This document shows, one piece after another, positions 1 to 56,927 of a stretch of 56,927 nucleotides of DNA. Both the position numbers and the translations under genes were made by a program. The notes below the pieces were generated by a model. It made no database searches and was not told the origin of the DNA. It worked only from the letters and a program-made list of their open reading frames with translations. Within the stretch, counting starts at the first letter, position 1, and each line of letters begins with the position of its first letter. The DNA comes from Alicyclobacillus sp. (GTDB lineage: Bacteria; Bacillota; Bacilli; Alicyclobacillales; Alicyclobacillaceae). Location of the stretch: positions 1-56,927 of the forward strand of contig NZ_JAIMAV010000011.1 of assembly GCF_023511815.1 (NCBI RefSeq). Direction: 5' to 3'.

Positions 1-501
1 GTACAGGGACACATGGTCGACCAGATGGTCGGCCAAATCCGGAAAGAGCCGGACCGGCAGGTGTGCGTGCTGGATGCCCACCGGGGTGTCGTCTGCCGTC
101 AGGAGCCGGGAAAACTTCCACACCTTCTCCCCGTCTCCCAGGTGCAGCAGCTCGCGCAACCTGGCCGACGGAACCTCGGCCGATTTGGCGATGACCAGCG
201 TGCCAGGCCGCATGCCGCGTTCCTTCATCTCTTCGCTGAAGCTGCGGAGGGTGAGTGGATCGGGCATCCAGGAGGCGGTGACGAACGTTCCCCTTCCCTG
301 CTCCTTACGGATCCACCCCTCATTCGCGAGCCGACTCAAGGCCTTGACGACGGTGATCCGGCTGACGCGAAACTGCTCGCACAGCATCTGCTCCGTCGGA
401 ATCTGGGTCCCCGGGCTCCACGCTCCGGATTCAATCTGGTTGCGGATATACTCTTCAATTTGCCGGTACAGCGGTATTCCGGCATCGCGGTGAACCTGCA
501 A
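1..501 (-). CDS. GntR-family regulator, HutC/UTRA type (partial)
   Basis: Transcriptional repressor, cut by the left edge after 167 residues. The first ~70 residues are a GntR winged helix-turn-helix: IPLYRQIEEYIRNQI, then a PGTQIPTEQMLCEQF segment and SRITVVKALSRLANEGW, ending in RKEQGRGTFV. A UTRA-type effector domain begins after it (MPDPLTLRSFSEEMKERG). I chose a TTG start at 501 because an in-frame TGA lies just upstream and AAGGAG sits 10 nt before the TTG. It is the last visible gene of a minus-strand operon with the ROK kinase and SIS isomerase, so it probably senses a phosphorylated (amino)sugar and controls that operon; this role is inferred. Confidence 0.85.
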   Translation of the reverse strand, partial: MQVHRDAGIPLYRQIEEYIRNQIESGAWSPGTQIPTEQMLCEQFRVSRITVVKALSRLANEGWIRKEQGRGTFVTASWMPDPLTLRSFSEEMKERGMRPGTLVIAKSAEVPSARLRELLHLGDGEKVWKFSRLLTADDTPVGIQHAHLPVRLFPDLADHLVDHVSLY

Positions 502-548
502 CGTCCTGACACTCCTTCAGACAACCCCCGCCCTAGGTCGGGGTCCCC

Positions 549-1454
549 TCATTCCCGTTCGAGACCGCCGGTCTGCGCCAGCCGAAGGGCGCCGTACAGC
601 GGGGCGTTCTCGCCCAACGCCGCGACCGCCACTGGCGTCTGCCGGACAAGCGGGGAAGCGCGCCGCTGCATGGCCGCCTCGATGGCCGGCGACAGGAGGT
701 CGAAGGCGCCGGACAGGCCGCCCGTGACGAGGATGACCTGTGGATCGAGCGCGCTGGCCAGGGCGGCGATGCCGTCCGCCAACTCCTTCGCCCACGTCCG
801 CCACACGGCAGCAGCTTTGGCATCCCCGGCGCGGACGGCCGCTGCCAGCTCGTGGCCGTTGGCTCCAGTCCGCCAGGTCAACGAGCGTTGGTCGAGCGCG
901 CGTCCTGCGGCTCGCCCCTCAAACGTCACGCAGTGCCCGCCTTCCGTATCCGGCTCTTCCGCAGGCGCACCGGGTCCTGCCTGCAACCAACCGAATGCGC
1001 CCGCACCGCCGTGCGCCCCCCGGCACACGCGCCCCCCGTACAGGATGGCGCCGCCAATCCCTGTACCGATGCTGATCAGAACGACGTCCTGCAGGCCTCG
1101 GGCGGCTCCCAGCCAACACTCCCCCAGGAGGGCGAGTTGCGCGTCATTTTCGACCGCGGCCGGCGCGCCGAGCCAGGCGGACAGGTCGGCCGCCAGCCGA
1201 TGACCGGTGAGGTACGGCAGATTCGGGACCCAACACGTTTCATCGGCCAGCCGGGCACCCGGGATACCGACGCCGACTCGCTGTACGGCCGTCCCCTGTC
1301 GCATCTGCAGGCGCTCCGCCAAGGCGGTGACGGCTCTTCGGAACCCGGGGAAGCTGTCGGGTGTCGGCACGGTTTCACAGGCCAGGATCTCCGCCCCTTC
1401 TGCCACTGCCGCCCGGATCTTGGTGCCGCCGACGTCCAGGCCGAGGACCGCCAA
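549..1454 (-). CDS. ROK-family sugar kinase-like protein, zinc motif absent
   Basis: 301-residue ROK protein (sugar kinase/repressor superfamily, without the repressor HTH). The N-terminal phosphate-binding loop GLDVGGTKIRAAV and the catalytic-Asp segment VENDAQLALLGE (about residues 101-112) are present, as is the ISIGTGIGGA loop. The usual GEIGH and CxCGxxGC zinc segment is replaced by GAGAFGWLQA and a stretch with one Cys (about 149-180), so this is an atypical member. TTG start with a textbook AGGAGGTGA upstream. Six bases separate it from the SIS gene upstream, so they are cotranscribed. Probable role: phosphorylating a sugar or amino sugar; the substrate cannot be read from the sequence. 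Confidence 0.85.
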   Translation of the reverse strand: MAVLGLDVGGTKIRAAVAEGAEILACETVPTPDSFPGFRRAVTALAERLQMRQGTAVQRVGVGIPGARLADETCWVPNLPYLTGHRLAADLSAWLGAPAAVENDAQLALLGECWLGAARGLQDVVLISIGTGIGGAILYGGRVCRGAHGGAGAFGWLQAGPGAPAEEPDTEGGHCVTFEGRAAGRALDQRSLTWRTGANGHELAAAVRAGDAKAAAVWRTWAKELADGIAALASALDPQVILVTGGLSGAFDLLSPAIEAAMQRRASPLVRQTPVAVAALGENAPLYGALRLAQTGGLERE

Positions 1455-1460
1455 CGGGCA

Positions 1461-2234
1461 TCACCTCCTGTCGGCGTTGAGAGCTGCTGCCGTCGTTCGG
1501 GCAACGCGATCGCGAAATTGGACGTATACCTGTTCGTTCCGGTCAGGCTCCACCCCCTCGGCGTTCGGCGACGCAAACGGCTTCACCGCGTACCCTCGCT
1601 CGGCCAACCGGAGGGCGGTCTCCGAGACCAAGGTCTGCATCACGGCGATGGAGGCCAGGGTCGACAAGCCGCCCACCTTGCCTGCCACGCCTGGCACTTC
1701 CACCACCGCGTCCTCAGATGTGACCCCGTTGTCGATCACGATGTCCGCGATGTCACCGATCTTCAGCCCGCTGGAGTGCGTCGCGGGCTTGGTGCGGTGA
1801 TTCTCCCCCGACGTCACGGCCACCACGAACATCCCCCGGCGCCGTCCCTCCAGGGCGACTTCGACCGGCGCTGCGTTCTGCCCGCCGTGGGAGATCACGA
1901 CGAGCATGTCCTGCGGGTCCCAGCGCTCGTGGCGCAGAAACACTTCCATATAGCCTTCGCGCCGCTCGAGCCACAACACCTCCTCTGCCCCGCCCGGGCC
2001 GCTGACGGTCGTCCACATCAGGCGCGGGTCCATCACCGGGTAAAACCCCACGTACCCGCCGTAGCGGGGAAACGTGTCCTGGACCGGCAGCACGGAGTGG
2101 CCGCTGCCGAACACGCGCACCCAGTGCCCGCCCGCGATGGTTTGGGCTGCGCGCTCTGCCGCCGCCTCCAGCTGGTCGCGCTGGCCCATCAGGCGTTCCG
2201 CCAGCCGCTGGACTTCCAAGAGGTACTGGATCAT
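1461..2234 (-). CDS. SIS-domain sugar isomerase-like protein (UPF0309-like)
   Basis: 257-residue cytosolic protein with a single SIS (phosphosugar-binding) domain. Visible features are the VRVFGSGHSVLPVQ loop near residue 40, the VVISHGGQNAAPVEVA segment typical of the SIS Ser/Gly-rich phosphate site, and SGLKIGDIADIVIDNG. ATG start with GGAGG upstream. It is the first gene of the SIS-ROK-GntR operon and lies just downstream of a good sigma-A promoter. In the family such proteins handle sugar or amino-sugar phosphates; pairing with a ROK kinase suggests kinase then isomerase/lyase chemistry. Exact reaction unknown. Confidence 0.82.
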   Translation of the reverse strand: MIQYLLEVQRLAERLMGQRDQLEAAAERAAQTIAGGHWVRVFGSGHSVLPVQDTFPRYGGYVGFYPVMDPRLMWTTVSGPGGAEEVLWLERREGYMEVFLRHERWDPQDMLVVISHGGQNAAPVEVALEGRRRGMFVVAVTSGENHRTKPATHSSGLKIGDIADIVIDNGVTSEDAVVEVPGVAGKVGGLSTLASIAVMQTLVSETALRLAERGYAVKPFASPNAEGVEPDRNEQVYVQFRDRVARTTAAALNADRR

Positions 2235-2264
2235 CAGGATTGCCGCCTCCGTCCATTCGCCATA

Positions 2265-2313
2265 TTGATATATCCTTTGCGGCTATCATATCAATTCAGA
2301 AAAGGATATTCAA
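2265..2313 (-). promoter_or_regulatory. Sigma-A promoter with overlapping inverted repeats (SIS-ROK-GntR operon)
   Basis: On the minus strand TTGAAT (2313-2308) is separated by exactly 17 nt from TATGAT (2290-2285). Two inverted repeats overlap it: TTGATAT at 2265-2271 with ATATCAA at 2288-2294, and ATATCCTTT at 2270-2278 with AAAGGATAT at 2301-2309. Their position over and just after the -10 fits an operator, plausibly for the GntR protein encoded at the end of the operon (inference). Confidence 0.7.
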
Positions 2314-2438
2314 TAGATGGTTGGTCTGCTGCGACAATTTATTTCGAAGGATGGCCATGCGCGCTGGCCTCGGGGAGGCAGGCCGCCTCCCTCCCCGGAT
2401 GCCTGTCGCGGACGAGGCCCGGAGCATCATCGGGCGGC

Positions 2439-2468
2439 TTGTCCGAGGGTGCGTGCGAAGTATATACT
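2439..2468 (+). promoter_or_regulatory. Probable promoter of tRNA-Leu
   Basis: TTGTCC (2439-2444), 18-nt spacer, TATACT (2463-2468), about 20 nt before the tRNA 5' end. The -10 is strong and the -35 moderate. Confidence 0.55.
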
Positions 2469-2487
2469 GTGAGTGTGACACATGCCG

Positions 2488-2574
2488 GCCGGGATGGCGG
2501 AACAGGCAGACGCTCTGGACTTAAAATCCAGTGGGCGCAAGCCCGTGCGGGTTCGAGTCCCGCTCTCGGCACCA
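2488..2574 (+). tRNA. tRNA-Leu (anticodon TAA)
   Basis: Class II tRNA of 87 nt including an encoded CCA. The acceptor stem GCCGGGA pairs with TCTCGGC. The anticodon stem CTGGA/TCCAG encloses loop CTTAAAA with anticodon TAA at 2522-2524. A long variable arm and the T-loop GTTCGAGTC are present, as expected for leucine tRNA. It stands alone, not in a cluster. Confidence 0.97.
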
Positions 2575-2656
2575 GAAGTTTGCACCACAAAGTGTGTACC
2601 AGCAAGGCTGCGCCAGTAAGGCTGCACCAGTAAGCCTGCACGAACCAGGCTGCACG
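2573..2656 (+). repeat. Degenerate 14-nt tandem repeat, six units
   Basis: Six consecutive 14-nt units start at 2573, 2587, 2601, 2615, 2629 and 2643, with loose consensus AGTAAGGCTGCACC. The middle pair (AGCAAGGCTGCGCC, AGTAAGGCTGCACC) is best conserved and the outer units drift. The first unit includes the tRNA 3' CCA. No open reading frame accounts for it. It may be a replication-slippage product seeded at the tRNA end; no function is evident. Confidence 0.6.
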
Positions 2657-2782
2657 AGCGTTCTTCCCCGTTGCCCCACTGCGGTCAACGGTTTTTCCTT
2701 TCAGCGCCTTCCTCCGCTTCTGTCCTCTTTCCGTAAGGTTCACTCAACAGGTGAACATCGCTGTGAACAAGGAGGGGCACCG

Positions 2783-3220
2783 GTGCCAGACGTCGTTCGG
2801 ACTGAATTTGAAGTGCGGTGGGGGGAGTGCGATCCCGCCGGGATCGTCTACCATCCCGCCTACTTGGACTGGTTCTCCGTGGCCAGGATGCACTTTTTAC
2901 AGGAGAACGGGATCTCGTACATGAAGGAATTTCACGACCGAGGGATTGTGGTGGTCGTGCTCGAAGCGCAATGTCAGTACCGAAAACCGCTTCGCGCAGA
3001 GGACCGGGTGTGGGTGGAGGCGTGGTGGCGCCATCTGTCGAGAACGAGGTTCGGATTCCAGTACCGCGTGATCAACGCCGCAGGTGAGGTCTGCACGACG
3101 GGGCGGACGGAACACGCGTTCATCGATCTCCACGGGAAGCCTTTGAACCTCGCGAAGCGAGACCCGGACCTGTGGCGCCGGGTCCAACAAATCCCGGTGC
3201 GCGGGGAGTGGAACAGCTGA
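2783..3220 (+). CDS. Acyl-CoA thioesterase, YbgC/4-hydroxybenzoyl-CoA thioesterase family
   Basis: 145-residue single-domain hotdog-fold protein, the usual length of the family. The catalytic-Asp signature is intact: GECDPAGIVYHPAYLDWFSVAR near residue 14. The remainder (CQYRKPLRAEDRVWVEAWW, TGRTEHAFIDLHGKP) follows the hotdog pattern. GTG start at 2783, 7 nt after AAGGAGG. The open frame extends further upstream into the tRNA-Leu and repeat region, which is clearly not coding. It would hydrolyse short- or medium-chain or aromatic acyl-CoA in the cytosol. Monocistronic between two tRNA genes, so context gives no substrate hint. Confidence 0.85.
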   Translation: MPDVVRTEFEVRWGECDPAGIVYHPAYLDWFSVARMHFLQENGISYMKEFHDRGIVVVVLEAQCQYRKPLRAEDRVWVEAWWRHLSRTRFGFQYRVINAAGEVCTTGRTEHAFIDLHGKPLNLAKRDPDLWRRVQQIPVRGEWNS

Positions 3221-3437
3221 CGATCACGGTGGGACCCGGCGGGTGTGGTGACCGTTTCCCCGGGCAGGCAGAGGGAGCGCGGGCCGATTCGGCCTGGGTC
3301 CGGAAATGTGCGGCTGTGGCGGATCAACTGCCTACACCGGTTCGCCGCGCCGCCATACTGTAGGTGACAGGCGGAAGTAACGAGGCAGCAGAGTTTGGGG
3401 TGGTAGGAACCGGATGGCGGGATCGCCCGAGACGGCG

Positions 3438-3467
3438 TTGACTTGGGGGCCACCCTCGTGGTAAGAT
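3438..3467 (+). promoter_or_regulatory. Promoter of tRNA-Val
   Basis: TTGACT (3438-3443), 18-nt spacer, TAAGAT (3462-3467), ending 19 nt before the tRNA. Nothing else recognisable was seen between the thioesterase stop (3220) and this promoter. Confidence 0.6.
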
Positions 3468-3486
3468 TGGTTGCGTTCGCTCCTCT

Positions 3487-3561
3487 GCGGCTGTAGCTCA
3501 GAGGGAGAGCACCACCTTGACACGGTGGGGGCCACAGGTTCGATTCCTGTCAGCCGCACCA
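3487..3561 (+). tRNA. tRNA-Val (anticodon GAC)
   Basis: 75 nt including encoded CCA. Acceptor stem GCGGCTG/CAGCCGC, D-arm with AGCTCAGAGGGAGAGC, anticodon stem CCACC/GGTGG with loop TTGACAC (anticodon GAC at 3519-3521), and T-loop GGTTCGATTCC. Followed directly by a rho-independent terminator. Confidence 0.97.
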
Positions 3562-3568
3562 AGTGACT

Positions 3569-3601
3569 GCCGACGCGCAATGCGTCGGCCTTTTGCATTT
3601 T
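3569..3601 (+). terminator. Rho-independent terminator after tRNA-Val
   Basis: GCCGACGC (3569-3576), 5-nt loop GCAAT, GCGTCGGC (3582-3589), then CTTTTGCATTTT. Confidence 0.85.
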
Positions 3602-3666
3602 GGTCGGCGTATACCTTTCGGACATCCGCCTCATACTGTCAGTAGATGCGAATTTCGGAAGGACTG

Positions 3667-4569
3667 ATGACCGTGCGCATCGCTGCGATTGACACCGAGC
3701 TTGCGTCGGCGTCCCTCGCGCAGAAGCTGGCAGATTCGGGGTGGACGGTGACGGTCCGTGCGGATCGCCCCGGCCGAATCGTTTTGGAATGGGAGGACGG
3801 CCAGCGGGAGGCGGTTCGGCTGGCGGAACAGTTGACCGCGTTCGTCCTGACAGACTGGCTGTATGAGTATATTCAAACTCGCGTCGGGATGCGCCATCCA
3901 TATTTGGAAATGGACCAACGGGAGTATGTGACGCTTTTGGTCCTGCACGGGTTGCGTCACAAGCCGGATTCCCCTTGGGAATCCTGCCGATCCCGCCTGC
4001 AGCACGGGATGCTGGTCGCGCTCGGCGGCGGGCGATCCGGACCGGCGCACGTGTCGGTGGATGGGGTGGTGCGGTTTCGGGCGCGGCGGTTGTTGGTTGG
4101 GATTGACCCGGCCATCGACGAGACCGTTCATCAGATGCAGACGGATCAGGAATATGAGGAGTTCGTCTCCATGCTGCGCTATATCCTCGACGCGCAACCG
4201 GCGTCGCAACAGGTGATTCACGTGTTTTGCAGCGATGAGCGGATCTGGCTGTGCGACGCGGAGGGCAATCTGGTGCGCGACAACGAGGTGTCGACGGCGG
4301 CGGTGCAGGTGTCCGACGGGGAGGAGGTCAATCCGGAGGACCTGGCGATGAGCATTCTGATCACGCGGGCACCGTGCCGGATTGTGCTGCACGACCTGCA
4401 TCGCAATGCACCGTGGCCGACCTTCGCCGAGACGGTGACGCGGGTGTTCCAGGAGCGGGTGCGGCGATGCGAGGATTGCTCCACCTGCCAACAGCTCCGG
4501 TCGCATTTGGACGATCCCCTGTTTTCCTGGGGAGACGTTCCGATGGCGATGCCCGACCCGTACGATTGA
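3667..4569 (+). CDS. ytxC: Sporulation protein YtxC
   Basis: About 300-residue soluble protein resembling the YtxC family of endospore formers. Typical traits are a basic N-terminal segment followed by LAEQLTAFVLTDWLYEYI, and a C-terminal half with VFCSDERIWLCDAEGNLV and FAETVTRVFQERV. A cysteine pair (CEDCSTC) lies near the C-terminus. I chose ATG 3667, just after GGAAGGA; ATG 3646 in the same frame lacks a ribosome binding site but would add 7 residues. Location directly upstream of the T-box and thrS matches the known ytxC-thrS order in Bacillus. Molecular function is not established in the family; its presence marks the host as a spore former. Confidence 0.85.
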   Translation: MTVRIAAIDTELASASLAQKLADSGWTVTVRADRPGRIVLEWEDGQREAVRLAEQLTAFVLTDWLYEYIQTRVGMRHPYLEMDQREYVTLLVLHGLRHKPDSPWESCRSRLQHGMLVALGGGRSGPAHVSVDGVVRFRARRLLVGIDPAIDETVHQMQTDQEYEEFVSMLRYILDAQPASQQVIHVFCSDERIWLCDAEGNLVRDNEVSTAAVQVSDGEEVNPEDLAMSILITRAPCRIVLHDLHRNAPWPTFAETVTRVFQERVRRCEDCSTCQQLRSHLDDPLFSWGDVPMAMPDPYD

Positions 4570-4592
4570 GCCTCCCGTGAGGCGGACGGAGG

Positions 4593-4621
4593 TTGACACG
4601 GGTGGCGCGGTTCGCTATAGT
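4593..4621 (+). promoter_or_regulatory. Sigma-A promoter of thrS
   Basis: Consensus TTGACA (4593-4598), exact 17-nt spacer, TATAGT (4616-4621). Transcription would begin near 4628 and run through the T-box leader. Confidence 0.85.
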
Positions 4622-4627
4622 CGAGGG

Positions 4628-4960
4628 CAATGACACTTCCATGGAACATCGCGAGGCGATGCGGGAAGACGCCGGCGGGCACCATCCCGTTCCAGAGAGG
4701 GGCGCCGGAGGCTGAGAGCGACCCACGCGGACGCGCGCCAGGCACCACTTCCCAAGCCGCCGCCGGGGATGGCCTGATCGGCGCGCTTGCGCCTGTCGGG
4801 CGGAAACGGTGGCCGTTCGCGCACGATACGCGCCAAAGGGCGGTGATCCCGGACACCCGAAGCGGGTGGAGCGCGGGGGCGCCGCTGAAGTTGGGTGGAA
4901 CCACGGGAACAAAGCGTTCTCGTCCCATGCGGGACGAGAACGCTTTTTCGCTTGTTGCCA
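4628..4960 (+). promoter_or_regulatory. T-box riboswitch leader of thrS
   Basis: A ~330-nt untranslated leader between promoter and thrS. It carries the T-box core GGGTGGAACCACGG (about 4893-4906), the tRNA-acceptor-binding antiterminator bulge sequence, immediately before a strong terminator. A Stem I-like region with AGAGAGG (about 4693-4699) lies upstream. Threonine ACC triplets that could be the specifier occur at 4681-4683 and 4744-4746; I cannot decide between them without folding. Uncharged tRNA-Thr should favour antitermination and thrS expression. Confidence 0.9.
4911..4948 (+). terminator. T-box-controlled terminator
   Basis: AAAGCGTTCTCGTCCC (4911-4926), loop ATGC, GGGACGAGAACGCTTTTT (4931-4948). 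The 5' arm immediately follows the T-box core, so antiterminator and terminator are mutually exclusive. Confidence 0.9.
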
Positions 4961-5006
4961 CCTGTTCGCGATTGGTCAGAGTTCATCGGTGTGAGGAGTG
5001 AGCGGG

Positions 5007-6950
5007 ATGCGCACATACACGGTCCGATTGAAGGACGGTTCGGAGCGGGCGTACGAAGCAGGAACATCGTTCGCCGAGATCGCCGCGTCCATCAGCCAGG
5101 GACTGGCGCGGGAGGCGGTCGCGGCCAAGGTGAACGGCCGCGTGCTGGATCTGTCGCGTACGCTGGAGTCGGATGCGGACGTGGAGATTTTGACCCTCAA
5201 GGACCCGGAGGGCGTGGATGTGATGCGGCACACCTGCGCGCACGTGATGGCGCAGGCGGTGGCGCGGGTGTTTCCAGGGACCAAGTTCGCCATCGGTCCG
5301 GTGATTGAAAACGGTTTTTACTACGATTTCGCCGATCACACCTTCACCCCCGAGGACCTGCCCGTCATCGAGGAGGAGATGCGCCGCATCATCCGTGAGG
5401 ACCTGCCCATCATCCGCGAGGTGCTGACGCGCGAAGAGGCGTTGGCGCTGTTCTCGGAGCGCGGGGATCGGTTCAAGGTGGAGATCATTCACGATCTGCC
5501 GGAGTCGGAGATCATCACGGTGTACCGGCAGGGCGAGTTCGTCGATCTGTGCCGCGGGCCGCATCTGCCGTCGACGGGTCGCATCAAGGTGTTCAAACTG
5601 ATGTCCATCGCGGGGGCGTACTGGCGTGGCGACGCCTCGCGCGAGCAACTGACGCGCATCTACGCCGTGGCCTTCGCCAAGCAGGCGGAGCTCGACGAGC
5701 ATCTGCGGCGGTTGGAGGAGGCCAAGGCGCGGGATCACCGGCGGCTCGGGAAAGAGTTGGGGATCTTCATGCTCTCCAAGGATGTCGGTCAGGGCTTGCC
5801 GTTGTGGCTGCCCAACGGGGCCAAGGTGCGCCGGGTCATTGAACGGTACATCGTCGATCTCGAAGAGCGCCTGGGGTACCACCACGTGTACACACCTCAT
5901 CTGGCGAACGTGGAGCTGTACAAGATCTCGGGGCACTGGGAGCACTACAAGGACGACATGTATCCGCCGATGCAGATGGACAACGAGGAACTCGTCCTGC
6001 GCCCGATGAACTGCCCGCACCACATGATGATCTACAAATCGGAGCTGCGCAGCTATCGGGATCTGCCTCTTCGCGTGGCGGAGCTCGGGATGATGCATCG
6101 CTACGAGATGTCCGGAGCCTTGGCGGGATTGCAACGGGTTCGCGCGATGACGCTCAATGACGCGCACATCTTCTGCCGGCCGGATCAGATTCAGGAGGAG
6201 TTCAGCCGGGTCGTGCAGCTGATCCAGCGGGTGTACCGGGACTTCGGGATCACCGAGTACTACCACCGCCTGTCTTACCGGGATCCCGCGGACAAGGAGA
6301 AATATGTGCAGAACGACGAGATGTGGAACCGCGCCGAGACGATGCTCCGCCAGGCGATGGATGAGCTGGGGCTCGACTACGTGATCGCCACCGGCGAAGC
6401 CGCGTTCTACGGGCCGAAGCTCGATGTCCAGGTGCGCACGGCGCTTGGCAAGGACGAGACGCTCTCGACCGTGCAGCTCGACTTCCATCTCCCGAACCGG
6501 TTCGAGCTGGAATACATCGGGGAGGATGGCAAGCCGCATCGGCCGGTGGTGATCCACCGCGGCGTGGTGGGGACCATGGAGCGGTTCGTGGCGTTCCTGT
6601 TGGAACAGTACAAGGGCGCCTTCCCGGCCTGGCTGGCGCCGGTGCAGGCGCGGATCGCGACGGTCAACGAGGCGTACGAACCCTACGCGAACGAGGTGGC
6701 GGAGGTGTTGCGCAACGCCGGGTTCCGCGTCGAGGTCGACGCGCGGCCGGAGAAGATCGGCTACAAGATTCGCGAGGCCCAGGTCCACAAGATCCCGTAC
6801 ACCCTGGTGGTGGGGGAGAAGGAGGCGGCCTCTCGGGCGGTGAGCGTCCGCCGCTACGGCCAGGGCGACCTCGGCCAGATGTCACTGGAGGCGTTCACCG
6901 GCCGGCTCCGGGACGAGGTGGATCACAAGCGGCTGTTGGTGGAGGCCTGA
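5007..6950 (+). CDS. thrS: Threonyl-tRNA synthetase
   Basis: 647-residue class II synthetase charging tRNA-Thr. Domain order is complete: TGS domain (1-60), the editing/SAD domain with [11 protein letters not shown] and [17 protein letters not shown], then the catalytic core with RPMNCPHHM (zinc Cys near residue 336), the [19 protein letters not shown] motif 2 region, [13 protein letters not shown] motif 3, and an anticodon-binding C-terminus ([23 protein letters not shown]). ATG 5007 is preferred: GAGGAG lies 8 nt upstream, whereas the in-frame GTG at 4998 overlaps that site. Length fits the family. Expression should respond to threonine tRNA charging through the upstream T-box. Confidence 0.97.
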
Positions 6951-6972
6951 CTCCATCGGGAGGGCCCGCGGC

Positions 6973-7002
6973 TTGACGCCGCGCCGGCGATTGCGGTAGA
7001 AT
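6973..7002 (+). promoter_or_regulatory. Promoter of the infC-rpmI-rplT operon
   Basis: TTGACG (6973-6978), 18-nt spacer, TAGAAT (6997-7002), placed before a long structured leader. Confidence 0.7.
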
Positions 7003-7011
7003 GACGGTGCT

Positions 7012-7165
7012 TTCGTGGAACCGCATAAGACGAAGTAGAAGCATCCGGCTTCTCACCTGGTGGGCTTGCGCCGACGGGTCAGTGCAGCATCGAGATACGC
7101 AAGAACTGTGTTTCGGATACGATGCACGAGGTGGGCGCGGATGTGAGATCCGCGCCCTCTTGTTT
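7012..7165 (+). promoter_or_regulatory. L20-type autoregulatory leader with terminator
   Basis: Untranslated leader before infC. A rho-independent terminator is formed by GGGCGCGGAT (7133-7142), loop GTGAG, ATCCGCGCCC (7148-7157) and TCTTGTTT. Upstream segments such as TTCTCACCTGGTGGGC (about 7049-7064) and GATGCACGAGGTGGGC (about 7121-7136) could form alternative pairings. In Bacillus the same operon is attenuated by ribosomal protein L20 binding its leader; position and terminator match that arrangement. The L20 contact site itself was not verified. Confidence 0.75.
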
Positions 7166-7253
7166 GCCCGGCGCGCCAAGGCGCACCGTCTTCGCGCCCG
7201 CGAACCGAATCCATCCCCGGTGGTGGGAGTGGACCCTTTGGAGGTGACAGAGT

Positions 7254-7769
7254 ATCAAAGAGGATTTTCAAGTCAACGACGGAATCCGTGCGCGGGAGGT
7301 CCGCGTGATTGACGTGGACGGAGCCCAGCTGGGCATCATGAACATCCGCGACGCCCGCCGGATCGCGGAGGAGAAGAACCTCGATCTGGTCAATGTGGCG
7401 CCGACGGCGAAACCGCCCGTCTGCCGCATCATGGACTACGGGAAATTCAAGTATGAGCAGAGCAAGAAGGAGAAGGAAGCCCGCAAGAACCAGCGGGTGA
7501 CTCTGCTCAAAGAGGTTCGGATGACGCCGAACATCGAGGATCACGACTTCCAGGTGAAGCTCAAGAGCGTGATCAAATTTCTCCAGGACGGAGACAAGGT
7601 GAAGGTGAGCGTCCGCTTCCGCGGCCGCGAGATCACGCACGCCTCCCTGGGGCAGCAGCTGTTGCTGAAGCTGGCCGACGGCGCGGCGGAATACGGCGCC
7701 GTGGAACGTCCCCCGCGGTTGGAGGGGCGCCACATGATCATGATCCTGACGCCGAAGGCCTCCAGCTGA
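7254..7769 (+). CDS. infC: Translation initiation factor IF-3 (ATC start)
   Basis: 171-residue IF-3, which binds the 30S subunit and monitors start-codon selection. The conserved N-terminus [20 protein letters not shown] begins at ATC 7254, 6 nt after GGAGGTGA (7240-7247). No ATG, GTG or TTG precedes the conserved sequence, so the true start is a rare ATC, matching the ATT/ATC starts used by infC in other bacteria for autoregulation. The only usual start, GTG 7305, would remove 17 conserved residues. N-domain (about 1-75), linker rich in Lys/Glu ([14 protein letters not shown]) and C-domain ([14 protein letters not shown]) are intact. First gene of the infC-rpmI-rplT operon. Confidence 0.95.
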
Positions 7770-7839
7770 TTCCGTCGGGGGCTTGAGGGTGCGCGCGGCG
7801 CACCGACACTGTACGACACCAGAAACGGAGGAACTTCCG

Positions 7840-8040
7840 ATGCCGAAAATGAAGACTCACAGCAGCCTGTCCAAGCGCGTCAAACGGACGGCTTCCGGCA
7901 AGCTGAAGCGTGCGCACGCGTTCGCGTACCACAAGGCGGAGCACAAGAGCCCGGCGCGCAAGCGCCGCCTGCGCGGGACGACGCTCGTCTCCAAGAGCGA
8001 CCAGAAGCGCATCAAGCAGCTGCTCGGCTATCTGAAGTGA
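7840..8040 (+). CDS. rpmI: 50S ribosomal protein L35
   Basis: 66 residues, strongly basic, with the L35 opening [20 protein letters not shown] and the closing [17 protein letters not shown] 7840 follows GGAGG (7827-7831) by 8 nt; the in-frame upstream extension is non-conserved leader. It lies between infC and rplT in the canonical operon order. Confidence 0.97.
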
Positions 8041-8113
8041 GGCCTCTCGCATCGCCAAGAGGCCAGACCCGACGCCATCGCCGGACGGGATGATAAAAGG
8101 AGGACGTTGAACC

Positions 8114-8473
8114 ATGGCACGTGTCAAAGGCGGCGTCGTGACGCGCCGTAAACATAAAAAGATCCTGAAGTTGGCCCGCGGTTACCGCGGTTCGAAGCAC
8201 CGGCTGTACCGCACGGCGAAGCAGCAGGTGTGGAAGTCGTACATGTACGCGTACCGCGACCGCCGGGCACGCAAGCGCGACTTCCGGCGTCTGTGGATCC
8301 AGCGGATCAACGCGGCGGCCCGGCAGAACGGCCTCTCCTACAGCCGTTTCATGCACGGGCTGAAGCTGGCCGGGGTCGAGGTCAACCGCAAGATGCTGGC
8401 CGACCTCGCGGTGGCGGACAGCAAGGCGTTTGCGGAACTCGCCAACGTGGCAAAACAAAAACTGCAGGCGTAA
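8114..8473 (+). CDS. rplT: 50S ribosomal protein L20
   Basis: 119 residues, the family length. It begins [20 protein letters not shown] and contains [15 protein letters not shown] and [19 protein letters not shown]. Basic N-terminal extension plus globular C-domain bind 23S rRNA. In Bacillus L20 also represses its own operon by binding the infC leader, and the leader seen at 7012-7165 suggests the same here. Preceded by AAAGGAGG, followed by a rho-independent terminator. Confidence 0.98.
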
Positions 8474-8491
8474 GAGGCATCCGCCTCTGGG

Positions 8492-8517
8492 GCCCGGCCC
8501 GCACGGCCGGGCTTTTT
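8492..8517 (+). terminator. Terminator of infC-rpmI-rplT
   Basis: GCCCGGCC (8492-8499), loop CGCAC, GGCCGGGC (8505-8512), TTTTT. Confidence 0.92.
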
Positions 8518-8559
8518 CCATCCGCGGGATGGAAATGGCGATGACGGAGGGGGAACGGC

Positions 8560-9390
8560 GTGTATCTGGAATCCGCGCGAAATCCGAAGGTGCAGCTCTG
8601 GGCATCCCTGAAGACGAAACGGGGACGCCGAGAGCATGGGATGTTTCTCATTGAAGGAAGACGTCTCGTAGAGGAAGCGTTGCAATCCGACCTGTCCATC
8701 GCGGCCTTTTTGTGGAACACCGGCGGCGATGAACCGCCGGCGGATGTGCTGGACCGGGTGCGGGCGCGCGGCATCCCGGTGTACGAGCTGTCCGTGCAGG
8801 CCTTCGGCGCGGTGTCGGATACGGTCACCCCGCAGGGTTGCATCGCGGTGGCGAAGATGCCTGCGCCGGGGGACACACCTGCGGCAAGGCCGCTCGACCT
8901 GTTGCTCGACGGGTTGCAGGACCCGGGCAACGTGGGCACCCTGATTCGGACCGCGCACGCGCTCGGGGCCACCGGTGTGTGTTGTGGCACCGGCACGGTC
9001 GATCCGTACGCCCCCAAGGTAGTTCGAGCGTCCATGGGGGGCCTGTTTCATCTGCCGGTCACCGTCGCGGAGAGTGTCGATCACATTCGGAGGTGGAAAG
9101 ACCTCCATCCACAGGGCCGGGTGGTGGTGGCCATGGCGGATGCGGCGACCGCCTGTGACGAACTGGATCTCCGTTGTCCTCTGTTGATGGTGATCGGCAG
9201 CGAGGCTTCCGGTGTATCCGCCGAGGTGGCCCGGCTCGCGTCGGACGCGGTGCGCATCCCCATGCCGGGCGGGGCGGAGAGCCTGAACGCCGCGGTGTCG
9301 GGGGCCATCCTTCTGTACGAAGCGGCGCGGCAGCGCCGGTGCTCGGCAGGACCCGGATGGCGGGACGGTTCCGGTGAAGGCCTCCAGTGA
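8560..9390 (+). CDS. TrmH/SpoU-family RNA 2'-O-ribose methyltransferase
   Basis: 276-residue SPOUT methyltransferase. An N-terminal substrate-binding part (NPKVQLWASLKTKRGRREHG, FLIEGRRLVEEAL) precedes the trefoil-knot domain with its three motifs: motif 1 LQDPGNVGTLIRTAHALGA, motif 2 LLMVIGSEASGVSAE and motif 3 VRIPMPGGAESLNAAVSGAI. The SAM-binding knot is therefore intact. It would methylate a ribose 2'-OH in rRNA or tRNA; the target nucleotide cannot be read. GTG start after GGAGGGGGA. Position just after rplT matches a common Bacilli arrangement (ysgA-like). Confidence 0.9.
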   Translation: MYLESARNPKVQLWASLKTKRGRREHGMFLIEGRRLVEEALQSDLSIAAFLWNTGGDEPPADVLDRVRARGIPVYELSVQAFGAVSDTVTPQGCIAVAKMPAPGDTPAARPLDLLLDGLQDPGNVGTLIRTAHALGATGVCCGTGTVDPYAPKVVRASMGGLFHLPVTVAESVDHIRRWKDLHPQGRVVVAMADAATACDELDLRCPLLMVIGSEASGVSAEVARLASDAVRIPMPGGAESLNAAVSGAILLYEAARQRRCSAGPGWRDGSGEGLQ

Positions 9391-9480
9391 AAGCGGTCCC
9401 CGGGTGCGATATACTGGTGCCGAGACCTTGTCCGAGGGAAGGTCCGCTCGGGGAGCGGCCTCGGAGCCAGGAGGTTGCGT

Positions 9481-10704
9481 GTGGAAAAAACCGGTGTACG
9501 AAGCATCTTCAGCGGCGCCAAGGCCACGGCACTCGCCGCGCTCGGCCTGTGCGAGTTTGTGCGCGGGGCGCTGTTGTTTTTCATTCTTCCCATCTATGTG
9601 CGCGGCGTGCTCGGGATGACCTCCGCCACCGTGGGATACGCCATGGCGGCCCACTACACGTTGGACACCGGTCTGCGCAGCCCTTCGGGTTGGCTGACGG
9701 ATCGGTTCGGGCAGCGCCGGGTGGTGCTGGTGGCGCTCATCGTCGGATGGTGCGGACTGTTTTTCGTATGGCGAGCCCATCGCGCCTGGATGGTCGTGCT
9801 CGGCAGCGCCCTTCTCGGCGTCGGGATGTCGGCCATCTGGCCGGCGGTGATTGCGCGGGTGACGCGCGCGCTTCCGCCCGCGTCCGAGGCCACCGCCATG
9901 GGGGGCGTGATGATGGCGTGGCTCACCGGGGTGGGCGCGGGCACCGTCAGCATGGGGTGGTTGCTCGGTGAACACGTCCGGCGCGGGTTCTCGCTGCTTT
10001 TGGCCGTGTGGGCGGCGGCCACCGGGATCGCCGCGGTGGTGCTGAACCAGAGGCCGGTGGCGGAGGCGCATCACCGCCTTCACCCGCGCGAGGTGTGGCG
10101 CGAACTGGTCCGCATTCGGCTCCTGTTGCCGGGCACATTCGTCCAGACGTTCGCCATGGGGGTGCTGATGCCGGTCCTGGTGCTGTACACGCACTTTGAG
10201 CTTGGATACAGCGGACGGCTGTACAGCGAGCTGCTCGTGGCGGGCGGTGCCGCCACGGTGTTATTTCAGATCCCGGTCGGACGGCTGGTGGACCGGTTTG
10301 GCTTTCGTCCGTTTCTGTCCGGTGGTTTCGTGGTGTGCGCCGTGATGTTGGCGGCGCTGGTCAACGTGCGGCCGCTGTGGGCGGTCGTCCTCTGCGCCGC
10401 CGGACTCGGCGTGGGCTACGCGTCGGTGTTGCCCGCGTGGAACGCGGTGTTGGCCAACACGGTCTCGGAGGAACGCAGGGCGGTGATGTGGGGCATTTTC
10501 ATGACGGTCGAGGGCCTCGGGATGGCCGTGGGACCGCTGGTGGGCGGTCGTCTGTGGGACGGGGTGGGGCCGTCCGCCCCGTTCTGGACCGCATCCGTGA
10601 TCCTGTTTGGCATGGCCGTTTTTTACGGATTCGCGCCGCTGGAGCGACTGTTTCACCGCAGTGAGCAGCCGCTGGCGGCGGAGGACCTGAGGGAAGTGCT
10701 CTGA
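9481..10704 (+). CDS. MFS transporter (12-TM)
   Basis: 407-residue integral membrane protein of the major facilitator superfamily. About 12 hydrophobic segments are seen. The MFS loop motif between TM2 and TM3 is GWLTDRFGQRRVVL, with a second copy-like GRLVDRFGFRP in the other half. GTG 9481 is preferred, 6 nt after AGGAGG (9469-9474); a TTG at 9475 abuts the binding site. Substrate unknown; a drug or metabolite exporter is as likely as an importer. Not obviously linked to its neighbours. Confidence 0.85.
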   Translation: MEKTGVRSIFSGAKATALAALGLCEFVRGALLFFILPIYVRGVLGMTSATVGYAMAAHYTLDTGLRSPSGWLTDRFGQRRVVLVALIVGWCGLFFVWRAHRAWMVVLGSALLGVGMSAIWPAVIARVTRALPPASEATAMGGVMMAWLTGVGAGTVSMGWLLGEHVRRGFSLLLAVWAAATGIAAVVLNQRPVAEAHHRLHPREVWRELVRIRLLLPGTFVQTFAMGVLMPVLVLYTHFELGYSGRLYSELLVAGGAATVLFQIPVGRLVDRFGFRPFLSGGFVVCAVMLAALVNVRPLWAVVLCAAGLGVGYASVLPAWNAVLANTVSEERRAVMWGIFMTVEGLGMAVGPLVGGRLWDGVGPSAPFWTASVILFGMAVFYGFAPLERLFHRSEQPLAAEDLREVL

Positions 10705-10734
10705 CTCACCCGGGCACGACAAGGAGGCGCGCCG

Positions 10735-11301
10735 ATGACGAACTCGTACCACCTGTGGTTGGCGCCGCTCGTCGCGCTGGTGGTGGCACAATTGTTGAAG
10801 CCCGTGATTGTGGTCATCCGCGCCCGCCGTTGGGATCCGCAGCGCTTGCGCCAGTCGGGCGGCATGCCCAGTTCACACACCGCCCTGGTGGTGGCGCTCG
10901 TCGCCGAGCTGTGGTTGCACGAGGGTGGGCGCAATCCGGTGTTGGCGTTGGCGTTGTTCGTGGCCTTGATTGTGATGTATGACGCGGCCGGGGTCCGCTG
11001 GCAGACGGGTCGTCAGGCCGCGGTCCTGAACCGCCTGCTGCAGGATCTGCGGCGCGCGGACCTTGCGGGGCGCAGGAGTTCGCACGGGTTCCGGACCGGA
11101 AGAAGCGCGCGGCCGTTGTCCGAACCTCGCCCCGGTTCGGATGCGCGGCCGGTGGTGCAATCTCCCATACAGATCCAGGTTCCCTCCGTACCCTGGTGGT
11201 TGATGGACTGGCCGGAGTTGGATGAACACCTCGGCCACAAACCCATCGAGGTGTTGGGCGGCTGTGTGGTCGGCATGGCCGTGGCCTGGATCCTCCACTG
11301 A
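10735..11301 (+). CDS. Divergent PAP2-family membrane protein (YuiD-like)
   Basis: 188 residues with about 4 membrane segments. Family motifs are QSGGMPSSHTALVVAL (about 41-56), VMYDAAGVRWQTGRQAAVLN and a C-terminal LGHKPIEVLGG, resembling acid phosphatase/PAP2 relatives of the YuiD group. Most relatives are near 150-160 residues; the extra ~30 residues form a polar, Arg/Ser/Pro-rich insert (about 103-140) before the ELDEHLGHKP motif. ATG start after AAGGAGG. Catalytic activity has not been established for the family as far as I know. Confidence 0.82.
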   Translation: MTNSYHLWLAPLVALVVAQLLKPVIVVIRARRWDPQRLRQSGGMPSSHTALVVALVAELWLHEGGRNPVLALALFVALIVMYDAAGVRWQTGRQAAVLNRLLQDLRRADLAGRRSSHGFRTGRSARPLSEPRPGSDARPVVQSPIQIQVPSVPWWLMDWPELDEHLGHKPIEVLGGCVVGMAVAWILH

Positions 11302-11395
11302 TTTCTCTTCCCCTCTTCTGCACGGCGTCCCACCTGAATATGTTCTCTCAGAGATGCACCCCCACCCACCCCGGGTGGGGAGGAGGAGGGATTGA

Positions 11396-11629
11396 ATGGA
11401 TCGGCAGTGGCGCACGTACGAGACTTACCGCAGTCCGTTCGATCCGTGCGCGCCCCGTCCGAAAACGTACATCGTCCCGCCCAACCAGTATTACGTCATG
11501 CAGCCCAAGGGCCTGCGCCAGTTCGCACCGCGCGAGGCGCTGAAACGCGGGACGCTGTGGCCGGACCTGTACAGCCCCTATGAGCGCGCGCATCGGGAGG
11601 GAGTGGCCGATGGAGAAGACGGTTCCTAA
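11396..11629 (+). CDS. cotJA: Spore coat-associated protein CotJA
   Basis: 77-residue soluble protein matching CotJA, a small inner-coat component. Pro/Tyr-rich composition with DPCAPRPKTYIVPPNQYYVM and a QFAPREALKRGTLWPDLYSPYE block. ATG follows GGAGGAGGAGGG. Its 3' end overlaps cotJB by 20 nt, so the two are translationally coupled. In Bacillus cotJ genes are transcribed by mother-cell sigma-E; I did not find a convincing sigma-E promoter here. Confidence 0.9.
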   Translation: MDRQWRTYETYRSPFDPCAPRPKTYIVPPNQYYVMQPKGLRQFAPREALKRGTLWPDLYSPYERAHREGVADGEDGS

Positions 11630-11873
11630 GGAGTACCACCAGTACATGCAGGAGCTGCAGGCCGTCGATTTTGTCCTCGTGGAGCTGACCCTGTATCTGG
11701 ACACACACCCGGACGACCAGCAGGCGTTGGCGCAGTTTCAACAGTTCCAGCGGCGCAAACAGGCGCTGATGCAGCAGTTTGAGGCGAACTTCGGACCGCT
11801 CCAGGAATTTGGCAACAGTCCGGCGGGAAACCGCTGGGCGTGGGCGGAAGGCCCCTGGCCGTGGCAGGTGTAG
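11610..11873 (+). CDS. cotJB: Spore coat protein CotJB
   Basis: 87-residue CotJB. Conserved region YHQYMQELQAVDFVLVELTL followed by LDTHPDDQQALAQFQQF and a Trp-rich C-terminus (GNRWAWAEGPWPW). ATG 11610 is the start; an in-frame ATG at 11580 would extend into the cotJA reading frame. It overlaps cotJA. The third member, cotJC, is not adjacent but 4.4 kb downstream at 16272. Confidence 0.9.
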   Translation: MEKTVPKEYHQYMQELQAVDFVLVELTLYLDTHPDDQQALAQFQQFQRRKQALMQQFEANFGPLQEFGNSPAGNRWAWAEGPWPWQV

Positions 11874-11904
11874 CCTCCGCAAAAGAGGCGTCAATGGCCG
11901 AAGC

Positions 11905-11931
11905 CGTCACCCGGGGCCCGGGGCGGTGACG
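11905..11931 (+). terminator. Possible hairpin after cotJAB
   Basis: CGTCACC (11905-11911) pairs with GGTGACG (11925-11931) around a GC-rich loop containing CCCGGG. No U-tract follows, so termination is uncertain. Confidence 0.35.
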
Positions 11932-12011
11932 ATGGCCTCAAGAAGGGGGTATGTCGCAGGCCCAACCGGAACACCGTACAGAAGGACATTCGTTGTGAAA
12001 GGACAGGTACG

Positions 12012-14171
12012 GTGCGGACTTCCGGTTGGACGGCCATCAAACTCATTTTTTGGCGTGACCTTCGGGGGTTGACCCGCCATTGGGCGGCCCTCGTCATCAC
12101 CCTGGGGCTCACGGTGCTTCCGTCGCTGTACGCGTGGATGAACATCCTCGCGTCGTGGGATCCCTATGGGCACACCGCGTCTTTACCTGTGGCGGTGGTC
12201 AACGAGGACAGGGGTGCGACCGTGGACGGCAAACCGGTGCGGGTGGGGGACGAGGTGGTGTCCTCCCTGCGCGCCAACCGACAGATTGGATGGGTGTTCG
12301 TCGATGCGAAGACCGCCGCGCGGGGGGTGGAGGATGGCACGTACTACGCGAGCCTCCTCATCCCCTCTGCGTTTTCCGAGACCCTGACGAGCATCCTCAC
12401 CCATCATCCGACGCCCGCCACGATTGACTACACGGTCAACGAGAAAATCAGCGCCGTCGCGCCCCGAATTACATCGGCGGGCGCGAACGCGGTGGTCGAG
12501 CGCATCAACCAGGCGTTTGTGGAGGTGGCCGACGGGGCCATCTTTCAGGTCTTCAACCGGCTGGGGTACCACCTGTTGGCGCTCCGGCCGAACCTCGAGT
12601 CGTTCACCGCCTGGATGGACGCGGTGGATCAGGCGTCCCCGGACATCGCGCGGGCGGTGGCCGGTGCGGATGCGGGTCTGCAGGCGTTCTCGGCCCTGCT
12701 CGACGCGCTCCCCGCCGATCTCCCGCAGGTCACGAAGGCGTTGCAGGACGCGACGCAGGCGACGTCCGCCACACGCCAGGTGCTGCGTCAGGTCGCGGAC
12801 CGGGCGCCGGAGGCGGAGTCCGCCATCCGGCGGGCGGCCGCGTGGGAGGACTCGGTCTCCGGTTCCCTCTCGGCCCGTTGGACCGGTGTGGCCAACGCCG
12901 CGCGCCCCGCCCCGGCTTCGGCCGGTGCCGCGGCGCCCGGTGCCAATGGCCCCACGGATGCCGAGGTGGCGGCGGAGATGTCGACGGTGGCGAACTCCAT
13001 CGCCGATGCCCTCGACGCGTACAATCAACTCTCCGGGGGCCGGCTCGAGACCAGTCTAAAGGCCGCGCGAGACCTGGAACGGAGTGCGGCCGCGCTGAAC
13101 CGCGCCGTGCGCAGTGCGCCACCCGGGACGGTGCCGGATTCGGCAACACGGGCGGCTGCGACAGCGGCCCGGGACGGGGTGCACCGCGCCACGGCGGATC
13201 TCTTGGCCGACCCAGGCCTGGGGGCGGGCATCGCGCAGGCCTTTCAGGCGGCGGACGCCGACCTGGCCCGGGTTCAATCGACGCTGCAAGCGGTCGAGTC
13301 CGCGTTGCCCTCCGCCACCGCCGAGGCCGGCCTGGCCCGCCGCCAGGTGGGACAGGCATCGGCCGCCCTGCACGCGCTGCATCAACAGCTTCCAGCGCTG
13401 CAGGCGCAGCTGCACGCGGCCGACGCACAGCTGCACAGGCTGCAACAGACGGGGGACCTCGACCGGTTGATGCAGCTTCTGACGATTCCGGCGGGGGCTG
13501 CGGGATCGTTCTTGTCGCAGCCGGTGACCCTGCGGCCGCACCGCCTGTTTCCCATCCCGAACTACGGCTCGGCCATGTCGCCTTTCTTCACGACGCTGTC
13601 GCTGTGGGTGGGCGGACTGCTCATGGTCTCGCTCCTGTCCGCCGAGCCGTCGGACGCGCATCGCTGGCCGAGTCACATCGCATACCTCGGCCGATTTCTG
13701 ACCTTCTGGGTCATTTCGCTGTTGCAGGCGCTGTGCGTCAGTCTGGGCGACATCTTCCTGCTCGGCGCGTACGTGGCCGCTCCGGGTTGGTTCGTCCTCT
13801 TCTCGTTGCTTCTGGGATCGGTGTTCACCTTCATCATCTACACGCTGGTGTTTGTCTTTGGCAACCTCGGCAAGGCGCTCGCCATCATCCTCTTGGTGCT
13901 GCAGCTGGCGGGAGCCGGGGGCACCTTTCCCATCGAACTGGCGCCGCACGCGCTGAAGGTGGTGCATCCGTACCTGCCCTTCACCTACGCCATCGGGTTG
14001 ATGAGAGAGGCCGTGGGCGGACCGATTTGGCGGGTGATTGGGGAGGATCTGCGCATCATGCTCGTATATGTCTTCACCACGCTCCTTTTGGGGGTCCTGC
14101 TCAAGCCCCGATTGGGCCCGTTGACCGAGCGGTTCGTCCGGTCGGCCCGGTCGAGCGGCCTCATTCACTGA
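12012..14171 (+). CDS. YhgE/Pip-family membrane protein (ABC-2 type)
   Basis: 719 residues. One N-terminal membrane segment (WAALVITLGLTVLPSLYAWM) is followed by a conserved extracytoplasmic start (NILASWDPYGHTASLPVAVV, NEDRG), a long Ala-rich helical region (about 200-490) and five or six C-terminal membrane segments beginning SPFFTTLSLWVGGLLMVSL. This is the layout of YhgE/phage infection protein (Pip) relatives, which resemble ABC-2 permeases without an ATPase. GTG start 7 nt after AAAGGA. In lactococci Pip is a phage receptor, and other relatives serve secretion-related roles; function here is unknown. It sits inside the split cotJ locus. Confidence 0.85.
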   Translation: MRTSGWTAIKLIFWRDLRGLTRHWAALVITLGLTVLPSLYAWMNILASWDPYGHTASLPVAVVNEDRGATVDGKPVRVGDEVVSSLRANRQIGWVFVDAKTAARGVEDGTYYASLLIPSAFSETLTSILTHHPTPATIDYTVNEKISAVAPRITSAGANAVVERINQAFVEVADGAIFQVFNRLGYHLLALRPNLESFTAWMDAVDQASPDIARAVAGADAGLQAFSALLDALPADLPQVTKALQDATQATSATRQVLRQVADRAPEAESAIRRAAAWEDSVSGSLSARWTGVANAARPAPASAGAAAPGANGPTDAEVAAEMSTVANSIADALDAYNQLSGGRLETSLKAARDLERSAAALNRAVRSAPPGTVPDSATRAAATAARDGVHRATADLLADPGLGAGIAQAFQAADADLARVQSTLQAVESALPSATAEAGLARRQVGQASAALHALHQQLPALQAQLHAADAQLHRLQQTGDLDRLMQLLTIPAGAAGSFLSQPVTLRPHRLFPIPNYGSAMSPFFTTLSLWVGGLLMVSLLSAEPSDAHRWPSHIAYLGRFLTFWVISLLQALCVSLGDIFLLGAYVAAPGWFVLFSLLLGSVFTFIIYTLVFVFGNLGKALAIILLVLQLAGAGGTFPIELAPHALKVVHPYLPFTYAIGLMREAVGGPIWRVIGEDLRIMLVYVFTTLLLGVLLKPRLGPLTERFVRSARSSGLIH

Positions 14172-14264
14172 CGTGCGCCCGGGTGGCGTCGACGCCGGGT
14201 GCACCGAGGGATACAATGAGACCGATGCGGCAATTCGGACGCGTCGGAGAGGAGAGGACACGCG

Positions 14265-16196
14265 TTGGTCCATGCGAAGACAGCGCCTTACGGGAGTTGG
14301 AAATCCCCCATCACCTCGGATTTGATTGTGCAGGCCTCCATCGGGTTGGAGAGTCTGGCGTGGGACGGAGCGGATCTGTACTGGCTGGAGTCGCGGCCGC
14401 GCGAGGGCGGACGCAACGTGCTGATGCGCCGCACCGCCGCGGGCGGCGTGGAGGAAGTCACCCCCGCTCCCTTCAACGTCCGCACCCGGGTGCACGAGTA
14501 CGGCGGCGGGGCGTGGGTCGTCTCCAACGGCCGGTTGGTCTTCTCGAACTTTGAGGACAATCGCCTGTACATACGGGAGGCGGACGGCCGGATCCGGCCG
14601 CTGACGGAGGACAGCCGCCTGCGCTACGCGGACGGCGTTATCGACCAACGGCGCGGGTTGTGGATCGGGGTGCGCGAGGATCACACCGAATCGGACATCT
14701 TCGCCGTCAACACGCTGGTGGCGATCCCGTTGGACGGGGGCCCGGACCGTGTCCTGGTTTCGGGTGGGGATTTTTACAGCAATCCCCGCCTGAGCCCCAC
14801 CGGGGATCATCTGGCATGGATCACCTGGAACCATCCCAACATGCCGTGGGACGGGACCGAGCTGTGGGTCGCCGACGTGAGCCGGGACGGCGAGTTGCGC
14901 AACCCGCGTCGTGTGGCGGGCGGCCCGGCTGAATCGGTGCTGCAGCCCAGGTGGTCGCCGGACGGGGTGCTGTACTTCGTCTCGGATCGCTCGGACTGGT
15001 GGAACCTGTACCGCCTGCGCGAAGATGGCCGGGTGGAGGCCGTGCACCCGATGCAGGCGGAGTTCGCGGGTCCCCCCTGGGTCTTCGGCCTCTGCGATTA
15101 CACCTTTGTCGATGCGCGGACCCTCGTGTGCCGATACACGCAGGGCGGACGGGATCACCTGGTGCGCATCGACACGGTGGACGGCCGAATGGACTCGCTG
15201 TCGGGGGATGACACGTGGTTCGGGCATGTGCACAGCAACGGCCACAAGGTGGCGTATCTCGCCGCCTCGCCGGTGTCCTTCCGGCGTCTGATGGTCACAG
15301 GGCCCGACGGCGGTCAACCGGAGGTCGTGCGGGTGGCATCCGAAGTGCCGGTGGATCCGAAGTACTTCTCCGTGCCGCGGTCCATCACCTTCCCGACGGA
15401 AGGGGGCCGGGAGGCGTACGCCCATTACTACCCGCCGCACAATCCGGATCACACGGCCCCCGCGGGTGAGAAACCCCCGCTGTTGGTGCATGTCCATGGC
15501 GGCCCGACCAGCGCGTCTCCGGCGGTCCTGAGCCTGTCGACCCAGTACTGGACGAGCCGGGGATTCGCGGTGGTCGATGTCAATTACGGCGGGTCCACGG
15601 GCTACGGCCGCGCGTACCGGGAGCGACTGAAAGGCCGATGGGGCGTCACCGATGTGGACGACGCGGTCAACGCGGCACTGCACCTGGTGCGACAGGGATG
15701 GGTGGACGAAAACCGCCTGTGCATCGCCGGCGGAAGCGCCGGGGGATACACGACGCTGGCCGCGCTCACGTTTCGCGATGTGTTCCACGCCGGGGCCAGC
15801 CACTTCGGCCTCAGCGACCTGGAGATCTTCGTGCACGAGACGCACAAGTTCGAATCCCGTTACATGGACAGTCTGCTCGGACCCTATCCGGAGGCGAAAT
15901 CGGTGTATCACGACCGCTCTCCCATCCACTTCACGGATCGGTTGTCGTGCCCGATAATCTTTTTCCAGGGGCTGGACGATCGGATCGTTCCGCCGAACCA
16001 GGCCGAACGGATGGTGGAAGCGTTGCGCCGAAAGGGCCTGCCGGTGGCGTATGTGGCGTTTCCCGGCGAGGGCCACGGGTTCCGCCGAGCAAAGAACATC
16101 CAGCGCGCTTTGGATGGAGAGTTTTATTTCTACAGCCGGGTGTTCGGATTCACGCCCGCAGACCCCATCGAACCCGTGCCGATTGAAAACCTGTGA
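14265..16196 (+). CDS. S9-family serine peptidase (acylaminoacyl/dipeptidyl peptidase-like)
   Basis: 643-residue prolyl-oligopeptidase-type enzyme. An N-terminal beta-propeller (about 1-390; repeats such as LSPTGDHLAWITWN and PRWSPDGVLYFVSDRSDWW) caps a C-terminal alpha/beta hydrolase. The nucleophile motif GGSAGGY places Ser at 491; Asp572 lies in GLDDRIVPPNQAE and His604 in GEGHGFR, so the triad is complete. The oxyanion-side motif VHVHGGPTS is also present. No signal peptide, so cytosolic. TTG start after GGAGAGGA. It would cleave short peptides. Lies between yhgE-like gene and cotJC; no functional link is obvious. Confidence 0.9.
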   Translation: MVHAKTAPYGSWKSPITSDLIVQASIGLESLAWDGADLYWLESRPREGGRNVLMRRTAAGGVEEVTPAPFNVRTRVHEYGGGAWVVSNGRLVFSNFEDNRLYIREADGRIRPLTEDSRLRYADGVIDQRRGLWIGVREDHTESDIFAVNTLVAIPLDGGPDRVLVSGGDFYSNPRLSPTGDHLAWITWNHPNMPWDGTELWVADVSRDGELRNPRRVAGGPAESVLQPRWSPDGVLYFVSDRSDWWNLYRLREDGRVEAVHPMQAEFAGPPWVFGLCDYTFVDARTLVCRYTQGGRDHLVRIDTVDGRMDSLSGDDTWFGHVHSNGHKVAYLAASPVSFRRLMVTGPDGGQPEVVRVASEVPVDPKYFSVPRSITFPTEGGREAYAHYYPPHNPDHTAPAGEKPPLLVHVHGGPTSASPAVLSLSTQYWTSRGFAVVDVNYGGSTGYGRAYRERLKGRWGVTDVDDAVNAALHLVRQGWVDENRLCIAGGSAGGYTTLAALTFRDVFHAGASHFGLSDLEIFVHETHKFESRYMDSLLGPYPEAKSVYHDRSPIHFTDRLSCPIIFFQGLDDRIVPPNQAERMVEALRRKGLPVAYVAFPGEGHGFRRAKNIQRALDGEFYFYSRVFGFTPADPIEPVPIENL

Positions 16197-16271
16197 CGAA
16201 GCGGTGAGTCATGAGGACATTCCCCGCCCGCATATTCATCCCTGACGACAAAACGGGGGGTGGGGGCGTCC

Positions 16272-16841
16272 GTGTGGATTTACGAGAAGAAGCTGCAGTA
16301 TCCGGTCCGCGTGAGCAAGTGCGATCCGCGCCTCGCCAAATTTCTCATCGAACAGTACGGCGGGGCCGACGGAGAGTTGGCGGCGGCGTTACGGTATCTG
16401 AACCAGCGGTATTCCATCCCGGACAAGGTGATTGGGCTTTTGACCGACATCGGCACGGAGGAGTTCGCGCATCTGGAGATGATCGCGACCATGGTGTACA
16501 AACTGACCAAGGACGCGACGCCGGAACAGCTGCGCGACGCCGGCCTCGGCGATCACTTCGCGGATCACAGCTGGGCCCTGTTCTATCACAACGCGGCGGG
16601 GAATCCGTTCACGGTGACCTACATTCAGGCCAAGGGGGACCCCATCGCGGACCTGTACGAGGACATCGCGGCGGAGGAAAAGGCGCGCGCGACGTACCAG
16701 TGGCTCATTGACATGACCGATGACGTGGACATTCAGGACGGGCTGAAGTTTCTCCGGGAGCGCGAGGTGATCCATTCGCTGCGGTTCCGGGAGGCGGTTG
16801 AGATTCTCAAGGAGCATCAGGGGCAGAAGCGGTACTTCTGA
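16272..16841 (+). CDS. cotJC: Spore coat protein CotJC (manganese catalase-like)
   Basis: 189-residue ferritin-fold protein of the manganese-catalase family found in spore coats. Starts MWIYEKKLQYPVRVSKCDPR at GTG 16272, matching the usual CotJC N-terminus, after a G-rich binding site. Metal-binding helices are visible: GGADGELAAALRYLNQRY, GTEEFAHLEMIATMVYKL and DLYEDIAAEEKARATYQWL contribute the expected Glu/His ligands. It may protect the spore from peroxide. Unusual here: separated from cotJA-cotJB by two unrelated genes. Followed by a strong terminator. Confidence 0.92.
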   Translation: MWIYEKKLQYPVRVSKCDPRLAKFLIEQYGGADGELAAALRYLNQRYSIPDKVIGLLTDIGTEEFAHLEMIATMVYKLTKDATPEQLRDAGLGDHFADHSWALFYHNAAGNPFTVTYIQAKGDPIADLYEDIAAEEKARATYQWLIDMTDDVDIQDGLKFLREREVIHSLRFREAVEILKEHQGQKRYF

Positions 16842-16842
16842 A

Positions 16843-16873
16843 GGAAAAGCGTGCCTGCGCGGCACGCTTTTCC
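16843..16873. terminator. Bidirectional terminator between cotJC and GH130 gene
   Basis: GGAAAAGCGTGCC (16843-16855), loop TGCGC, GGCACGCTTTTCC (16861-16873). A-run and T-run flank the stem, so it can stop both cotJC (+) and the GH130 gene (-). Confidence 0.85.
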
Positions 16874-16921
16874 CCGATGGTGTGTCCCATCTCTCTGTCG
16901 TCGCCCGGTCCCCACAAGGAG

Positions 16922-17917
16922 TCAGACGGCGATCTCCTCGTCCTCCGGTTCCACCTCGTCCTGTGGTTCCGCCGCCCGCGTCGGTGTGCAGCGGGCGACA
17001 CCGATGTGGCTGTCGGCCATGCCGTAGTACAGGAACCACGTCCCTTGGAAATGGACCAGCCCTTCCGCGAAGACCACGAAGTCGACCTGCCCGCGCAGCT
17101 CCTCCTTCGTCTCCGGGATCATCACCGGCGTGTGTGTCCGCCGGATCAGCCGGGCCGGATCCTCGAGGGAGAACAGGGCCTGCCCGACCGCGTAATACGG
17201 CTTGCCCGCATCCGGACCGTGCACGATGCGCCGGGCGCCGTTGTAGATCAACAGGATTCCCTCGTCCGTCAACACCGGGGTCGGGCCCGGCTCCACCAAC
17301 AGGCTGTCGAACGCCCGCGGGTCCGGATTCCGGCGAATCACGGGCTCGGGTTCCGCCTCCCAGTGGATACCGTCTTCCGAGAAGGCCACCCAGATGTCGG
17401 TGTCTCCGAAGTACATCACCAGCCGGCCGCCGATGCGGCCTGGGACAATCGCCCCGGATTTGGACCACCGGGCGTGCGGGCCGTCCTGAAAGACGGGCCC
17501 GTGCTTGTGCCAGTGAATCAGATCTTCCGAGGTGGCCAGGCACAGGCGGGCGGTGCTGCCATCGTACGCGGTGTACGTCAGGTAGTAGCGTCCTTCGACC
17601 TCGACGACGCGGGGGTCCTCGCAACCGCCGGGCAACTCGTATGGCTCCGTGGGTTCAATCACGGGGCGGGGCAGGCGTTCGAAGTGAACACCATCCCGGC
17701 TGATGGCCAGGCCGATGCGGGAGGTGCCGTTCCATGCACCCGCGCCCGCGTGGTCCTCGGCACGATAGAAAAGGTAGATTTCATCGCCGCGGACGACCGC
17801 GGTCGGGTTGAACAGGTCCTTCGCTTCCCAGGAGTCTCCCTGCGGAGACAGAATCGGATTTTGTTCGTATCGGACAAACGGGCCGAGCGGAAACCGGACG
17901 TCGTGTTGTTTGGTCAT
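16922..17917 (-). CDS. GH130-family glycoside phosphorylase/hydrolase (beta-mannoside)
   Basis: 331-residue five-bladed propeller enzyme of GH130 (PH1107-related). The family signature GGCEDPRVVEVEGRYYLTY contains the catalytic Asp (about residue 101). Further conserved elements are FNPTAVVRGDEIYLFYRAED and EEGLVHF-like VFAEGLVHFQGTWFLYYGMAD near the C-terminus. Known members phosphorolyse beta-mannosides to mannose-1-phosphate, some hydrolyse. ATG 17917 is chosen because AAAGG precedes it and a TATAAT lies further upstream; the longer frame would run through that promoter. It is cytosolic and downstream of manA, GT4 and nucleotidyltransferase genes, suggesting turnover of a mannose-containing product made by its neighbours. 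Confidence 0.87.
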   Translation of the reverse strand: MTKQHDVRFPLGPFVRYEQNPILSPQGDSWEAKDLFNPTAVVRGDEIYLFYRAEDHAGAGAWNGTSRIGLAISRDGVHFERLPRPVIEPTEPYELPGGCEDPRVVEVEGRYYLTYTAYDGSTARLCLATSEDLIHWHKHGPVFQDGPHARWSKSGAIVPGRIGGRLVMYFGDTDIWVAFSEDGIHWEAEPEPVIRRNPDPRAFDSLLVEPGPTPVLTDEGILLIYNGARRIVHGPDAGKPYYAVGQALFSLEDPARLIRRTHTPVMIPETKEELRGQVDFVVFAEGLVHFQGTWFLYYGMADSHIGVARCTPTRAAEPQDEVEPEDEEIAV

Positions 17918-17934
17918 GATGAACAACAACCTTT

Positions 17935-17996
17935 GCACACAGAGTTTCGGAACTGGGTCCGTTTGTGGTTTCCATATTATAAGCGGCTCTGTGTGC
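17935..17996 (-). promoter_or_regulatory. GH130 promoter flanked by a 10-bp inverted repeat
   Basis: Minus-strand -10 TATAAT (17981-17976) with only a weak -35 (TGTTGC) upstream. The perfect inverted repeat GCACACAGAG (17935-17944) and CTCTGTGTGC (17987-17996) brackets the -10 and the expected start site. Arrangement suggests two operator half-regions for a dimeric or tetrameric regulator. Confidence 0.5.
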
Positions 17997-18031
17997 AGGC
18001 AACACAGAAAGTCAGGGAGCGCGGGCAAAGA

Positions 18032-19018
18032 TCAGTAATGCACCCGCAGGACTTCCAGACGGTCGTCGTTCATCAGCCAATACGAGGCCACGTTCGCCGG
18101 GATGAGCAGCGCATCGCCGCGCTGCACGGACATCTCGCCGCCGCTCCAGCCGAGGCGCCCCCGGCCGCCGAGGCCGATGAGAATGTCAGGGTTCCCGGGG
18201 CGGCCCGGCGCCACCTCCATCGACGGCTCCTCCAATCGGGCGTGGTCCATGGTGAAGTACGGGCAGCTGACGAGCCTTTTCCACGGCGGGGATGCCGGGT
18301 TCAAACGGTTCTCGGCCAAGATGCGGTCATCGCCTTCCCCCCCTGAGAAACGCAGGACATCGGCCGCCCGGTCCACGTGCAGATCCCTGGGTTTCCCGTT
18401 CGCGTCCACGCGATCCCAGTCGTACACTCGGTATGTCACGTCGGAGGTCTGCTGCACCTCCAGGACAACCGTTCCGGCGAGCAGGGCGTGCAGTGTGCCG
18501 GCGGGGACAAACACCACGTCGCCCGGGGCGATGGCGCGGTGATTCAAATATTGTGGGATCCGGCGCTCCTCGATGGCACGACGGTATTCGGCGGCGGAGG
18601 AAAACCGGTGTCCGTACACCACCCGGCCATCCGGCGGGCAGTCCAACACATACCACGCCTCGGTCTTGCCGAAGTCTCCCTCATGCCGTCTGGCGTACGC
18701 ATCGTCCGGGTGGACCTGCACCGACAGGTCTTGCGCGGCCTCGATGAATTTGATCAGCAGTGGAAAGCGGGGTTGCGGGCTGGCGCCGAGGTAGGCGTCC
18801 GGGTGTTCGGCGGCCAGCTCGGCCAGGGTCTTGCCCGCGTGGGGCCCGGACGACACCACGCTCATTCCGTGCGGGTGGCCGGAGAGGACCCAGTACTCCC
18901 CAATCGGCTCGTCGGTCGTGACGGCGAACCAATCCTTGAGCCGGTGTCCGCCCCACAGCCGAGGGACGGGAACGGGGCGGAACTTGAGCGGTGGAAACGG
19001 ATGCGGCGTTTGCGGCAA
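18032..19018 (-). CDS. manA: Mannose-6-phosphate isomerase, class I type
   Basis: 328-residue cupin-type phosphomannose isomerase interconverting fructose-6-phosphate and mannose-6-phosphate. Zinc-site segments are visible: LSVQVHPDDAYA (Gln/His), KTEAWYVLD (Glu) and VFVPAGTLHAL with VLEVQQTSDVTYRVYDWDR. The N-terminal RLWGGHRLKDWF is typical. TTG start after AAGGGGGAG. Bacterial short ManA proteins of Bacilli have this length. It provides the mannose-phosphate branch point for the adjacent GDP-mannose-type nucleotidyltransferase; no phosphomannomutase is seen in the window. Confidence 0.92.
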   Translation of the reverse strand: MPQTPHPFPPLKFRPVPVPRLWGGHRLKDWFAVTTDEPIGEYWVLSGHPHGMSVVSSGPHAGKTLAELAAEHPDAYLGASPQPRFPLLIKFIEAAQDLSVQVHPDDAYARRHEGDFGKTEAWYVLDCPPDGRVVYGHRFSSAAEYRRAIEERRIPQYLNHRAIAPGDVVFVPAGTLHALLAGTVVLEVQQTSDVTYRVYDWDRVDANGKPRDLHVDRAADVLRFSGGEGDDRILAENRLNPASPPWKRLVSCPYFTMDHARLEEPSMEVAPGRPGNPDILIGLGGRGRLGWSGGEMSVQRGDALLIPANVASYWLMNDDRLEVLRVHY

Positions 19019-19090
19019 CGCGACTCCCCCTTTTCAGTCGGCTTTGGGCGGCCGGACCCTCCCGGGCCGTCGGCCGCCCGTCCACACCCA

Positions 19091-20290
19091 TCATACCCCA
19101 GAGGCGCTCGCACGCCGATCCGCACCCGGCACCGGGGCGGAGGGAATCACCCGGGCAGTGTCCAAGCCCGCCACGAACGGCAGATGGATGGCCTCACAGA
19201 TCAGGTAGGAGAGCGTGGACTCGGCGCCGCAGTTGGCGTTGACCCCGTGTTCGCACAGCCCGTCGAAGCAGGCGCCGTCCTCCGGATCGACCATGGAAAC
19301 GCCGAGGTCGTTGGCGCCGTGATACCACTCGCGGCAACGCCGAATGATCTCCCGGTACGCCGCGTCGCCCGTCGCCGCATGGGCGGCCCGGCAGGCCAGC
19401 GCCAGCTTCATCACCTCGATGGGTTGCTGGTCCCATTGCGCCGCCCGTTCGGGCGTGCACCAGCCGCGGTTTCCAATCGGCCGCACGTGCCCGTGCGGGG
19501 CGGTCATTCGGTCCGCCAGGAAGGCGAGGCTGTCGGACGCGATCCGCTTGACCCGCGCCTCCTCCAGCACCGGCCACGCCTCCCACAGGGCCCACGGGAA
19601 GACCCCGTTGCTGTACGTCATCACCGGTTCGAACCAGTGCCATCCGGGCCGGGACGCCCGTTCGTACAGGCCCACCAGGCGAAGAGCCAGGTCCCGGATC
19701 ACCCGCGGGATCTCGTCGTGCACCCAGGCGAGAAAGTCGGCGCCCAGGTGGTCGTGCGCGTCCGCCTCGCGCAGGAGCAGAGCGGCGGCGGACAGGGCGT
19801 GCGCCCAACCGCGCGGGTGCGCGATTCGGTCCAACGCCCGGAATCCGGTTTTGCACAGTCCCTGGGCCACCCACGACTGGTCCTCGCGCGGCAGCCAGAG
19901 GGCCGCGCAGGCGGTCGCCCACAGGGCGCGTCCCTGGCAGTCGGCGGACGGTTCCTCCGGTTCAAATCGCCCGCCGTACGCCACGTTGTTGTGGAACCAC
20001 CCATCCTGCCCCTGCACCCAGACGAGATAGGACAGGTACACATCCGCCAGTTCACCGAGCCCCTCGACCCGTGCTCTCGCTTCACGCACGGCCGCGTCCG
20101 GAGCGGTCGCGGATACGTTCAGGTGTTCGGCGGCGCGCATCCATTCCACGCACATCCACAGCGCCCTGGCGTTGTCGTCGGTGGTGTAACCCTCCCGCCG
20201 CCGCGGGATCTTGCCCAGGGCGTGTTCCAGCAGGCCGGTGTCGTCCGTCATCCGCCTCAGATGCGTGAATTCAACGGGAAACGGTCGCAA
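19091..20290 (-). CDS. Alpha/alpha-barrel protein associated with mannosyltransferase
   Basis: 399-residue protein rich in Trp and Ala helices, of a type usually found beside or fused to GT4 glycosyltransferases. It begins PFPVEFTHLRRMTDDTGLL, then GYTTDDNARALWMCV, and repeats of helical-toroid character such as GQDGWFHNNVAYGGRF and WHWFEPVMTYSNGVFPWAL. I propose TTG 20290, preceded by GGAGGGA, because the conserved N-terminus begins before the first ATG. It overlaps the GT4 gene by 20 nt. Fold suggests an (alpha/alpha)6 toroid like those of glycosidases or glycoside-processing enzymes; catalytic activity is unknown. Confidence 0.75.
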   Translation of the reverse strand: MRPFPVEFTHLRRMTDDTGLLEHALGKIPRRREGYTTDDNARALWMCVEWMRAAEHLNVSATAPDAAVREARARVEGLGELADVYLSYLVWVQGQDGWFHNNVAYGGRFEPEEPSADCQGRALWATACAALWLPREDQSWVAQGLCKTGFRALDRIAHPRGWAHALSAAALLLREADAHDHLGADFLAWVHDEIPRVIRDLALRLVGLYERASRPGWHWFEPVMTYSNGVFPWALWEAWPVLEEARVKRIASDSLAFLADRMTAPHGHVRPIGNRGWCTPERAAQWDQQPIEVMKLALACRAAHAATGDAAYREIIRRCREWYHGANDLGVSMVDPEDGACFDGLCEHGVNANCGAESTLSYLICEAIHLPFVAGLDTARVIPSAPVPGADRRASASGV

Positions 20291-21458
20291 CGGCCGTCCC
20301 TCCCGAGGCGCCGGCGCCAAGGCGCGCCACCTGATCGAACAGCTCAAGATGCGTCTCTCCGACCCTCGGCCAGTACATCTCACGGCCGATCTGCGCCATC
20401 CTCCACTCGTACCGGCGCAACACCGTGTCGTCCGACAACAGACGAATGAGCGCCTGGCTCCAAGCCTCGACGTCCCCGTAGGGGATGAGCAGTTCGCCCA
20501 TGCCCTCGAGCAAATCGCGCGCGTACACGTACGGGGTGGAGAGGACCGGGCGGCCCAGGCCCACGGCGTACGCCAGGGTGCCCGAGGTGATCTGCTGCAT
20601 GCCGGGATACGGGGTGACGTACAGGTCGCAGGCGAGGATGTGATCCACCAGGTCCTGCTCCGACAGGTACCGGTTGACCATCACGACATGCCTGCTCAAC
20701 CCGAGGTTGCGGACCATAGACTCGAGCTGCTCCCGATAGGCCTCGCCGTCCCGCCGTCGAATTTCCGGATGGGTCTGCCCGACGATGGCATACAACACAT
20801 CCGGAACGCGCTCGATGACGGATGGCAGGGCGCGCAGGATGAGGTCGATCCCCTTGCCCGGACCGAGCAACCCGAAGGTCATCAGCACGCGCCTTCCCGA
20901 CCAACCGAGCAGTTTGCGGATGGCGCTGCGCCGCTCGGGTGTCGGCACCGGCGTGCCGTGCGGGATGTGCACCATCTTCCCCATCGGCACGCCGTAGACG
21001 CGGCCGAGGATCTGCAGGGCGCAGCGGCTCATCACGACGATGCGGTCGCTGCGCTCGGCCAGCGCCCGCTGAACGCGGCGGTACGGTTCCTCCGGGTGTT
21101 CGAGCACCGTGTGGAAGGTCGTGACCAGGGGCTTCCTGAGCTCCCGCACGAACTCCACGATGTGCGCCCCGGCATCCCCGCCGAAAATGCCGAACTCATG
21201 TTGCAACGACACGACGTCCACCGGGCTCTCGTTGAGCCGCCGCGCCATCTCCCGGTAGGCGTCGATGACATTACGCCTCAGAAACCAGGTGCGTGCGTCG
21301 TACTCCTCCAGCCGCTCCTGGTCGTCCACCATCGCGATGACCGTATCCTCCGCCCGGCCGCGGCCGGCCTCCCGGACCCACTGCCGCAGATGGTCGGTGT
21401 AGGTGGCCAACCCGCATCGCTTGGGCACGTAGGTGCTGACATACGCCACATGAGTCAA
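20271..21458 (-). CDS. GT4-family glycosyltransferase (probable mannosyltransferase)
   Basis: 395-residue GT-B retaining glycosyltransferase. N-terminal domain: YVSTYVPKRCGLATYTDHLR (acceptor side), then LQHEFGIFGGDAG. C-terminal nucleotide-sugar domain: TFGLLGPGKGIDLILRALP, the VGQTHPEIRRRDGE segment and PYPGMQQITSGTLAYAVGLG, matching the GT4 EX7E-type donor site region. No membrane segment, so cytosolic. TTG start overlaps the upstream nucleotidyltransferase stop as TTGA (21455-21458), showing tight coupling. With a GDP-mannose-type enzyme upstream and GH130 downstream, the donor is probably GDP-mannose (inference). Confidence 0.85.
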   Translation of the reverse strand: MTHVAYVSTYVPKRCGLATYTDHLRQWVREAGRGRAEDTVIAMVDDQERLEEYDARTWFLRRNVIDAYREMARRLNESPVDVVSLQHEFGIFGGDAGAHIVEFVRELRKPLVTTFHTVLEHPEEPYRRVQRALAERSDRIVVMSRCALQILGRVYGVPMGKMVHIPHGTPVPTPERRSAIRKLLGWSGRRVLMTFGLLGPGKGIDLILRALPSVIERVPDVLYAIVGQTHPEIRRRDGEAYREQLESMVRNLGLSRHVVMVNRYLSEQDLVDHILACDLYVTPYPGMQQITSGTLAYAVGLGRPVLSTPYVYARDLLEGMGELLIPYGDVEAWSQALIRLLSDDTVLRRYEWRMAQIGREMYWPRVGETHLELFDQVARLGAGASGGTAVATVSR

Positions 21459-22486
21459 GGTTGAAGCACCCCCTCGGTCTGCGCTGCGGTGATGGGTCGC
21501 AGCGCCGCTGTAAAATCCGGGCCCACAATAGCATTACCAATTGTTGTGATTCCACTCACCTGCACCCTCGGCAGGATGATCGCGTCGGTCACCCGTGTGT
21601 GGCTGAGCAGTTCGACCTCCGCGCCGATCACGGCGTGCGGTCCCACCGTGCAACCGGCCCCAATCCGGCATCCTTCGCCGAGCCAGACGGGTGGCACCAG
21701 GCGTGCGGCCGGATGCACCCGCGCCCCCGGGCCGATCCACACGCCGGGGCGGGAGGCGCGGGGCATCCCGGGAAGATGCACCCGTTCGTCCAGCAGGTCG
21801 CGGTGCAATTGCATGTAGCGCTCGAGCGTGCCCATGTCGAGCCAGTACCCCTGAACGGGACAACCGAACACCGCCGCCCCGGACGCGATGAGCGCGGGGA
21901 AGGTCTCCCGTTCGATGGACACCTCGCGTCCGGCCGGGATGCGCTCCACGGCGGCCCGCTCCATCACATACACCCCTGCGTTGACGAGCCTGGAGGGGGC
22001 CCGCTCACGGCTGGGCTTTTCGACGAAGCGCAACACGCGGCCGTCCCAGGCTCGCTCGACGACGCCAAAGTGGCTGGGGTCCTCGACCTCGGTCAATCCG
22101 ATGGTCACCAGGGCTCTGTGATTGCGGTGAAATTCAAGCAGTGGGACGAGACGGACGAGGTGGATGATATCCGCGTTGACCACGATGAATCGATCCCCGA
22201 GAAGGTCCAGCGCGTGCCGGATGGCGCCGGCCGTGCCGAGCGGGCGCGGTTCGCGGCTGTACGCGATGCGCACGCCGAGACGGTCTCCGTCCCCCAGTTT
22301 CTGTTCAATCCGATCCGCATGATGGTGAACGGCGATGACAAATTCGTCGATGCCCTGCAGTTTGAGGTGTTCGATGAGGTGTTCGAGCCACGGCCGGTCC
22401 ATCACCGGGGCCAATGGCTTTGGCAGATGCAGAGTGAGGGGACGTAGACGAGTGCCCAATCCACCGGCCAACAACAACGCCTTCAT
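21455..22486 (-). CDS. NDP-sugar nucleotidyltransferase, mannose-1-phosphate guanylyltransferase type
   Basis: 343 residues. Rossmann-like nucleotidyltransferase domain with the signature LLAGGLGTRLRPLTLHLPKP at the N-terminus, REPRPLGTAGAIRHAL and VNADIIHL. A left-handed beta-helix C-terminus follows (VWIGPGARVHPAARLVPPVW, GCRIGAGCTVGPHAVIGAEV). This layout is shared by GDP-mannose and glucose-1-phosphate nucleotidyltransferases; manA and GH130 nearby favour mannose-1-phosphate. ATG start after GGAGGGATG. First gene of the minus-strand cluster. Confidence 0.85.
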   Translation of the reverse strand: MKALLLAGGLGTRLRPLTLHLPKPLAPVMDRPWLEHLIEHLKLQGIDEFVIAVHHHADRIEQKLGDGDRLGVRIAYSREPRPLGTAGAIRHALDLLGDRFIVVNADIIHLVRLVPLLEFHRNHRALVTIGLTEVEDPSHFGVVERAWDGRVLRFVEKPSRERAPSRLVNAGVYVMERAAVERIPAGREVSIERETFPALIASGAAVFGCPVQGYWLDMGTLERYMQLHRDLLDERVHLPGMPRASRPGVWIGPGARVHPAARLVPPVWLGEGCRIGAGCTVGPHAVIGAEVELLSHTRVTDAIILPRVQVSGITTIGNAIVGPDFTAALRPITAAQTEGVLQP

Positions 22487-22568
22487 TTCACATCCCTCCG
22501 CTGGTCAAGATGATGAGATCCCCAACCAAATCGGCGATTCGTGAATGAAGCGAGCGTCTGTGGTGTTG

Positions 22569-22595
22569 TTAGCACTCCAATTACCTGGCTGCTAA
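22569..22595. promoter_or_regulatory. CIRCE-like HrcA operator
   Basis: TTAGCACTC (22569-22577), 9-nt spacer, GGCTGCTAA (22587-22595). The left arm is identical to CIRCE, the spacer length is exact, and the right arm matches GAGTGCTAA at 7 of 9 positions. It lies between the divergent mannoside cluster (22486) and htrA (22729). No sigma-A promoter could be placed with confidence on either side. Confidence 0.6.
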
Positions 22596-22728
22596 CTCTG
22601 ACAACGCCAATGATATCGGACAGCTGCCAAAAACTCAAGCTTCTTCCGCGGCGAGGCGCACTGCATTCAATCGATTTTCAAGAAAGCGAGGGCATAATAG
22701 GGTCGAACCCATAAAAGAGGTGATCCCA

Positions 22729-23922
22729 GTGAAGACCTCCATGTTGCGTTGGGCCAGTGTCGTGGTGCTGTCGGCGCTGGTCGGCTCGGGGGCGACGCTC
22801 GCGGCGACTCGCCTGTTGCCGCCAAGCGTCGGGGCGCTCGGCGCGAGCACCGCCTCGGCCCCGAGCGTGTCCGGGAGTGTGGTCCCGACGGTGGCCAGCG
22901 TCAATGTGTCGAGCGATATCGAGAAGGTCGTCAAGCAGGTGGAACCGGCGGTGGTGGGTGTCGTCGATTACACGCAAAACCAGAACCCGTTCTTCGACAC
23001 CTCCGATCAGTCGCAGGAAAGCGGCGTCGGAACCGGGGTGCTGTTTTACAAAGACAGCCAGTCCGGATACATTGTCACCAACAACCACGTGGTCGCCGGA
23101 GCGGATAAAATCGAGGTTGTTCTGAACTCCGGCAAACACGTGCCCGCCACCGTGGTCGGCACCGACCCGTTCACGGACCTGGCCGTTCTGAGGGTGCCCG
23201 TCTCCAGCGTCCAGAACATCACCCCGGCCACCTTCGGGAACTCCGACGATCTTCAGGCCGGTGAGCCGGCCATCGCCATCGGGACGCCGATGGGACTGGA
23301 TTTCGCGGACACCGTCACCTCCGGCATCATCAGCGCACCCAAACGCGTGATGCCGGTGCAGGACGAGCAGACCCAGGAGACGCTCAACTACCAGACGGTC
23401 ATTCAGACGGATGCGGCCATCAATCCCGGGAATTCGGGCGGGCCGCTGTTGAACATCGCCGGCCAGGTGATTGGCATCAACAGCAGCAAGATCGTCGCGC
23501 AGGGGGTGGAGGGTATGGGATTCGCCATCCCCTCCAACGAGGTCGTGAAAATCGCCAACCAGATTCTGAAGACCGGACACGCGAATCACCCGGCGCTCGG
23601 CATCGAGGGCTACTCGCTGTCCAGTCTGCCGACGGTGTATCAGCCGGACGTCCCGGTCAATTACGGGGTGTGGGTGCGCGCGGTCACCTCTGCGCAGGCG
23701 CAGCAGGCCGGGCTGAAGGCGCAGGACGTGATCGTCGGGATCGACGGGAAGACGGTGCAGAACATCGCCGACCTGCGGACGGACCTGTTCACGCATCAGC
23801 CGGGGGATCAGGTGACGTTGACCGTGTACCGAGGCAGCGAACGGTTGACCCTGAAGGTGACGCTCGGCAGCATGTCGGACGCCTCCGCCCAGTCCCAACC
23901 ATCCTCCCCGTACGGGAACTGA
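22729..23922 (+). CDS. htrA: HtrA/DegP-family serine protease
   Basis: 397-residue membrane-anchored trypsin-like protease with a C-terminal PDZ domain. One N-terminal hydrophobic segment (LRWASVVVLSALVGSGATLA) anchors it; the catalytic domain lies outside. Triad: His120 (VTNNHVVAGA), Asp150 (DPFTDLAVLRV), Ser236 (NPGNSGGPLL). The PDZ domain covers about 290-385 (VTSAQAQQAGLKAQDVIVGI). GTG 22729 is chosen, 8 nt after AAAGAGG; an in-frame GTG at 22720 overlaps that site. It degrades or refolds misfolded exported proteins. The CIRCE-like element upstream would be an unusual heat-shock input for htrA. Confidence 0.95.
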   Translation: MKTSMLRWASVVVLSALVGSGATLAATRLLPPSVGALGASTASAPSVSGSVVPTVASVNVSSDIEKVVKQVEPAVVGVVDYTQNQNPFFDTSDQSQESGVGTGVLFYKDSQSGYIVTNNHVVAGADKIEVVLNSGKHVPATVVGTDPFTDLAVLRVPVSSVQNITPATFGNSDDLQAGEPAIAIGTPMGLDFADTVTSGIISAPKRVMPVQDEQTQETLNYQTVIQTDAAINPGNSGGPLLNIAGQVIGINSSKIVAQGVEGMGFAIPSNEVVKIANQILKTGHANHPALGIEGYSLSSLPTVYQPDVPVNYGVWVRAVTSAQAQQAGLKAQDVIVGIDGKTVQNIADLRTDLFTHQPGDQVTLTVYRGSERLTLKVTLGSMSDASAQSQPSSPYGN

Positions 23923-23979
23923 GGGCATCCCGGACACCGGGAGCGGTCGACCAAACGTCCATCACGCGCAGAGAATTTC

Positions 23980-24006
23980 ACGGCACGGCTTCGCCCGTGC
24001 CGTTTG
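23980..24006 (+). terminator. Terminator after htrA
   Basis: ACGGCACGG (23980-23988), loop CTTCGC, CCGTGCCGT (23995-24003), then TTG. Stem is strong, the U-tract short. Confidence 0.6.
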
Positions 24007-24121
24007 TCATCCCGCCGCAATTCGACAGGTTCCGACGCTGCGGCGGTTTTACAATGACAGGGAGGGGCCGCGTGGAAAATCGGCGGCACGCGACGTGAAC
24101 GCGGGGAAGGGAGCTGTGGAC

Positions 24122-24514
24122 ATGCTGTGGAGGCGCTTGGCGCAGGGTGCGACCGGATTGGTGGGGGTGTTGGCCGCGGTGTGGGTGGGCCTCCAATCGT
24201 ATGCTATCGCCGCGGTCGGCGTGGGGAATGCTATCCCCCAGTTGGAAGGGGACGGCGGGGCCGGCATGGTGTTCGCCCTGCTGTTCCTGGTGGGGGCGGT
24301 GTTGATCTGGGTTCGGCCCCGGTGGGCCTGGATGCCCCTGCTGCTGGCGATGGTGCCGGGTCTGTTGGCGGGATGGTTGTACCAGGACGTCACCATGTGG
24401 GGATGGTGTCTCGTCCCGGCGCTCCTGGCGGCGGCGTCCCATGGGTTGCACCGCTGGCGGAGGCGGAACCTCCGTGGGCTCTCGGAGCGACGCCCACGTG
24501 GCGCCCACGGGTGA
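24122..24514 (+). CDS. Small membrane protein of unknown function
   Basis: About 130 residues with three or four hydrophobic segments (GLVGVLAAVWVGLQSYAIAA, GMVFALLFLVGAVLIWV, MPLLLAMVPGLLAGWLY, LVPALLAAASHGL) and a basic C-terminal tail. ATG 24122 follows GGAAGGGAG by about 9 nt; GTG 24095 would be an alternative. I do not recognise the family. It lies alone between the htrA terminator and the YceI promoter. Confidence 0.6.
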   Translation: MLWRRLAQGATGLVGVLAAVWVGLQSYAIAAVGVGNAIPQLEGDGGAGMVFALLFLVGAVLIWVRPRWAWMPLLLAMVPGLLAGWLYQDVTMWGWCLVPALLAAASHGLHRWRRRNLRGLSERRPRGAHG

Positions 24515-24528
24515 TCCCGGGGGAACAC

Positions 24529-24557
24529 TTGACATCGCGGTGCGCCCATGGCATACT
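24529..24557 (+). promoter_or_regulatory. Promoter of the YceI-FMN reductase pair
   Basis: TTGACA (24529-24534), 17-nt spacer, CATACT (24552-24557). Confidence 0.75.
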
Positions 24558-24618
24558 CCTCCTGAGGACCTGATGTTTTGTGAGTGAATTTCATTTTGTA
24601 AGCATAGGAGGCTCGGTC

Positions 24619-25152
24619 ATGGCAAAATCTCAATGGAAGGTCGATCCGACCCACAGCAGCGTCGATTTCAGCATCAAGCACATGGTGATCTCTCGGGTCA
24701 AGGGGACGTTTCACACGTTCGACGCGGTGATTGAGGCGGACCCGGAGGACCTGACGACCGCCACCATCGAGTTCACGGTCGACGTCGCCAGTGTCGACAC
24801 GCGCAACGCGGACCGCGACAACCACCTGCGCTCCGCCGACTTTTTCGACGTCGAGAACCATCCCAAGATGACCTTCAAGGCCACCCGCATCGTCAAGAAG
24901 AGCGAGGGTGAATACGAGGTCACCGGGGATCTGACCATCCGCGGGGTCACGCGGCCGGAGACGTTCCTGGTGACCTACGAGGGCCAGGGCAAGGACCCGT
25001 GGGGCGGCGTCCGGGCCGGATTCAGCGCGCACGGCACCATCAATCGGACGGACTACGGCCTCAAGTGGAACACCCCGCTGGAGACGGGCGGTGTACTGGT
25101 CGGAGACCAGGTTCAGGTCTCCCTCGAAATCGAAGCGGTGAAACAGGGTTGA
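24619..25152 (+). CDS. YceI-family lipocalin-like protein
   Basis: 177 residues forming the YceI beta-barrel, known to bind polyisoprenoid lipids. It opens SQWKVDPTHSSVDFSIKHMV and contains VDVASVDTRNADRDNHLRSA, FFDVENHPKMTFKAT and a C-terminal GLKWNTPLETGGVLVGDQV, all family hallmarks. No signal peptide is visible, so this copy is probably cytosolic. ATG follows AGGAGG. Seven bases separate it from the FMN reductase gene, so they are one transcript. Confidence 0.93.
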   Translation: MAKSQWKVDPTHSSVDFSIKHMVISRVKGTFHTFDAVIEADPEDLTTATIEFTVDVASVDTRNADRDNHLRSADFFDVENHPKMTFKATRIVKKSEGEYEVTGDLTIRGVTRPETFLVTYEGQGKDPWGGVRAGFSAHGTINRTDYGLKWNTPLETGGVLVGDQVQVSLEIEAVKQG

Positions 25153-25159
25153 TGCGCCG

Positions 25160-25699
25160 ATGAACGGCATTGCACTGGTGGGCAGCCTGCGCCAGGCGTC
25201 GTTCAACATGCGCCTGGCGCGGTGGATGCAGGAACGTTATCGCGGCAGGTGGGACATCGAGGTGGAGCCCATCGGCGAGCTGCCGTTCTTCAATCAGGAT
25301 CAGGAGTCTCAGCCGCCCGCAACCGTTCGGGCGTTCAAGGAGCGCATCCGACGCGCGCAGAGCGTCCTCATCGTGACGCCGGAGTACAACTGGTCCGTCC
25401 CGGGTGTGCTGAAAAACGCCATCGACTGGCTGTCCCGCGGGGACAAGGGGATGATCGGCAAGCCGGTGCTCGTCGCCGGTGTGTCCACCGGGATGATGGG
25501 GACGATTCGGGCTCAGCTGCACCTGCGCGAGATCTTGGCCTCGCCGGGGGTCGGCGCGCGGCCTCTGCCGCCCGGGGGCAACGAGATCCTCGTCACCTTT
25601 GCCCAGGACAAGTTCTCCGACGCGGGCCTGACGGATGAGGCGACCATTCAATTCATCGATCAGGTGGTGGATCGGTTCCTGGCGTTCGCGGCGCAATGA
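25160..25699 (+). CDS. NADPH-dependent FMN reductase-like flavoprotein
   Basis: 179-residue flavodoxin-fold protein of the NADPH-dependent FMN reductase family. The FMN phosphate loop GSLRQASFNMRLARWM is at the N-terminus; VTPEYNWSVPGVLKNAIDWL is the second signature and GVSTGMMGTIRAQLHLREIL the third. Likely transfers electrons from NADPH through FMN to quinones or other acceptors. Same operon as YceI; ends before a strong terminator. Confidence 0.92.
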   Translation: MNGIALVGSLRQASFNMRLARWMQERYRGRWDIEVEPIGELPFFNQDQESQPPATVRAFKERIRRAQSVLIVTPEYNWSVPGVLKNAIDWLSRGDKGMIGKPVLVAGVSTGMMGTIRAQLHLREILASPGVGARPLPPGGNEILVTFAQDKFSDAGLTDEATIQFIDQVVDRFLAFAAQ

Positions 25700-25769
25700 G
25701 CGGCACCAAAAGCGGCATCGTGTGCGGCGCTGAGGGTGGGGGACATAGGGCCAGCGGCAGGGTTCGGCC

Positions 25770-25812
25770 TTTGGACCGGGATTCCGGACGGGAGTCCCGG
25801 TCCAAATTTTTT
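25770..25812 (+). terminator. Terminator after the FMN reductase gene
   Basis: TTTGGACCGGGA (25770-25781) pairs with TCCCGGTCCAAA (25795-25806), followed by TTTTTT. Confidence 0.93.
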
Positions 25813-25844
25813 CGTCTAGCTCCGTGCATACGGGAATCGTGGCG

Positions 25845-25865
25845 GATATAATATCTGATATATCA
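25845..25865 (+). promoter_or_regulatory. -10 region and twin palindromes before the GntR/FCD gene
   Basis: TATAAT (25847-25852) lies within the palindrome GATATAATATC (25845-25855), immediately followed by the palindrome TGATATATCA (25856-25865). The -35 is poor. The arrangement fits autoregulation by the GntR protein encoded 50 nt downstream. Confidence 0.55.
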
Positions 25866-25916
25866 AATGGATTGAAATAATCGAGTGGATTGCGGCGGGC
25901 CTGGAAGGAGGGGACG

Positions 25917-26606
25917 ATGGCGTACGAACGAGAGGATTGGGCGCGGCGCATCGAGCAGGTCAGGTCTCTGCGGGAACTCGCCCTTGAGTTCATCCGGGAC
26001 GCCATCGTCAGCGGCCGCTTCGCACCGGGACAGCACCTGAAGGAGCGCGAGCTGGCCGAAGCGATGGGGATCAGCACGACGCCCGTCAAGGAGGCTCTGC
26101 GCGTGCTGGAGCACATCGGCCTGGTCCAGACCGTGCCCAGGCGCGGGACCTACGTCTCCACGGCGGTCAACACCTCCCTGCACGAGATCAACTGGATGCG
26201 CGCCTATCTGGAGGGACTGGCCGCGCGGTGGGCGGCGCAGAAGGCATCCGACCAGGCCATCGACCAATTGGCCGTTCAGCTGGCCGAAATGCGGCGCCTC
26301 GTCGAGAGCACAGACCGCGACGCCCTGGCGGCCGCGAACGGGCGGTTTCATGCGATGATCCGGGAGTTGGCGCAGAACGCGGTGTTGGCCAGCACACTGG
26401 CGCAGGTGGCGGCGGTCGAGCGGGTGTACCGGCGCCGGGCCCTGCAGGATGACCTGGAGGTGACGACCGGGTTCGCGGAGCACCGGGGGGTTTTCGAGGC
26501 GATCCGCGACCGGCAACCGGAGCTGGCCGAGGCACGCATGCGGGCGCACATCCTGCGCACCGCCGATCATGTGCTGTTGGACGTCAAGGGGGGACCGACG
26601 GGATGA
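25917..26606 (+). CDS. GntR-family regulator, FCD type
   Basis: 229-residue regulator. Winged HTH at the N-terminus ([60 protein letters not shown]), then an all-helical FCD effector domain (about 90-225; [38 protein letters not shown]) with His residues suited to metal/acid ligand binding. ATG after AAGGAGGGG. It overlaps the dehydratase start (26603) by 4 nt, so regulator and pathway share one transcript. FCD regulators commonly sense sugar acids or organic acids, consistent with the downstream enzymes. Confidence 0.93.
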
Positions 26607-28303
26607 ATGAACCGGGAACGAGCAAGCCGTGGCGCAGCCGCGAGGTGACGGAGGGGTATCTGCGCGGGGGACAGCGGGCGCTGTTGAAATCGGCAGGCCT
26701 GAAGAAGAGCGACTTTTCCAAACCGTTCATCGGGATCGCCAACTCGTACAACGCGATGCACGCCGGGCACGTCCACCTCAACGGGTTGGCGGAGCTGGTG
26801 GCCAAGGGGATTGAGGAGGCGGGCGGATACCCGTTTGAATTCGGCGTGATCGCACTGTGTGACGGCATCGCTCAGGGCCACGACGGAATGTATTACGTGT
26901 TGCCGAGCCGGGAGTGCATCGCGGATTCCATCGAGATCATGGCGCAGGCGCAACGCCTGGACGGTCTGGTGATGCTCGGGAGCTGCGACAAGATCATCCC
27001 GGGGATGCTGATGGCCCTCTATCGTCTGAACATCCCGGCGCTTCTGGTGACGGGCGGCCCGATGATGCCCGGCAAGTACAACGGGGAGAGCAAGGCGATC
27101 TACGAGATCCGGGAGGCGGCCGGCCGGGTATTGGCCGGGACGATGTCCCCGGAGGAGTTCGAACAGATGGAGCAGAGCGTGACCAATGGCCCCGGTTCGT
27201 GCGCGATGATGGGGACCGCCAACACCATGGCCATTGTCGCCGAGGTGCTGGGCGCGGCGCTGCCCGGCTGCGCCACCGCCCACGCCGTGGCCGAGAACAA
27301 GGCTTACATCGCGCGTCAGAGCGGCCGGCGCATCGTCGAGATGGTGCGTGAGGACCTGAAACCGCTGGACATCATCACGCCGCGATCGTTCGAGAACGCC
27401 GTGCGGGTGGCGATGGCCATCGGGGGTTCGACCAACGCCCTGTTGCACATTCCGGCCATCGCCGCGGAACAGGGATTGTCCATCACGCCGGACGATTTCG
27501 AGCGGGCCAGCCGCGAGACGCCGCTCATCATCAAGGCCAAACCGTCGGGGCCGCACACCCTGTGGGACGTGGAGCAGGCGGGCGGTGTCCCGGTGATTGT
27601 GAAGGAGCTGGCGCCGCTGTTGCACATGCAGGAGCGGACGGCGCTCGGCACCACCCTGGCCGAGTCGGTGGCGGCGGTGGAAAACCGGAATCCGAAGGTG
27701 ATTCGCCCGATCGCCGACGCGTACGCGCCGCAGGGGAGTCTCGCGATTCTCAGGGGATCCCTCGCGCCGGATGGCTGCGTGGTGAAACAGAGCGCGGTGG
27801 TCCCGGCCATGCGGCGGCACACCGGCCCGGCCCGCGTGTTCGACAGCCAGGAGGACGCCATTTCCGCGATGCGAGAGGGGCGGATTCGGGCGGGCGACGT
27901 GGTCGTCATCCGCTATGAAGGTCCGAGGGGCGGACCGGGCATGCGCGAGATGCTGGCGGCGACCGCGGTGCTGATGGGGATGGGACTCGGCGATCAGGTC
28001 GCCCTCGTGACCGACGGCCGGTTCTCCGGCTCCACCCGCGGGCCGTGCGTCGGACACGTGTCGCCGGAGGCCGCCGCCGGCGGGCCCATCGGTCTGGTGG
28101 AGGACGGGGACCTGATCCGGATTGACATCGACGAGCGCCGGATGGATCTGCTGGTGGACGAATCGGTTCTCGCGGAGCGCCGCGCGCGATTCGTCCCGAA
28201 GCCGCCGAAGATCCAATCCGGCGTGCTCGCCCGCTACGCGGCCCTGGTCTCCTCGGCCGACAAGGGCGCCATCCTGCGGCCGCCGGCCGTCACGAGAGGG
28301 TGA
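26603..28303 (+). CDS. IlvD/Edd-family dehydratase, probable sugar-acid dehydratase
   Basis: 566-residue Fe-S dehydratase paralogous to IlvD (a true ilvD is at 40113). It has [25 protein letters not shown] and the C-terminal [14 protein letters not shown] and [20 protein letters not shown]. At the first-Cys position the ilvD copy has VCNSY while this one has IANSY, so one Cys is missing. Family members outside IlvD dehydrate aldonic acids (gluconate, arabinonate, xylonate, fuconate) to 2-keto-3-deoxy acids. ATG overlaps the GntR stop; the HpcH/HpaI aldolase follows directly. This context favours sugar-acid catabolism over valine/isoleucine synthesis. Specific substrate unknown. Confidence 0.88.
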
Positions 28304-28308
28304 TGGGC

Positions 28309-29082
28309 ATGCGGAATACCTTCAAACGAAAACTCTTGGATCCCACCGCCGATCCGCCGCTGTCCATCTTCATCGGGGTGCCGTCCGCGGCGTTGGTGGA
28401 GATGGCGGCGTACGCCGGCTTCGACGCGGTCGTCCTCGACAACGAGCACGGGACGTTCACGCATGAGCAGATTGAGATGCTGTGCGCCGTCGCCGAGAAC
28501 GCCGGCGTTACGCCGATGGTGCGGGTGGTGTCGGGGGAGCGGACGGAGATCCTCAAGGCGCTCGACCGCGGCGCGCATGGCCTTCACGTGCCGCAGGTCA
28601 ACAGCCCGGAGGAGGCCCTGGCCGTGGTGGAGGCGGCCAAATACCCGCCGCTCGGCAAACGGGGAGCCGCCTTCTCCATCCGGGCCGCGCGCTTCGGGGC
28701 CATTGCGGTGGACCGTTATTTGGAGGAGGCGAACCGGGAGACGTGCATCGCCGTGCATATCGAAACCCGGCGGGCGCTCGAGCGAATTGACGAGATTCTG
28801 TCGGTCCCGGGGTTGGATGTGGCGTACATCGGGCCGACGGACCTGTCCGTCTCGCTCGGATGCGCGGGTCAGCCGGACGCGCCGCCGGTGCGGGAGGCCA
28901 TCGACGAGATTCTGAATGCCGGCCGCCGCCACGGCGTGCGGGTGGGGATTCACGTCCCCAACCCCCACGCGGCCCGCGACCGTCTGCGCTGGGGGGCGGA
29001 TTACGTCGGCACCACCTGGTCGGCGCTCATCGCGGGGGCATTCTCCGGGTATGTGCGGGGGGTCCGGGAAGGAGGGGGGTGA
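28309..29082 (+). CDS. HpcH/HpaI-family aldolase (copy 1)
   Basis: 257-residue class II pyruvate-dependent aldolase. Typical segments: FDAVVLDNEHGTFTHEQIE (catalytic His), LKALDRGAHGLHVPQVNS, AAKYPPLGKRGAA, IETRRALERIDEIL (metal Glu) and VAYIGPTDLSVSLGC (metal Asp). Members cleave 2-keto-3-deoxy acids to pyruvate plus an aldehyde. ATG 28309 lies 8 nt after GAGAGGG; earlier in-frame GTG 28300 and ATG 28303 are closer to the binding site. It immediately follows the dehydratase whose product it would cleave. Confidence 0.9.
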   Translation: MRNTFKRKLLDPTADPPLSIFIGVPSAALVEMAAYAGFDAVVLDNEHGTFTHEQIEMLCAVAENAGVTPMVRVVSGERTEILKALDRGAHGLHVPQVNSPEEALAVVEAAKYPPLGKRGAAFSIRAARFGAIAVDRYLEEANRETCIAVHIETRRALERIDEILSVPGLDVAYIGPTDLSVSLGCAGQPDAPPVREAIDEILNAGRRHGVRVGIHVPNPHAARDRLRWGADYVGTTWSALIAGAFSGYVRGVREGGG

Positions 29083-29210
29083 GGTGGCTGGGCCGGGTGC
29101 GGCAATGGCCGGGCCCGGCTTGAGGAAACCGGCCCGCGACGCCAAACGGAAGGATCTGGGATGTGCCCAGGGTGGATGGTTCCACCGGATCGGAGAAAAG
29201 GGGGATGTGT

Positions 29211-30401
29211 ATGCGTTGGAGGACTTGGGGGACGAGCCTGGCGGCCATCGCGCTCATGGCCGGGGTGACCGCTTGCGGCAGCGGGAACCAGCCCACGTCG
29301 GCCGCGCCGGCGGGCGCAGCGGCCGCGGGCGGCGGTGGCGGCGTGATCAAGATCGGCATGGAGACCGGTCTGACCGGCAGCGATGCGCTCAACGGGAAAT
29401 TCGAGCGGGATGGGGCGCAACTGGCCATCGACCAGATCAACGCCCAGGGCGGGATTCACGGCAAGAAACTGGAGCTGGTGGTGGAGGACGACCAGGGGAC
29501 GAACCAGTCGGGCGTGGCGGCGATTCAAAAGCTGTTCTCCGACCCGCAGATCCCGGTGGTTATCGGGTCCATCAAGAGCACCATCGTCCAGGCGACGGAG
29601 CCGTACATCCAGCGCGCTCAGGTGCCGACCCTCATCGGCGGCACCAGCCCGAAGTTGACGCAGGCGGGCAATCCATGGGTGTTTCGGTTCCGCCCGAACG
29701 ACAACTACGCCTCGGCCGTGATGGCCGACTGGATTGTCAACACGATGAAGCTGAAGAAGGTCGCCATCATCCATGACACCGACGACTTCGGGACGGCCGG
29801 GAACCAGTTGTTGAAAGACAAGCTCGAGAAGCTGGGCGCGACGGTGGTGGCGGACGAGGGGTACCAGACGTCGACGAAGGACTTCACGCCCTTTTTGGAG
29901 CACGTGGCGAACGCCAAACCCGAGGTCGTCGCGCTGTACATGACCAACGCCGAGGACGCGGCGCAACTGCTCCGCCAGTATCGTCAGCTCGGGTTCAAGA
30001 TGCCGGTCGTGGGATCGCCCGCGGTCGCCAGCCAAATCTCCATCAAACTGGGCGGCAGCGCGATCGACGGCGTGTACGGCGTGCAGGATTTCTCGCCGGA
30101 CGCCAACGACGCCGCCAAGGCGTTCGCCAAGCTGTGGGAGCAAAAATACAACGAGCCGCCCGATCAGCACAGCGCGTGGCCGTTCGACGCGGTCAACATC
30201 CTGGCGCAGGTGATGAATCAGTACGGCACATCGCCCGACCAGATTCGGCAGGGGCTGCTCAACATCCACGATTATCACGGCGCGGAGGGGGTGTACAACT
30301 TCGACAGCCACGGCGACGGCCTGCACGGTTACAACGTGGTGCAGGTGAAAGACGGCAAGATTGTCGAAATCAAATACGTGGATCTGTCGAATCAGTCCTG
30401 A
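29211..30401 (+). CDS. Branched-chain amino acid-type ABC substrate-binding lipoprotein (orphan)
   Basis: 396-residue periplasmic-binding-fold type I protein (LivJ/LivK group). Signal peptide with lipobox: LAAIALMAGVTACGSG, Cys at about residue 23. Mature part starts IKIGMETGLTGSDALNGKF and includes LVVEDDQGTNQSGVAAIQKL and VAIIHDTDDFGTAGNQLLKD. ATG 29211 follows AAAAGGGGG; earlier in-frame starts are less suitable. No permease or ATPase genes are nearby, so it either uses a transporter encoded elsewhere or acts as a sensor. Ligands in this group include amino acids, amides and aromatic or organic acids. Confidence 0.9.
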   Translation: MRWRTWGTSLAAIALMAGVTACGSGNQPTSAAPAGAAAAGGGGGVIKIGMETGLTGSDALNGKFERDGAQLAIDQINAQGGIHGKKLELVVEDDQGTNQSGVAAIQKLFSDPQIPVVIGSIKSTIVQATEPYIQRAQVPTLIGGTSPKLTQAGNPWVFRFRPNDNYASAVMADWIVNTMKLKKVAIIHDTDDFGTAGNQLLKDKLEKLGATVVADEGYQTSTKDFTPFLEHVANAKPEVVALYMTNAEDAAQLLRQYRQLGFKMPVVGSPAVASQISIKLGGSAIDGVYGVQDFSPDANDAAKAFAKLWEQKYNEPPDQHSAWPFDAVNILAQVMNQYGTSPDQIRQGLLNIHDYHGAEGVYNFDSHGDGLHGYNVVQVKDGKIVEIKYVDLSNQS

Positions 30402-30416
30402 GGAGGAGAGTGCCGG

Positions 30417-31148
30417 ATGACACAGCGGATTGCCCTCATCACCGGAGGCGGGACGGGCATCGGGAGGGCCTGCGCCCTTGCGTTCGCGCGCAGGGGGATG
30501 GGGGTGGTGGTGAACTACTCCCGCTCGCAGGCTGAGGCGGAGGCGACCGCCGAGGAGGTGCGGGCGTTGGGGGTGCCCGCGCTGGCGGTGCGGGCGGATG
30601 TGGCCGATGACCGCCAGGTGCGGGAGATGGTGGGAACGGTGTTGGACCGATTCGGGCGCCTGGATGTGCTGGTCAACAACGCGGGGACGACCGACTATGT
30701 CGATCACGCCGATCTGGAGGGCCTGACGGACGAACGCTGGGACCGGGTGTGGGACGTCAACGTGAAGGGGCTGTTCCACTGTGCGCGTGCGGCGGCCGAC
30801 GCCCTGAAGGAGGCGCGGGGGGCGATGGTCAACGTCCTGTCGGTCGCCGGGTTGACGGGCCTCGGCAGTTCCATTGCGTACGCGGCCTCGAAGGCGGCGG
30901 GCATCAGCGTGACCAAGTCCCTGGCCCGGGTGCTGGCGCCCCAGGTGCGGGTCAACGGCGTCGCGCCGGGGATTGTGATGACGCGATGGGTGATGGGGCA
31001 TGACGATCACGTGCAACGCCTGGCGGCCGACACGCCGCTGCAACGGGCGGCGACACCGGAGGATGTGGCCGAGGTGGTCGTGGCGCTGGCGGAGGCGCGG
31101 TTTGTCACCGGCGAGATTGTGAAGGTGGACGGCGGCCGGTTCCTGTGA
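30417..31148 (+). CDS. Short-chain dehydrogenase/reductase
   Basis: 243-residue classical SDR. Cofactor motif TGGGTGIGRACALAF, NNAGT, catalytic Ser in VLSVAGL and YAASKAA (Tyr/Lys) are intact, and the Arg-poor loop after beta2 (NYSRSQAE) suggests NADP or NAD. Closest in style to FabG-like or sugar-acid dehydrogenases. Preceded by GGAGGAGAG, 15 nt after the binding-protein stop, so same operon. A plausible role is oxidation of a 2-keto-3-deoxy acid or reduction of the aldehyde product; not determinable from sequence. Confidence 0.9.
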   Translation: MTQRIALITGGGTGIGRACALAFARRGMGVVVNYSRSQAEAEATAEEVRALGVPALAVRADVADDRQVREMVGTVLDRFGRLDVLVNNAGTTDYVDHADLEGLTDERWDRVWDVNVKGLFHCARAAADALKEARGAMVNVLSVAGLTGLGSSIAYAASKAAGISVTKSLARVLAPQVRVNGVAPGIVMTRWVMGHDDHVQRLAADTPLQRAATPEDVAEVVVALAEARFVTGEIVKVDGGRFL

Positions 31149-31158
31149 ACCGGCCGCC
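31131..31158. terminator. Convergent hairpin between SDR and aminotransferase
   Basis: GGCGGCCGGTTC (31131-31142), loop CTGT, GAACCGGCCGCC (31147-31158). A perfect 12-bp stem at the SDR stop and just past the stop of the opposing gene. No U-tract in either direction, so termination is probable but unproven. Confidence 0.5.
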
Positions 31159-31173
31159 CGCATGCTCCGGGTT

Positions 31174-32361
31174 TCAGCGCGCGAGGGCGCGGTGCATGCG
31201 CTCGAGGCCTCGCTCGATGTTGTCGCGCGAGGTCGCGTAGGACAGCCGGACGTACACGTCGGACTCCTCCGGCAGCGGCGATCCGAACGCGGTCCTGGGC
31301 AGGACGGCGATCCCGTGCTCGTGCAGCAGGTACTGCTGCAGGGCGCGCCCGTCGTCGAATCCGAGTCTTCGACACGCCTCGGTGACGTTGGGGTAGACGT
31401 AGAAGGCTCCACCGGGCCACAGGCACGTGACACCCGGGATGGCGTTGAGCCCCTCGACCATCAGCCGGCGGCGGGCCCGAAATTCGGCGACCATTCGATC
31501 GACCGCGTCCTGGGGGCCCGTCAGCGCGGCCAGTCCGCCGTACTGAACGAACGTGTTGACGCACGATTCCGAGTTGGTCACGAGGCGGGCGATGTGCTCC
31601 GCGAGCGCGGCCGGCATCACGCCGTATCCGAGGCGCCACCCGGTCATGGCGTAGGTCTTGGAGAAGCCGTCGAGGACGACGGTGCGCTCCTTCATCCCGG
31701 GCAGCGACGCGACGCTCGCGAACGTCCCGTCGTAGACCAGCCGGCTGTAGATCTCATCCGAGAGCACCCAGAGATTGTACGTCCGGGCGAGGTCCGCGAC
31801 GACCTCGAGATCATCCGGGGAGAGCAGACCGCCGGTGGGATTGTGCGGACTGTTGAGGATGATGAGCTTCGTCCGCGGGGTCACCAGGCTGCGCAGGTGG
31901 TCGGCGTCGAAGGCGAAGCCGCGCGACTCCACCAGCGGCATGGGCACCGGATGTCCGCCCACGAAGCGGATGACCGATTCGTAGATGGGAAAGCCGGGAT
32001 TGGGGAAGATGACCTCGTCGCCCGGGTTGACCAGCGCGTGAATCGCGAAGAACAGGATCGGCTTGGCGCCCGGTGTGACCACCACCTCGTCGGGATGCAC
32101 ATCGATGCGGCGGGTCTCGCTCACGTGGCGGGCGATGGCCTCGCGCAGCTCGGGGAGGCCGGCCGAGGGCGCGTAGTGCGTGAGATTCTCGCGCAGGGCC
32201 TGGATGCAGGCCTCCTTGATGTGTTCGGGCGTGTCGAAGTCGGGTTCGCCGATGGCGAAGCTGAGCACCTCCCGCCCGGCGCGGCGCAGGCGGGTCACCT
32301 CCGCCAGCACCTCGAAGGCGTTCTCGGTGCCCAGCCGTTCCATTCTCTCGGCAAATCGCAT
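31174..32361 (-). CDS. Class I/II PLP aminotransferase (aspartate aminotransferase-like)
   Basis: 395-residue fold-type I aminotransferase. LSFAIGEPDFDTPEHIKEAC, the substrate-side NSPHNPTGG, WVLSDEIYSRLVY and the PLP-lysine motif DGFSKTYAMTGWRLGYG are conserved, as is the C-terminal Arg region (VRLSYATSRDNIE). ATG 32361 follows GGAGGG. It is the only minus-strand gene in this catabolic region, divergent from the MFS transporter, and shares a regulatory gap containing an inverted repeat. Substrate unclear; family includes aspartate, aromatic and alanine enzymes. Confidence 0.9.
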   Translation of the reverse strand: MRFAERMERLGTENAFEVLAEVTRLRRAGREVLSFAIGEPDFDTPEHIKEACIQALRENLTHYAPSAGLPELREAIARHVSETRRIDVHPDEVVVTPGAKPILFFAIHALVNPGDEVIFPNPGFPIYESVIRFVGGHPVPMPLVESRGFAFDADHLRSLVTPRTKLIILNSPHNPTGGLLSPDDLEVVADLARTYNLWVLSDEIYSRLVYDGTFASVASLPGMKERTVVLDGFSKTYAMTGWRLGYGVMPAALAEHIARLVTNSESCVNTFVQYGGLAALTGPQDAVDRMVAEFRARRRLMVEGLNAIPGVTCLWPGGAFYVYPNVTEACRRLGFDDGRALQQYLLHEHGIAVLPRTAFGSPLPEESDVYVRLSYATSRDNIERGLERMHRALAR

Positions 32362-32464
32362 GGGAATCCCTCCACTCGCTCGCAAAGGCGCGCTTGCCCG
32401 TCCGGTTCTTTTGGTTTCGGGAAACTTTTGCAAGCGACAAAATGATAGTTCAAAACGGTGAAAC

Positions 32465-32490
32465 GTGATATTATTCGAGTATTATATCAC
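32465..32490. promoter_or_regulatory. Inverted repeat in aminotransferase-MFS intergenic region
   Basis: GTGATAT (32465-32471), 12-nt AT-rich spacer, ATATCAC (32484-32490). On the minus strand TATAAT-like sequence lies inside it. Half-sites resemble the TGATATATCA palindrome at 25856, suggesting the same regulator. Confidence 0.45.
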
Positions 32491-32518
32491 CGGCTCAGCC
32501 GGACAGGGGGGTTCTTTC

Positions 32519-33847
32519 ATGGCGAATGTCACCGCCGTCCATGACGTGGCGGCCAGCGCGACGCGCAAGGTGAGAAACCACATCATTCCGTGGATCATCA
32601 TCCTGTACATCGTCGCGTTTTTGGACCGGACGAACACCGGTTACGCCGCGCTGACGATGAACAAGGCGCTCGGCATCAGCGCGGAGGCGTTCGGGTTGGT
32701 CTCGGGCATTTTCTTCATCGGTTATTTCATTTTTGAGGTGCCGAGCAACATGATCCTGCACCGCGTCGGTGCACGGGTGTGGATCGCGCGCATTCTGGTC
32801 AGCTGGGGCATCGTGGCGATGTTGACCGCCGCGGTCGAAAACGTGACGCATCTGTACATCCTGCGATTCCTCCTGGGCGTCGCGGAGGCCGGTTTCTTTC
32901 CCGGCATGATCCTGTATATCACGTTCTGGTTCCGCACGCAGGACCAGGCGAAGGCCGTCGGGCTGTTCATGACAGCGCTTGCGCTCTCGAACATCATCGG
33001 CGCGCCCGTGTCAGGTCTCATTCTCGACCACATCCACTGGCTCGGCTGGGGCAGCTGGCGCTGGCTGTACATCCTCGAGGGGCTGCCGGCCGTCGTGTGC
33101 GGCATTCTGACGCTGTACCTGCTGCCGGATCGCCCGAACAACGCCAACTGGTTGACCCAGGAGGAGAAGGACTGGCTCAACGGGGAGCTGGAGAAGGAGC
33201 GCGAGGCGAAGCTGAAGCGCGAGAAGCTCACCATCGGCCAGGTGTTCACGAATGGCCGCGTGTGGCTGTTCGCCGGCGTCTACTTCTGCCTGACGACCGG
33301 GTTCTACGGGATCAACTTCTGGATGCCGCAGATTGTCAAGGCGATGTCGAGCCACTTCTCCAACACCACCGTCGGCCTGTTGGCGATGATCCCGTACATC
33401 GCCGGCGCCATCGGCATGGTCTGGAACGGGCGCCATTCCGACCGGACGCTGGAGCGCCGCTGGCACACCGCGCTTCCGCCGTTCGTCGGCGCGGTGACGC
33501 TGGTGTTGATGGGCATGGCCACCGGGAATGTCACCTGGTCCATCATCCTCTTGACCATCGGTGTGTTCGGCATCTACTGTTTCTATGGGCCGTTCTGGGC
33601 GCTGCCGAACCTGTTCCTGACGGAGGCGACCGCCGCGGTCGGCATCGCGATTGTCAACTCGGTGGGGAACCTGGGCGGCTTCGTGGGGCCGTACATCCTC
33701 GGCTACGTGAAGCAGGCCACGGGAAGCACCCAGACCGGGCTGTACGTGATGGCGGTGTTCCTGGTGGTGTGCACCCTGCTGGTGTTGTCGCTGCGCAAGG
33801 AACACGCGGTCTCCACGCACGTCAGCGGCGCGCCTGGGGTGCGCTGA
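32519..33847 (+). CDS. MFS transporter, anion:cation symporter-like (sugar-acid/organic-acid uptake)
   Basis: 442-residue 12-TM transporter. The N-terminus RNHIIPWIIILYIVAFLDRT and TM2 region GLVSGIFFIGYFIFEVPSNM are typical of the ACS family (hexuronate, tartrate, phthalate and galactonate importers). A cytoplasmic central loop (LNGELEKEREAKLKREK) divides the halves. ATG 32519 follows AGGGGGG; the open frame further upstream crosses the inverted repeat and is not coding. Upstream of the second aldolase and lutABC, it likely imports the substrate of this catabolic region. Confidence 0.9.
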   Translation: MANVTAVHDVAASATRKVRNHIIPWIIILYIVAFLDRTNTGYAALTMNKALGISAEAFGLVSGIFFIGYFIFEVPSNMILHRVGARVWIARILVSWGIVAMLTAAVENVTHLYILRFLLGVAEAGFFPGMILYITFWFRTQDQAKAVGLFMTALALSNIIGAPVSGLILDHIHWLGWGSWRWLYILEGLPAVVCGILTLYLLPDRPNNANWLTQEEKDWLNGELEKEREAKLKREKLTIGQVFTNGRVWLFAGVYFCLTTGFYGINFWMPQIVKAMSSHFSNTTVGLLAMIPYIAGAIGMVWNGRHSDRTLERRWHTALPPFVGAVTLVLMGMATGNVTWSIILLTIGVFGIYCFYGPFWALPNLFLTEATAAVGIAIVNSVGNLGGFVGPYILGYVKQATGSTQTGLYVMAVFLVVCTLLVLSLRKEHAVSTHVSGAPGVR

Positions 33848-33865
33848 CGGCGTCGACAAATCCGG

Positions 33866-33911
33866 AGGGCCCTCGACCCTGCCGTCCTGGCGGCGGGGGC
33901 GGGGCCCTTTG
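33866..33911 (+). terminator. Possible hairpin before the second aldolase
   Basis: GGGCCC near 33867 can pair with GGGCCC near 33902 around a GC-rich interior, followed by TTTGT. May attenuate between the MFS and aldolase genes; pairing is imperfect. Confidence 0.3.
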
Positions 33912-33934
33912 TCCATGAAAAAGGAGGGCTTTCG

Positions 33935-34708
33935 ATGGACCTGACTCCAACTGATCACCGCGGCCTGGACGCGCGGCGATTCGGCACGTTTCTGCTGGGG
34001 CACGACCCCACCGTCGTTCGGGTGGCGGCGGCGGCGGGGCTTGATTTCGTGGTGCTCGACGCGGAGCACGGGACGTTTTCGGCGGATCGCATGGCGCAGT
34101 TTATCAATGCCGGTGCCGGAATCGACGTGTTTGTCCGGTGCACGCTGGAGGACGCGATGCATCTGGCCCCTGTTTTCGATCACGGCCTGACCGGCGTCAT
34201 CGTCGCGGGGTCTCCCACGCCGGAGGACATCCGGCGGGTGGTGGAACGGGTGAAATACCCGCCCCAGGGCCGGCGCGGCAGCAACCCGTTCGTGGGAGCG
34301 GCGGGATTCGGGCGCGTCGGTGGAGATGAGCTGGCCGCGCAGTCGAACGCGCGGACCCAGGTGTGGGTGATGGCCGAATCGCGGGCGCAATTCGAGGCGT
34401 TGCCCGAATACTGCAACCTGGCCGGCGTGAGCGGCGTGTTTCTCGGACCCTACGACCTTTCGGTGGATCTCGGGGTGGCGGGGCAGATGGATCACCCGGC
34501 GGTGTTGGAGGCGCTCTGCGGGGCCATTCAAACGGTGCGGGAATATCACCTGCCGGTCGCCATCTTCGCCAAGGACGGGGCGGCGGCGCGCGGCTGGCTG
34601 GAGCGGGGCGTGACCTGGGTGGCGCTCAGCGCCGACTGGGGTGTGCTCGCGGAATCGTGGCGCCGGATGCGCGCGGCCGCGCAGGGGGGCGGACGGCGAA
34701 CGGTTTGA
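33935..34708 (+). CDS. HpcH/HpaI-family aldolase (copy 2)
   Basis: 257 residues, same family as the gene at 28309 but clearly divergent. FVVLDAEHGTFSADRMAQFI, VIVAGSPTPEDIRRV, RVKYPPQGRRGSNPF, MAESRAQFEAL and VFLGPYDLSVDLGVAG correspond to the catalytic and metal-binding elements. The segment usually VPxV is VIVAGS. ATG after AAAAAGGAGGG. Sits between the MFS importer and lutABC. Probably acts on a different 2-keto acid than copy 1. Confidence 0.88.
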   Translation: MDLTPTDHRGLDARRFGTFLLGHDPTVVRVAAAAGLDFVVLDAEHGTFSADRMAQFINAGAGIDVFVRCTLEDAMHLAPVFDHGLTGVIVAGSPTPEDIRRVVERVKYPPQGRRGSNPFVGAAGFGRVGGDELAAQSNARTQVWVMAESRAQFEALPEYCNLAGVSGVFLGPYDLSVDLGVAGQMDHPAVLEALCGAIQTVREYHLPVAIFAKDGAAARGWLERGVTWVALSADWGVLAESWRRMRAAAQGGGRRTV

Positions 34709-34817
34709 CTGGAAATCGCCGGTGTACGCTTGCGGTTTCCCGGTGCTTGGCGCACACTAGAGGCCGGACCGCGGGACGCCATCGCGGCGCTCCGAGACGC
34801 GAGGGGGAGCGAATTCA

Positions 34818-35561
34818 TTGAAAGTTTCACTGTTCATCACGTGTCTGGTCGACAACTTCTTCCCCGATGTCGGGGAGGCGATGGCCAGGATTCTGGCGGC
34901 GCACGGCGTGGAGATGGAGTTTCCCGAGGGTCAGACCTGCTGTGGACAACCCGCTTTCAACAGCGGGTACCGGGACGAGGCGCGCGCGGTGGCGAAGACG
35001 TTGCTGGACGCGTTTCTCGACGCCGATTACGTGGTGTCCCCGTCCGGTTCGTGCACCGGGATGATTCACCACTACTATCCGGAACTGTTCGCGGACGATC
35101 CCGCCCTCGCCTGGCGGGCGCAGGAGCTGGCGAAGAAGACCTATGAGTTCTCGCAGTTCCTGGTCAACGTCCTGGGCGTGGAGGACCTCGGCGCCCAGTT
35201 CCCCTACCGAGTCACCTACCATCCGTCGTGCCACGGGTCGCGCCTGCTCGGCGTGCGTGACGAGCCGCTGCGGTTGCTCAGGCGGGTGCGCGACCTCGAA
35301 CTGGTCGATTTGCCCGGCGCCTCCGACTGCTGCGGGTTCGGCGGGACATTTGCGGTGAAGATGCACGAGGTGTCCACCGCGATGGTCGATGAGAAGGTGG
35401 AGCATGTTCTGGAAACCCAGGCCGAGGTGCTGGTCGGAACCGACATGGGATGCCTGATGAACATCGGGGGCCGCATGCGGCACGAGGGCAAGCCCGTGCG
35501 CGTCCTGCATCTGGCGCAGCTGCTGTACGAAGGCATGCGGATTGGAAAGGTCGTGGTGTGA
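34818..35561 (+). CDS. lutA: Lactate utilisation protein A, (Fe-S)-binding, CCG-domain
   Basis: 247 residues with two cysteine-rich CCG domains: CCGQPAFNSGY (about 37) with later SPSGSCTGM, and YHPSCHGSR with SDCCGFGGTF. This is the LutA/YkgE component of the LutABC complex that oxidises L-lactate to pyruvate. TTG start after GAGGGGGAG. Its stop overlaps the lutB start (TGATG), showing coupling. Confidence 0.95.
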   Translation: MKVSLFITCLVDNFFPDVGEAMARILAAHGVEMEFPEGQTCCGQPAFNSGYRDEARAVAKTLLDAFLDADYVVSPSGSCTGMIHHYYPELFADDPALAWRAQELAKKTYEFSQFLVNVLGVEDLGAQFPYRVTYHPSCHGSRLLGVRDEPLRLLRRVRDLELVDLPGASDCCGFGGTFAVKMHEVSTAMVDEKVEHVLETQAEVLVGTDMGCLMNIGGRMRHEGKPVRVLHLAQLLYEGMRIGKVVV

Positions 35562-37108
35562 TGGAGGCAGGGCATCGGACCACGGTGATGGAACGGGCCC
35601 ATCAGGCCCTTCAGGACGAGTTTCTGCGCAAGGCGGTGCGGTTCACCACCGCCCGGCTGAAGAACAACAAGCTGCGCGCGGCGGACGAGCTCGGCCGCTG
35701 GGAGGACTGGCGGGAGCAGGGTCGGCGCATTCGCGCGCACACCGTGGCGCACCTGGACTACTATCTGAAGCAGTTCGCGGACAACGTCCGCGCCCGCGGG
35801 GGTCATGTGCACTTCGCCGCGGACGCCGCGGAGGCCTCCGAAGTCGTGACGCGAATTGTCCGGGAAAAGCAGGCCCGGCGGATTGTCAAATCCAAATCGA
35901 TGGTCTCGGAAGAGGTGCACATCAACCGCCATCTGGAGGCGCTCGGCGCGGAGGTGGTGGAGACCGATCTCGGCGAGTACATCATCCAACTCGCGGGCGA
36001 GGCCCCGTCGCACATCATCGCGCCGGCGATTCACAAGAATCGCGAGCAGATCCGGGATCTGTTCACCAAGGCGGGCGGCGAGAACCTGGGCACGGACACG
36101 CCGTCGTTGGCCGGCTTCGCCCGGCGGCAGCTGCGCGAGAAGTTTCTTCAGGCCGACGTGGGGATCACCGGTTGCAATTTCGGCATCGCCGAGTCCGGCA
36201 CCGTGGTCCTCTTCACGAACGAGGGCAACGGGCGCATGGTCACGACCCTGCCGCCCGTCCACATCGTGATGATGGGCATGGAACGGCTTTTGCCCACCTT
36301 CGCGGATCTCGAGGTGATGGCCAATCTCCTGCCGCGCGCCGGGACGGGGCAGAAGCTGACCGCGTACATGAGCATGATCACCGGCCCCAGACGGCCGGAT
36401 GAGCTGGACGGACCGGAGGAACTGCACGTCGTCATCCTGGACAACAACCGGTCGTCGCAGCTCGGGGACCCGGACTTTCAGGAGGTCCTGCACTGCATCC
36501 GGTGCGGGGCGTGTCTGAACGTGTGCCCGGTGTACCGGCAGATCGGCGGGCACGCGTACGGATCGGTGTACTCCGGGCCCATCGGCGCGGTGTTGACGCC
36601 GCTGCTCAATCAGGGGCCGGAATACGCGGATCTGCCGTACGCGTCGAGCCTCTGCGGGGCGTGTTACGAGGCCTGCCCCGTCAAGATCCCGTTGCACGAT
36701 ATGCTGGTTCGGCTGCGGCAGCGCAACGTCCGCGAGGGCCGCGTCAAATCCGCCGAACGGATGGCGTTCCGCGGGTTCCGCCAGGTGTTCGCGAGCCCGG
36801 GGCGGTACCGGTTCGTGCTGCGCGTGGCGAGGACCGCGCAGCGGCCCCTGGTGCGGCAGGGGTACATCGAGTCGACGTTCGGCCCCCTGTTCGGATGGAC
36901 GCACAGCCGGCACGCGCCGGCGCTCGATCCGGCGCCATTCCGCGACCGTTGGAAACGCCTGTCCTCCGAGTTGGCGGAGCGGGCGGCCGAAGCGCGCTCC
37001 GAGCGCACGGCGGTCACAGGACGGCCGGACGACGATTTGCACCAGGGCCGTGCGTCAAACGATGCGCCCCGGCAGGATGGCGTGAAAGGAGGGGACGAGC
37101 GTGAATGA
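35561..37108 (+). CDS. lutB: Lactate utilisation protein B, iron-sulfur cluster-binding
   Basis: 515 residues. N-terminal LUD-type domain (about 70-300; VKSKSMVSEEVHINRHLEAL, GITGCNFGIAESGTVVL) followed by two ferredoxin-type 4Fe-4S motifs, CIRCGACLNVCPVYRQIGGH and LCGACYEACPVKIPLHDML. The C-terminus carries roughly 40 extra polar residues (after ERAAEARSERT) compared with the ~475 residues I expect. ATG 35561 overlaps the lutA stop by 1 nt; lutC begins 8 nt before its end. Membrane-peripheral or cytosolic partner of LutA and LutC. Confidence 0.95.
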   Translation: MEAGHRTTVMERAHQALQDEFLRKAVRFTTARLKNNKLRAADELGRWEDWREQGRRIRAHTVAHLDYYLKQFADNVRARGGHVHFAADAAEASEVVTRIVREKQARRIVKSKSMVSEEVHINRHLEALGAEVVETDLGEYIIQLAGEAPSHIIAPAIHKNREQIRDLFTKAGGENLGTDTPSLAGFARRQLREKFLQADVGITGCNFGIAESGTVVLFTNEGNGRMVTTLPPVHIVMMGMERLLPTFADLEVMANLLPRAGTGQKLTAYMSMITGPRRPDELDGPEELHVVILDNNRSSQLGDPDFQEVLHCIRCGACLNVCPVYRQIGGHAYGSVYSGPIGAVLTPLLNQGPEYADLPYASSLCGACYEACPVKIPLHDMLVRLRQRNVREGRVKSAERMAFRGFRQVFASPGRYRFVLRVARTAQRPLVRQGYIESTFGPLFGWTHSRHAPALDPAPFRDRWKRLSSELAERAAEARSERTAVTGRPDDDLHQGRASNDAPRQDGVKGGDERE

Positions 37109-37796
37109 GGCGGCGTTTCTGCAGCGGATTGCGGCGCGTCTCGGCCGACCGGCTCCCCTCTGCGAACCGCCCGCCCGGGACGAGGTCGGCGCGCCGGCCT
37201 TCTGGCGGGACTACCACCTCCCGATGGAGGCGCGGGTTGAAAAATTCATCACGGAGCTGGAGAAGCTGGGCGGCCACGCGCGCGCATTCGAGAACCTGGC
37301 GGCCCTGCGCACCGGGCTTGCGGATCTGCTCGCGCAACTGGCGCCGCGGCGGATTGGCACCTGGGGGCCGTCCTGGGTCCGGGCCCACGGACTCGAGGAG
37401 GTCCTGGCCGGGTACGAGCAGGTGGCGTGGTCGCCCGAGGAGGACGGGCGCACGGTGATCCGGCGGCTGGCACAGGTGGACGTGGGGATCACCGGATGCG
37501 ATTTCGCGGTGGCCGACACCGGGACCATCGGCGTCGTCACGTCGCCCGAACAGGGACGGTCGGTGAGCCTGCTGCCGCCCGTGCATATCGCGCTCGTCCC
37601 GGTGAGCCGGTTGCACACCCGCCTGGGAGAGGCGCTGGCCATCGTGGCCGAGCGGCCGGACGCGGTGGCTTCGTCCGTCAATTTCATCACCGGACCGAGC
37701 CGGTCGTCCGACATCGAGGGGGACGGCACCGTCGGGATTCACGGCCCGGCGGCGGTGTTCGCCCTCCTGTGGGATGACCGCGAACCGGGCCGCTGA
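37101..37796 (+). CDS. lutC: Lactate utilisation protein C, LUD domain
   Basis: 231-residue LUD-domain protein. Conserved VDVGITGCDFAVADTGTIGV and LPPVHIALVPVSRL, with C-terminal FITGPSRSSDIEGD and HGPAAVF. GTG start 37101 overlaps lutB by 8 nt. Completes the lutABC operon. In B. subtilis the orthologous operon is controlled by the GntR regulator LutR; here the nearest GntR gene is at 25917. Confidence 0.95.
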   Translation: MNEAAFLQRIAARLGRPAPLCEPPARDEVGAPAFWRDYHLPMEARVEKFITELEKLGGHARAFENLAALRTGLADLLAQLAPRRIGTWGPSWVRAHGLEEVLAGYEQVAWSPEEDGRTVIRRLAQVDVGITGCDFAVADTGTIGVVTSPEQGRSVSLLPPVHIALVPVSRLHTRLGEALAIVAERPDAVASSVNFITGPSRSSDIEGDGTVGIHGPAAVFALLWDDREPGR

Positions 37797-37834
37797 GGGC
37801 TCCTGTCCGCGCCTGTCTTTCGCGCGTTGCATAT

Positions 37835-37869
37835 ATTCGTCATCACGACGCGATGGAGGGATGACGAAT
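37835..37869 (+). promoter_or_regulatory. 10-bp inverted repeat enclosing RBS and start codon of Rieske gene
   Basis: ATTCGTCATC (37835-37844) and GATGACGAAT (37860-37869) are perfect complements separated by 15 nt. The Shine-Dalgarno GGAGGG falls within or next to the loop and the ATG at 37868 falls in the 3' arm. It could be an operator in DNA or an initiation-region hairpin in mRNA. Confidence 0.6.
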
Positions 37870-38845
37870 GTTGCGCGAAGCGTGGTATGCCGTGGCGCGG
37901 TCGGAGGAGCTTGCGCCCGGTCCCATCCCGGTCCGGGTGCACGGTGAGGAATGGGTGCTGTTTCGCGGTGCGGACGGTGTGGCATCGGCCATCGGAGCCC
38001 GGTGTCCGCACCGCGGCGCGCATCTGGGGGACGGTTGCGTCGCGCAAGGCGAGATCGTCTGCCCGTTTCACGGTTGGCGGTTCAACCGGGAGGGACGGTG
38101 CACGCGGGTCCCGGCGAACCGGCCGGAGGAGGCCATCCCCGCTCGGGCCCGGGTCCCGGTGCGTCCGGTGATGGAGCGCGCCGGGTGGGTGTGGCTCTAC
38201 ACGGGCGAGACCCCTCGCCCGCTGCGGCTGTTCCCGGAGTTGGAGGATCCGGAGTACCGCCGAATCCATTTCGAGTTGCTCTGGCGGGCGCACTTCACAC
38301 GCACCGTTGAAAATTCTCTCGATGTGTCCCATCTGCCGTTTGTCCACGCCGACACCACCGGCGAGGTCGATCCGATGGTCCACCACCTCCGCTATGGTGC
38401 CGAAGGCGACCGGCTGTGGATCCACCCGGCGCCGTTTCGCCGGTCCCACCCGATGGAACCGCCGCGGCCGCCGCGGGAAGACCCCTGGAGCCCGGAGGAA
38501 CAGGTGGAAATCGAGCTTTGGTTCCCGAACCTGTGGATCATCCGAGCGCCGGTCGCCGCGGCTGCACAGATGTGCACCGTCCTCGTCTTCACGCCGGTCG
38601 ATGACCAGACGACCCGCATCTTCGGCGCGTGTCTGCGCAATTTCGCACAGGAGGCCGCGCTCCTCGATGAACACCACCTGACGCATACCCTCCACGTCCT
38701 GGATGAGGACCGGCGGATTGTGGAATCCCTTCGCCCCGCGCACGCCCCGTTCGACATGCGGGAGGAGGCGCACGTCCCGTCGGACGGCCCGGCGATTCGA
38801 TTCCGGCACCTGCTCCGGAAGGCCCTGGGACGCGACGCCCGGTGA
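37868..38845 (+). CDS. Rieske non-heme iron oxygenase (alpha-subunit type)
   Basis: 325 residues. Rieske [2Fe-2S] ligands are intact: C46-P-H48-R-G-A-H and C65-P-F-H68-G-W. The mononuclear iron site has N149-x2-D152-x2-H155-x4-H160 in the segment VENSLDVSHLPFVH. This resembles vanillate demethylase/phenoxybenzoate-type oxygenases. Such enzymes need a reductase, and none is adjacent. ATG after ATGGAGGGATG. Single-gene unit between lutC and the ilv promoter; substrate unknown, possibly an O-methylated aromatic or choline-like compound. Confidence 0.88.
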   Translation: MLREAWYAVARSEELAPGPIPVRVHGEEWVLFRGADGVASAIGARCPHRGAHLGDGCVAQGEIVCPFHGWRFNREGRCTRVPANRPEEAIPARARVPVRPVMERAGWVWLYTGETPRPLRLFPELEDPEYRRIHFELLWRAHFTRTVENSLDVSHLPFVHADTTGEVDPMVHHLRYGAEGDRLWIHPAPFRRSHPMEPPRPPREDPWSPEEQVEIELWFPNLWIIRAPVAAAAQMCTVLVFTPVDDQTTRIFGACLRNFAQEAALLDEHHLTHTLHVLDEDRRIVESLRPAHAPFDMREEAHVPSDGPAIRFRHLLRKALGRDAR

Positions 38846-38880
38846 ACGCCAAAAAAATTTCGAAGTCTGACGATTTCCGC

Positions 38881-38943
38881 GCCCGGCAACAAAGTAAGCG
38901 TTTACGAAAAAATCTCGTAATCGCTTACATTCTGTCGCCGGGC
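38881..38943. promoter_or_regulatory. Large imperfect palindrome with two cre-like boxes
   Basis: Outer arms GCCCGGC (38881-38887) and GCCGGGC (38937-38943); inner arms GTAAGCGTTTACGA (38894-38907) and TCGTAATCGCTTAC (38915-38928), 13 of 14 paired. Each inner arm read outward resembles the CcpA site TGWAARCGYTWNCW at 12 of 14 positions: AGTAAGCGTTTACG at 38893 on + and TGTAAGCGATTACG from 38929 on -. Located just upstream of the ilv-leu -35. No T-run follows, so it is not an obvious terminator for the Rieske gene. Confidence 0.55.
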
Positions 38944-38954
38944 TCATTCGTACA

Positions 38955-38983
38955 TTGACATGCTTTTGAAACCGACTTACAAT
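38955..38983 (+). promoter_or_regulatory. Sigma-A promoter of the ilv-leu operon
   Basis: Perfect TTGACA (38955-38960), 17-nt spacer, TACAAT (38978-38983). The leader to ilvE (about 160 nt) has no T-box core and no leucine-rich leader peptide that I can see. Confidence 0.88.
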
Positions 38984-39151
38984 CACGAACAAACCACAGC
39001 TTTTCGCTGTACTCGCGAACGTTCGAAGGGTTCCGGGCGAGCATGGCCGGGCGAGGTTCCCGCAACCATTGCGCTTTGGAACATTCGGACATTTTTCGTA
39101 GAAAACGAATCTGTGGCGGGGAACGAACAACGCGTGGGAGTGTGGAAAACG

Positions 39152-40057
39152 GTGACCCAGACGACGCAGTGGATCTTCATGAACGGGGAGTTCGTGACCA
39201 AAGAGGACGCGAAGATCTCCGTCTACGATCACGGATTTCTCTACGGCGACGGCATCTTTGAAGGCATCCGCGCGTACGGCGGAAACATCTACCGGCTCCG
39301 CGAGCATCTCGTTCGCCTCTACGATTCCGCGCAGGCCATTCTCCTGACCATCCCTTATTCCATGGAAGAGATGGAAAAAATCGTGGTGGATACGGTGCGC
39401 CAGAACCAGCTGGAGAATGCCTACATCCGCCTGGTGGTTTCGCGCGGAGTCGGGAATCTCGGTCTGGACCCGGCGAGCTGCAGGCGCCCGAATGTGATCG
39501 TCATCGCGGAGCAGCTGGCCCTGTATCCGAAGGAATTCTATGAACGGGGCATGGAAGTGGTGACCGTCGCGACCCGCCGCAATCGTTCGGACATCCTCAA
39601 CCCGAAGGTCAAGTCTCTGAACTACCTCAACAATATCCTCATCCGCATCGAGGCCAACCTCGCCGGTGCCGGCGAGGCGTTGACACTCAACACCGAGGGC
39701 TATGTGGCCGAGTGCTCCGGGGACAACATCTTCATCGTGCGCAACCGGGTGCTCTGGACGCCGCCCGCGTACCTCGGGGCCCTGGAGGGCATCACCCGCA
39801 ACGCCATCATCGAAATCGCCCGCGAATTGGGATACACCGTCAAGGAGGAGCCCTTCACCCGCCACGACGTGTACACCGCGGATGAGGTGTTCCTCACGGG
39901 GACGGCCGCCGAGATCGTGCCGGTCATCAAGGTCGACGGGCGTGTCATCGGAGACGGGAAACCGGGGGCCATCACGCACCAGCTGCTCGCCGAGTTCCGC
40001 AAACACGCGGTGACCGACGGCGTCAAGGTGTATCCGGAACGGCAGCCCGCGCTCTGA
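39152..40057 (+). CDS. ilvE: Branched-chain amino acid aminotransferase
   Basis: 301-residue fold-type IV PLP enzyme catalysing the last step of Val, Leu and Ile synthesis. [20 protein letters not shown] starts the conserved protein; [20 protein letters not shown], the PLP-lysine segment [12 protein letters not shown] and [12 protein letters not shown] are intact. GTG 39152 is preferred because it sits directly before the conserved start; GTG 39134 and 39140 are in-frame alternatives, and the frame further upstream overlaps the promoter. First gene of the ilv-leu operon. Confidence 0.92.
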
Positions 40058-40112
40058 CGCCCCGGCTCGCAGAGCACCGTGCACCTCACCAGAAAGGCGG
40101 GACCCATACCCT

Positions 40113-41780
40113 ATGCGAAGCGACATGATTAAAAAAGGGGTCGATCGCGCCCCTCACCGCAGCCTGCTGTACGCGACGGGGGTCAAACCGACCGACCTTC
40201 CGAAACCGTTCATCGGCGTCTGCAACTCGTACGTCGACATCGTCCCGGGCCACGTCCACCTGCAGGAGATGGGCAGGATGGTCAAGGAGGCCATCCGGGA
40301 GGCGGGGGGCATTCCGTTCGAATTCAACACCATCGGCGTGGACGACGGGATCGCCATGGGGCACATCGGCATGCGCTACTCGCTGCCGAGCCGGGAACTC
40401 ATCGCGGACTCCGCCGAGACGATGATCAACGCGCACTGGTTTGACGGGGTGTTCTACATCCCGAACTGCGACAAGATCACGCCCGGCATGCTGCTGGCTG
40501 CGGTGCGCACCAACGTGCCGGCCGTGTTCGTCTCCGGCGGTCCGATGGAGGCCGGCCGGTCGCGCAGCGGGCGAACGCTGTCGCTCTCCTCGGTGTTCGA
40601 GGGCGTCGGCGCCTACCAGGCCGGGCACATCACCGCCGACGAGCTGCAGGAACTGGAGACGTTGGCGTGTCCGACGTGTGGGTCTTGTTCGGGCATGTTC
40701 ACCGCCAACTCCATGAACTGCATCATGGAGATGCTCGGCATCGCGCTGCCCGGCAACGGAACCATCGTCGCGACCTCGAAAGACCGCTACCAGCTGATCC
40801 TCGACGCCGCCAAGCACCTCATCCGCATGGTGCAGGAGGACATCCGGCCGAGGGACATCATCACCGCGGAGGCCATCGACGACGCCTTCGCCCTCGACAT
40901 GGCGATGGGCGGCTCCACCAACACGGTGCTGCACCTGCTCGCCATCGCCAACGAGGCCGGCATCGACTACGACCTGCGGCGAATCAATCAGATTGCCGAG
41001 CGCGTGCCGTACCTTTCGAAGATCAGCCCGGCGTCGGAATACTCCATCCAGGATGTGCACCGAGCGGGCGGCATCAGCGCCATCATCAAGGAGCTCCTGT
41101 CGATTCCCGGCCTGATCCACGCGGACCGCATCACCGTCACCGGCCGGACCATCGCGGAAAACGTCCAGGACGCCCAGATCCTCGACGAGCGGGTCATCCG
41201 CCGCAAGGAGAATCCGTACAGCCCGGTGGGGGGACTCTCCATTCTCTATGGGAATCTGGCCCCGGACGGGGCGGTGATCAAGGTCGGCGGGGTGGATCCG
41301 TCCATTGTGCGCTTCGAGGGCGAGGCCATCATCTACAACTCGCAGGAGGAGGCGCAGCAGGGCATCGACAGCGGCGAGGTCCGGGAGGGACACGTCGTCG
41401 TCATCCGGTACGAGGGACCCAAGGGCGGTCCGGGGATGCCGGAGATGCTCGCGCCCACCTCGTCCATCGTCGGCCGCGGGCTCGGGACGAAAGTGGCGCT
41501 CATCACCGACGGACGGTTCTCGGGCGCGACGCGCGGCATCGCCGTCGGCCACATCTCGCCGGAGGCGGCCGAGGGCGGGCCCATCGCCTTGTTGGAGAAC
41601 GGGGACCGCATCGTGATTGACCTGCCGAGCCGGACGATTGAGGTGCTCGTCTCCGAGGAGGAGCTCGCGCGCCGGCGCGCCTTGTGGCAGCCGCCCGAAC
41701 CGAAGGTGAAAAGCGGCTATCTGGCCAGGTATCAGAAACTGGTGACCTCCGCCAACACGGGCGGTATCTTAAAGGTCTGA
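40113..41780 (+). CDS. ilvD: Dihydroxy-acid dehydratase
   Basis: 555-residue Fe-S dehydratase converting dihydroxy-isovalerate/methylvalerate to the 2-keto acids. Segments [55 protein letters not shown] and [20 protein letters not shown] are the Bacillus-type IlvD signatures with the expected Cys. ATG 40113, 55 nt after ilvE. It differs from the paralogue at 26603, which sits with catabolic genes. Confidence 0.96.
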
Positions 41781-41877
41781 CGCACACGGGGGCGGCGCGA
41801 ATCCGGCGCCGCCGAAGGGCGGCCGGACGTTGCGGCGGTGGGTCCGCGCAAGAACACGGGATGAGGAGGGGAGTTGT

Positions 41878-43598
41878 ATGGGTGTCGATCTGAAGCCATC
41901 GGCGCCGGCGGGAGCTTCGGTGAAGCCGTTGATGAACGGATCCCGGATGCTCGTCGAGGCTCTGAAACGGGAGGGGGTCGAAGTGATCTTCGGCTATCCC
42001 GGGGGAGCGGTGTTGACCATTTACGACGCGCTGTACGACGGGGGGATCCCGCACATCCTTGCCCGGCACGAGCAGGGTTGCATCCACGCGGCGGAGGGGT
42101 ACGCCCGGGTCACGGGGAAGCCCGGTGTCGTCATCGCCACGTCGGGTCCCGGTGCGACCAACCTGGTCACCGGCATCGCCGACGCGATGTTGGATTCGCT
42201 GCCGCTGGTGGTGTTCACCGGGCAGGTGGCGACGCAGGTCATCGGCAGCGACGCGTTCCAGGAGGCGTCCATCGTCGGGATCACGATGCCCATCACGAAG
42301 CACAACTACCAGGTCCGCGACGTGTCGGAACTCCCCCGCATCATCCGGGAGGCGTTTCACATCGCCACGACGGGGCGGCCCGGCCCGGTGTTGGTCGATA
42401 TCCCGAAGGATGTCTCCAACGCGATGGGATGGTTCGACGACCAGGTGGAGGTGCACCTGCCGGGGTACCAGCCGACGGTCATTCCGCACCGGATGCAGAT
42501 CCGCAAGGTGCTCGAGGCCATTCGCTCGGCGAAAAGGCCGGTGCTGTTGGCGGGCGCGGGCGTCCTGCACGCGCGGGCCCAGGATTTGCTGCGCCAGTTC
42601 GCGGAACAGGCGCGGCTGCCGGTGGTCAACACCCTGTTGGGTCTCGGGAGCTTTCCGGCGAGCCATCCGCTGTTTCTCGGCATGGGCGGGATGCACGGAT
42701 CCTACGCCGCGAACAAGGCGCTGTACGAAGCGGACCTGCTCATCAACATCGGGGCGCGGTTTGACGACCGGCTGACGGGCAATCTCGAGCACTTCGCCAA
42801 ATCGGCGACGGTGGCGCACATCGACATCGATCCGGCGGAGATTGGGAAGAACGTGCCCACGGACATCCCGGTGGTCGGCGACGCGGGGGAAGCCCTGAAG
42901 ATGCTGTTGGAGGAAGGCCCGCAGCCCGGGGATGCGGCCGAGTGGCTGGCGGAACTGGCGGAGGCCAAGCGGACGCGGCCGTTCTGGTACCACGACAGCG
43001 AGCAGGAGCTCAAGCCGCAGCGCCTGATCCGGATGATTCACGAATGGACCGGCGGGGACGCGATTGTGGTGACGGACGTCGGCCAGCATCAGATGTGGGC
43101 GGCCCAGTACTATCCGCTGGAACATCCGCACCGCTGGGTGACCTCCGGAGGACTCGGCACCATGGGATTCGGATTGCCGGCGGCCATCGGCGCGCAGCTG
43201 GGCCGGCCGGAGGCGCGGGTCGTGGCGGTGCTCGGCGACGGCGGCTTCCAGATGACCCTGCAGGAGCTGGCGCTGCTGAGGGAGTACAACCTGCCGGTGA
43301 AGGTCATCGTCGTCAACAACCAGGCGCTCGGGATGGTCCGCCAGTGGCAGGAGCTGTTCTATCAGGGGCGTTATGCGCATTCCATCATTCCGAATCTCCC
43401 GGATCTCGTGAAACTGGCGGAGGCCTATCAGATCCCCGGGTACCGGGCGAAAAACCCGGCCGAGGCGGCCGACATCCTGCCCAGGGCGCTCGCGGAACCA
43501 GGACCGGTGCTGGTGGATTGCTGGGTGACGCCCGGCGAGAACGTCTATCCGATGGTGCCGCCCGGCAAGGGACTGCACGAAATGGTGGGGGTGACGCC

Positions 43599-43602
<4 letters not shown>
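41878..43602 (+). CDS. ilvB: Acetolactate synthase large subunit
   Basis: 574-residue ThDP enzyme forming acetolactate and acetohydroxybutyrate. The catalytic Glu region [16 protein letters not shown] and [19 protein letters not shown] is at the N-terminus; the ThDP-Mg motif is [19 protein letters not shown] followed by [19 protein letters not shown] after ATGAGGAGGGG. Its stop overlaps the start of ilvN (GTGA), so large and small subunits are coupled. Confidence 0.96.
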
Positions 43603-46838
<3,236 letters not shown>

Positions 46839-46849
46839 GGGGGAACGGC

Positions 46850-47917
46850 ATGGAGAAGCGCATCGTGGTGCTCCCGGGGGACGGCATTGGCCCCGAGGTG
46901 ACCGGGGAGGCGGTCCGCCTCCTCGGCGCCGTGGGGGAGCGGTTCGGGCATCGATTTGAGTTTCAGTTCGCGAAGATCGGCGGGGCTGCCATCGACGAGA
47001 CCGGTGTGCCGCTGCCCGACGAGACGTTGCGGGCGTGTCTCGCGAGCGACGCGGTGTTGCTCGGCGCGGTGGGCGGTCCCCGCTGGGACCGTCTGCCGGG
47101 GCCGCAGCGGCCGGAGGCGGGTCTGCTGAAGCTGCGCAAGGCGCTCGGCGTGTACGCCAATCTGCGGCCGATCACAGTGCACGCGCCGCTGGCGGGCGCG
47201 TCGACCCTGAAACCGGAGGTGGTGGAGGGGGTCGACTTCGTGATCGTCCGCGAGCTGACCGGCGGCCTGTATTTCGGGGCAAAGGAGCGCCGCCAGGGGG
47301 AGCACGGCGTGGAGGTCACGGATACGCTCGTGTACACCGAGCAGGAGGTGGAGCGGATCCTGCGGCTCGGTTTTGAACTGGCCCGTCAGCGGCGGAGGCA
47401 CCTGACGTCGGTCGACAAGGCCAACGTGCTGGAGTCGAGCCGCCTGTGGCGGGAGATCGCCGAGCGCCTGGCGCCCGAGTACCCGGACGTGACCCTGACG
47501 CACCTGTTGGTCGACAACGCGGCCATGCAATTGGTGAAGAATCCGCGTCAATTCGACGTGATCGTCACCGAAAACATGTTTGGCGACATCCTCAGCGACG
47601 AGGCGGCGATGATCACCGGGTCCATCGGGCTGTTGCCCTCCGCCAGCCTCGGCTCCGGCGGCCCGGGGCTGTACGAGCCCATCCACGGCTCGGCGCCCGA
47701 CATCGCGGGGCAGGGACTGGCGAATCCGCTCGCGACCTTCGCGTCCGTGGCGATGATGCTCGATTACGGATTCGGCTTGGCGGAGGAGGCGGCGGCCGTT
47801 CGGCGGGCCATCGCCGAGGTGCTGTCCGAAGGATGGCGCACCGCCGACATCGCCGCGGGAGGGCCGGCGATTTCGACGGAGCAGATGGGAGAGAAGGTTC
47901 GAAACGCACTGCGGTGA
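46850..47917 (+). CDS. leuB: 3-isopropylmalate dehydrogenase
   Basis: 355 residues. [19 protein letters not shown] at the start, substrate Arg region [22 protein letters not shown] and the NAD-site [20 protein letters not shown] with [17 protein letters not shown] after GAGGGGGAACGGC. Confidence 0.97.
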
Positions 47918-47924
47918 GGTGAGG

Positions 47925-49364
47925 ATGGTGGCGCCGAAGACGCTGTTGGACAAGATCTGGGAGGCGCACGAGGTCGTCTCGCAGGGGGCGGGGAAACCGA
48001 GCCTGCTGTACATCGATCTGCATCTGGTGCACGAGGTGACGTCGCCGCAGGCGTTCGACGGCCTGCGGGCGGCGGGGCGCAGGGTGCGCCGGCCGGACCT
48101 GACGTTCGCGACGATGGATCACAACATCCCGACCGATGTGCCGTCGGTGATCCGCGATCCCATCGCGCGCAAGCAGGTCGAGGTGTTGGCGAAAAACTGC
48201 GCCGAATTCGGCGTGCATCTGGCGGGCATCGAGAGCCCGGACCAGGGCATCGTGCACGTCATCGGCCCGGAGCTGGGGTTGACGCAGCCGGGCAAGACCA
48301 TCGTCTGCGGCGACAGCCACACGTCGACGCACGGGGCGTTCGGAGCGCTGGCGTTCGGCATCGGCACGAGCGAGGTCGAGCACGTGCTGGCGACGCAATG
48401 CCTGTGGCAGCAGAAGCCGAAGGTGTTGAAGCTGGAGCTCGTCGGCCGCAGGCCGGCCGGGGTGACGGCGAAGGACGTGATCCTCGGCGTGATCGCCCGG
48501 CACGGCGTCGGTTTCGGCACCGGCCACGTGATTGAGGTCTCGGGCGAGGTGGTCTCCGCGATGTCGATGGAGGAGCGGATGACCGTCTGCAACATGGCCA
48601 TCGAGGCGGGGGCGCGCGCCGGCCTGGTCGCGCCGGACGAGACCACCTTCGCGTATCTGCGCGGCCGTCCGTTCGTGCCCCAGGGGGAGGCGTTCGATCG
48701 CGCCGTCGCCGTCTGGCGCACGCTGCGCGCGGACGAGGGCGCGGTGTATGACAAGACCATCACCTTCGACGTGAGCGGGCTTGAACCGCAGGTCACCTGG
48801 GGCACCAACCCGGGGATGTGCGTCGGCGTCAAGGGCGCCGTTCCCGACCCGGCCCAGGCGGCATCGGAGACGGAGCGGCGCGCGATGGAGCGGGCGCTCG
48901 AGTACATGGGGCTTGCGCCGGGAACGCGCATCGAGGAGATCCCCGTCCAGCACGTGTTCATCGGATCGTGCACGAACGCGCGCATCGAGGATTTGCGCCA
49001 GGCGGCGGCGGTGGCCAAGGGCCGGAAGGTGGCGCCGGGGGTGCGGGCGCTGGTGGTGCCCGGATCGAAACGGGTCAAACAGCAGGCCGAGGCCGAGGGA
49101 CTGGACCGCGTGTTCAAAGAGGCCGGGTTCGAATGGCGGGAGCCGGGTTGCAGCATGTGCCTCGGGATGAACCCGGACATCGTGCCGGCGGGCGAGCGCT
49201 GCGCGTCGACGTCGAACCGCAACTTCGAAGGCCGTCAGGGCCGCGGCGCGCGCACGCATCTGGTCAGCCCGGCGATGGCCGCGGCGGCCGCCATCGCGGG
49301 CCATTTCGTCGACGTGCGCGAATGGTTGGGGGAACTCGAGGCGGCCGCGACGGGAGGTCGATGA
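47925..49364 (+). CDS. leuC: 3-isopropylmalate dehydratase large subunit
   Basis: 479-residue aconitase-type protein. Cluster ligand cysteines are in [13 protein letters not shown] and [32 protein letters not shown] and [19 protein letters not shown] are intact. ATG 47925 follows GAGGTGAGG; the in-frame GTG 47919 would add two residues. Ends one base before the leuD start. Confidence 0.97.
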
Positions 49365-49365
49365 C

Positions 49366-49977
49366 ATGGAGCCATTTGTGACATTGACGGGTGTGGCGGC
49401 GCCGTTGGACCGGGTCAACGTCGACACCGACCAGATCATTCCGAAGCAGTTCCTCAAGCGCGTGGAGCGGACGGGGTTCGGCCAGTTCCTCTTCTACGAC
49501 TGGCGGTTTTTGCCGGACGGAAAGGAGAATCCGGAGTTCGTCCTCAATGACCCGCGCTACCGGGGCGCGTCCATCCTGGTCGCGGGGCCGAACTTCGGGT
49601 GCGGGTCGTCGCGCGAACACGCGGCCTGGTCGTTGCTCGACTACGGTTTCCGGGTGATCATCGCGCCGTCGTTCGCCGATATCTTCTACAACAACTGTTT
49701 CAAAAACGGGATCCTGTTGGTGACGCTGCCGGACGACGCGGTGCGTTCACTGATGGACGCGGCCGCGCGGGGCGTCGCCGTGACCGTGGATCTCGAGCGG
49801 CAGGTGGTCGAGACGGCGGAAGGCGCGTCGTGGGGCTTCGAGATCGATCCGTTCCGGCGCAGATGCCTGCTGGAGGGACTCGACGACATCGGGCTCACGC
49901 TGCAGCACGAGGACGCCATCGCGGCGTACGAGGCGAAGCGCAAGGACAATCCGTTGGCGGTGTTCGCCGCCCGCTGA
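49366..49977 (+). CDS. leuD: 3-isopropylmalate dehydratase small subunit
   Basis: 203-residue swivel subunit. [20 protein letters not shown], the [17 protein letters not shown] motif and [11 protein letters not shown] are conserved. Last gene of the ilvE-D-B-N-C-leuA-B-C-D operon. Confidence 0.97.
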
Positions 49978-50142
49978 CGACAAAAGACCGCGGGTGGACG
50001 CGTGGTCGGGCGAGGCCGCGGCGGCCCTGACGGAGCGGAACCGGAGGCGCGGGCGAGCGGCCAGCCCGATGGGTGAGCCGCTGCGCAGGCAGGCTCTGGC
50101 GTCCGCCGGGATGCGTGGCTAGGATCATAATAGAGGAGAGTT

Positions 50143-50171
50143 GGAAAGCCTGGCCGGCGGGCCAGGCTTTC
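50143..50171 (+). terminator. Hairpin between leuD and the LysE-type exporter
   Basis: GGAAAGCCTGGCC (50143-50155), GGCG, GGCCAGGCTTTC (50160-50171). A GAGGAGAG TTG just upstream would allow a start inside the hairpin, but the structure argues that this stretch is untranslated. It may end the leu transcript or attenuate into the exporter; U-tract is short. Confidence 0.5.
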
Positions 50172-50188
50172 GCGCGCACGTCGGGAGG

Positions 50189-50950
50189 ATGGCGGATCTC
50201 ATGCTGGCGCTGTTCGTGTCGGGATTTCTGTTGTCGCTGTCGCTGTGTCTGGATATCGGGATCGTCAATGTGGCGGTGATCAAGACGGGGCTGGAAAAGG
50301 GGGCGCTCCCGTCGTTCCTGGTGGGGTTGGGCTCGGCGTTCGGCGACCTGGTGTACGCCACGGTGTCCATGCTGGGTCTGTCGGCGCTGCTGCGGTCAAC
50401 CGTCGTCCGTTGGGCCCTCTGGCTGGGGGGAACGGTGGTGCTCCTGTACCTGTCGGTCCATATGCTGAAGGAGACGCTGCGTCCGCAGGCCTTGGCGGGT
50501 ATCGCGGGCGGGCGAGCGGGTGCCTGGGAGGCGGGGGAAGGGGCCGACGACCGGTTGAACCGCCGGACGGGGCCTGGCGGGGATGGCGAGAGCCCCGCAC
50601 ACGGCGTTCGAAGGGAAGCCGTTCCGGGGGGAAGCCGATGGAAACCCCTATGGATGGGGTTCGGGCTGGCGCTGTCCTCCCCGTCCGCGATCCTGTGGTT
50701 CGCCGCCGTCGGAGGCAGCGTGATTGCCTCCACCGGGCAACATGTGCACGTGCGTGGCCTGGCGGCGTTCTTTGCCGGGTTTTTCTGCGCCGGTGCGCTG
50801 TGGTCGGCGGCCGTGGCGTATGTCGCCGGACGGGCGCGGCACTGGCTGGGACCGCTTGCGATGCGGGCCATCTCGCTGGTCTCCGCGCTGCTCATGGTCT
50901 ATTTCGCCGTCCAGGTGTTCCTGCGGGGATGGCGAACCTGGGTGGGATGA
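50189..50950 (+). CDS. LysE/RhtB-family amino acid exporter
   Basis: About 253 residues with roughly six membrane segments (LALFVSGFLLSLSLCLDIGI, GSAFGDLVYATVSMLGLSAL, LWLGGTVVLLYLSVHMLKET, GFGLALSSPSAILWFAAVGG). A polar, Gly/Arg-rich loop of about 50 residues separates TM3 from TM4 and is longer than usual. ATG 50189 is immediately after GGGAGG; ATG 50201 or TTG 50141 are alternatives. Downstream of the branched-chain operon, export of an amino acid is plausible; substrate is inferred only. Confidence 0.82.
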   Translation: MADLMLALFVSGFLLSLSLCLDIGIVNVAVIKTGLEKGALPSFLVGLGSAFGDLVYATVSMLGLSALLRSTVVRWALWLGGTVVLLYLSVHMLKETLRPQALAGIAGGRAGAWEAGEGADDRLNRRTGPGGDGESPAHGVRREAVPGGSRWKPLWMGFGLALSSPSAILWFAAVGGSVIASTGQHVHVRGLAAFFAGFFCAGALWSAAVAYVAGRARHWLGPLAMRAISLVSALLMVYFAVQVFLRGWRTWVG

Positions 50951-50970
50951 GGATGCGAACGGGCGTCAAA

Positions 50971-50999
50971 GAAGCCACCCGAGCGCTCGGGTGGCTTTC
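50971..50999 (+). terminator. Terminator after the exporter gene
   Basis: AAGCCACCCGA and TCGGGTGGCTT form an 11-bp stem around GCGC (50972-50997), followed by TC. Palindromic, so usable in either direction. Confidence 0.65.
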
Positions 51000-51069
51000 A
51001 TGGGTGCTGCGGGGCCATGACTGGACGCGTTGTTTCGGATGCATGGTTTGGAGGCCTTAGATAGGAGAT

Positions 51070-51948
51070 CTACCGAATAACAGCCCATGCCAGGTGGACA
51101 TTTTCATTGGCGTGGTACACGGGTGCACGATCCTGGAAATATCGCTCCTGGATGACCGCGGGGCTCAAATCTTCAACCAGGTCAAATCCTAACCTCCGAA
51201 GTTCCGCATTGAGAAGCGCTGGGTCGAAGGTCGTCTGCATGGATTCCCCCATCTTTTGCAATTCCCTGCGGATCTCACGAAGATTCGCATCCGCCTCCGT
51301 ATGATAATCAAAAATCACTGAACTCCCCGCGGGAGCCATTTGGCTGATGGAGTGGAACGTTTCATACACCTCATAAGGAGAGAGATACATGGTGACCCCC
51401 AGTAAACTGAAGAGACTCTTCGTTCTGGGGTTGTACGGCGTTCTCGCGAGTGCCTCCGCAACACGTTCCTGTCTGAAATCCGTGGACACAAAATGAAGAC
51501 CCGCAGGAAGGTCCCAGCCCAAATCCGTCAGCCGTTCGCGCTTGAATGCCTGGGTGGCGGGGTGATCGACCTCAAATACCTCAAGTTTTCCTTCCTTGAG
51601 AAGGTGTTGATGGCGAAATGCAAAGGTGTCCAACCCGGCTCCGAGAATGACGTATTGCTTCACGCCGTTTTGGATCTCTATCTCCAACCTTTCCTCTGTA
51701 TATCGCGCTCGACTGACGACGTTCGGGAGTCCCATGGTTTGCAGCAAACTGGATAAACTGGCGCCGGCATCCCCATCATGAGCCTGCAGGGCACTTTTCA
51801 GGCCCTGTTCTATCTGATGGCGTCTCTCTTCCGGTATCAGCGCATATGCAAGAGCGTCATGGAAGATGACGGGATCCTCGTTCGTCGAGTGGTAAGCACG
51901 CAGGAAGGCGGTCATGATGGCCGTCACACTGATTTGATATGCCTTCAA
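51070..51948 (-). CDS. SAM-dependent methyltransferase, LCM/PPM-type
   Basis: 292 residues of the leucine-carboxyl-methyltransferase-like class I methyltransferase family. The SAM site is QYVILGAGLDTFAFRHQH; EVFEVDHPATQAFKRERL and FVSTDFRQE follow, and SLFSLLGVTMYLSPYEVYET is the third conserved block. TTG 51948, after AAGGGGGAA, gives the family length; the open frame beyond it reaches the promoter leader. Visibly more AT-rich than the neighbours, suggesting recent acquisition. Such proteins often modify secondary metabolites or small acids; substrate unknown. Confidence 0.87.
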   Translation of the reverse strand: MKAYQISVTAIMTAFLRAYHSTNEDPVIFHDALAYALIPEERRHQIEQGLKSALQAHDGDAGASLSSLLQTMGLPNVVSRARYTEERLEIEIQNGVKQYVILGAGLDTFAFRHQHLLKEGKLEVFEVDHPATQAFKRERLTDLGWDLPAGLHFVSTDFRQERVAEALARTPYNPRTKSLFSLLGVTMYLSPYEVYETFHSISQMAPAGSSVIFDYHTEADANLREIRRELQKMGESMQTTFDPALLNAELRRLGFDLVEDLSPAVIQERYFQDRAPVYHANENVHLAWAVIR

Positions 51949-52041
51949 CTGAATATTCCCCCTTGGACCGGATCCCAGCCGTGTGGCGGGATAGTACATT
52001 CAGTGAAAGTATATCAAAAGCCAGGATGAGATAGAAATATA

Positions 52042-52070
52042 ACTATAACACATATAAAAATTTTTGTCAA
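52042..52070 (-). promoter_or_regulatory. Sigma-A promoter of the methyltransferase gene
   Basis: Minus strand TTGACA (52070-52065), exact 17-nt AT-rich spacer, TATAGT (52047-52042). About 90 nt of leader precede the TTG. Confidence 0.88.
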
Positions 52071-52192
52071 GATAAATTTTCACAAACCCAGGCCTCGCAC
52101 ACCAGCGACCCCTGTCCGTTGTCATTCGCCTCCCCGTGGGCTATGATGGGCCAGTCAAGGATGACGCTTGGACCAGGAGTGGAGGGGTGCGT

Positions 52193-53128
52193 GTGCTGTT
52201 GTACCGGGAGGAGCAGGTCATCGACGTGCCGCCGCGGCCGCCGGCGGAGGGGGAGGTGGCCTGGATCCACCTGCGGCAGCCGAACGACGACGAGGTGCAG
52301 CGCATCCTGGGAGACCTGTTCGGGTGTCATCCGCTCGTCATCGAGGATGTTCTGCACTTCGGGCAACGCCCGAAACTGGACCAGTACGCGCATCTGCAAC
52401 GGCCGCAGGTGTTCATCACGTTCTACGCGCTGGAAGAACCGTTGGAGGCGCGCGAGTTCTGCATGGTGTTGGGGCAGGACTTTCTCATCACCGTGGATCG
52501 CACCCCCATCGCCGAGCTCGACGAGGTCAAACGCAGGGTGCGGGAGAACCCGGCCGCCATGGCCTCCGTCGGGCGCCTGTTGCATCAGATCCTGGACCTT
52601 TGCGTCGACCACTACGTGCAACGGATCGACCGCCTGGAGGAACGCATGGACGCGCTGGAGCGGCACGTGTTCGATCACCCCAACGCCCGCGTGGCGGGGA
52701 CCATCTTCCGGTTGAAGCGTCAGGTGGGGCGCGTCCGGCGCATCATCTCCGACGGCCGTAACGTCATCGGCGCGTGCGCGCACGAGGCGTTTCCCTACAC
52801 GGATGAGCGGGACACGGTGTATTTTCTGGACGTCTACGATCACGCCACCCGCGCCGTCGACACCCTCGACGCCATCCGCGACGGCCTCAGCGGTCTGCTG
52901 GATCTCCAGACGGCCCAGCGCTCGAACCGGATGAACGAGGTCATGAAGACGCTGACGGTCTTCAGCACGCTGTTTCTCCCGCTGAATTTCATCGTGGGCC
53001 TGTACGGGATGAACTTCCAGGACATGCCCGAGCTGCACTGGCGATACGGGTACCTGTACGTGTGGTGCCTGCTCATCGCCGTCGGCGGGGCGATGATGGT
53101 GTACTTCAAGCGGCGCGGGTGGTGGTGA
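52193..53128 (+). CDS. corA: CorA-family magnesium/divalent cation transporter
   Basis: 311 residues. Long cytoplasmic funnel (about 1-245) and two C-terminal membrane helices; the first ends in the signature YGMNF (FLPLNFIVGLYGMNFQDMPE), the second is YLYVWCLLIAVGGAMMVYF, with a basic KRRGWW tail. GTG 52193 lies 7 nt after GGAGG; GTG 52187 is an in-frame alternative. Homopentameric channel for Mg2+ (or Co2+/Ni2+) in family members. Monocistronic. Confidence 0.95.
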   Translation: MLLYREEQVIDVPPRPPAEGEVAWIHLRQPNDDEVQRILGDLFGCHPLVIEDVLHFGQRPKLDQYAHLQRPQVFITFYALEEPLEAREFCMVLGQDFLITVDRTPIAELDEVKRRVRENPAAMASVGRLLHQILDLCVDHYVQRIDRLEERMDALERHVFDHPNARVAGTIFRLKRQVGRVRRIISDGRNVIGACAHEAFPYTDERDTVYFLDVYDHATRAVDTLDAIRDGLSGLLDLQTAQRSNRMNEVMKTLTVFSTLFLPLNFIVGLYGMNFQDMPELHWRYGYLYVWCLLIAVGGAMMVYFKRRGWW

Positions 53129-53129
53129 A

Positions 53130-53163
53130 AAGCGGAAAACGGGGCGGGTGCATCCCGCCCCGT
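53130..53163 (-). terminator. Terminator of the thr operon
   Basis: ACGGGGCGGG (53139-53148), loop TGCAT, CCCGCCCCGT (53154-53163). On the minus strand the stem is followed by TTTTCCGCTTTT, so it serves hom. Confidence 0.8.
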
Positions 53164-53191
53164 GGTCGTCTTCGCCCGACTGCCATTCGGG

Positions 53192-54481
53192 TCATTCCGG
53201 CGCCTCGACGACCGGCAACACGTTGTGCACCGCCTCGACCTGCGGCAGCGCGCGCAGGCCCTGAACGACGTGGGACAGCGGTCCCGGGGCCGTCTCGTGC
53301 GTGACGATCACGATGTCCGCCGCATTGCCGCGGCCGCGTTTTTGCAGCACCGTCTCCATGCTGACATTGTCGACGCCGAAGATGCTGGCGATGGCCGCGA
53401 ACACGCCCGGCTTATCCGCCGCCGTCAGGCGCAGGTAGTAGCGGGCGGGCGCGAGATCCAGCGGATCGACGCGCTTGTTCGGCAGATACATCCGCGAGAC
53501 GCGGCCGGACACGCCGAGGCGGATGACGCGCAGCACCTCGATGACATCCCCCAGCACGGAGCTGGCGGTCGGCAGGGAACCCGCGCCGCGACCGAAGAAC
53601 ATCAGGTCGCCGGCGGCGTCCCCGTGCACGAACAGGGCGTTGAAGGGCCCCGAGACGTGCGCGAGAGGATGCCGCTTGCTGACCAGCGCCGGCCGCACGT
53701 GCAGGGAGAGCACGCCCTCCCGGTCGCTGCCGGTCGCGAGGAGTTTGATCACGCAGCCGAGCTCGTCGGCAAAGCGCACGTCCTCCGCGGAGATGGACCG
53801 AATGCCCGCCACCCGCACGTCGTCGAGGGTCACGCGGGCGTGGAAGGCGATGGACGCCAGGATGGCGAGCTTTCGGGCGGCGTCCAGGCCGTCGACGTCG
53901 CTGGACGGATCCGCCTCGGCGTAGCCCAGGCGCTGCGCATCGGCCAGCGCGTCGGCGAAGTCGGCGCCGGTGTCGGTCATCTGGGTCAGGATGTAGTTGG
54001 TGGTGCCGTTGATGATGCCGAGCAGGGAGCTGATCTCGTTGGCCGTCATCTGCTCGGTCAAGGGCCGGATGAGGGGGATGGCGCCGCCGACGGCCGCCTC
54101 GTAGAACACGTCCACCCCGTGCCGTTCCGCCGCATCCAGGATCTCCGCGCCGTGCACGGCGATCAGGTCCTTGTTGGCGGTCACGACATGCTTTCCGGCG
54201 GCGATGGCCTGCAGGATGTAGGTTCGCGCCGGTTCAATCCCGCCGATGGTTTCAATCACAATGCGAATCGACGGGTCGTTGAGCACGTCGTCCGGGTTGT
54301 CCGTGAGGATGCCGGTGGGCAGGTCCACATCGCGCGGCTTGTCCACCCGCCGGACGAGGATCCGCTTGATCACCGGCCGCAGCCCCGTCATGTCGGCGAT
54401 CTTCCCCTGCCGCCGGTTCATCAGCTCGACGACGCCGGAACCGACGGTTCCGCACCCGAGCAGTCCGATTTCGACAATCAT
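53192..54481 (-). CDS. hom: Homoserine dehydrogenase
   Basis: 429 residues. NAD(P) site IGLLGCGTVGSGVVELM, catalytic domain with VTANKDLIAVHG, GGAIPLIRPL, GIINGTTNYILTQM and SDVDGLDAARKL, and a C-terminal ACT domain (about 345-425; LRLTAADKPGVFAAIASIFG). Reduces aspartate semialdehyde to homoserine. ATG 54481 overlaps the thrB stop as ATGA. Last gene of a thrC-thrB-hom order. Confidence 0.97.
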   Translation of the reverse strand: MIVEIGLLGCGTVGSGVVELMNRRQGKIADMTGLRPVIKRILVRRVDKPRDVDLPTGILTDNPDDVLNDPSIRIVIETIGGIEPARTYILQAIAAGKHVVTANKDLIAVHGAEILDAAERHGVDVFYEAAVGGAIPLIRPLTEQMTANEISSLLGIINGTTNYILTQMTDTGADFADALADAQRLGYAEADPSSDVDGLDAARKLAILASIAFHARVTLDDVRVAGIRSISAEDVRFADELGCVIKLLATGSDREGVLSLHVRPALVSKRHPLAHVSGPFNALFVHGDAAGDLMFFGRGAGSLPTASSVLGDVIEVLRVIRLGVSGRVSRMYLPNKRVDPLDLAPARYYLRLTAADKPGVFAAIASIFGVDNVSMETVLQKRGRGNAADIVIVTHETAPGPLSHVVQGLRALPQVEAVHNVLPVVEAPE

Positions 54482-55554
54482 CTCGACACCCCTTTCCCCG
54501 CCGCGCCCGCGGCGTCCGGGTCGATGGCCGGGTCCTTGGGGACCCTCTCCACCCGGGTCTCCGCGCGCCGCGGCTGCAGCACATACGCGTAGCATTCAAT
54601 GTTGAATTCTCGCCAGGCGAGGGTCATCTCGTCCGCTACCTGCGACGCCGACCCTTCGTCGGTACACCACGCCAGCAGCGTCGGCCCGGCGCCGCTGAGG
54701 GTGGTTGTGATGGCGCCCGCTCGGATGGCGGCCTGCCGCACCGCGTCGCAACCGGGGATCAGGCGGCGGCGGTACGGTTCATGCAGGCGGTCGCCGAATC
54801 CGCCCTTGAGCAGATCGAGCTGCCCGGTGGAGAGCGCCAGGGTCAGCCGCGCGGCCTGCGCGGTGTTCCAGACCGCGTCCTCGCGCGGGACGGAGGCGGG
54901 CAACACCCGTCTGGCGTCCTCCGTCCGCAGCGGGAAGTTCGGCACCGCCGCGACGAAGACCAACTCGTGCGGCAAGGGCAGGGCGAAGGACCTCGACTGG
55001 CGCTCGTCGGGCACGCTGAGCCACGCCCCGCCGAGCAGGGCCGGGGTGACGTTGTCCGGGTGGCCCTCCATGGCGACGGCGAGATCGAGCAGTTGTTGAC
55101 GGGACCACCTCAACTCCGGGGCGTAGTGGGCGATCAGCGCGTTGCCGAGCAGGAGCCCCCCGACGATGGCCGATGCGCTGGAGCCGAGGCCGGCCGCCAC
55201 CGGAATGCCGTTGAACAGGCGGAGCCGAAAGGACCGCGGGACGTTTGCGCCCGGCGTCTCATCCAGCAGGCGGTCGATGGCTTGCACCACGGCATTCGTT
55301 CGATCCCGCGGCAGCAGCGCCGCCCCCTCCCCTTCCACCTCCACCGAGAATACGGGGCCGGGTTCCAGCTCCATCTCGTTGCACAGCGCCAGCGCCAGGC
55401 CCATGCAGTCGAACCCAGGGCCGAGGTTGGCCGACGTGGCGGGCACGCGCACGCGGAATCGCGGCGGACCGGGGGGCGTTGGGGCCTCCCGCTCGACGGT
55501 CTCCGGCTGGTCCGGCAGGCGCGTGTCCAGCGGCATGGGGGCGTTCATAGCCAT
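54478..55554 (-). CDS. thrB: Homoserine kinase
   Basis: 358-residue GHMP kinase. VRVPATSANLGPGFDCMG, the ATP loop GIPVAAGLGSSASAIVGGLL and the C-terminal TTTLSGAGPTLLAW are conserved. Both ends are extended: about 30 Pro-rich residues before the first motif and about 25 after the kinase fold, compared with ~305 residues in Bacillus. ATG 55554 or 55548; both overlap or abut the thrC stop at 55545. Its stop overlaps hom. Confidence 0.93.
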   Translation of the reverse strand: MAMNAPMPLDTRLPDQPETVEREAPTPPGPPRFRVRVPATSANLGPGFDCMGLALALCNEMELEPGPVFSVEVEGEGAALLPRDRTNAVVQAIDRLLDETPGANVPRSFRLRLFNGIPVAAGLGSSASAIVGGLLLGNALIAHYAPELRWSRQQLLDLAVAMEGHPDNVTPALLGGAWLSVPDERQSRSFALPLPHELVFVAAVPNFPLRTEDARRVLPASVPREDAVWNTAQAARLTLALSTGQLDLLKGGFGDRLHEPYRRRLIPGCDAVRQAAIRAGAITTTLSGAGPTLLAWCTDEGSASQVADEMTLAWREFNIECYAYVLQPRRAETRVERVPKDPAIDPDAAGAAGKGVSR

Positions 55555-56183
55555 CGCTCCAGGGTGTCCTGGACCGCCGCCGCGCTGGCCTCGGTGACGG
55601 TGGGGGTGCGGTCGCTGTGCGCGATGGCGTTGTCCGGGTCCTTGAGGCCGTTGCCGGTCAACACACACACCACGGTTTCACCGGGGCGGATCACGCCCTG
55701 CTCGTGCAGCTGCAGCAGACCCGCGACGGACGCCGCGGAGGCGGGCTCGGCGAACACCCCTTCGCGGGCGATCCAGCGGTAGGCGTTCCGAATCTCGTCA
55801 TCGGTGACCGCGCGGACGCCGCCGCCCGACTCCTCCACCGCCCGCGTCGCCAGGTGCCAGGACGCGGGGCGCCCGATGCGGATGGCGGTCGCAAACGTCT
55901 CGGGGTGATTAATCGGCCGGCCGCGGACCAGGGCCGCGGCGCCCTCGGCCTCGAACCCCTGCATGCGCGGGCGGTTGTCGACCATCCCCGCCGCGTGGTA
56001 GGCGCAAAATCCCTTCCAATAAGCGCTGATGTTTCCGGCGTTCCCCACCGGGATGCACAGGTGATCCGGCGCCCGGCCGAGGGCGTCGCAGATCTCGAAC
56101 GCGGCGGTCTGCTGCCCCTCCAACCGGAAGGGATTGACCGAGTTGACCACCGTGATGGGCAGGCGTTCGGCTACCTCGCGCAC
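55545..56183 (-). pseudogene. thrC: Threonine synthase, C-terminal part only
   Basis: About 212 residues matching the C-terminal 60% of ThrC: REVAERLPITVVNSVNPFRL, PVGNAGNISAYWKGF, AEGAAALVRGRPINHPET and a C-terminal DRTPTVTEASAAAVQDTLER. The N-terminal ~145 residues, including the PLP-lysine motif (SFKDRG in family members), are absent. The frame continues upstream without a stop into ribonucleotide reductase sequence. As it stands the product cannot be a threonine synthase. Upstream of thrB with a 10-nt overlap, so the intact allele should be the first gene of the thr operon. Confidence 0.85.
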
Positions 56184-56927
56184 GAAAGGGGAAACCTCCA
56201 CTAGCGTCTCGTCGCCGAGGACATGGCGTCGGCGATAGGCCAGTGCGAAAAGCGGCTCGATGCTGTGGGTCGTTCCCGCAATGATGCTTATCGTCCCCGT
56301 CGGCGCGATAGCCGTTGTGGTTGCATGCCTGCGCGGGAGGTTGTGGCGGCCGAAGACGCTTCTTGCCCATTCCGGGAACGATCCCCTCGCCAACGCCAGT
56401 TCGTAGGAAGCCCGATTAGCCGCACGTGCAATGCGACGCATCAACCGGTCGGCAAACTGGACCGCCATGTCCGAGTCGTAGGGTATGCCGAGTCGAACGA
56501 GCACCTCGGCAAAACCCATCACTCCCAGACCGATCTTGCGGGTAGCCCGCGCCGCGCGTTCGAACGGTTCTCCTGGATAGCGGTTCACTTCGAGAATGTC
56601 GTCCAAGAAGCGCACTGCTAGCGCCACCACGCGATCCAGCCTCTCCCAATCCAGTCTAACTTCTGCACCGGAGCCCAGCAGCATGCGCGCGAGGTTTATC
56701 GAGCCGAGATTGCAGGATTCGAATGGAAGGAGCGGCGTCTCTCCGCACGGGTTCGTGGCCTCGATCGCACCGAGGTGCGGTACCGGATTGTCGCGATTGA
56801 TAGTGTCCAGGAAAACCAGTCCAGGATCGCCGCTCTCCCAAGCGGCTGCGGCAATAGCCCTGAACACCTCTCGTGCGTTGCGCCGGCCACATACCTTGCC
56901 CGTACGCGGGTCAGTCAACTCGTATTC
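56184..56927 (-). CDS. nrdJ: Class II ribonucleotide reductase fragment (runs off right edge)
   Basis: About 248 residues of the catalytic barrel of a B12-dependent ribonucleotide reductase, open to the right edge. The thiyl-radical motif ATNPCGETPLL, PFESCNLGSINLARML and APTGTISIIAGTTHSIEPLF are intact. The match ends near EPLFALAYRRRHVLGDETLV, after which thrC sequence begins. The DNA here is noticeably less GC-rich than the thr genes to its left, and it lacks the C-terminal half of NrdJ. Probably belongs to a different locus or genome. Confidence 0.82.

Follow-up and report, generated by a model that had tools for sequence, protein, structure and literature searches.

An open NrdJ–ThrC reading frame at the end of an Alicyclobacillus contig is very probably a chimeric tip and not a fusion gene

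The window analysed here is the whole of contig C13 (56,927 nt) from a draft Alicyclobacillus genome of 165 contigs (3.01 Mb, 99.3% complete). At its end lies an open minus-strand reading frame of 460 amino acids (positions 56927 to 55545), which starts at the contig edge and joins parts of two enzymes. Residues 1 to 257 belong to the class II ribonucleotide reductase NrdJ (NCBIfam NF006417, E 1.7e-103; TIGR02504, E 6.2e-86) but span just positions 220 to 472 of the 759 in the NF006417 model, and the Pfam barrel domain Ribonuc_red_lgC was matched in two stretches, the better one at residues 15 to 191. The threonine synthase model TIGR00260 was matched at residues 253 to 432 (model positions 144 to 340 of 340, E 3.3e-46; its 158 bits are below the curated cut-off of 167.1), and Pfam PALP at residues 245 to 425 (about positions 113 to 295 of 295). 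DNA alignment to two congeners placed the first thrC base at 56185, and neither a stop nor a frameshift was found at the joint, which lies 742 nt from the contig end. A previous sequence-only reading had described an uninterrupted passage from NrdJ to ThrC near 56165 to 56186, a ThrC without its PLP-lysine domain and an NrdJ without its C terminus. This description held on all three points: the motif NPTGSFKDRG (GSFKDRG is, we assume, the PLP-lysine motif of threonine synthase) is absent from the window frame, and NrdJ is cut within its barrel domain.

All features around the joint are on the minus strand. The NrdJ tail (56186..56927, 742 nt) is most likely a foreign, internal piece of a B12-dependent ribonucleotide reductase gene, cut both by the contig end and by the joint, and no congener alignment extends past 56185. 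The C-terminal half of thrC (55545..56185) is host sequence with 85 to 86% protein identity to the two congeners, and its first 265 nt are 87 to 88% identical to them at the DNA level. It begins with the joint octamer TCGTGCGC (56178..56185). The host flank continues with a thrB-like longest ORF (54478..55668, true start probably further in) and a hom-like longest ORF (53192..54595), which from their sequences we take to encode homoserine kinase and homoserine dehydrogenase, respectively; both are collinear with the congener G001. Further into the contig, positions 51070 to 51999 have a lower GC content (0.46 to 0.57) and carry a leucine carboxyl methyltransferase-family gene (PF04072); this stretch falls within a block that aligns to G001.

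The missing half of thrC was found on another contig. A search of the genome with PF00291 gave eight places, one of which, C131:761-1126, covers profile positions 2 to 123 and complements the part on C13. The frame on C131 encodes ThrC with NPTGSFKDRG and, further on, FDEALAIVR, beyond which it continues, with no stop, as histidine kinase sequence, so that the break in thrC falls at the same place as on C13. The two halves overlap by 8 nt only, namely the octamer given above. Both congeners, G001 and G002, carry one intact, full-length, collinear thrC that spans the two contigs: their loci (80 to 83% identical to C131 plus C13) align to C131 from position 6792 (G001) or 8008 (G002), where the congener stretches compared begin, as far as 773, and the alignment continues on C13 from 56185. 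C131 and C13 thus represent two halves of one ancestral locus. Neither C131:1-772 nor C13:56186-56927 aligned to the congener thrC locus. When the tails were compared with 1.2 Mb of G001 by tblastx, that of C13 gave no match (E<=1e-6), and the six matches listed for that of C131 (36 to 58% identical) were to bases 181 to 438, the regulator part. The host genome gave no other close ThrC at E<=0.001, the 460-residue frame matching C13 and C85 only. In the living host thrC is most likely intact, and it would there, as in the congeners, bridge C131 and the thrB and hom genes of C13.

The tail of C131 (C131:1-772, in frame with the N-terminal half of thrC) encodes the C terminus of a histidine kinase, whose HATPase domain begins at profile position 22, and a response regulator, whose receiver-domain match stops at position 82 of 111; a further piece occupies roughly the outermost 177 bases of the contig. 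Taken alone, these last ~177 nt (1-177) gave weak matches, the best outside itself at E 0.013, and no match to plasmids. Across six loci that carry related kinases, the regulator was matched every time and the end piece never, and the 15 plasmid matches listed for the regulator frame all end by residue 85 of 143. The C131 tail therefore appears to hold two joints, thrC/kinase and regulator/end piece, of which the second could be less sharp, since the regulator frame, end piece included, is covered to at least 80% in 10 of 1153 plasmid records, at identities below 60%.

We compared the sequences on either side of the two thrC joints. The kinase relatives carry QEALANVRKHAQA or a similar, QEALANVR-like phrase at the joint, in register with ThrC. 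The 24 thrC nucleotides up to the joint matched the kinase DNA at 19 of 24 positions in two of six relatives, and in four of the six the in-register joint was their best place along 1.2 kb of the kinase gene. All six have Asn where the chimera has the Ile of ThrC. Since the Ile codon is that of thrC and the exact match is thereby limited to about 7 nt, a misjoin through a shared 21-mer appears less likely on the kinase side. The sequence-only reading had suggested that NrdJ and ThrC both carry a phrase like FVREVAER here, which could act as microhomology. This was not borne out: among 94 NrdJ loci reaching the joint (90 distinct sequences), REVAER occurred in none and EVA in 10, and NrdJ DNA near the joint was identical to thrC at 10 to 14 of 24 positions, compared with 13 to 16 at the best places elsewhere in the gene (12 loci, representing 11 distinct genes). 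Judging from these alignments, local similarity can explain the thrC/kinase joint, while the NrdJ joint showed no raised similarity in the 12 loci. An open frame across the thrC/kinase joint follows naturally from the in-register similarity, and open frames across either joint are no evidence of function.

A working bifunctional NrdJ-ThrC enzyme, already thought unlikely in the sequence-only reading, has practically no chance of being the explanation. The frame is indeed open across the joint, but the catalytic parts of both partners are incomplete, ThrC being without its GSFKDRG half and NrdJ without its C-terminal part, and the host has an NrdJ of its own on C85. Furthermore, the same fusion in independent genomes, which that reading had named as evidence against a chimera, was not found. 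In 20 relatives and in the host genome outside the window, ThrC-side matches stayed within residues 215 to 460 and NrdJ-side matches within residues 4 to 259. Among 80 loci listed, of 585 relatives, from a scan of genome contigs, no match covered both parts; the longest (residues 2 to 304, 44% identity in the best segment) was to an NrdJ gene. A literature search over the opening parts of abstracts gave no apparent report of a threonine synthase/ribonucleotide reductase fusion.

When the halves were searched separately, the ThrC half led to the congeners (85 to 86%) and the NrdJ half to bacterium HR10 and its phylum (64 to 66%). None of the genomes searched was the donor of the NrdJ tail: matches were found in 7 of 396 genomes of the HR10 phylum (E<=1e-80, best 66%), 114 of 397 other genomes of the host phylum (E<=1e-70, best 61%) and 6 of 350 of the phylum of bacterium HR29 (E<=1e-84, best 61%). 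Nor was a donor of the kinase found in the HR29 phylum (6 of 350 genomes at E<=1e-16, 48 to 59% identity) or the host phylum (7 of 397 others at E<=1e-12, best 46%). The six kinase-bearing genomes of the HR29 phylum differ from its six NrdJ-bearing ones. Across HR10 and nine other NrdJ-bearing genomes, the kinase was matched in 8 of 10 (E<=1e-5, best 41%), with no match in HR10. No phage record covered at least 80% of the 460-residue frame, and no plasmid record at least 80% of either tail as DNA.

Within the host genome, residues 92 to 259 of the NrdJ part share 36% identity with the NrdJ encoded on C85, and no other piece of the tail nrdJ was found, PF02867 matching on C85 and C13 only. The C85 protein has 1477 residues from its first start codon, the NrdJ frames of the two congeners 1089 and 1136; it contains an insertion with a LAGLIDADG match and with intein-splicing and Hint matches just below their cut-offs, which is probably an intein.

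The drop in base composition on the NrdJ side that had been pointed out earlier is real (GC from about 0.72 to 0.61-0.63). As proof of foreign tails we rejected it, as tail GC falls within the range of 63 contig ends of the host genome (0.40 to 0.81 in 250-nt steps). With 0.688, the NrdJ part has a lower GC3 than any of the 46 host ORFs sampled (minimum 0.701), a set pre-filtered by GC3>GC1>GC2, which favours high GC3. Codon usage was considered as a sign of two donors. NrdJ differed from kinase plus regulator (8 of 2000 shuffles), but the test does not discriminate, because host genes also differ among themselves (hom_1 versus leuC_1, 0 of 2000; thrC versus leuC, 1 of 2000). The low GC3 would agree with an nrdJ that entered the threonine operon by horizontal transfer and then decayed, a reading we nevertheless consider very improbable: the joint has neither stop nor frameshift, the genome yielded no further piece of this nrdJ, and the matching break on C131 would be left unexplained.

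We examined contig ends across the assembly. Of the 330 ends, 83 (63 + 20) were compared with 1.2 Mb of G001. Alignments over at least 1 kb were obtained for 25 of them, and in 18 of these 25 the alignment stops no more than 15 nt short of the tip; long tails are therefore not the rule. The seven others have unaligned stretches of 54 nt (C67 end), 131 nt (C134 start), 580 nt (C80 start), 742 nt (C13 end), 772 nt (C131 start), 782 nt (C67 start) and 943 nt (C82 start). By eye, the C80 tip looks like diverged host upstream sequence and the C82 tip (GC 0.50) like accessory DNA, and neither was taken as a chimera; the C134 start and the C67 end, being short, were left out of the count. The C13 end, C131 start and C67 start were judged to be chimeric tips. 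In the last of these (C67:1-782), a DnaB helicase piece (profile positions 56 to 191 of 255) is followed by an antisense piece with weak TPR matches, which runs into a methyltransferase-like host gene that is cut on C67 and whole in G001. By tblastx, the C67 tail matched nothing within the 1.2 Mb of G001 compared, and its pieces may be the host's own. The three chimeric tails are similar in length (742, 772 and 782 nt).

Exact overlaps of 77 nt were observed between the tips of C1 (end) and C78 (start), C8 (end) and C10 (start), and C83 (start) and C85 (end), and one of 66 nt between C6 (end) and C97 (start); some further tip matches were inexact. These overlaps suggest graph neighbours left unjoined, and those of 77 nt, we presume, come from k=77 in a de Bruijn assembly. 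With only 8 nt in common, the two parts of thrC are not graph neighbours of that kind, and a simple k-mer misjoin leaves the 8-nt overlap unexplained, as 66 or 77 nt are shared between genuine neighbours.

Two joints at one position also resemble a target-site duplication, and a real foreign insertion in thrC has to be weighed, with an 8-nt direct repeat at its ends, an interior left unassembled and threonine synthase lost. Such an insertion explains why both joints lie at the same thrC position better than a chimera does, and it fits with most mappable contig ends having no long tail and with the genome having no second close ThrC. Against this, the boundaries of the insert would fall within a kinase gene and within nrdJ, the C131 tail contains a further joint, and the same pattern is found elsewhere, on C67. 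No inverted repeats were visible by eye at the starts of the tails, the interior of any insert being unassembled, and no integrase or transposase was among the domains found in the 742 + 772 nt. We therefore give a real insertion an outside chance. A mobile element, suggested by the 8-nt overlap, was set aside as improbable, as no inverted repeats or recombinase were seen in the assembled part and further joints lie within the tails. A mosaic insertion, with gene fragments of other bacteria at the 8-nt thrC site and a second site on C67, is highly unlikely; if true, it would mean a threonine-requiring strain.

We conclude that the NrdJ-ThrC frame is, with high probability, a chimeric contig end and not a fusion gene, in line with the assembly chimera that the sequence-only reading had favoured as the simplest account. 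Chimeric tips most likely explain the split of thrC, tails that are absent from the intact congener loci, the similar tail lengths and the recurrence on C67. Several points count against this conclusion. Independent errors would seldom place both thrC joints within 8 nt of each other, an overlap that a simple k-mer misjoin does not explain. The NrdJ joint has no raised DNA similarity (12 loci), and no donor genome was found. The regulator/end-piece joint may be less sharp than it seems, and the pieces of the C67 tail may be the host's own. The NrdJ-ThrC molecule would accordingly not exist in the cell, and the tails would derive from other genomes. During library amplification or assembly of a mixed DNA sample, both thrC ends at one spot may have been extended with misplaced fragments, NrdJ on C13 and kinase, regulator and end piece on C131, through faulty extension or, as a guess, template switching; short local similarity may have aided at least the kinase join. 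The NrdJ-ThrC frame should stay out of databases as a fusion protein, and the split thrC should not count as evidence of lost threonine synthesis in the species. Contig tips of about 740 to 780 nt made of misplaced pieces, with frames open through the joints, are a warning sign for this assembly; with 25 of 330 ends mapped, other contigs may bear similar tips.

Compared with known proteins, residues 1 to 257 of the frame match both NrdJ models strongly, but a full NrdJ differs in that the window holds the internal model stretch alone, the rest not being found in the genome. The C-terminal half resembles ThrC of TIGR00260 (86% protein identity to G001), while a separate contig carries the N-terminal half and its lysine motif. 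The closest parallel is the chimeric or misassembled contig end of draft genomes, a fault of the type sought by genome-chimerism tools such as GUNC (PMC8201837). Such ends share with the present case a tip of unrelated origin that is joined to host sequence at a locus intact in relatives. The present case differs in that one gene is broken at a single position by two tips, and in that more than one piece makes up two of the three tails found.
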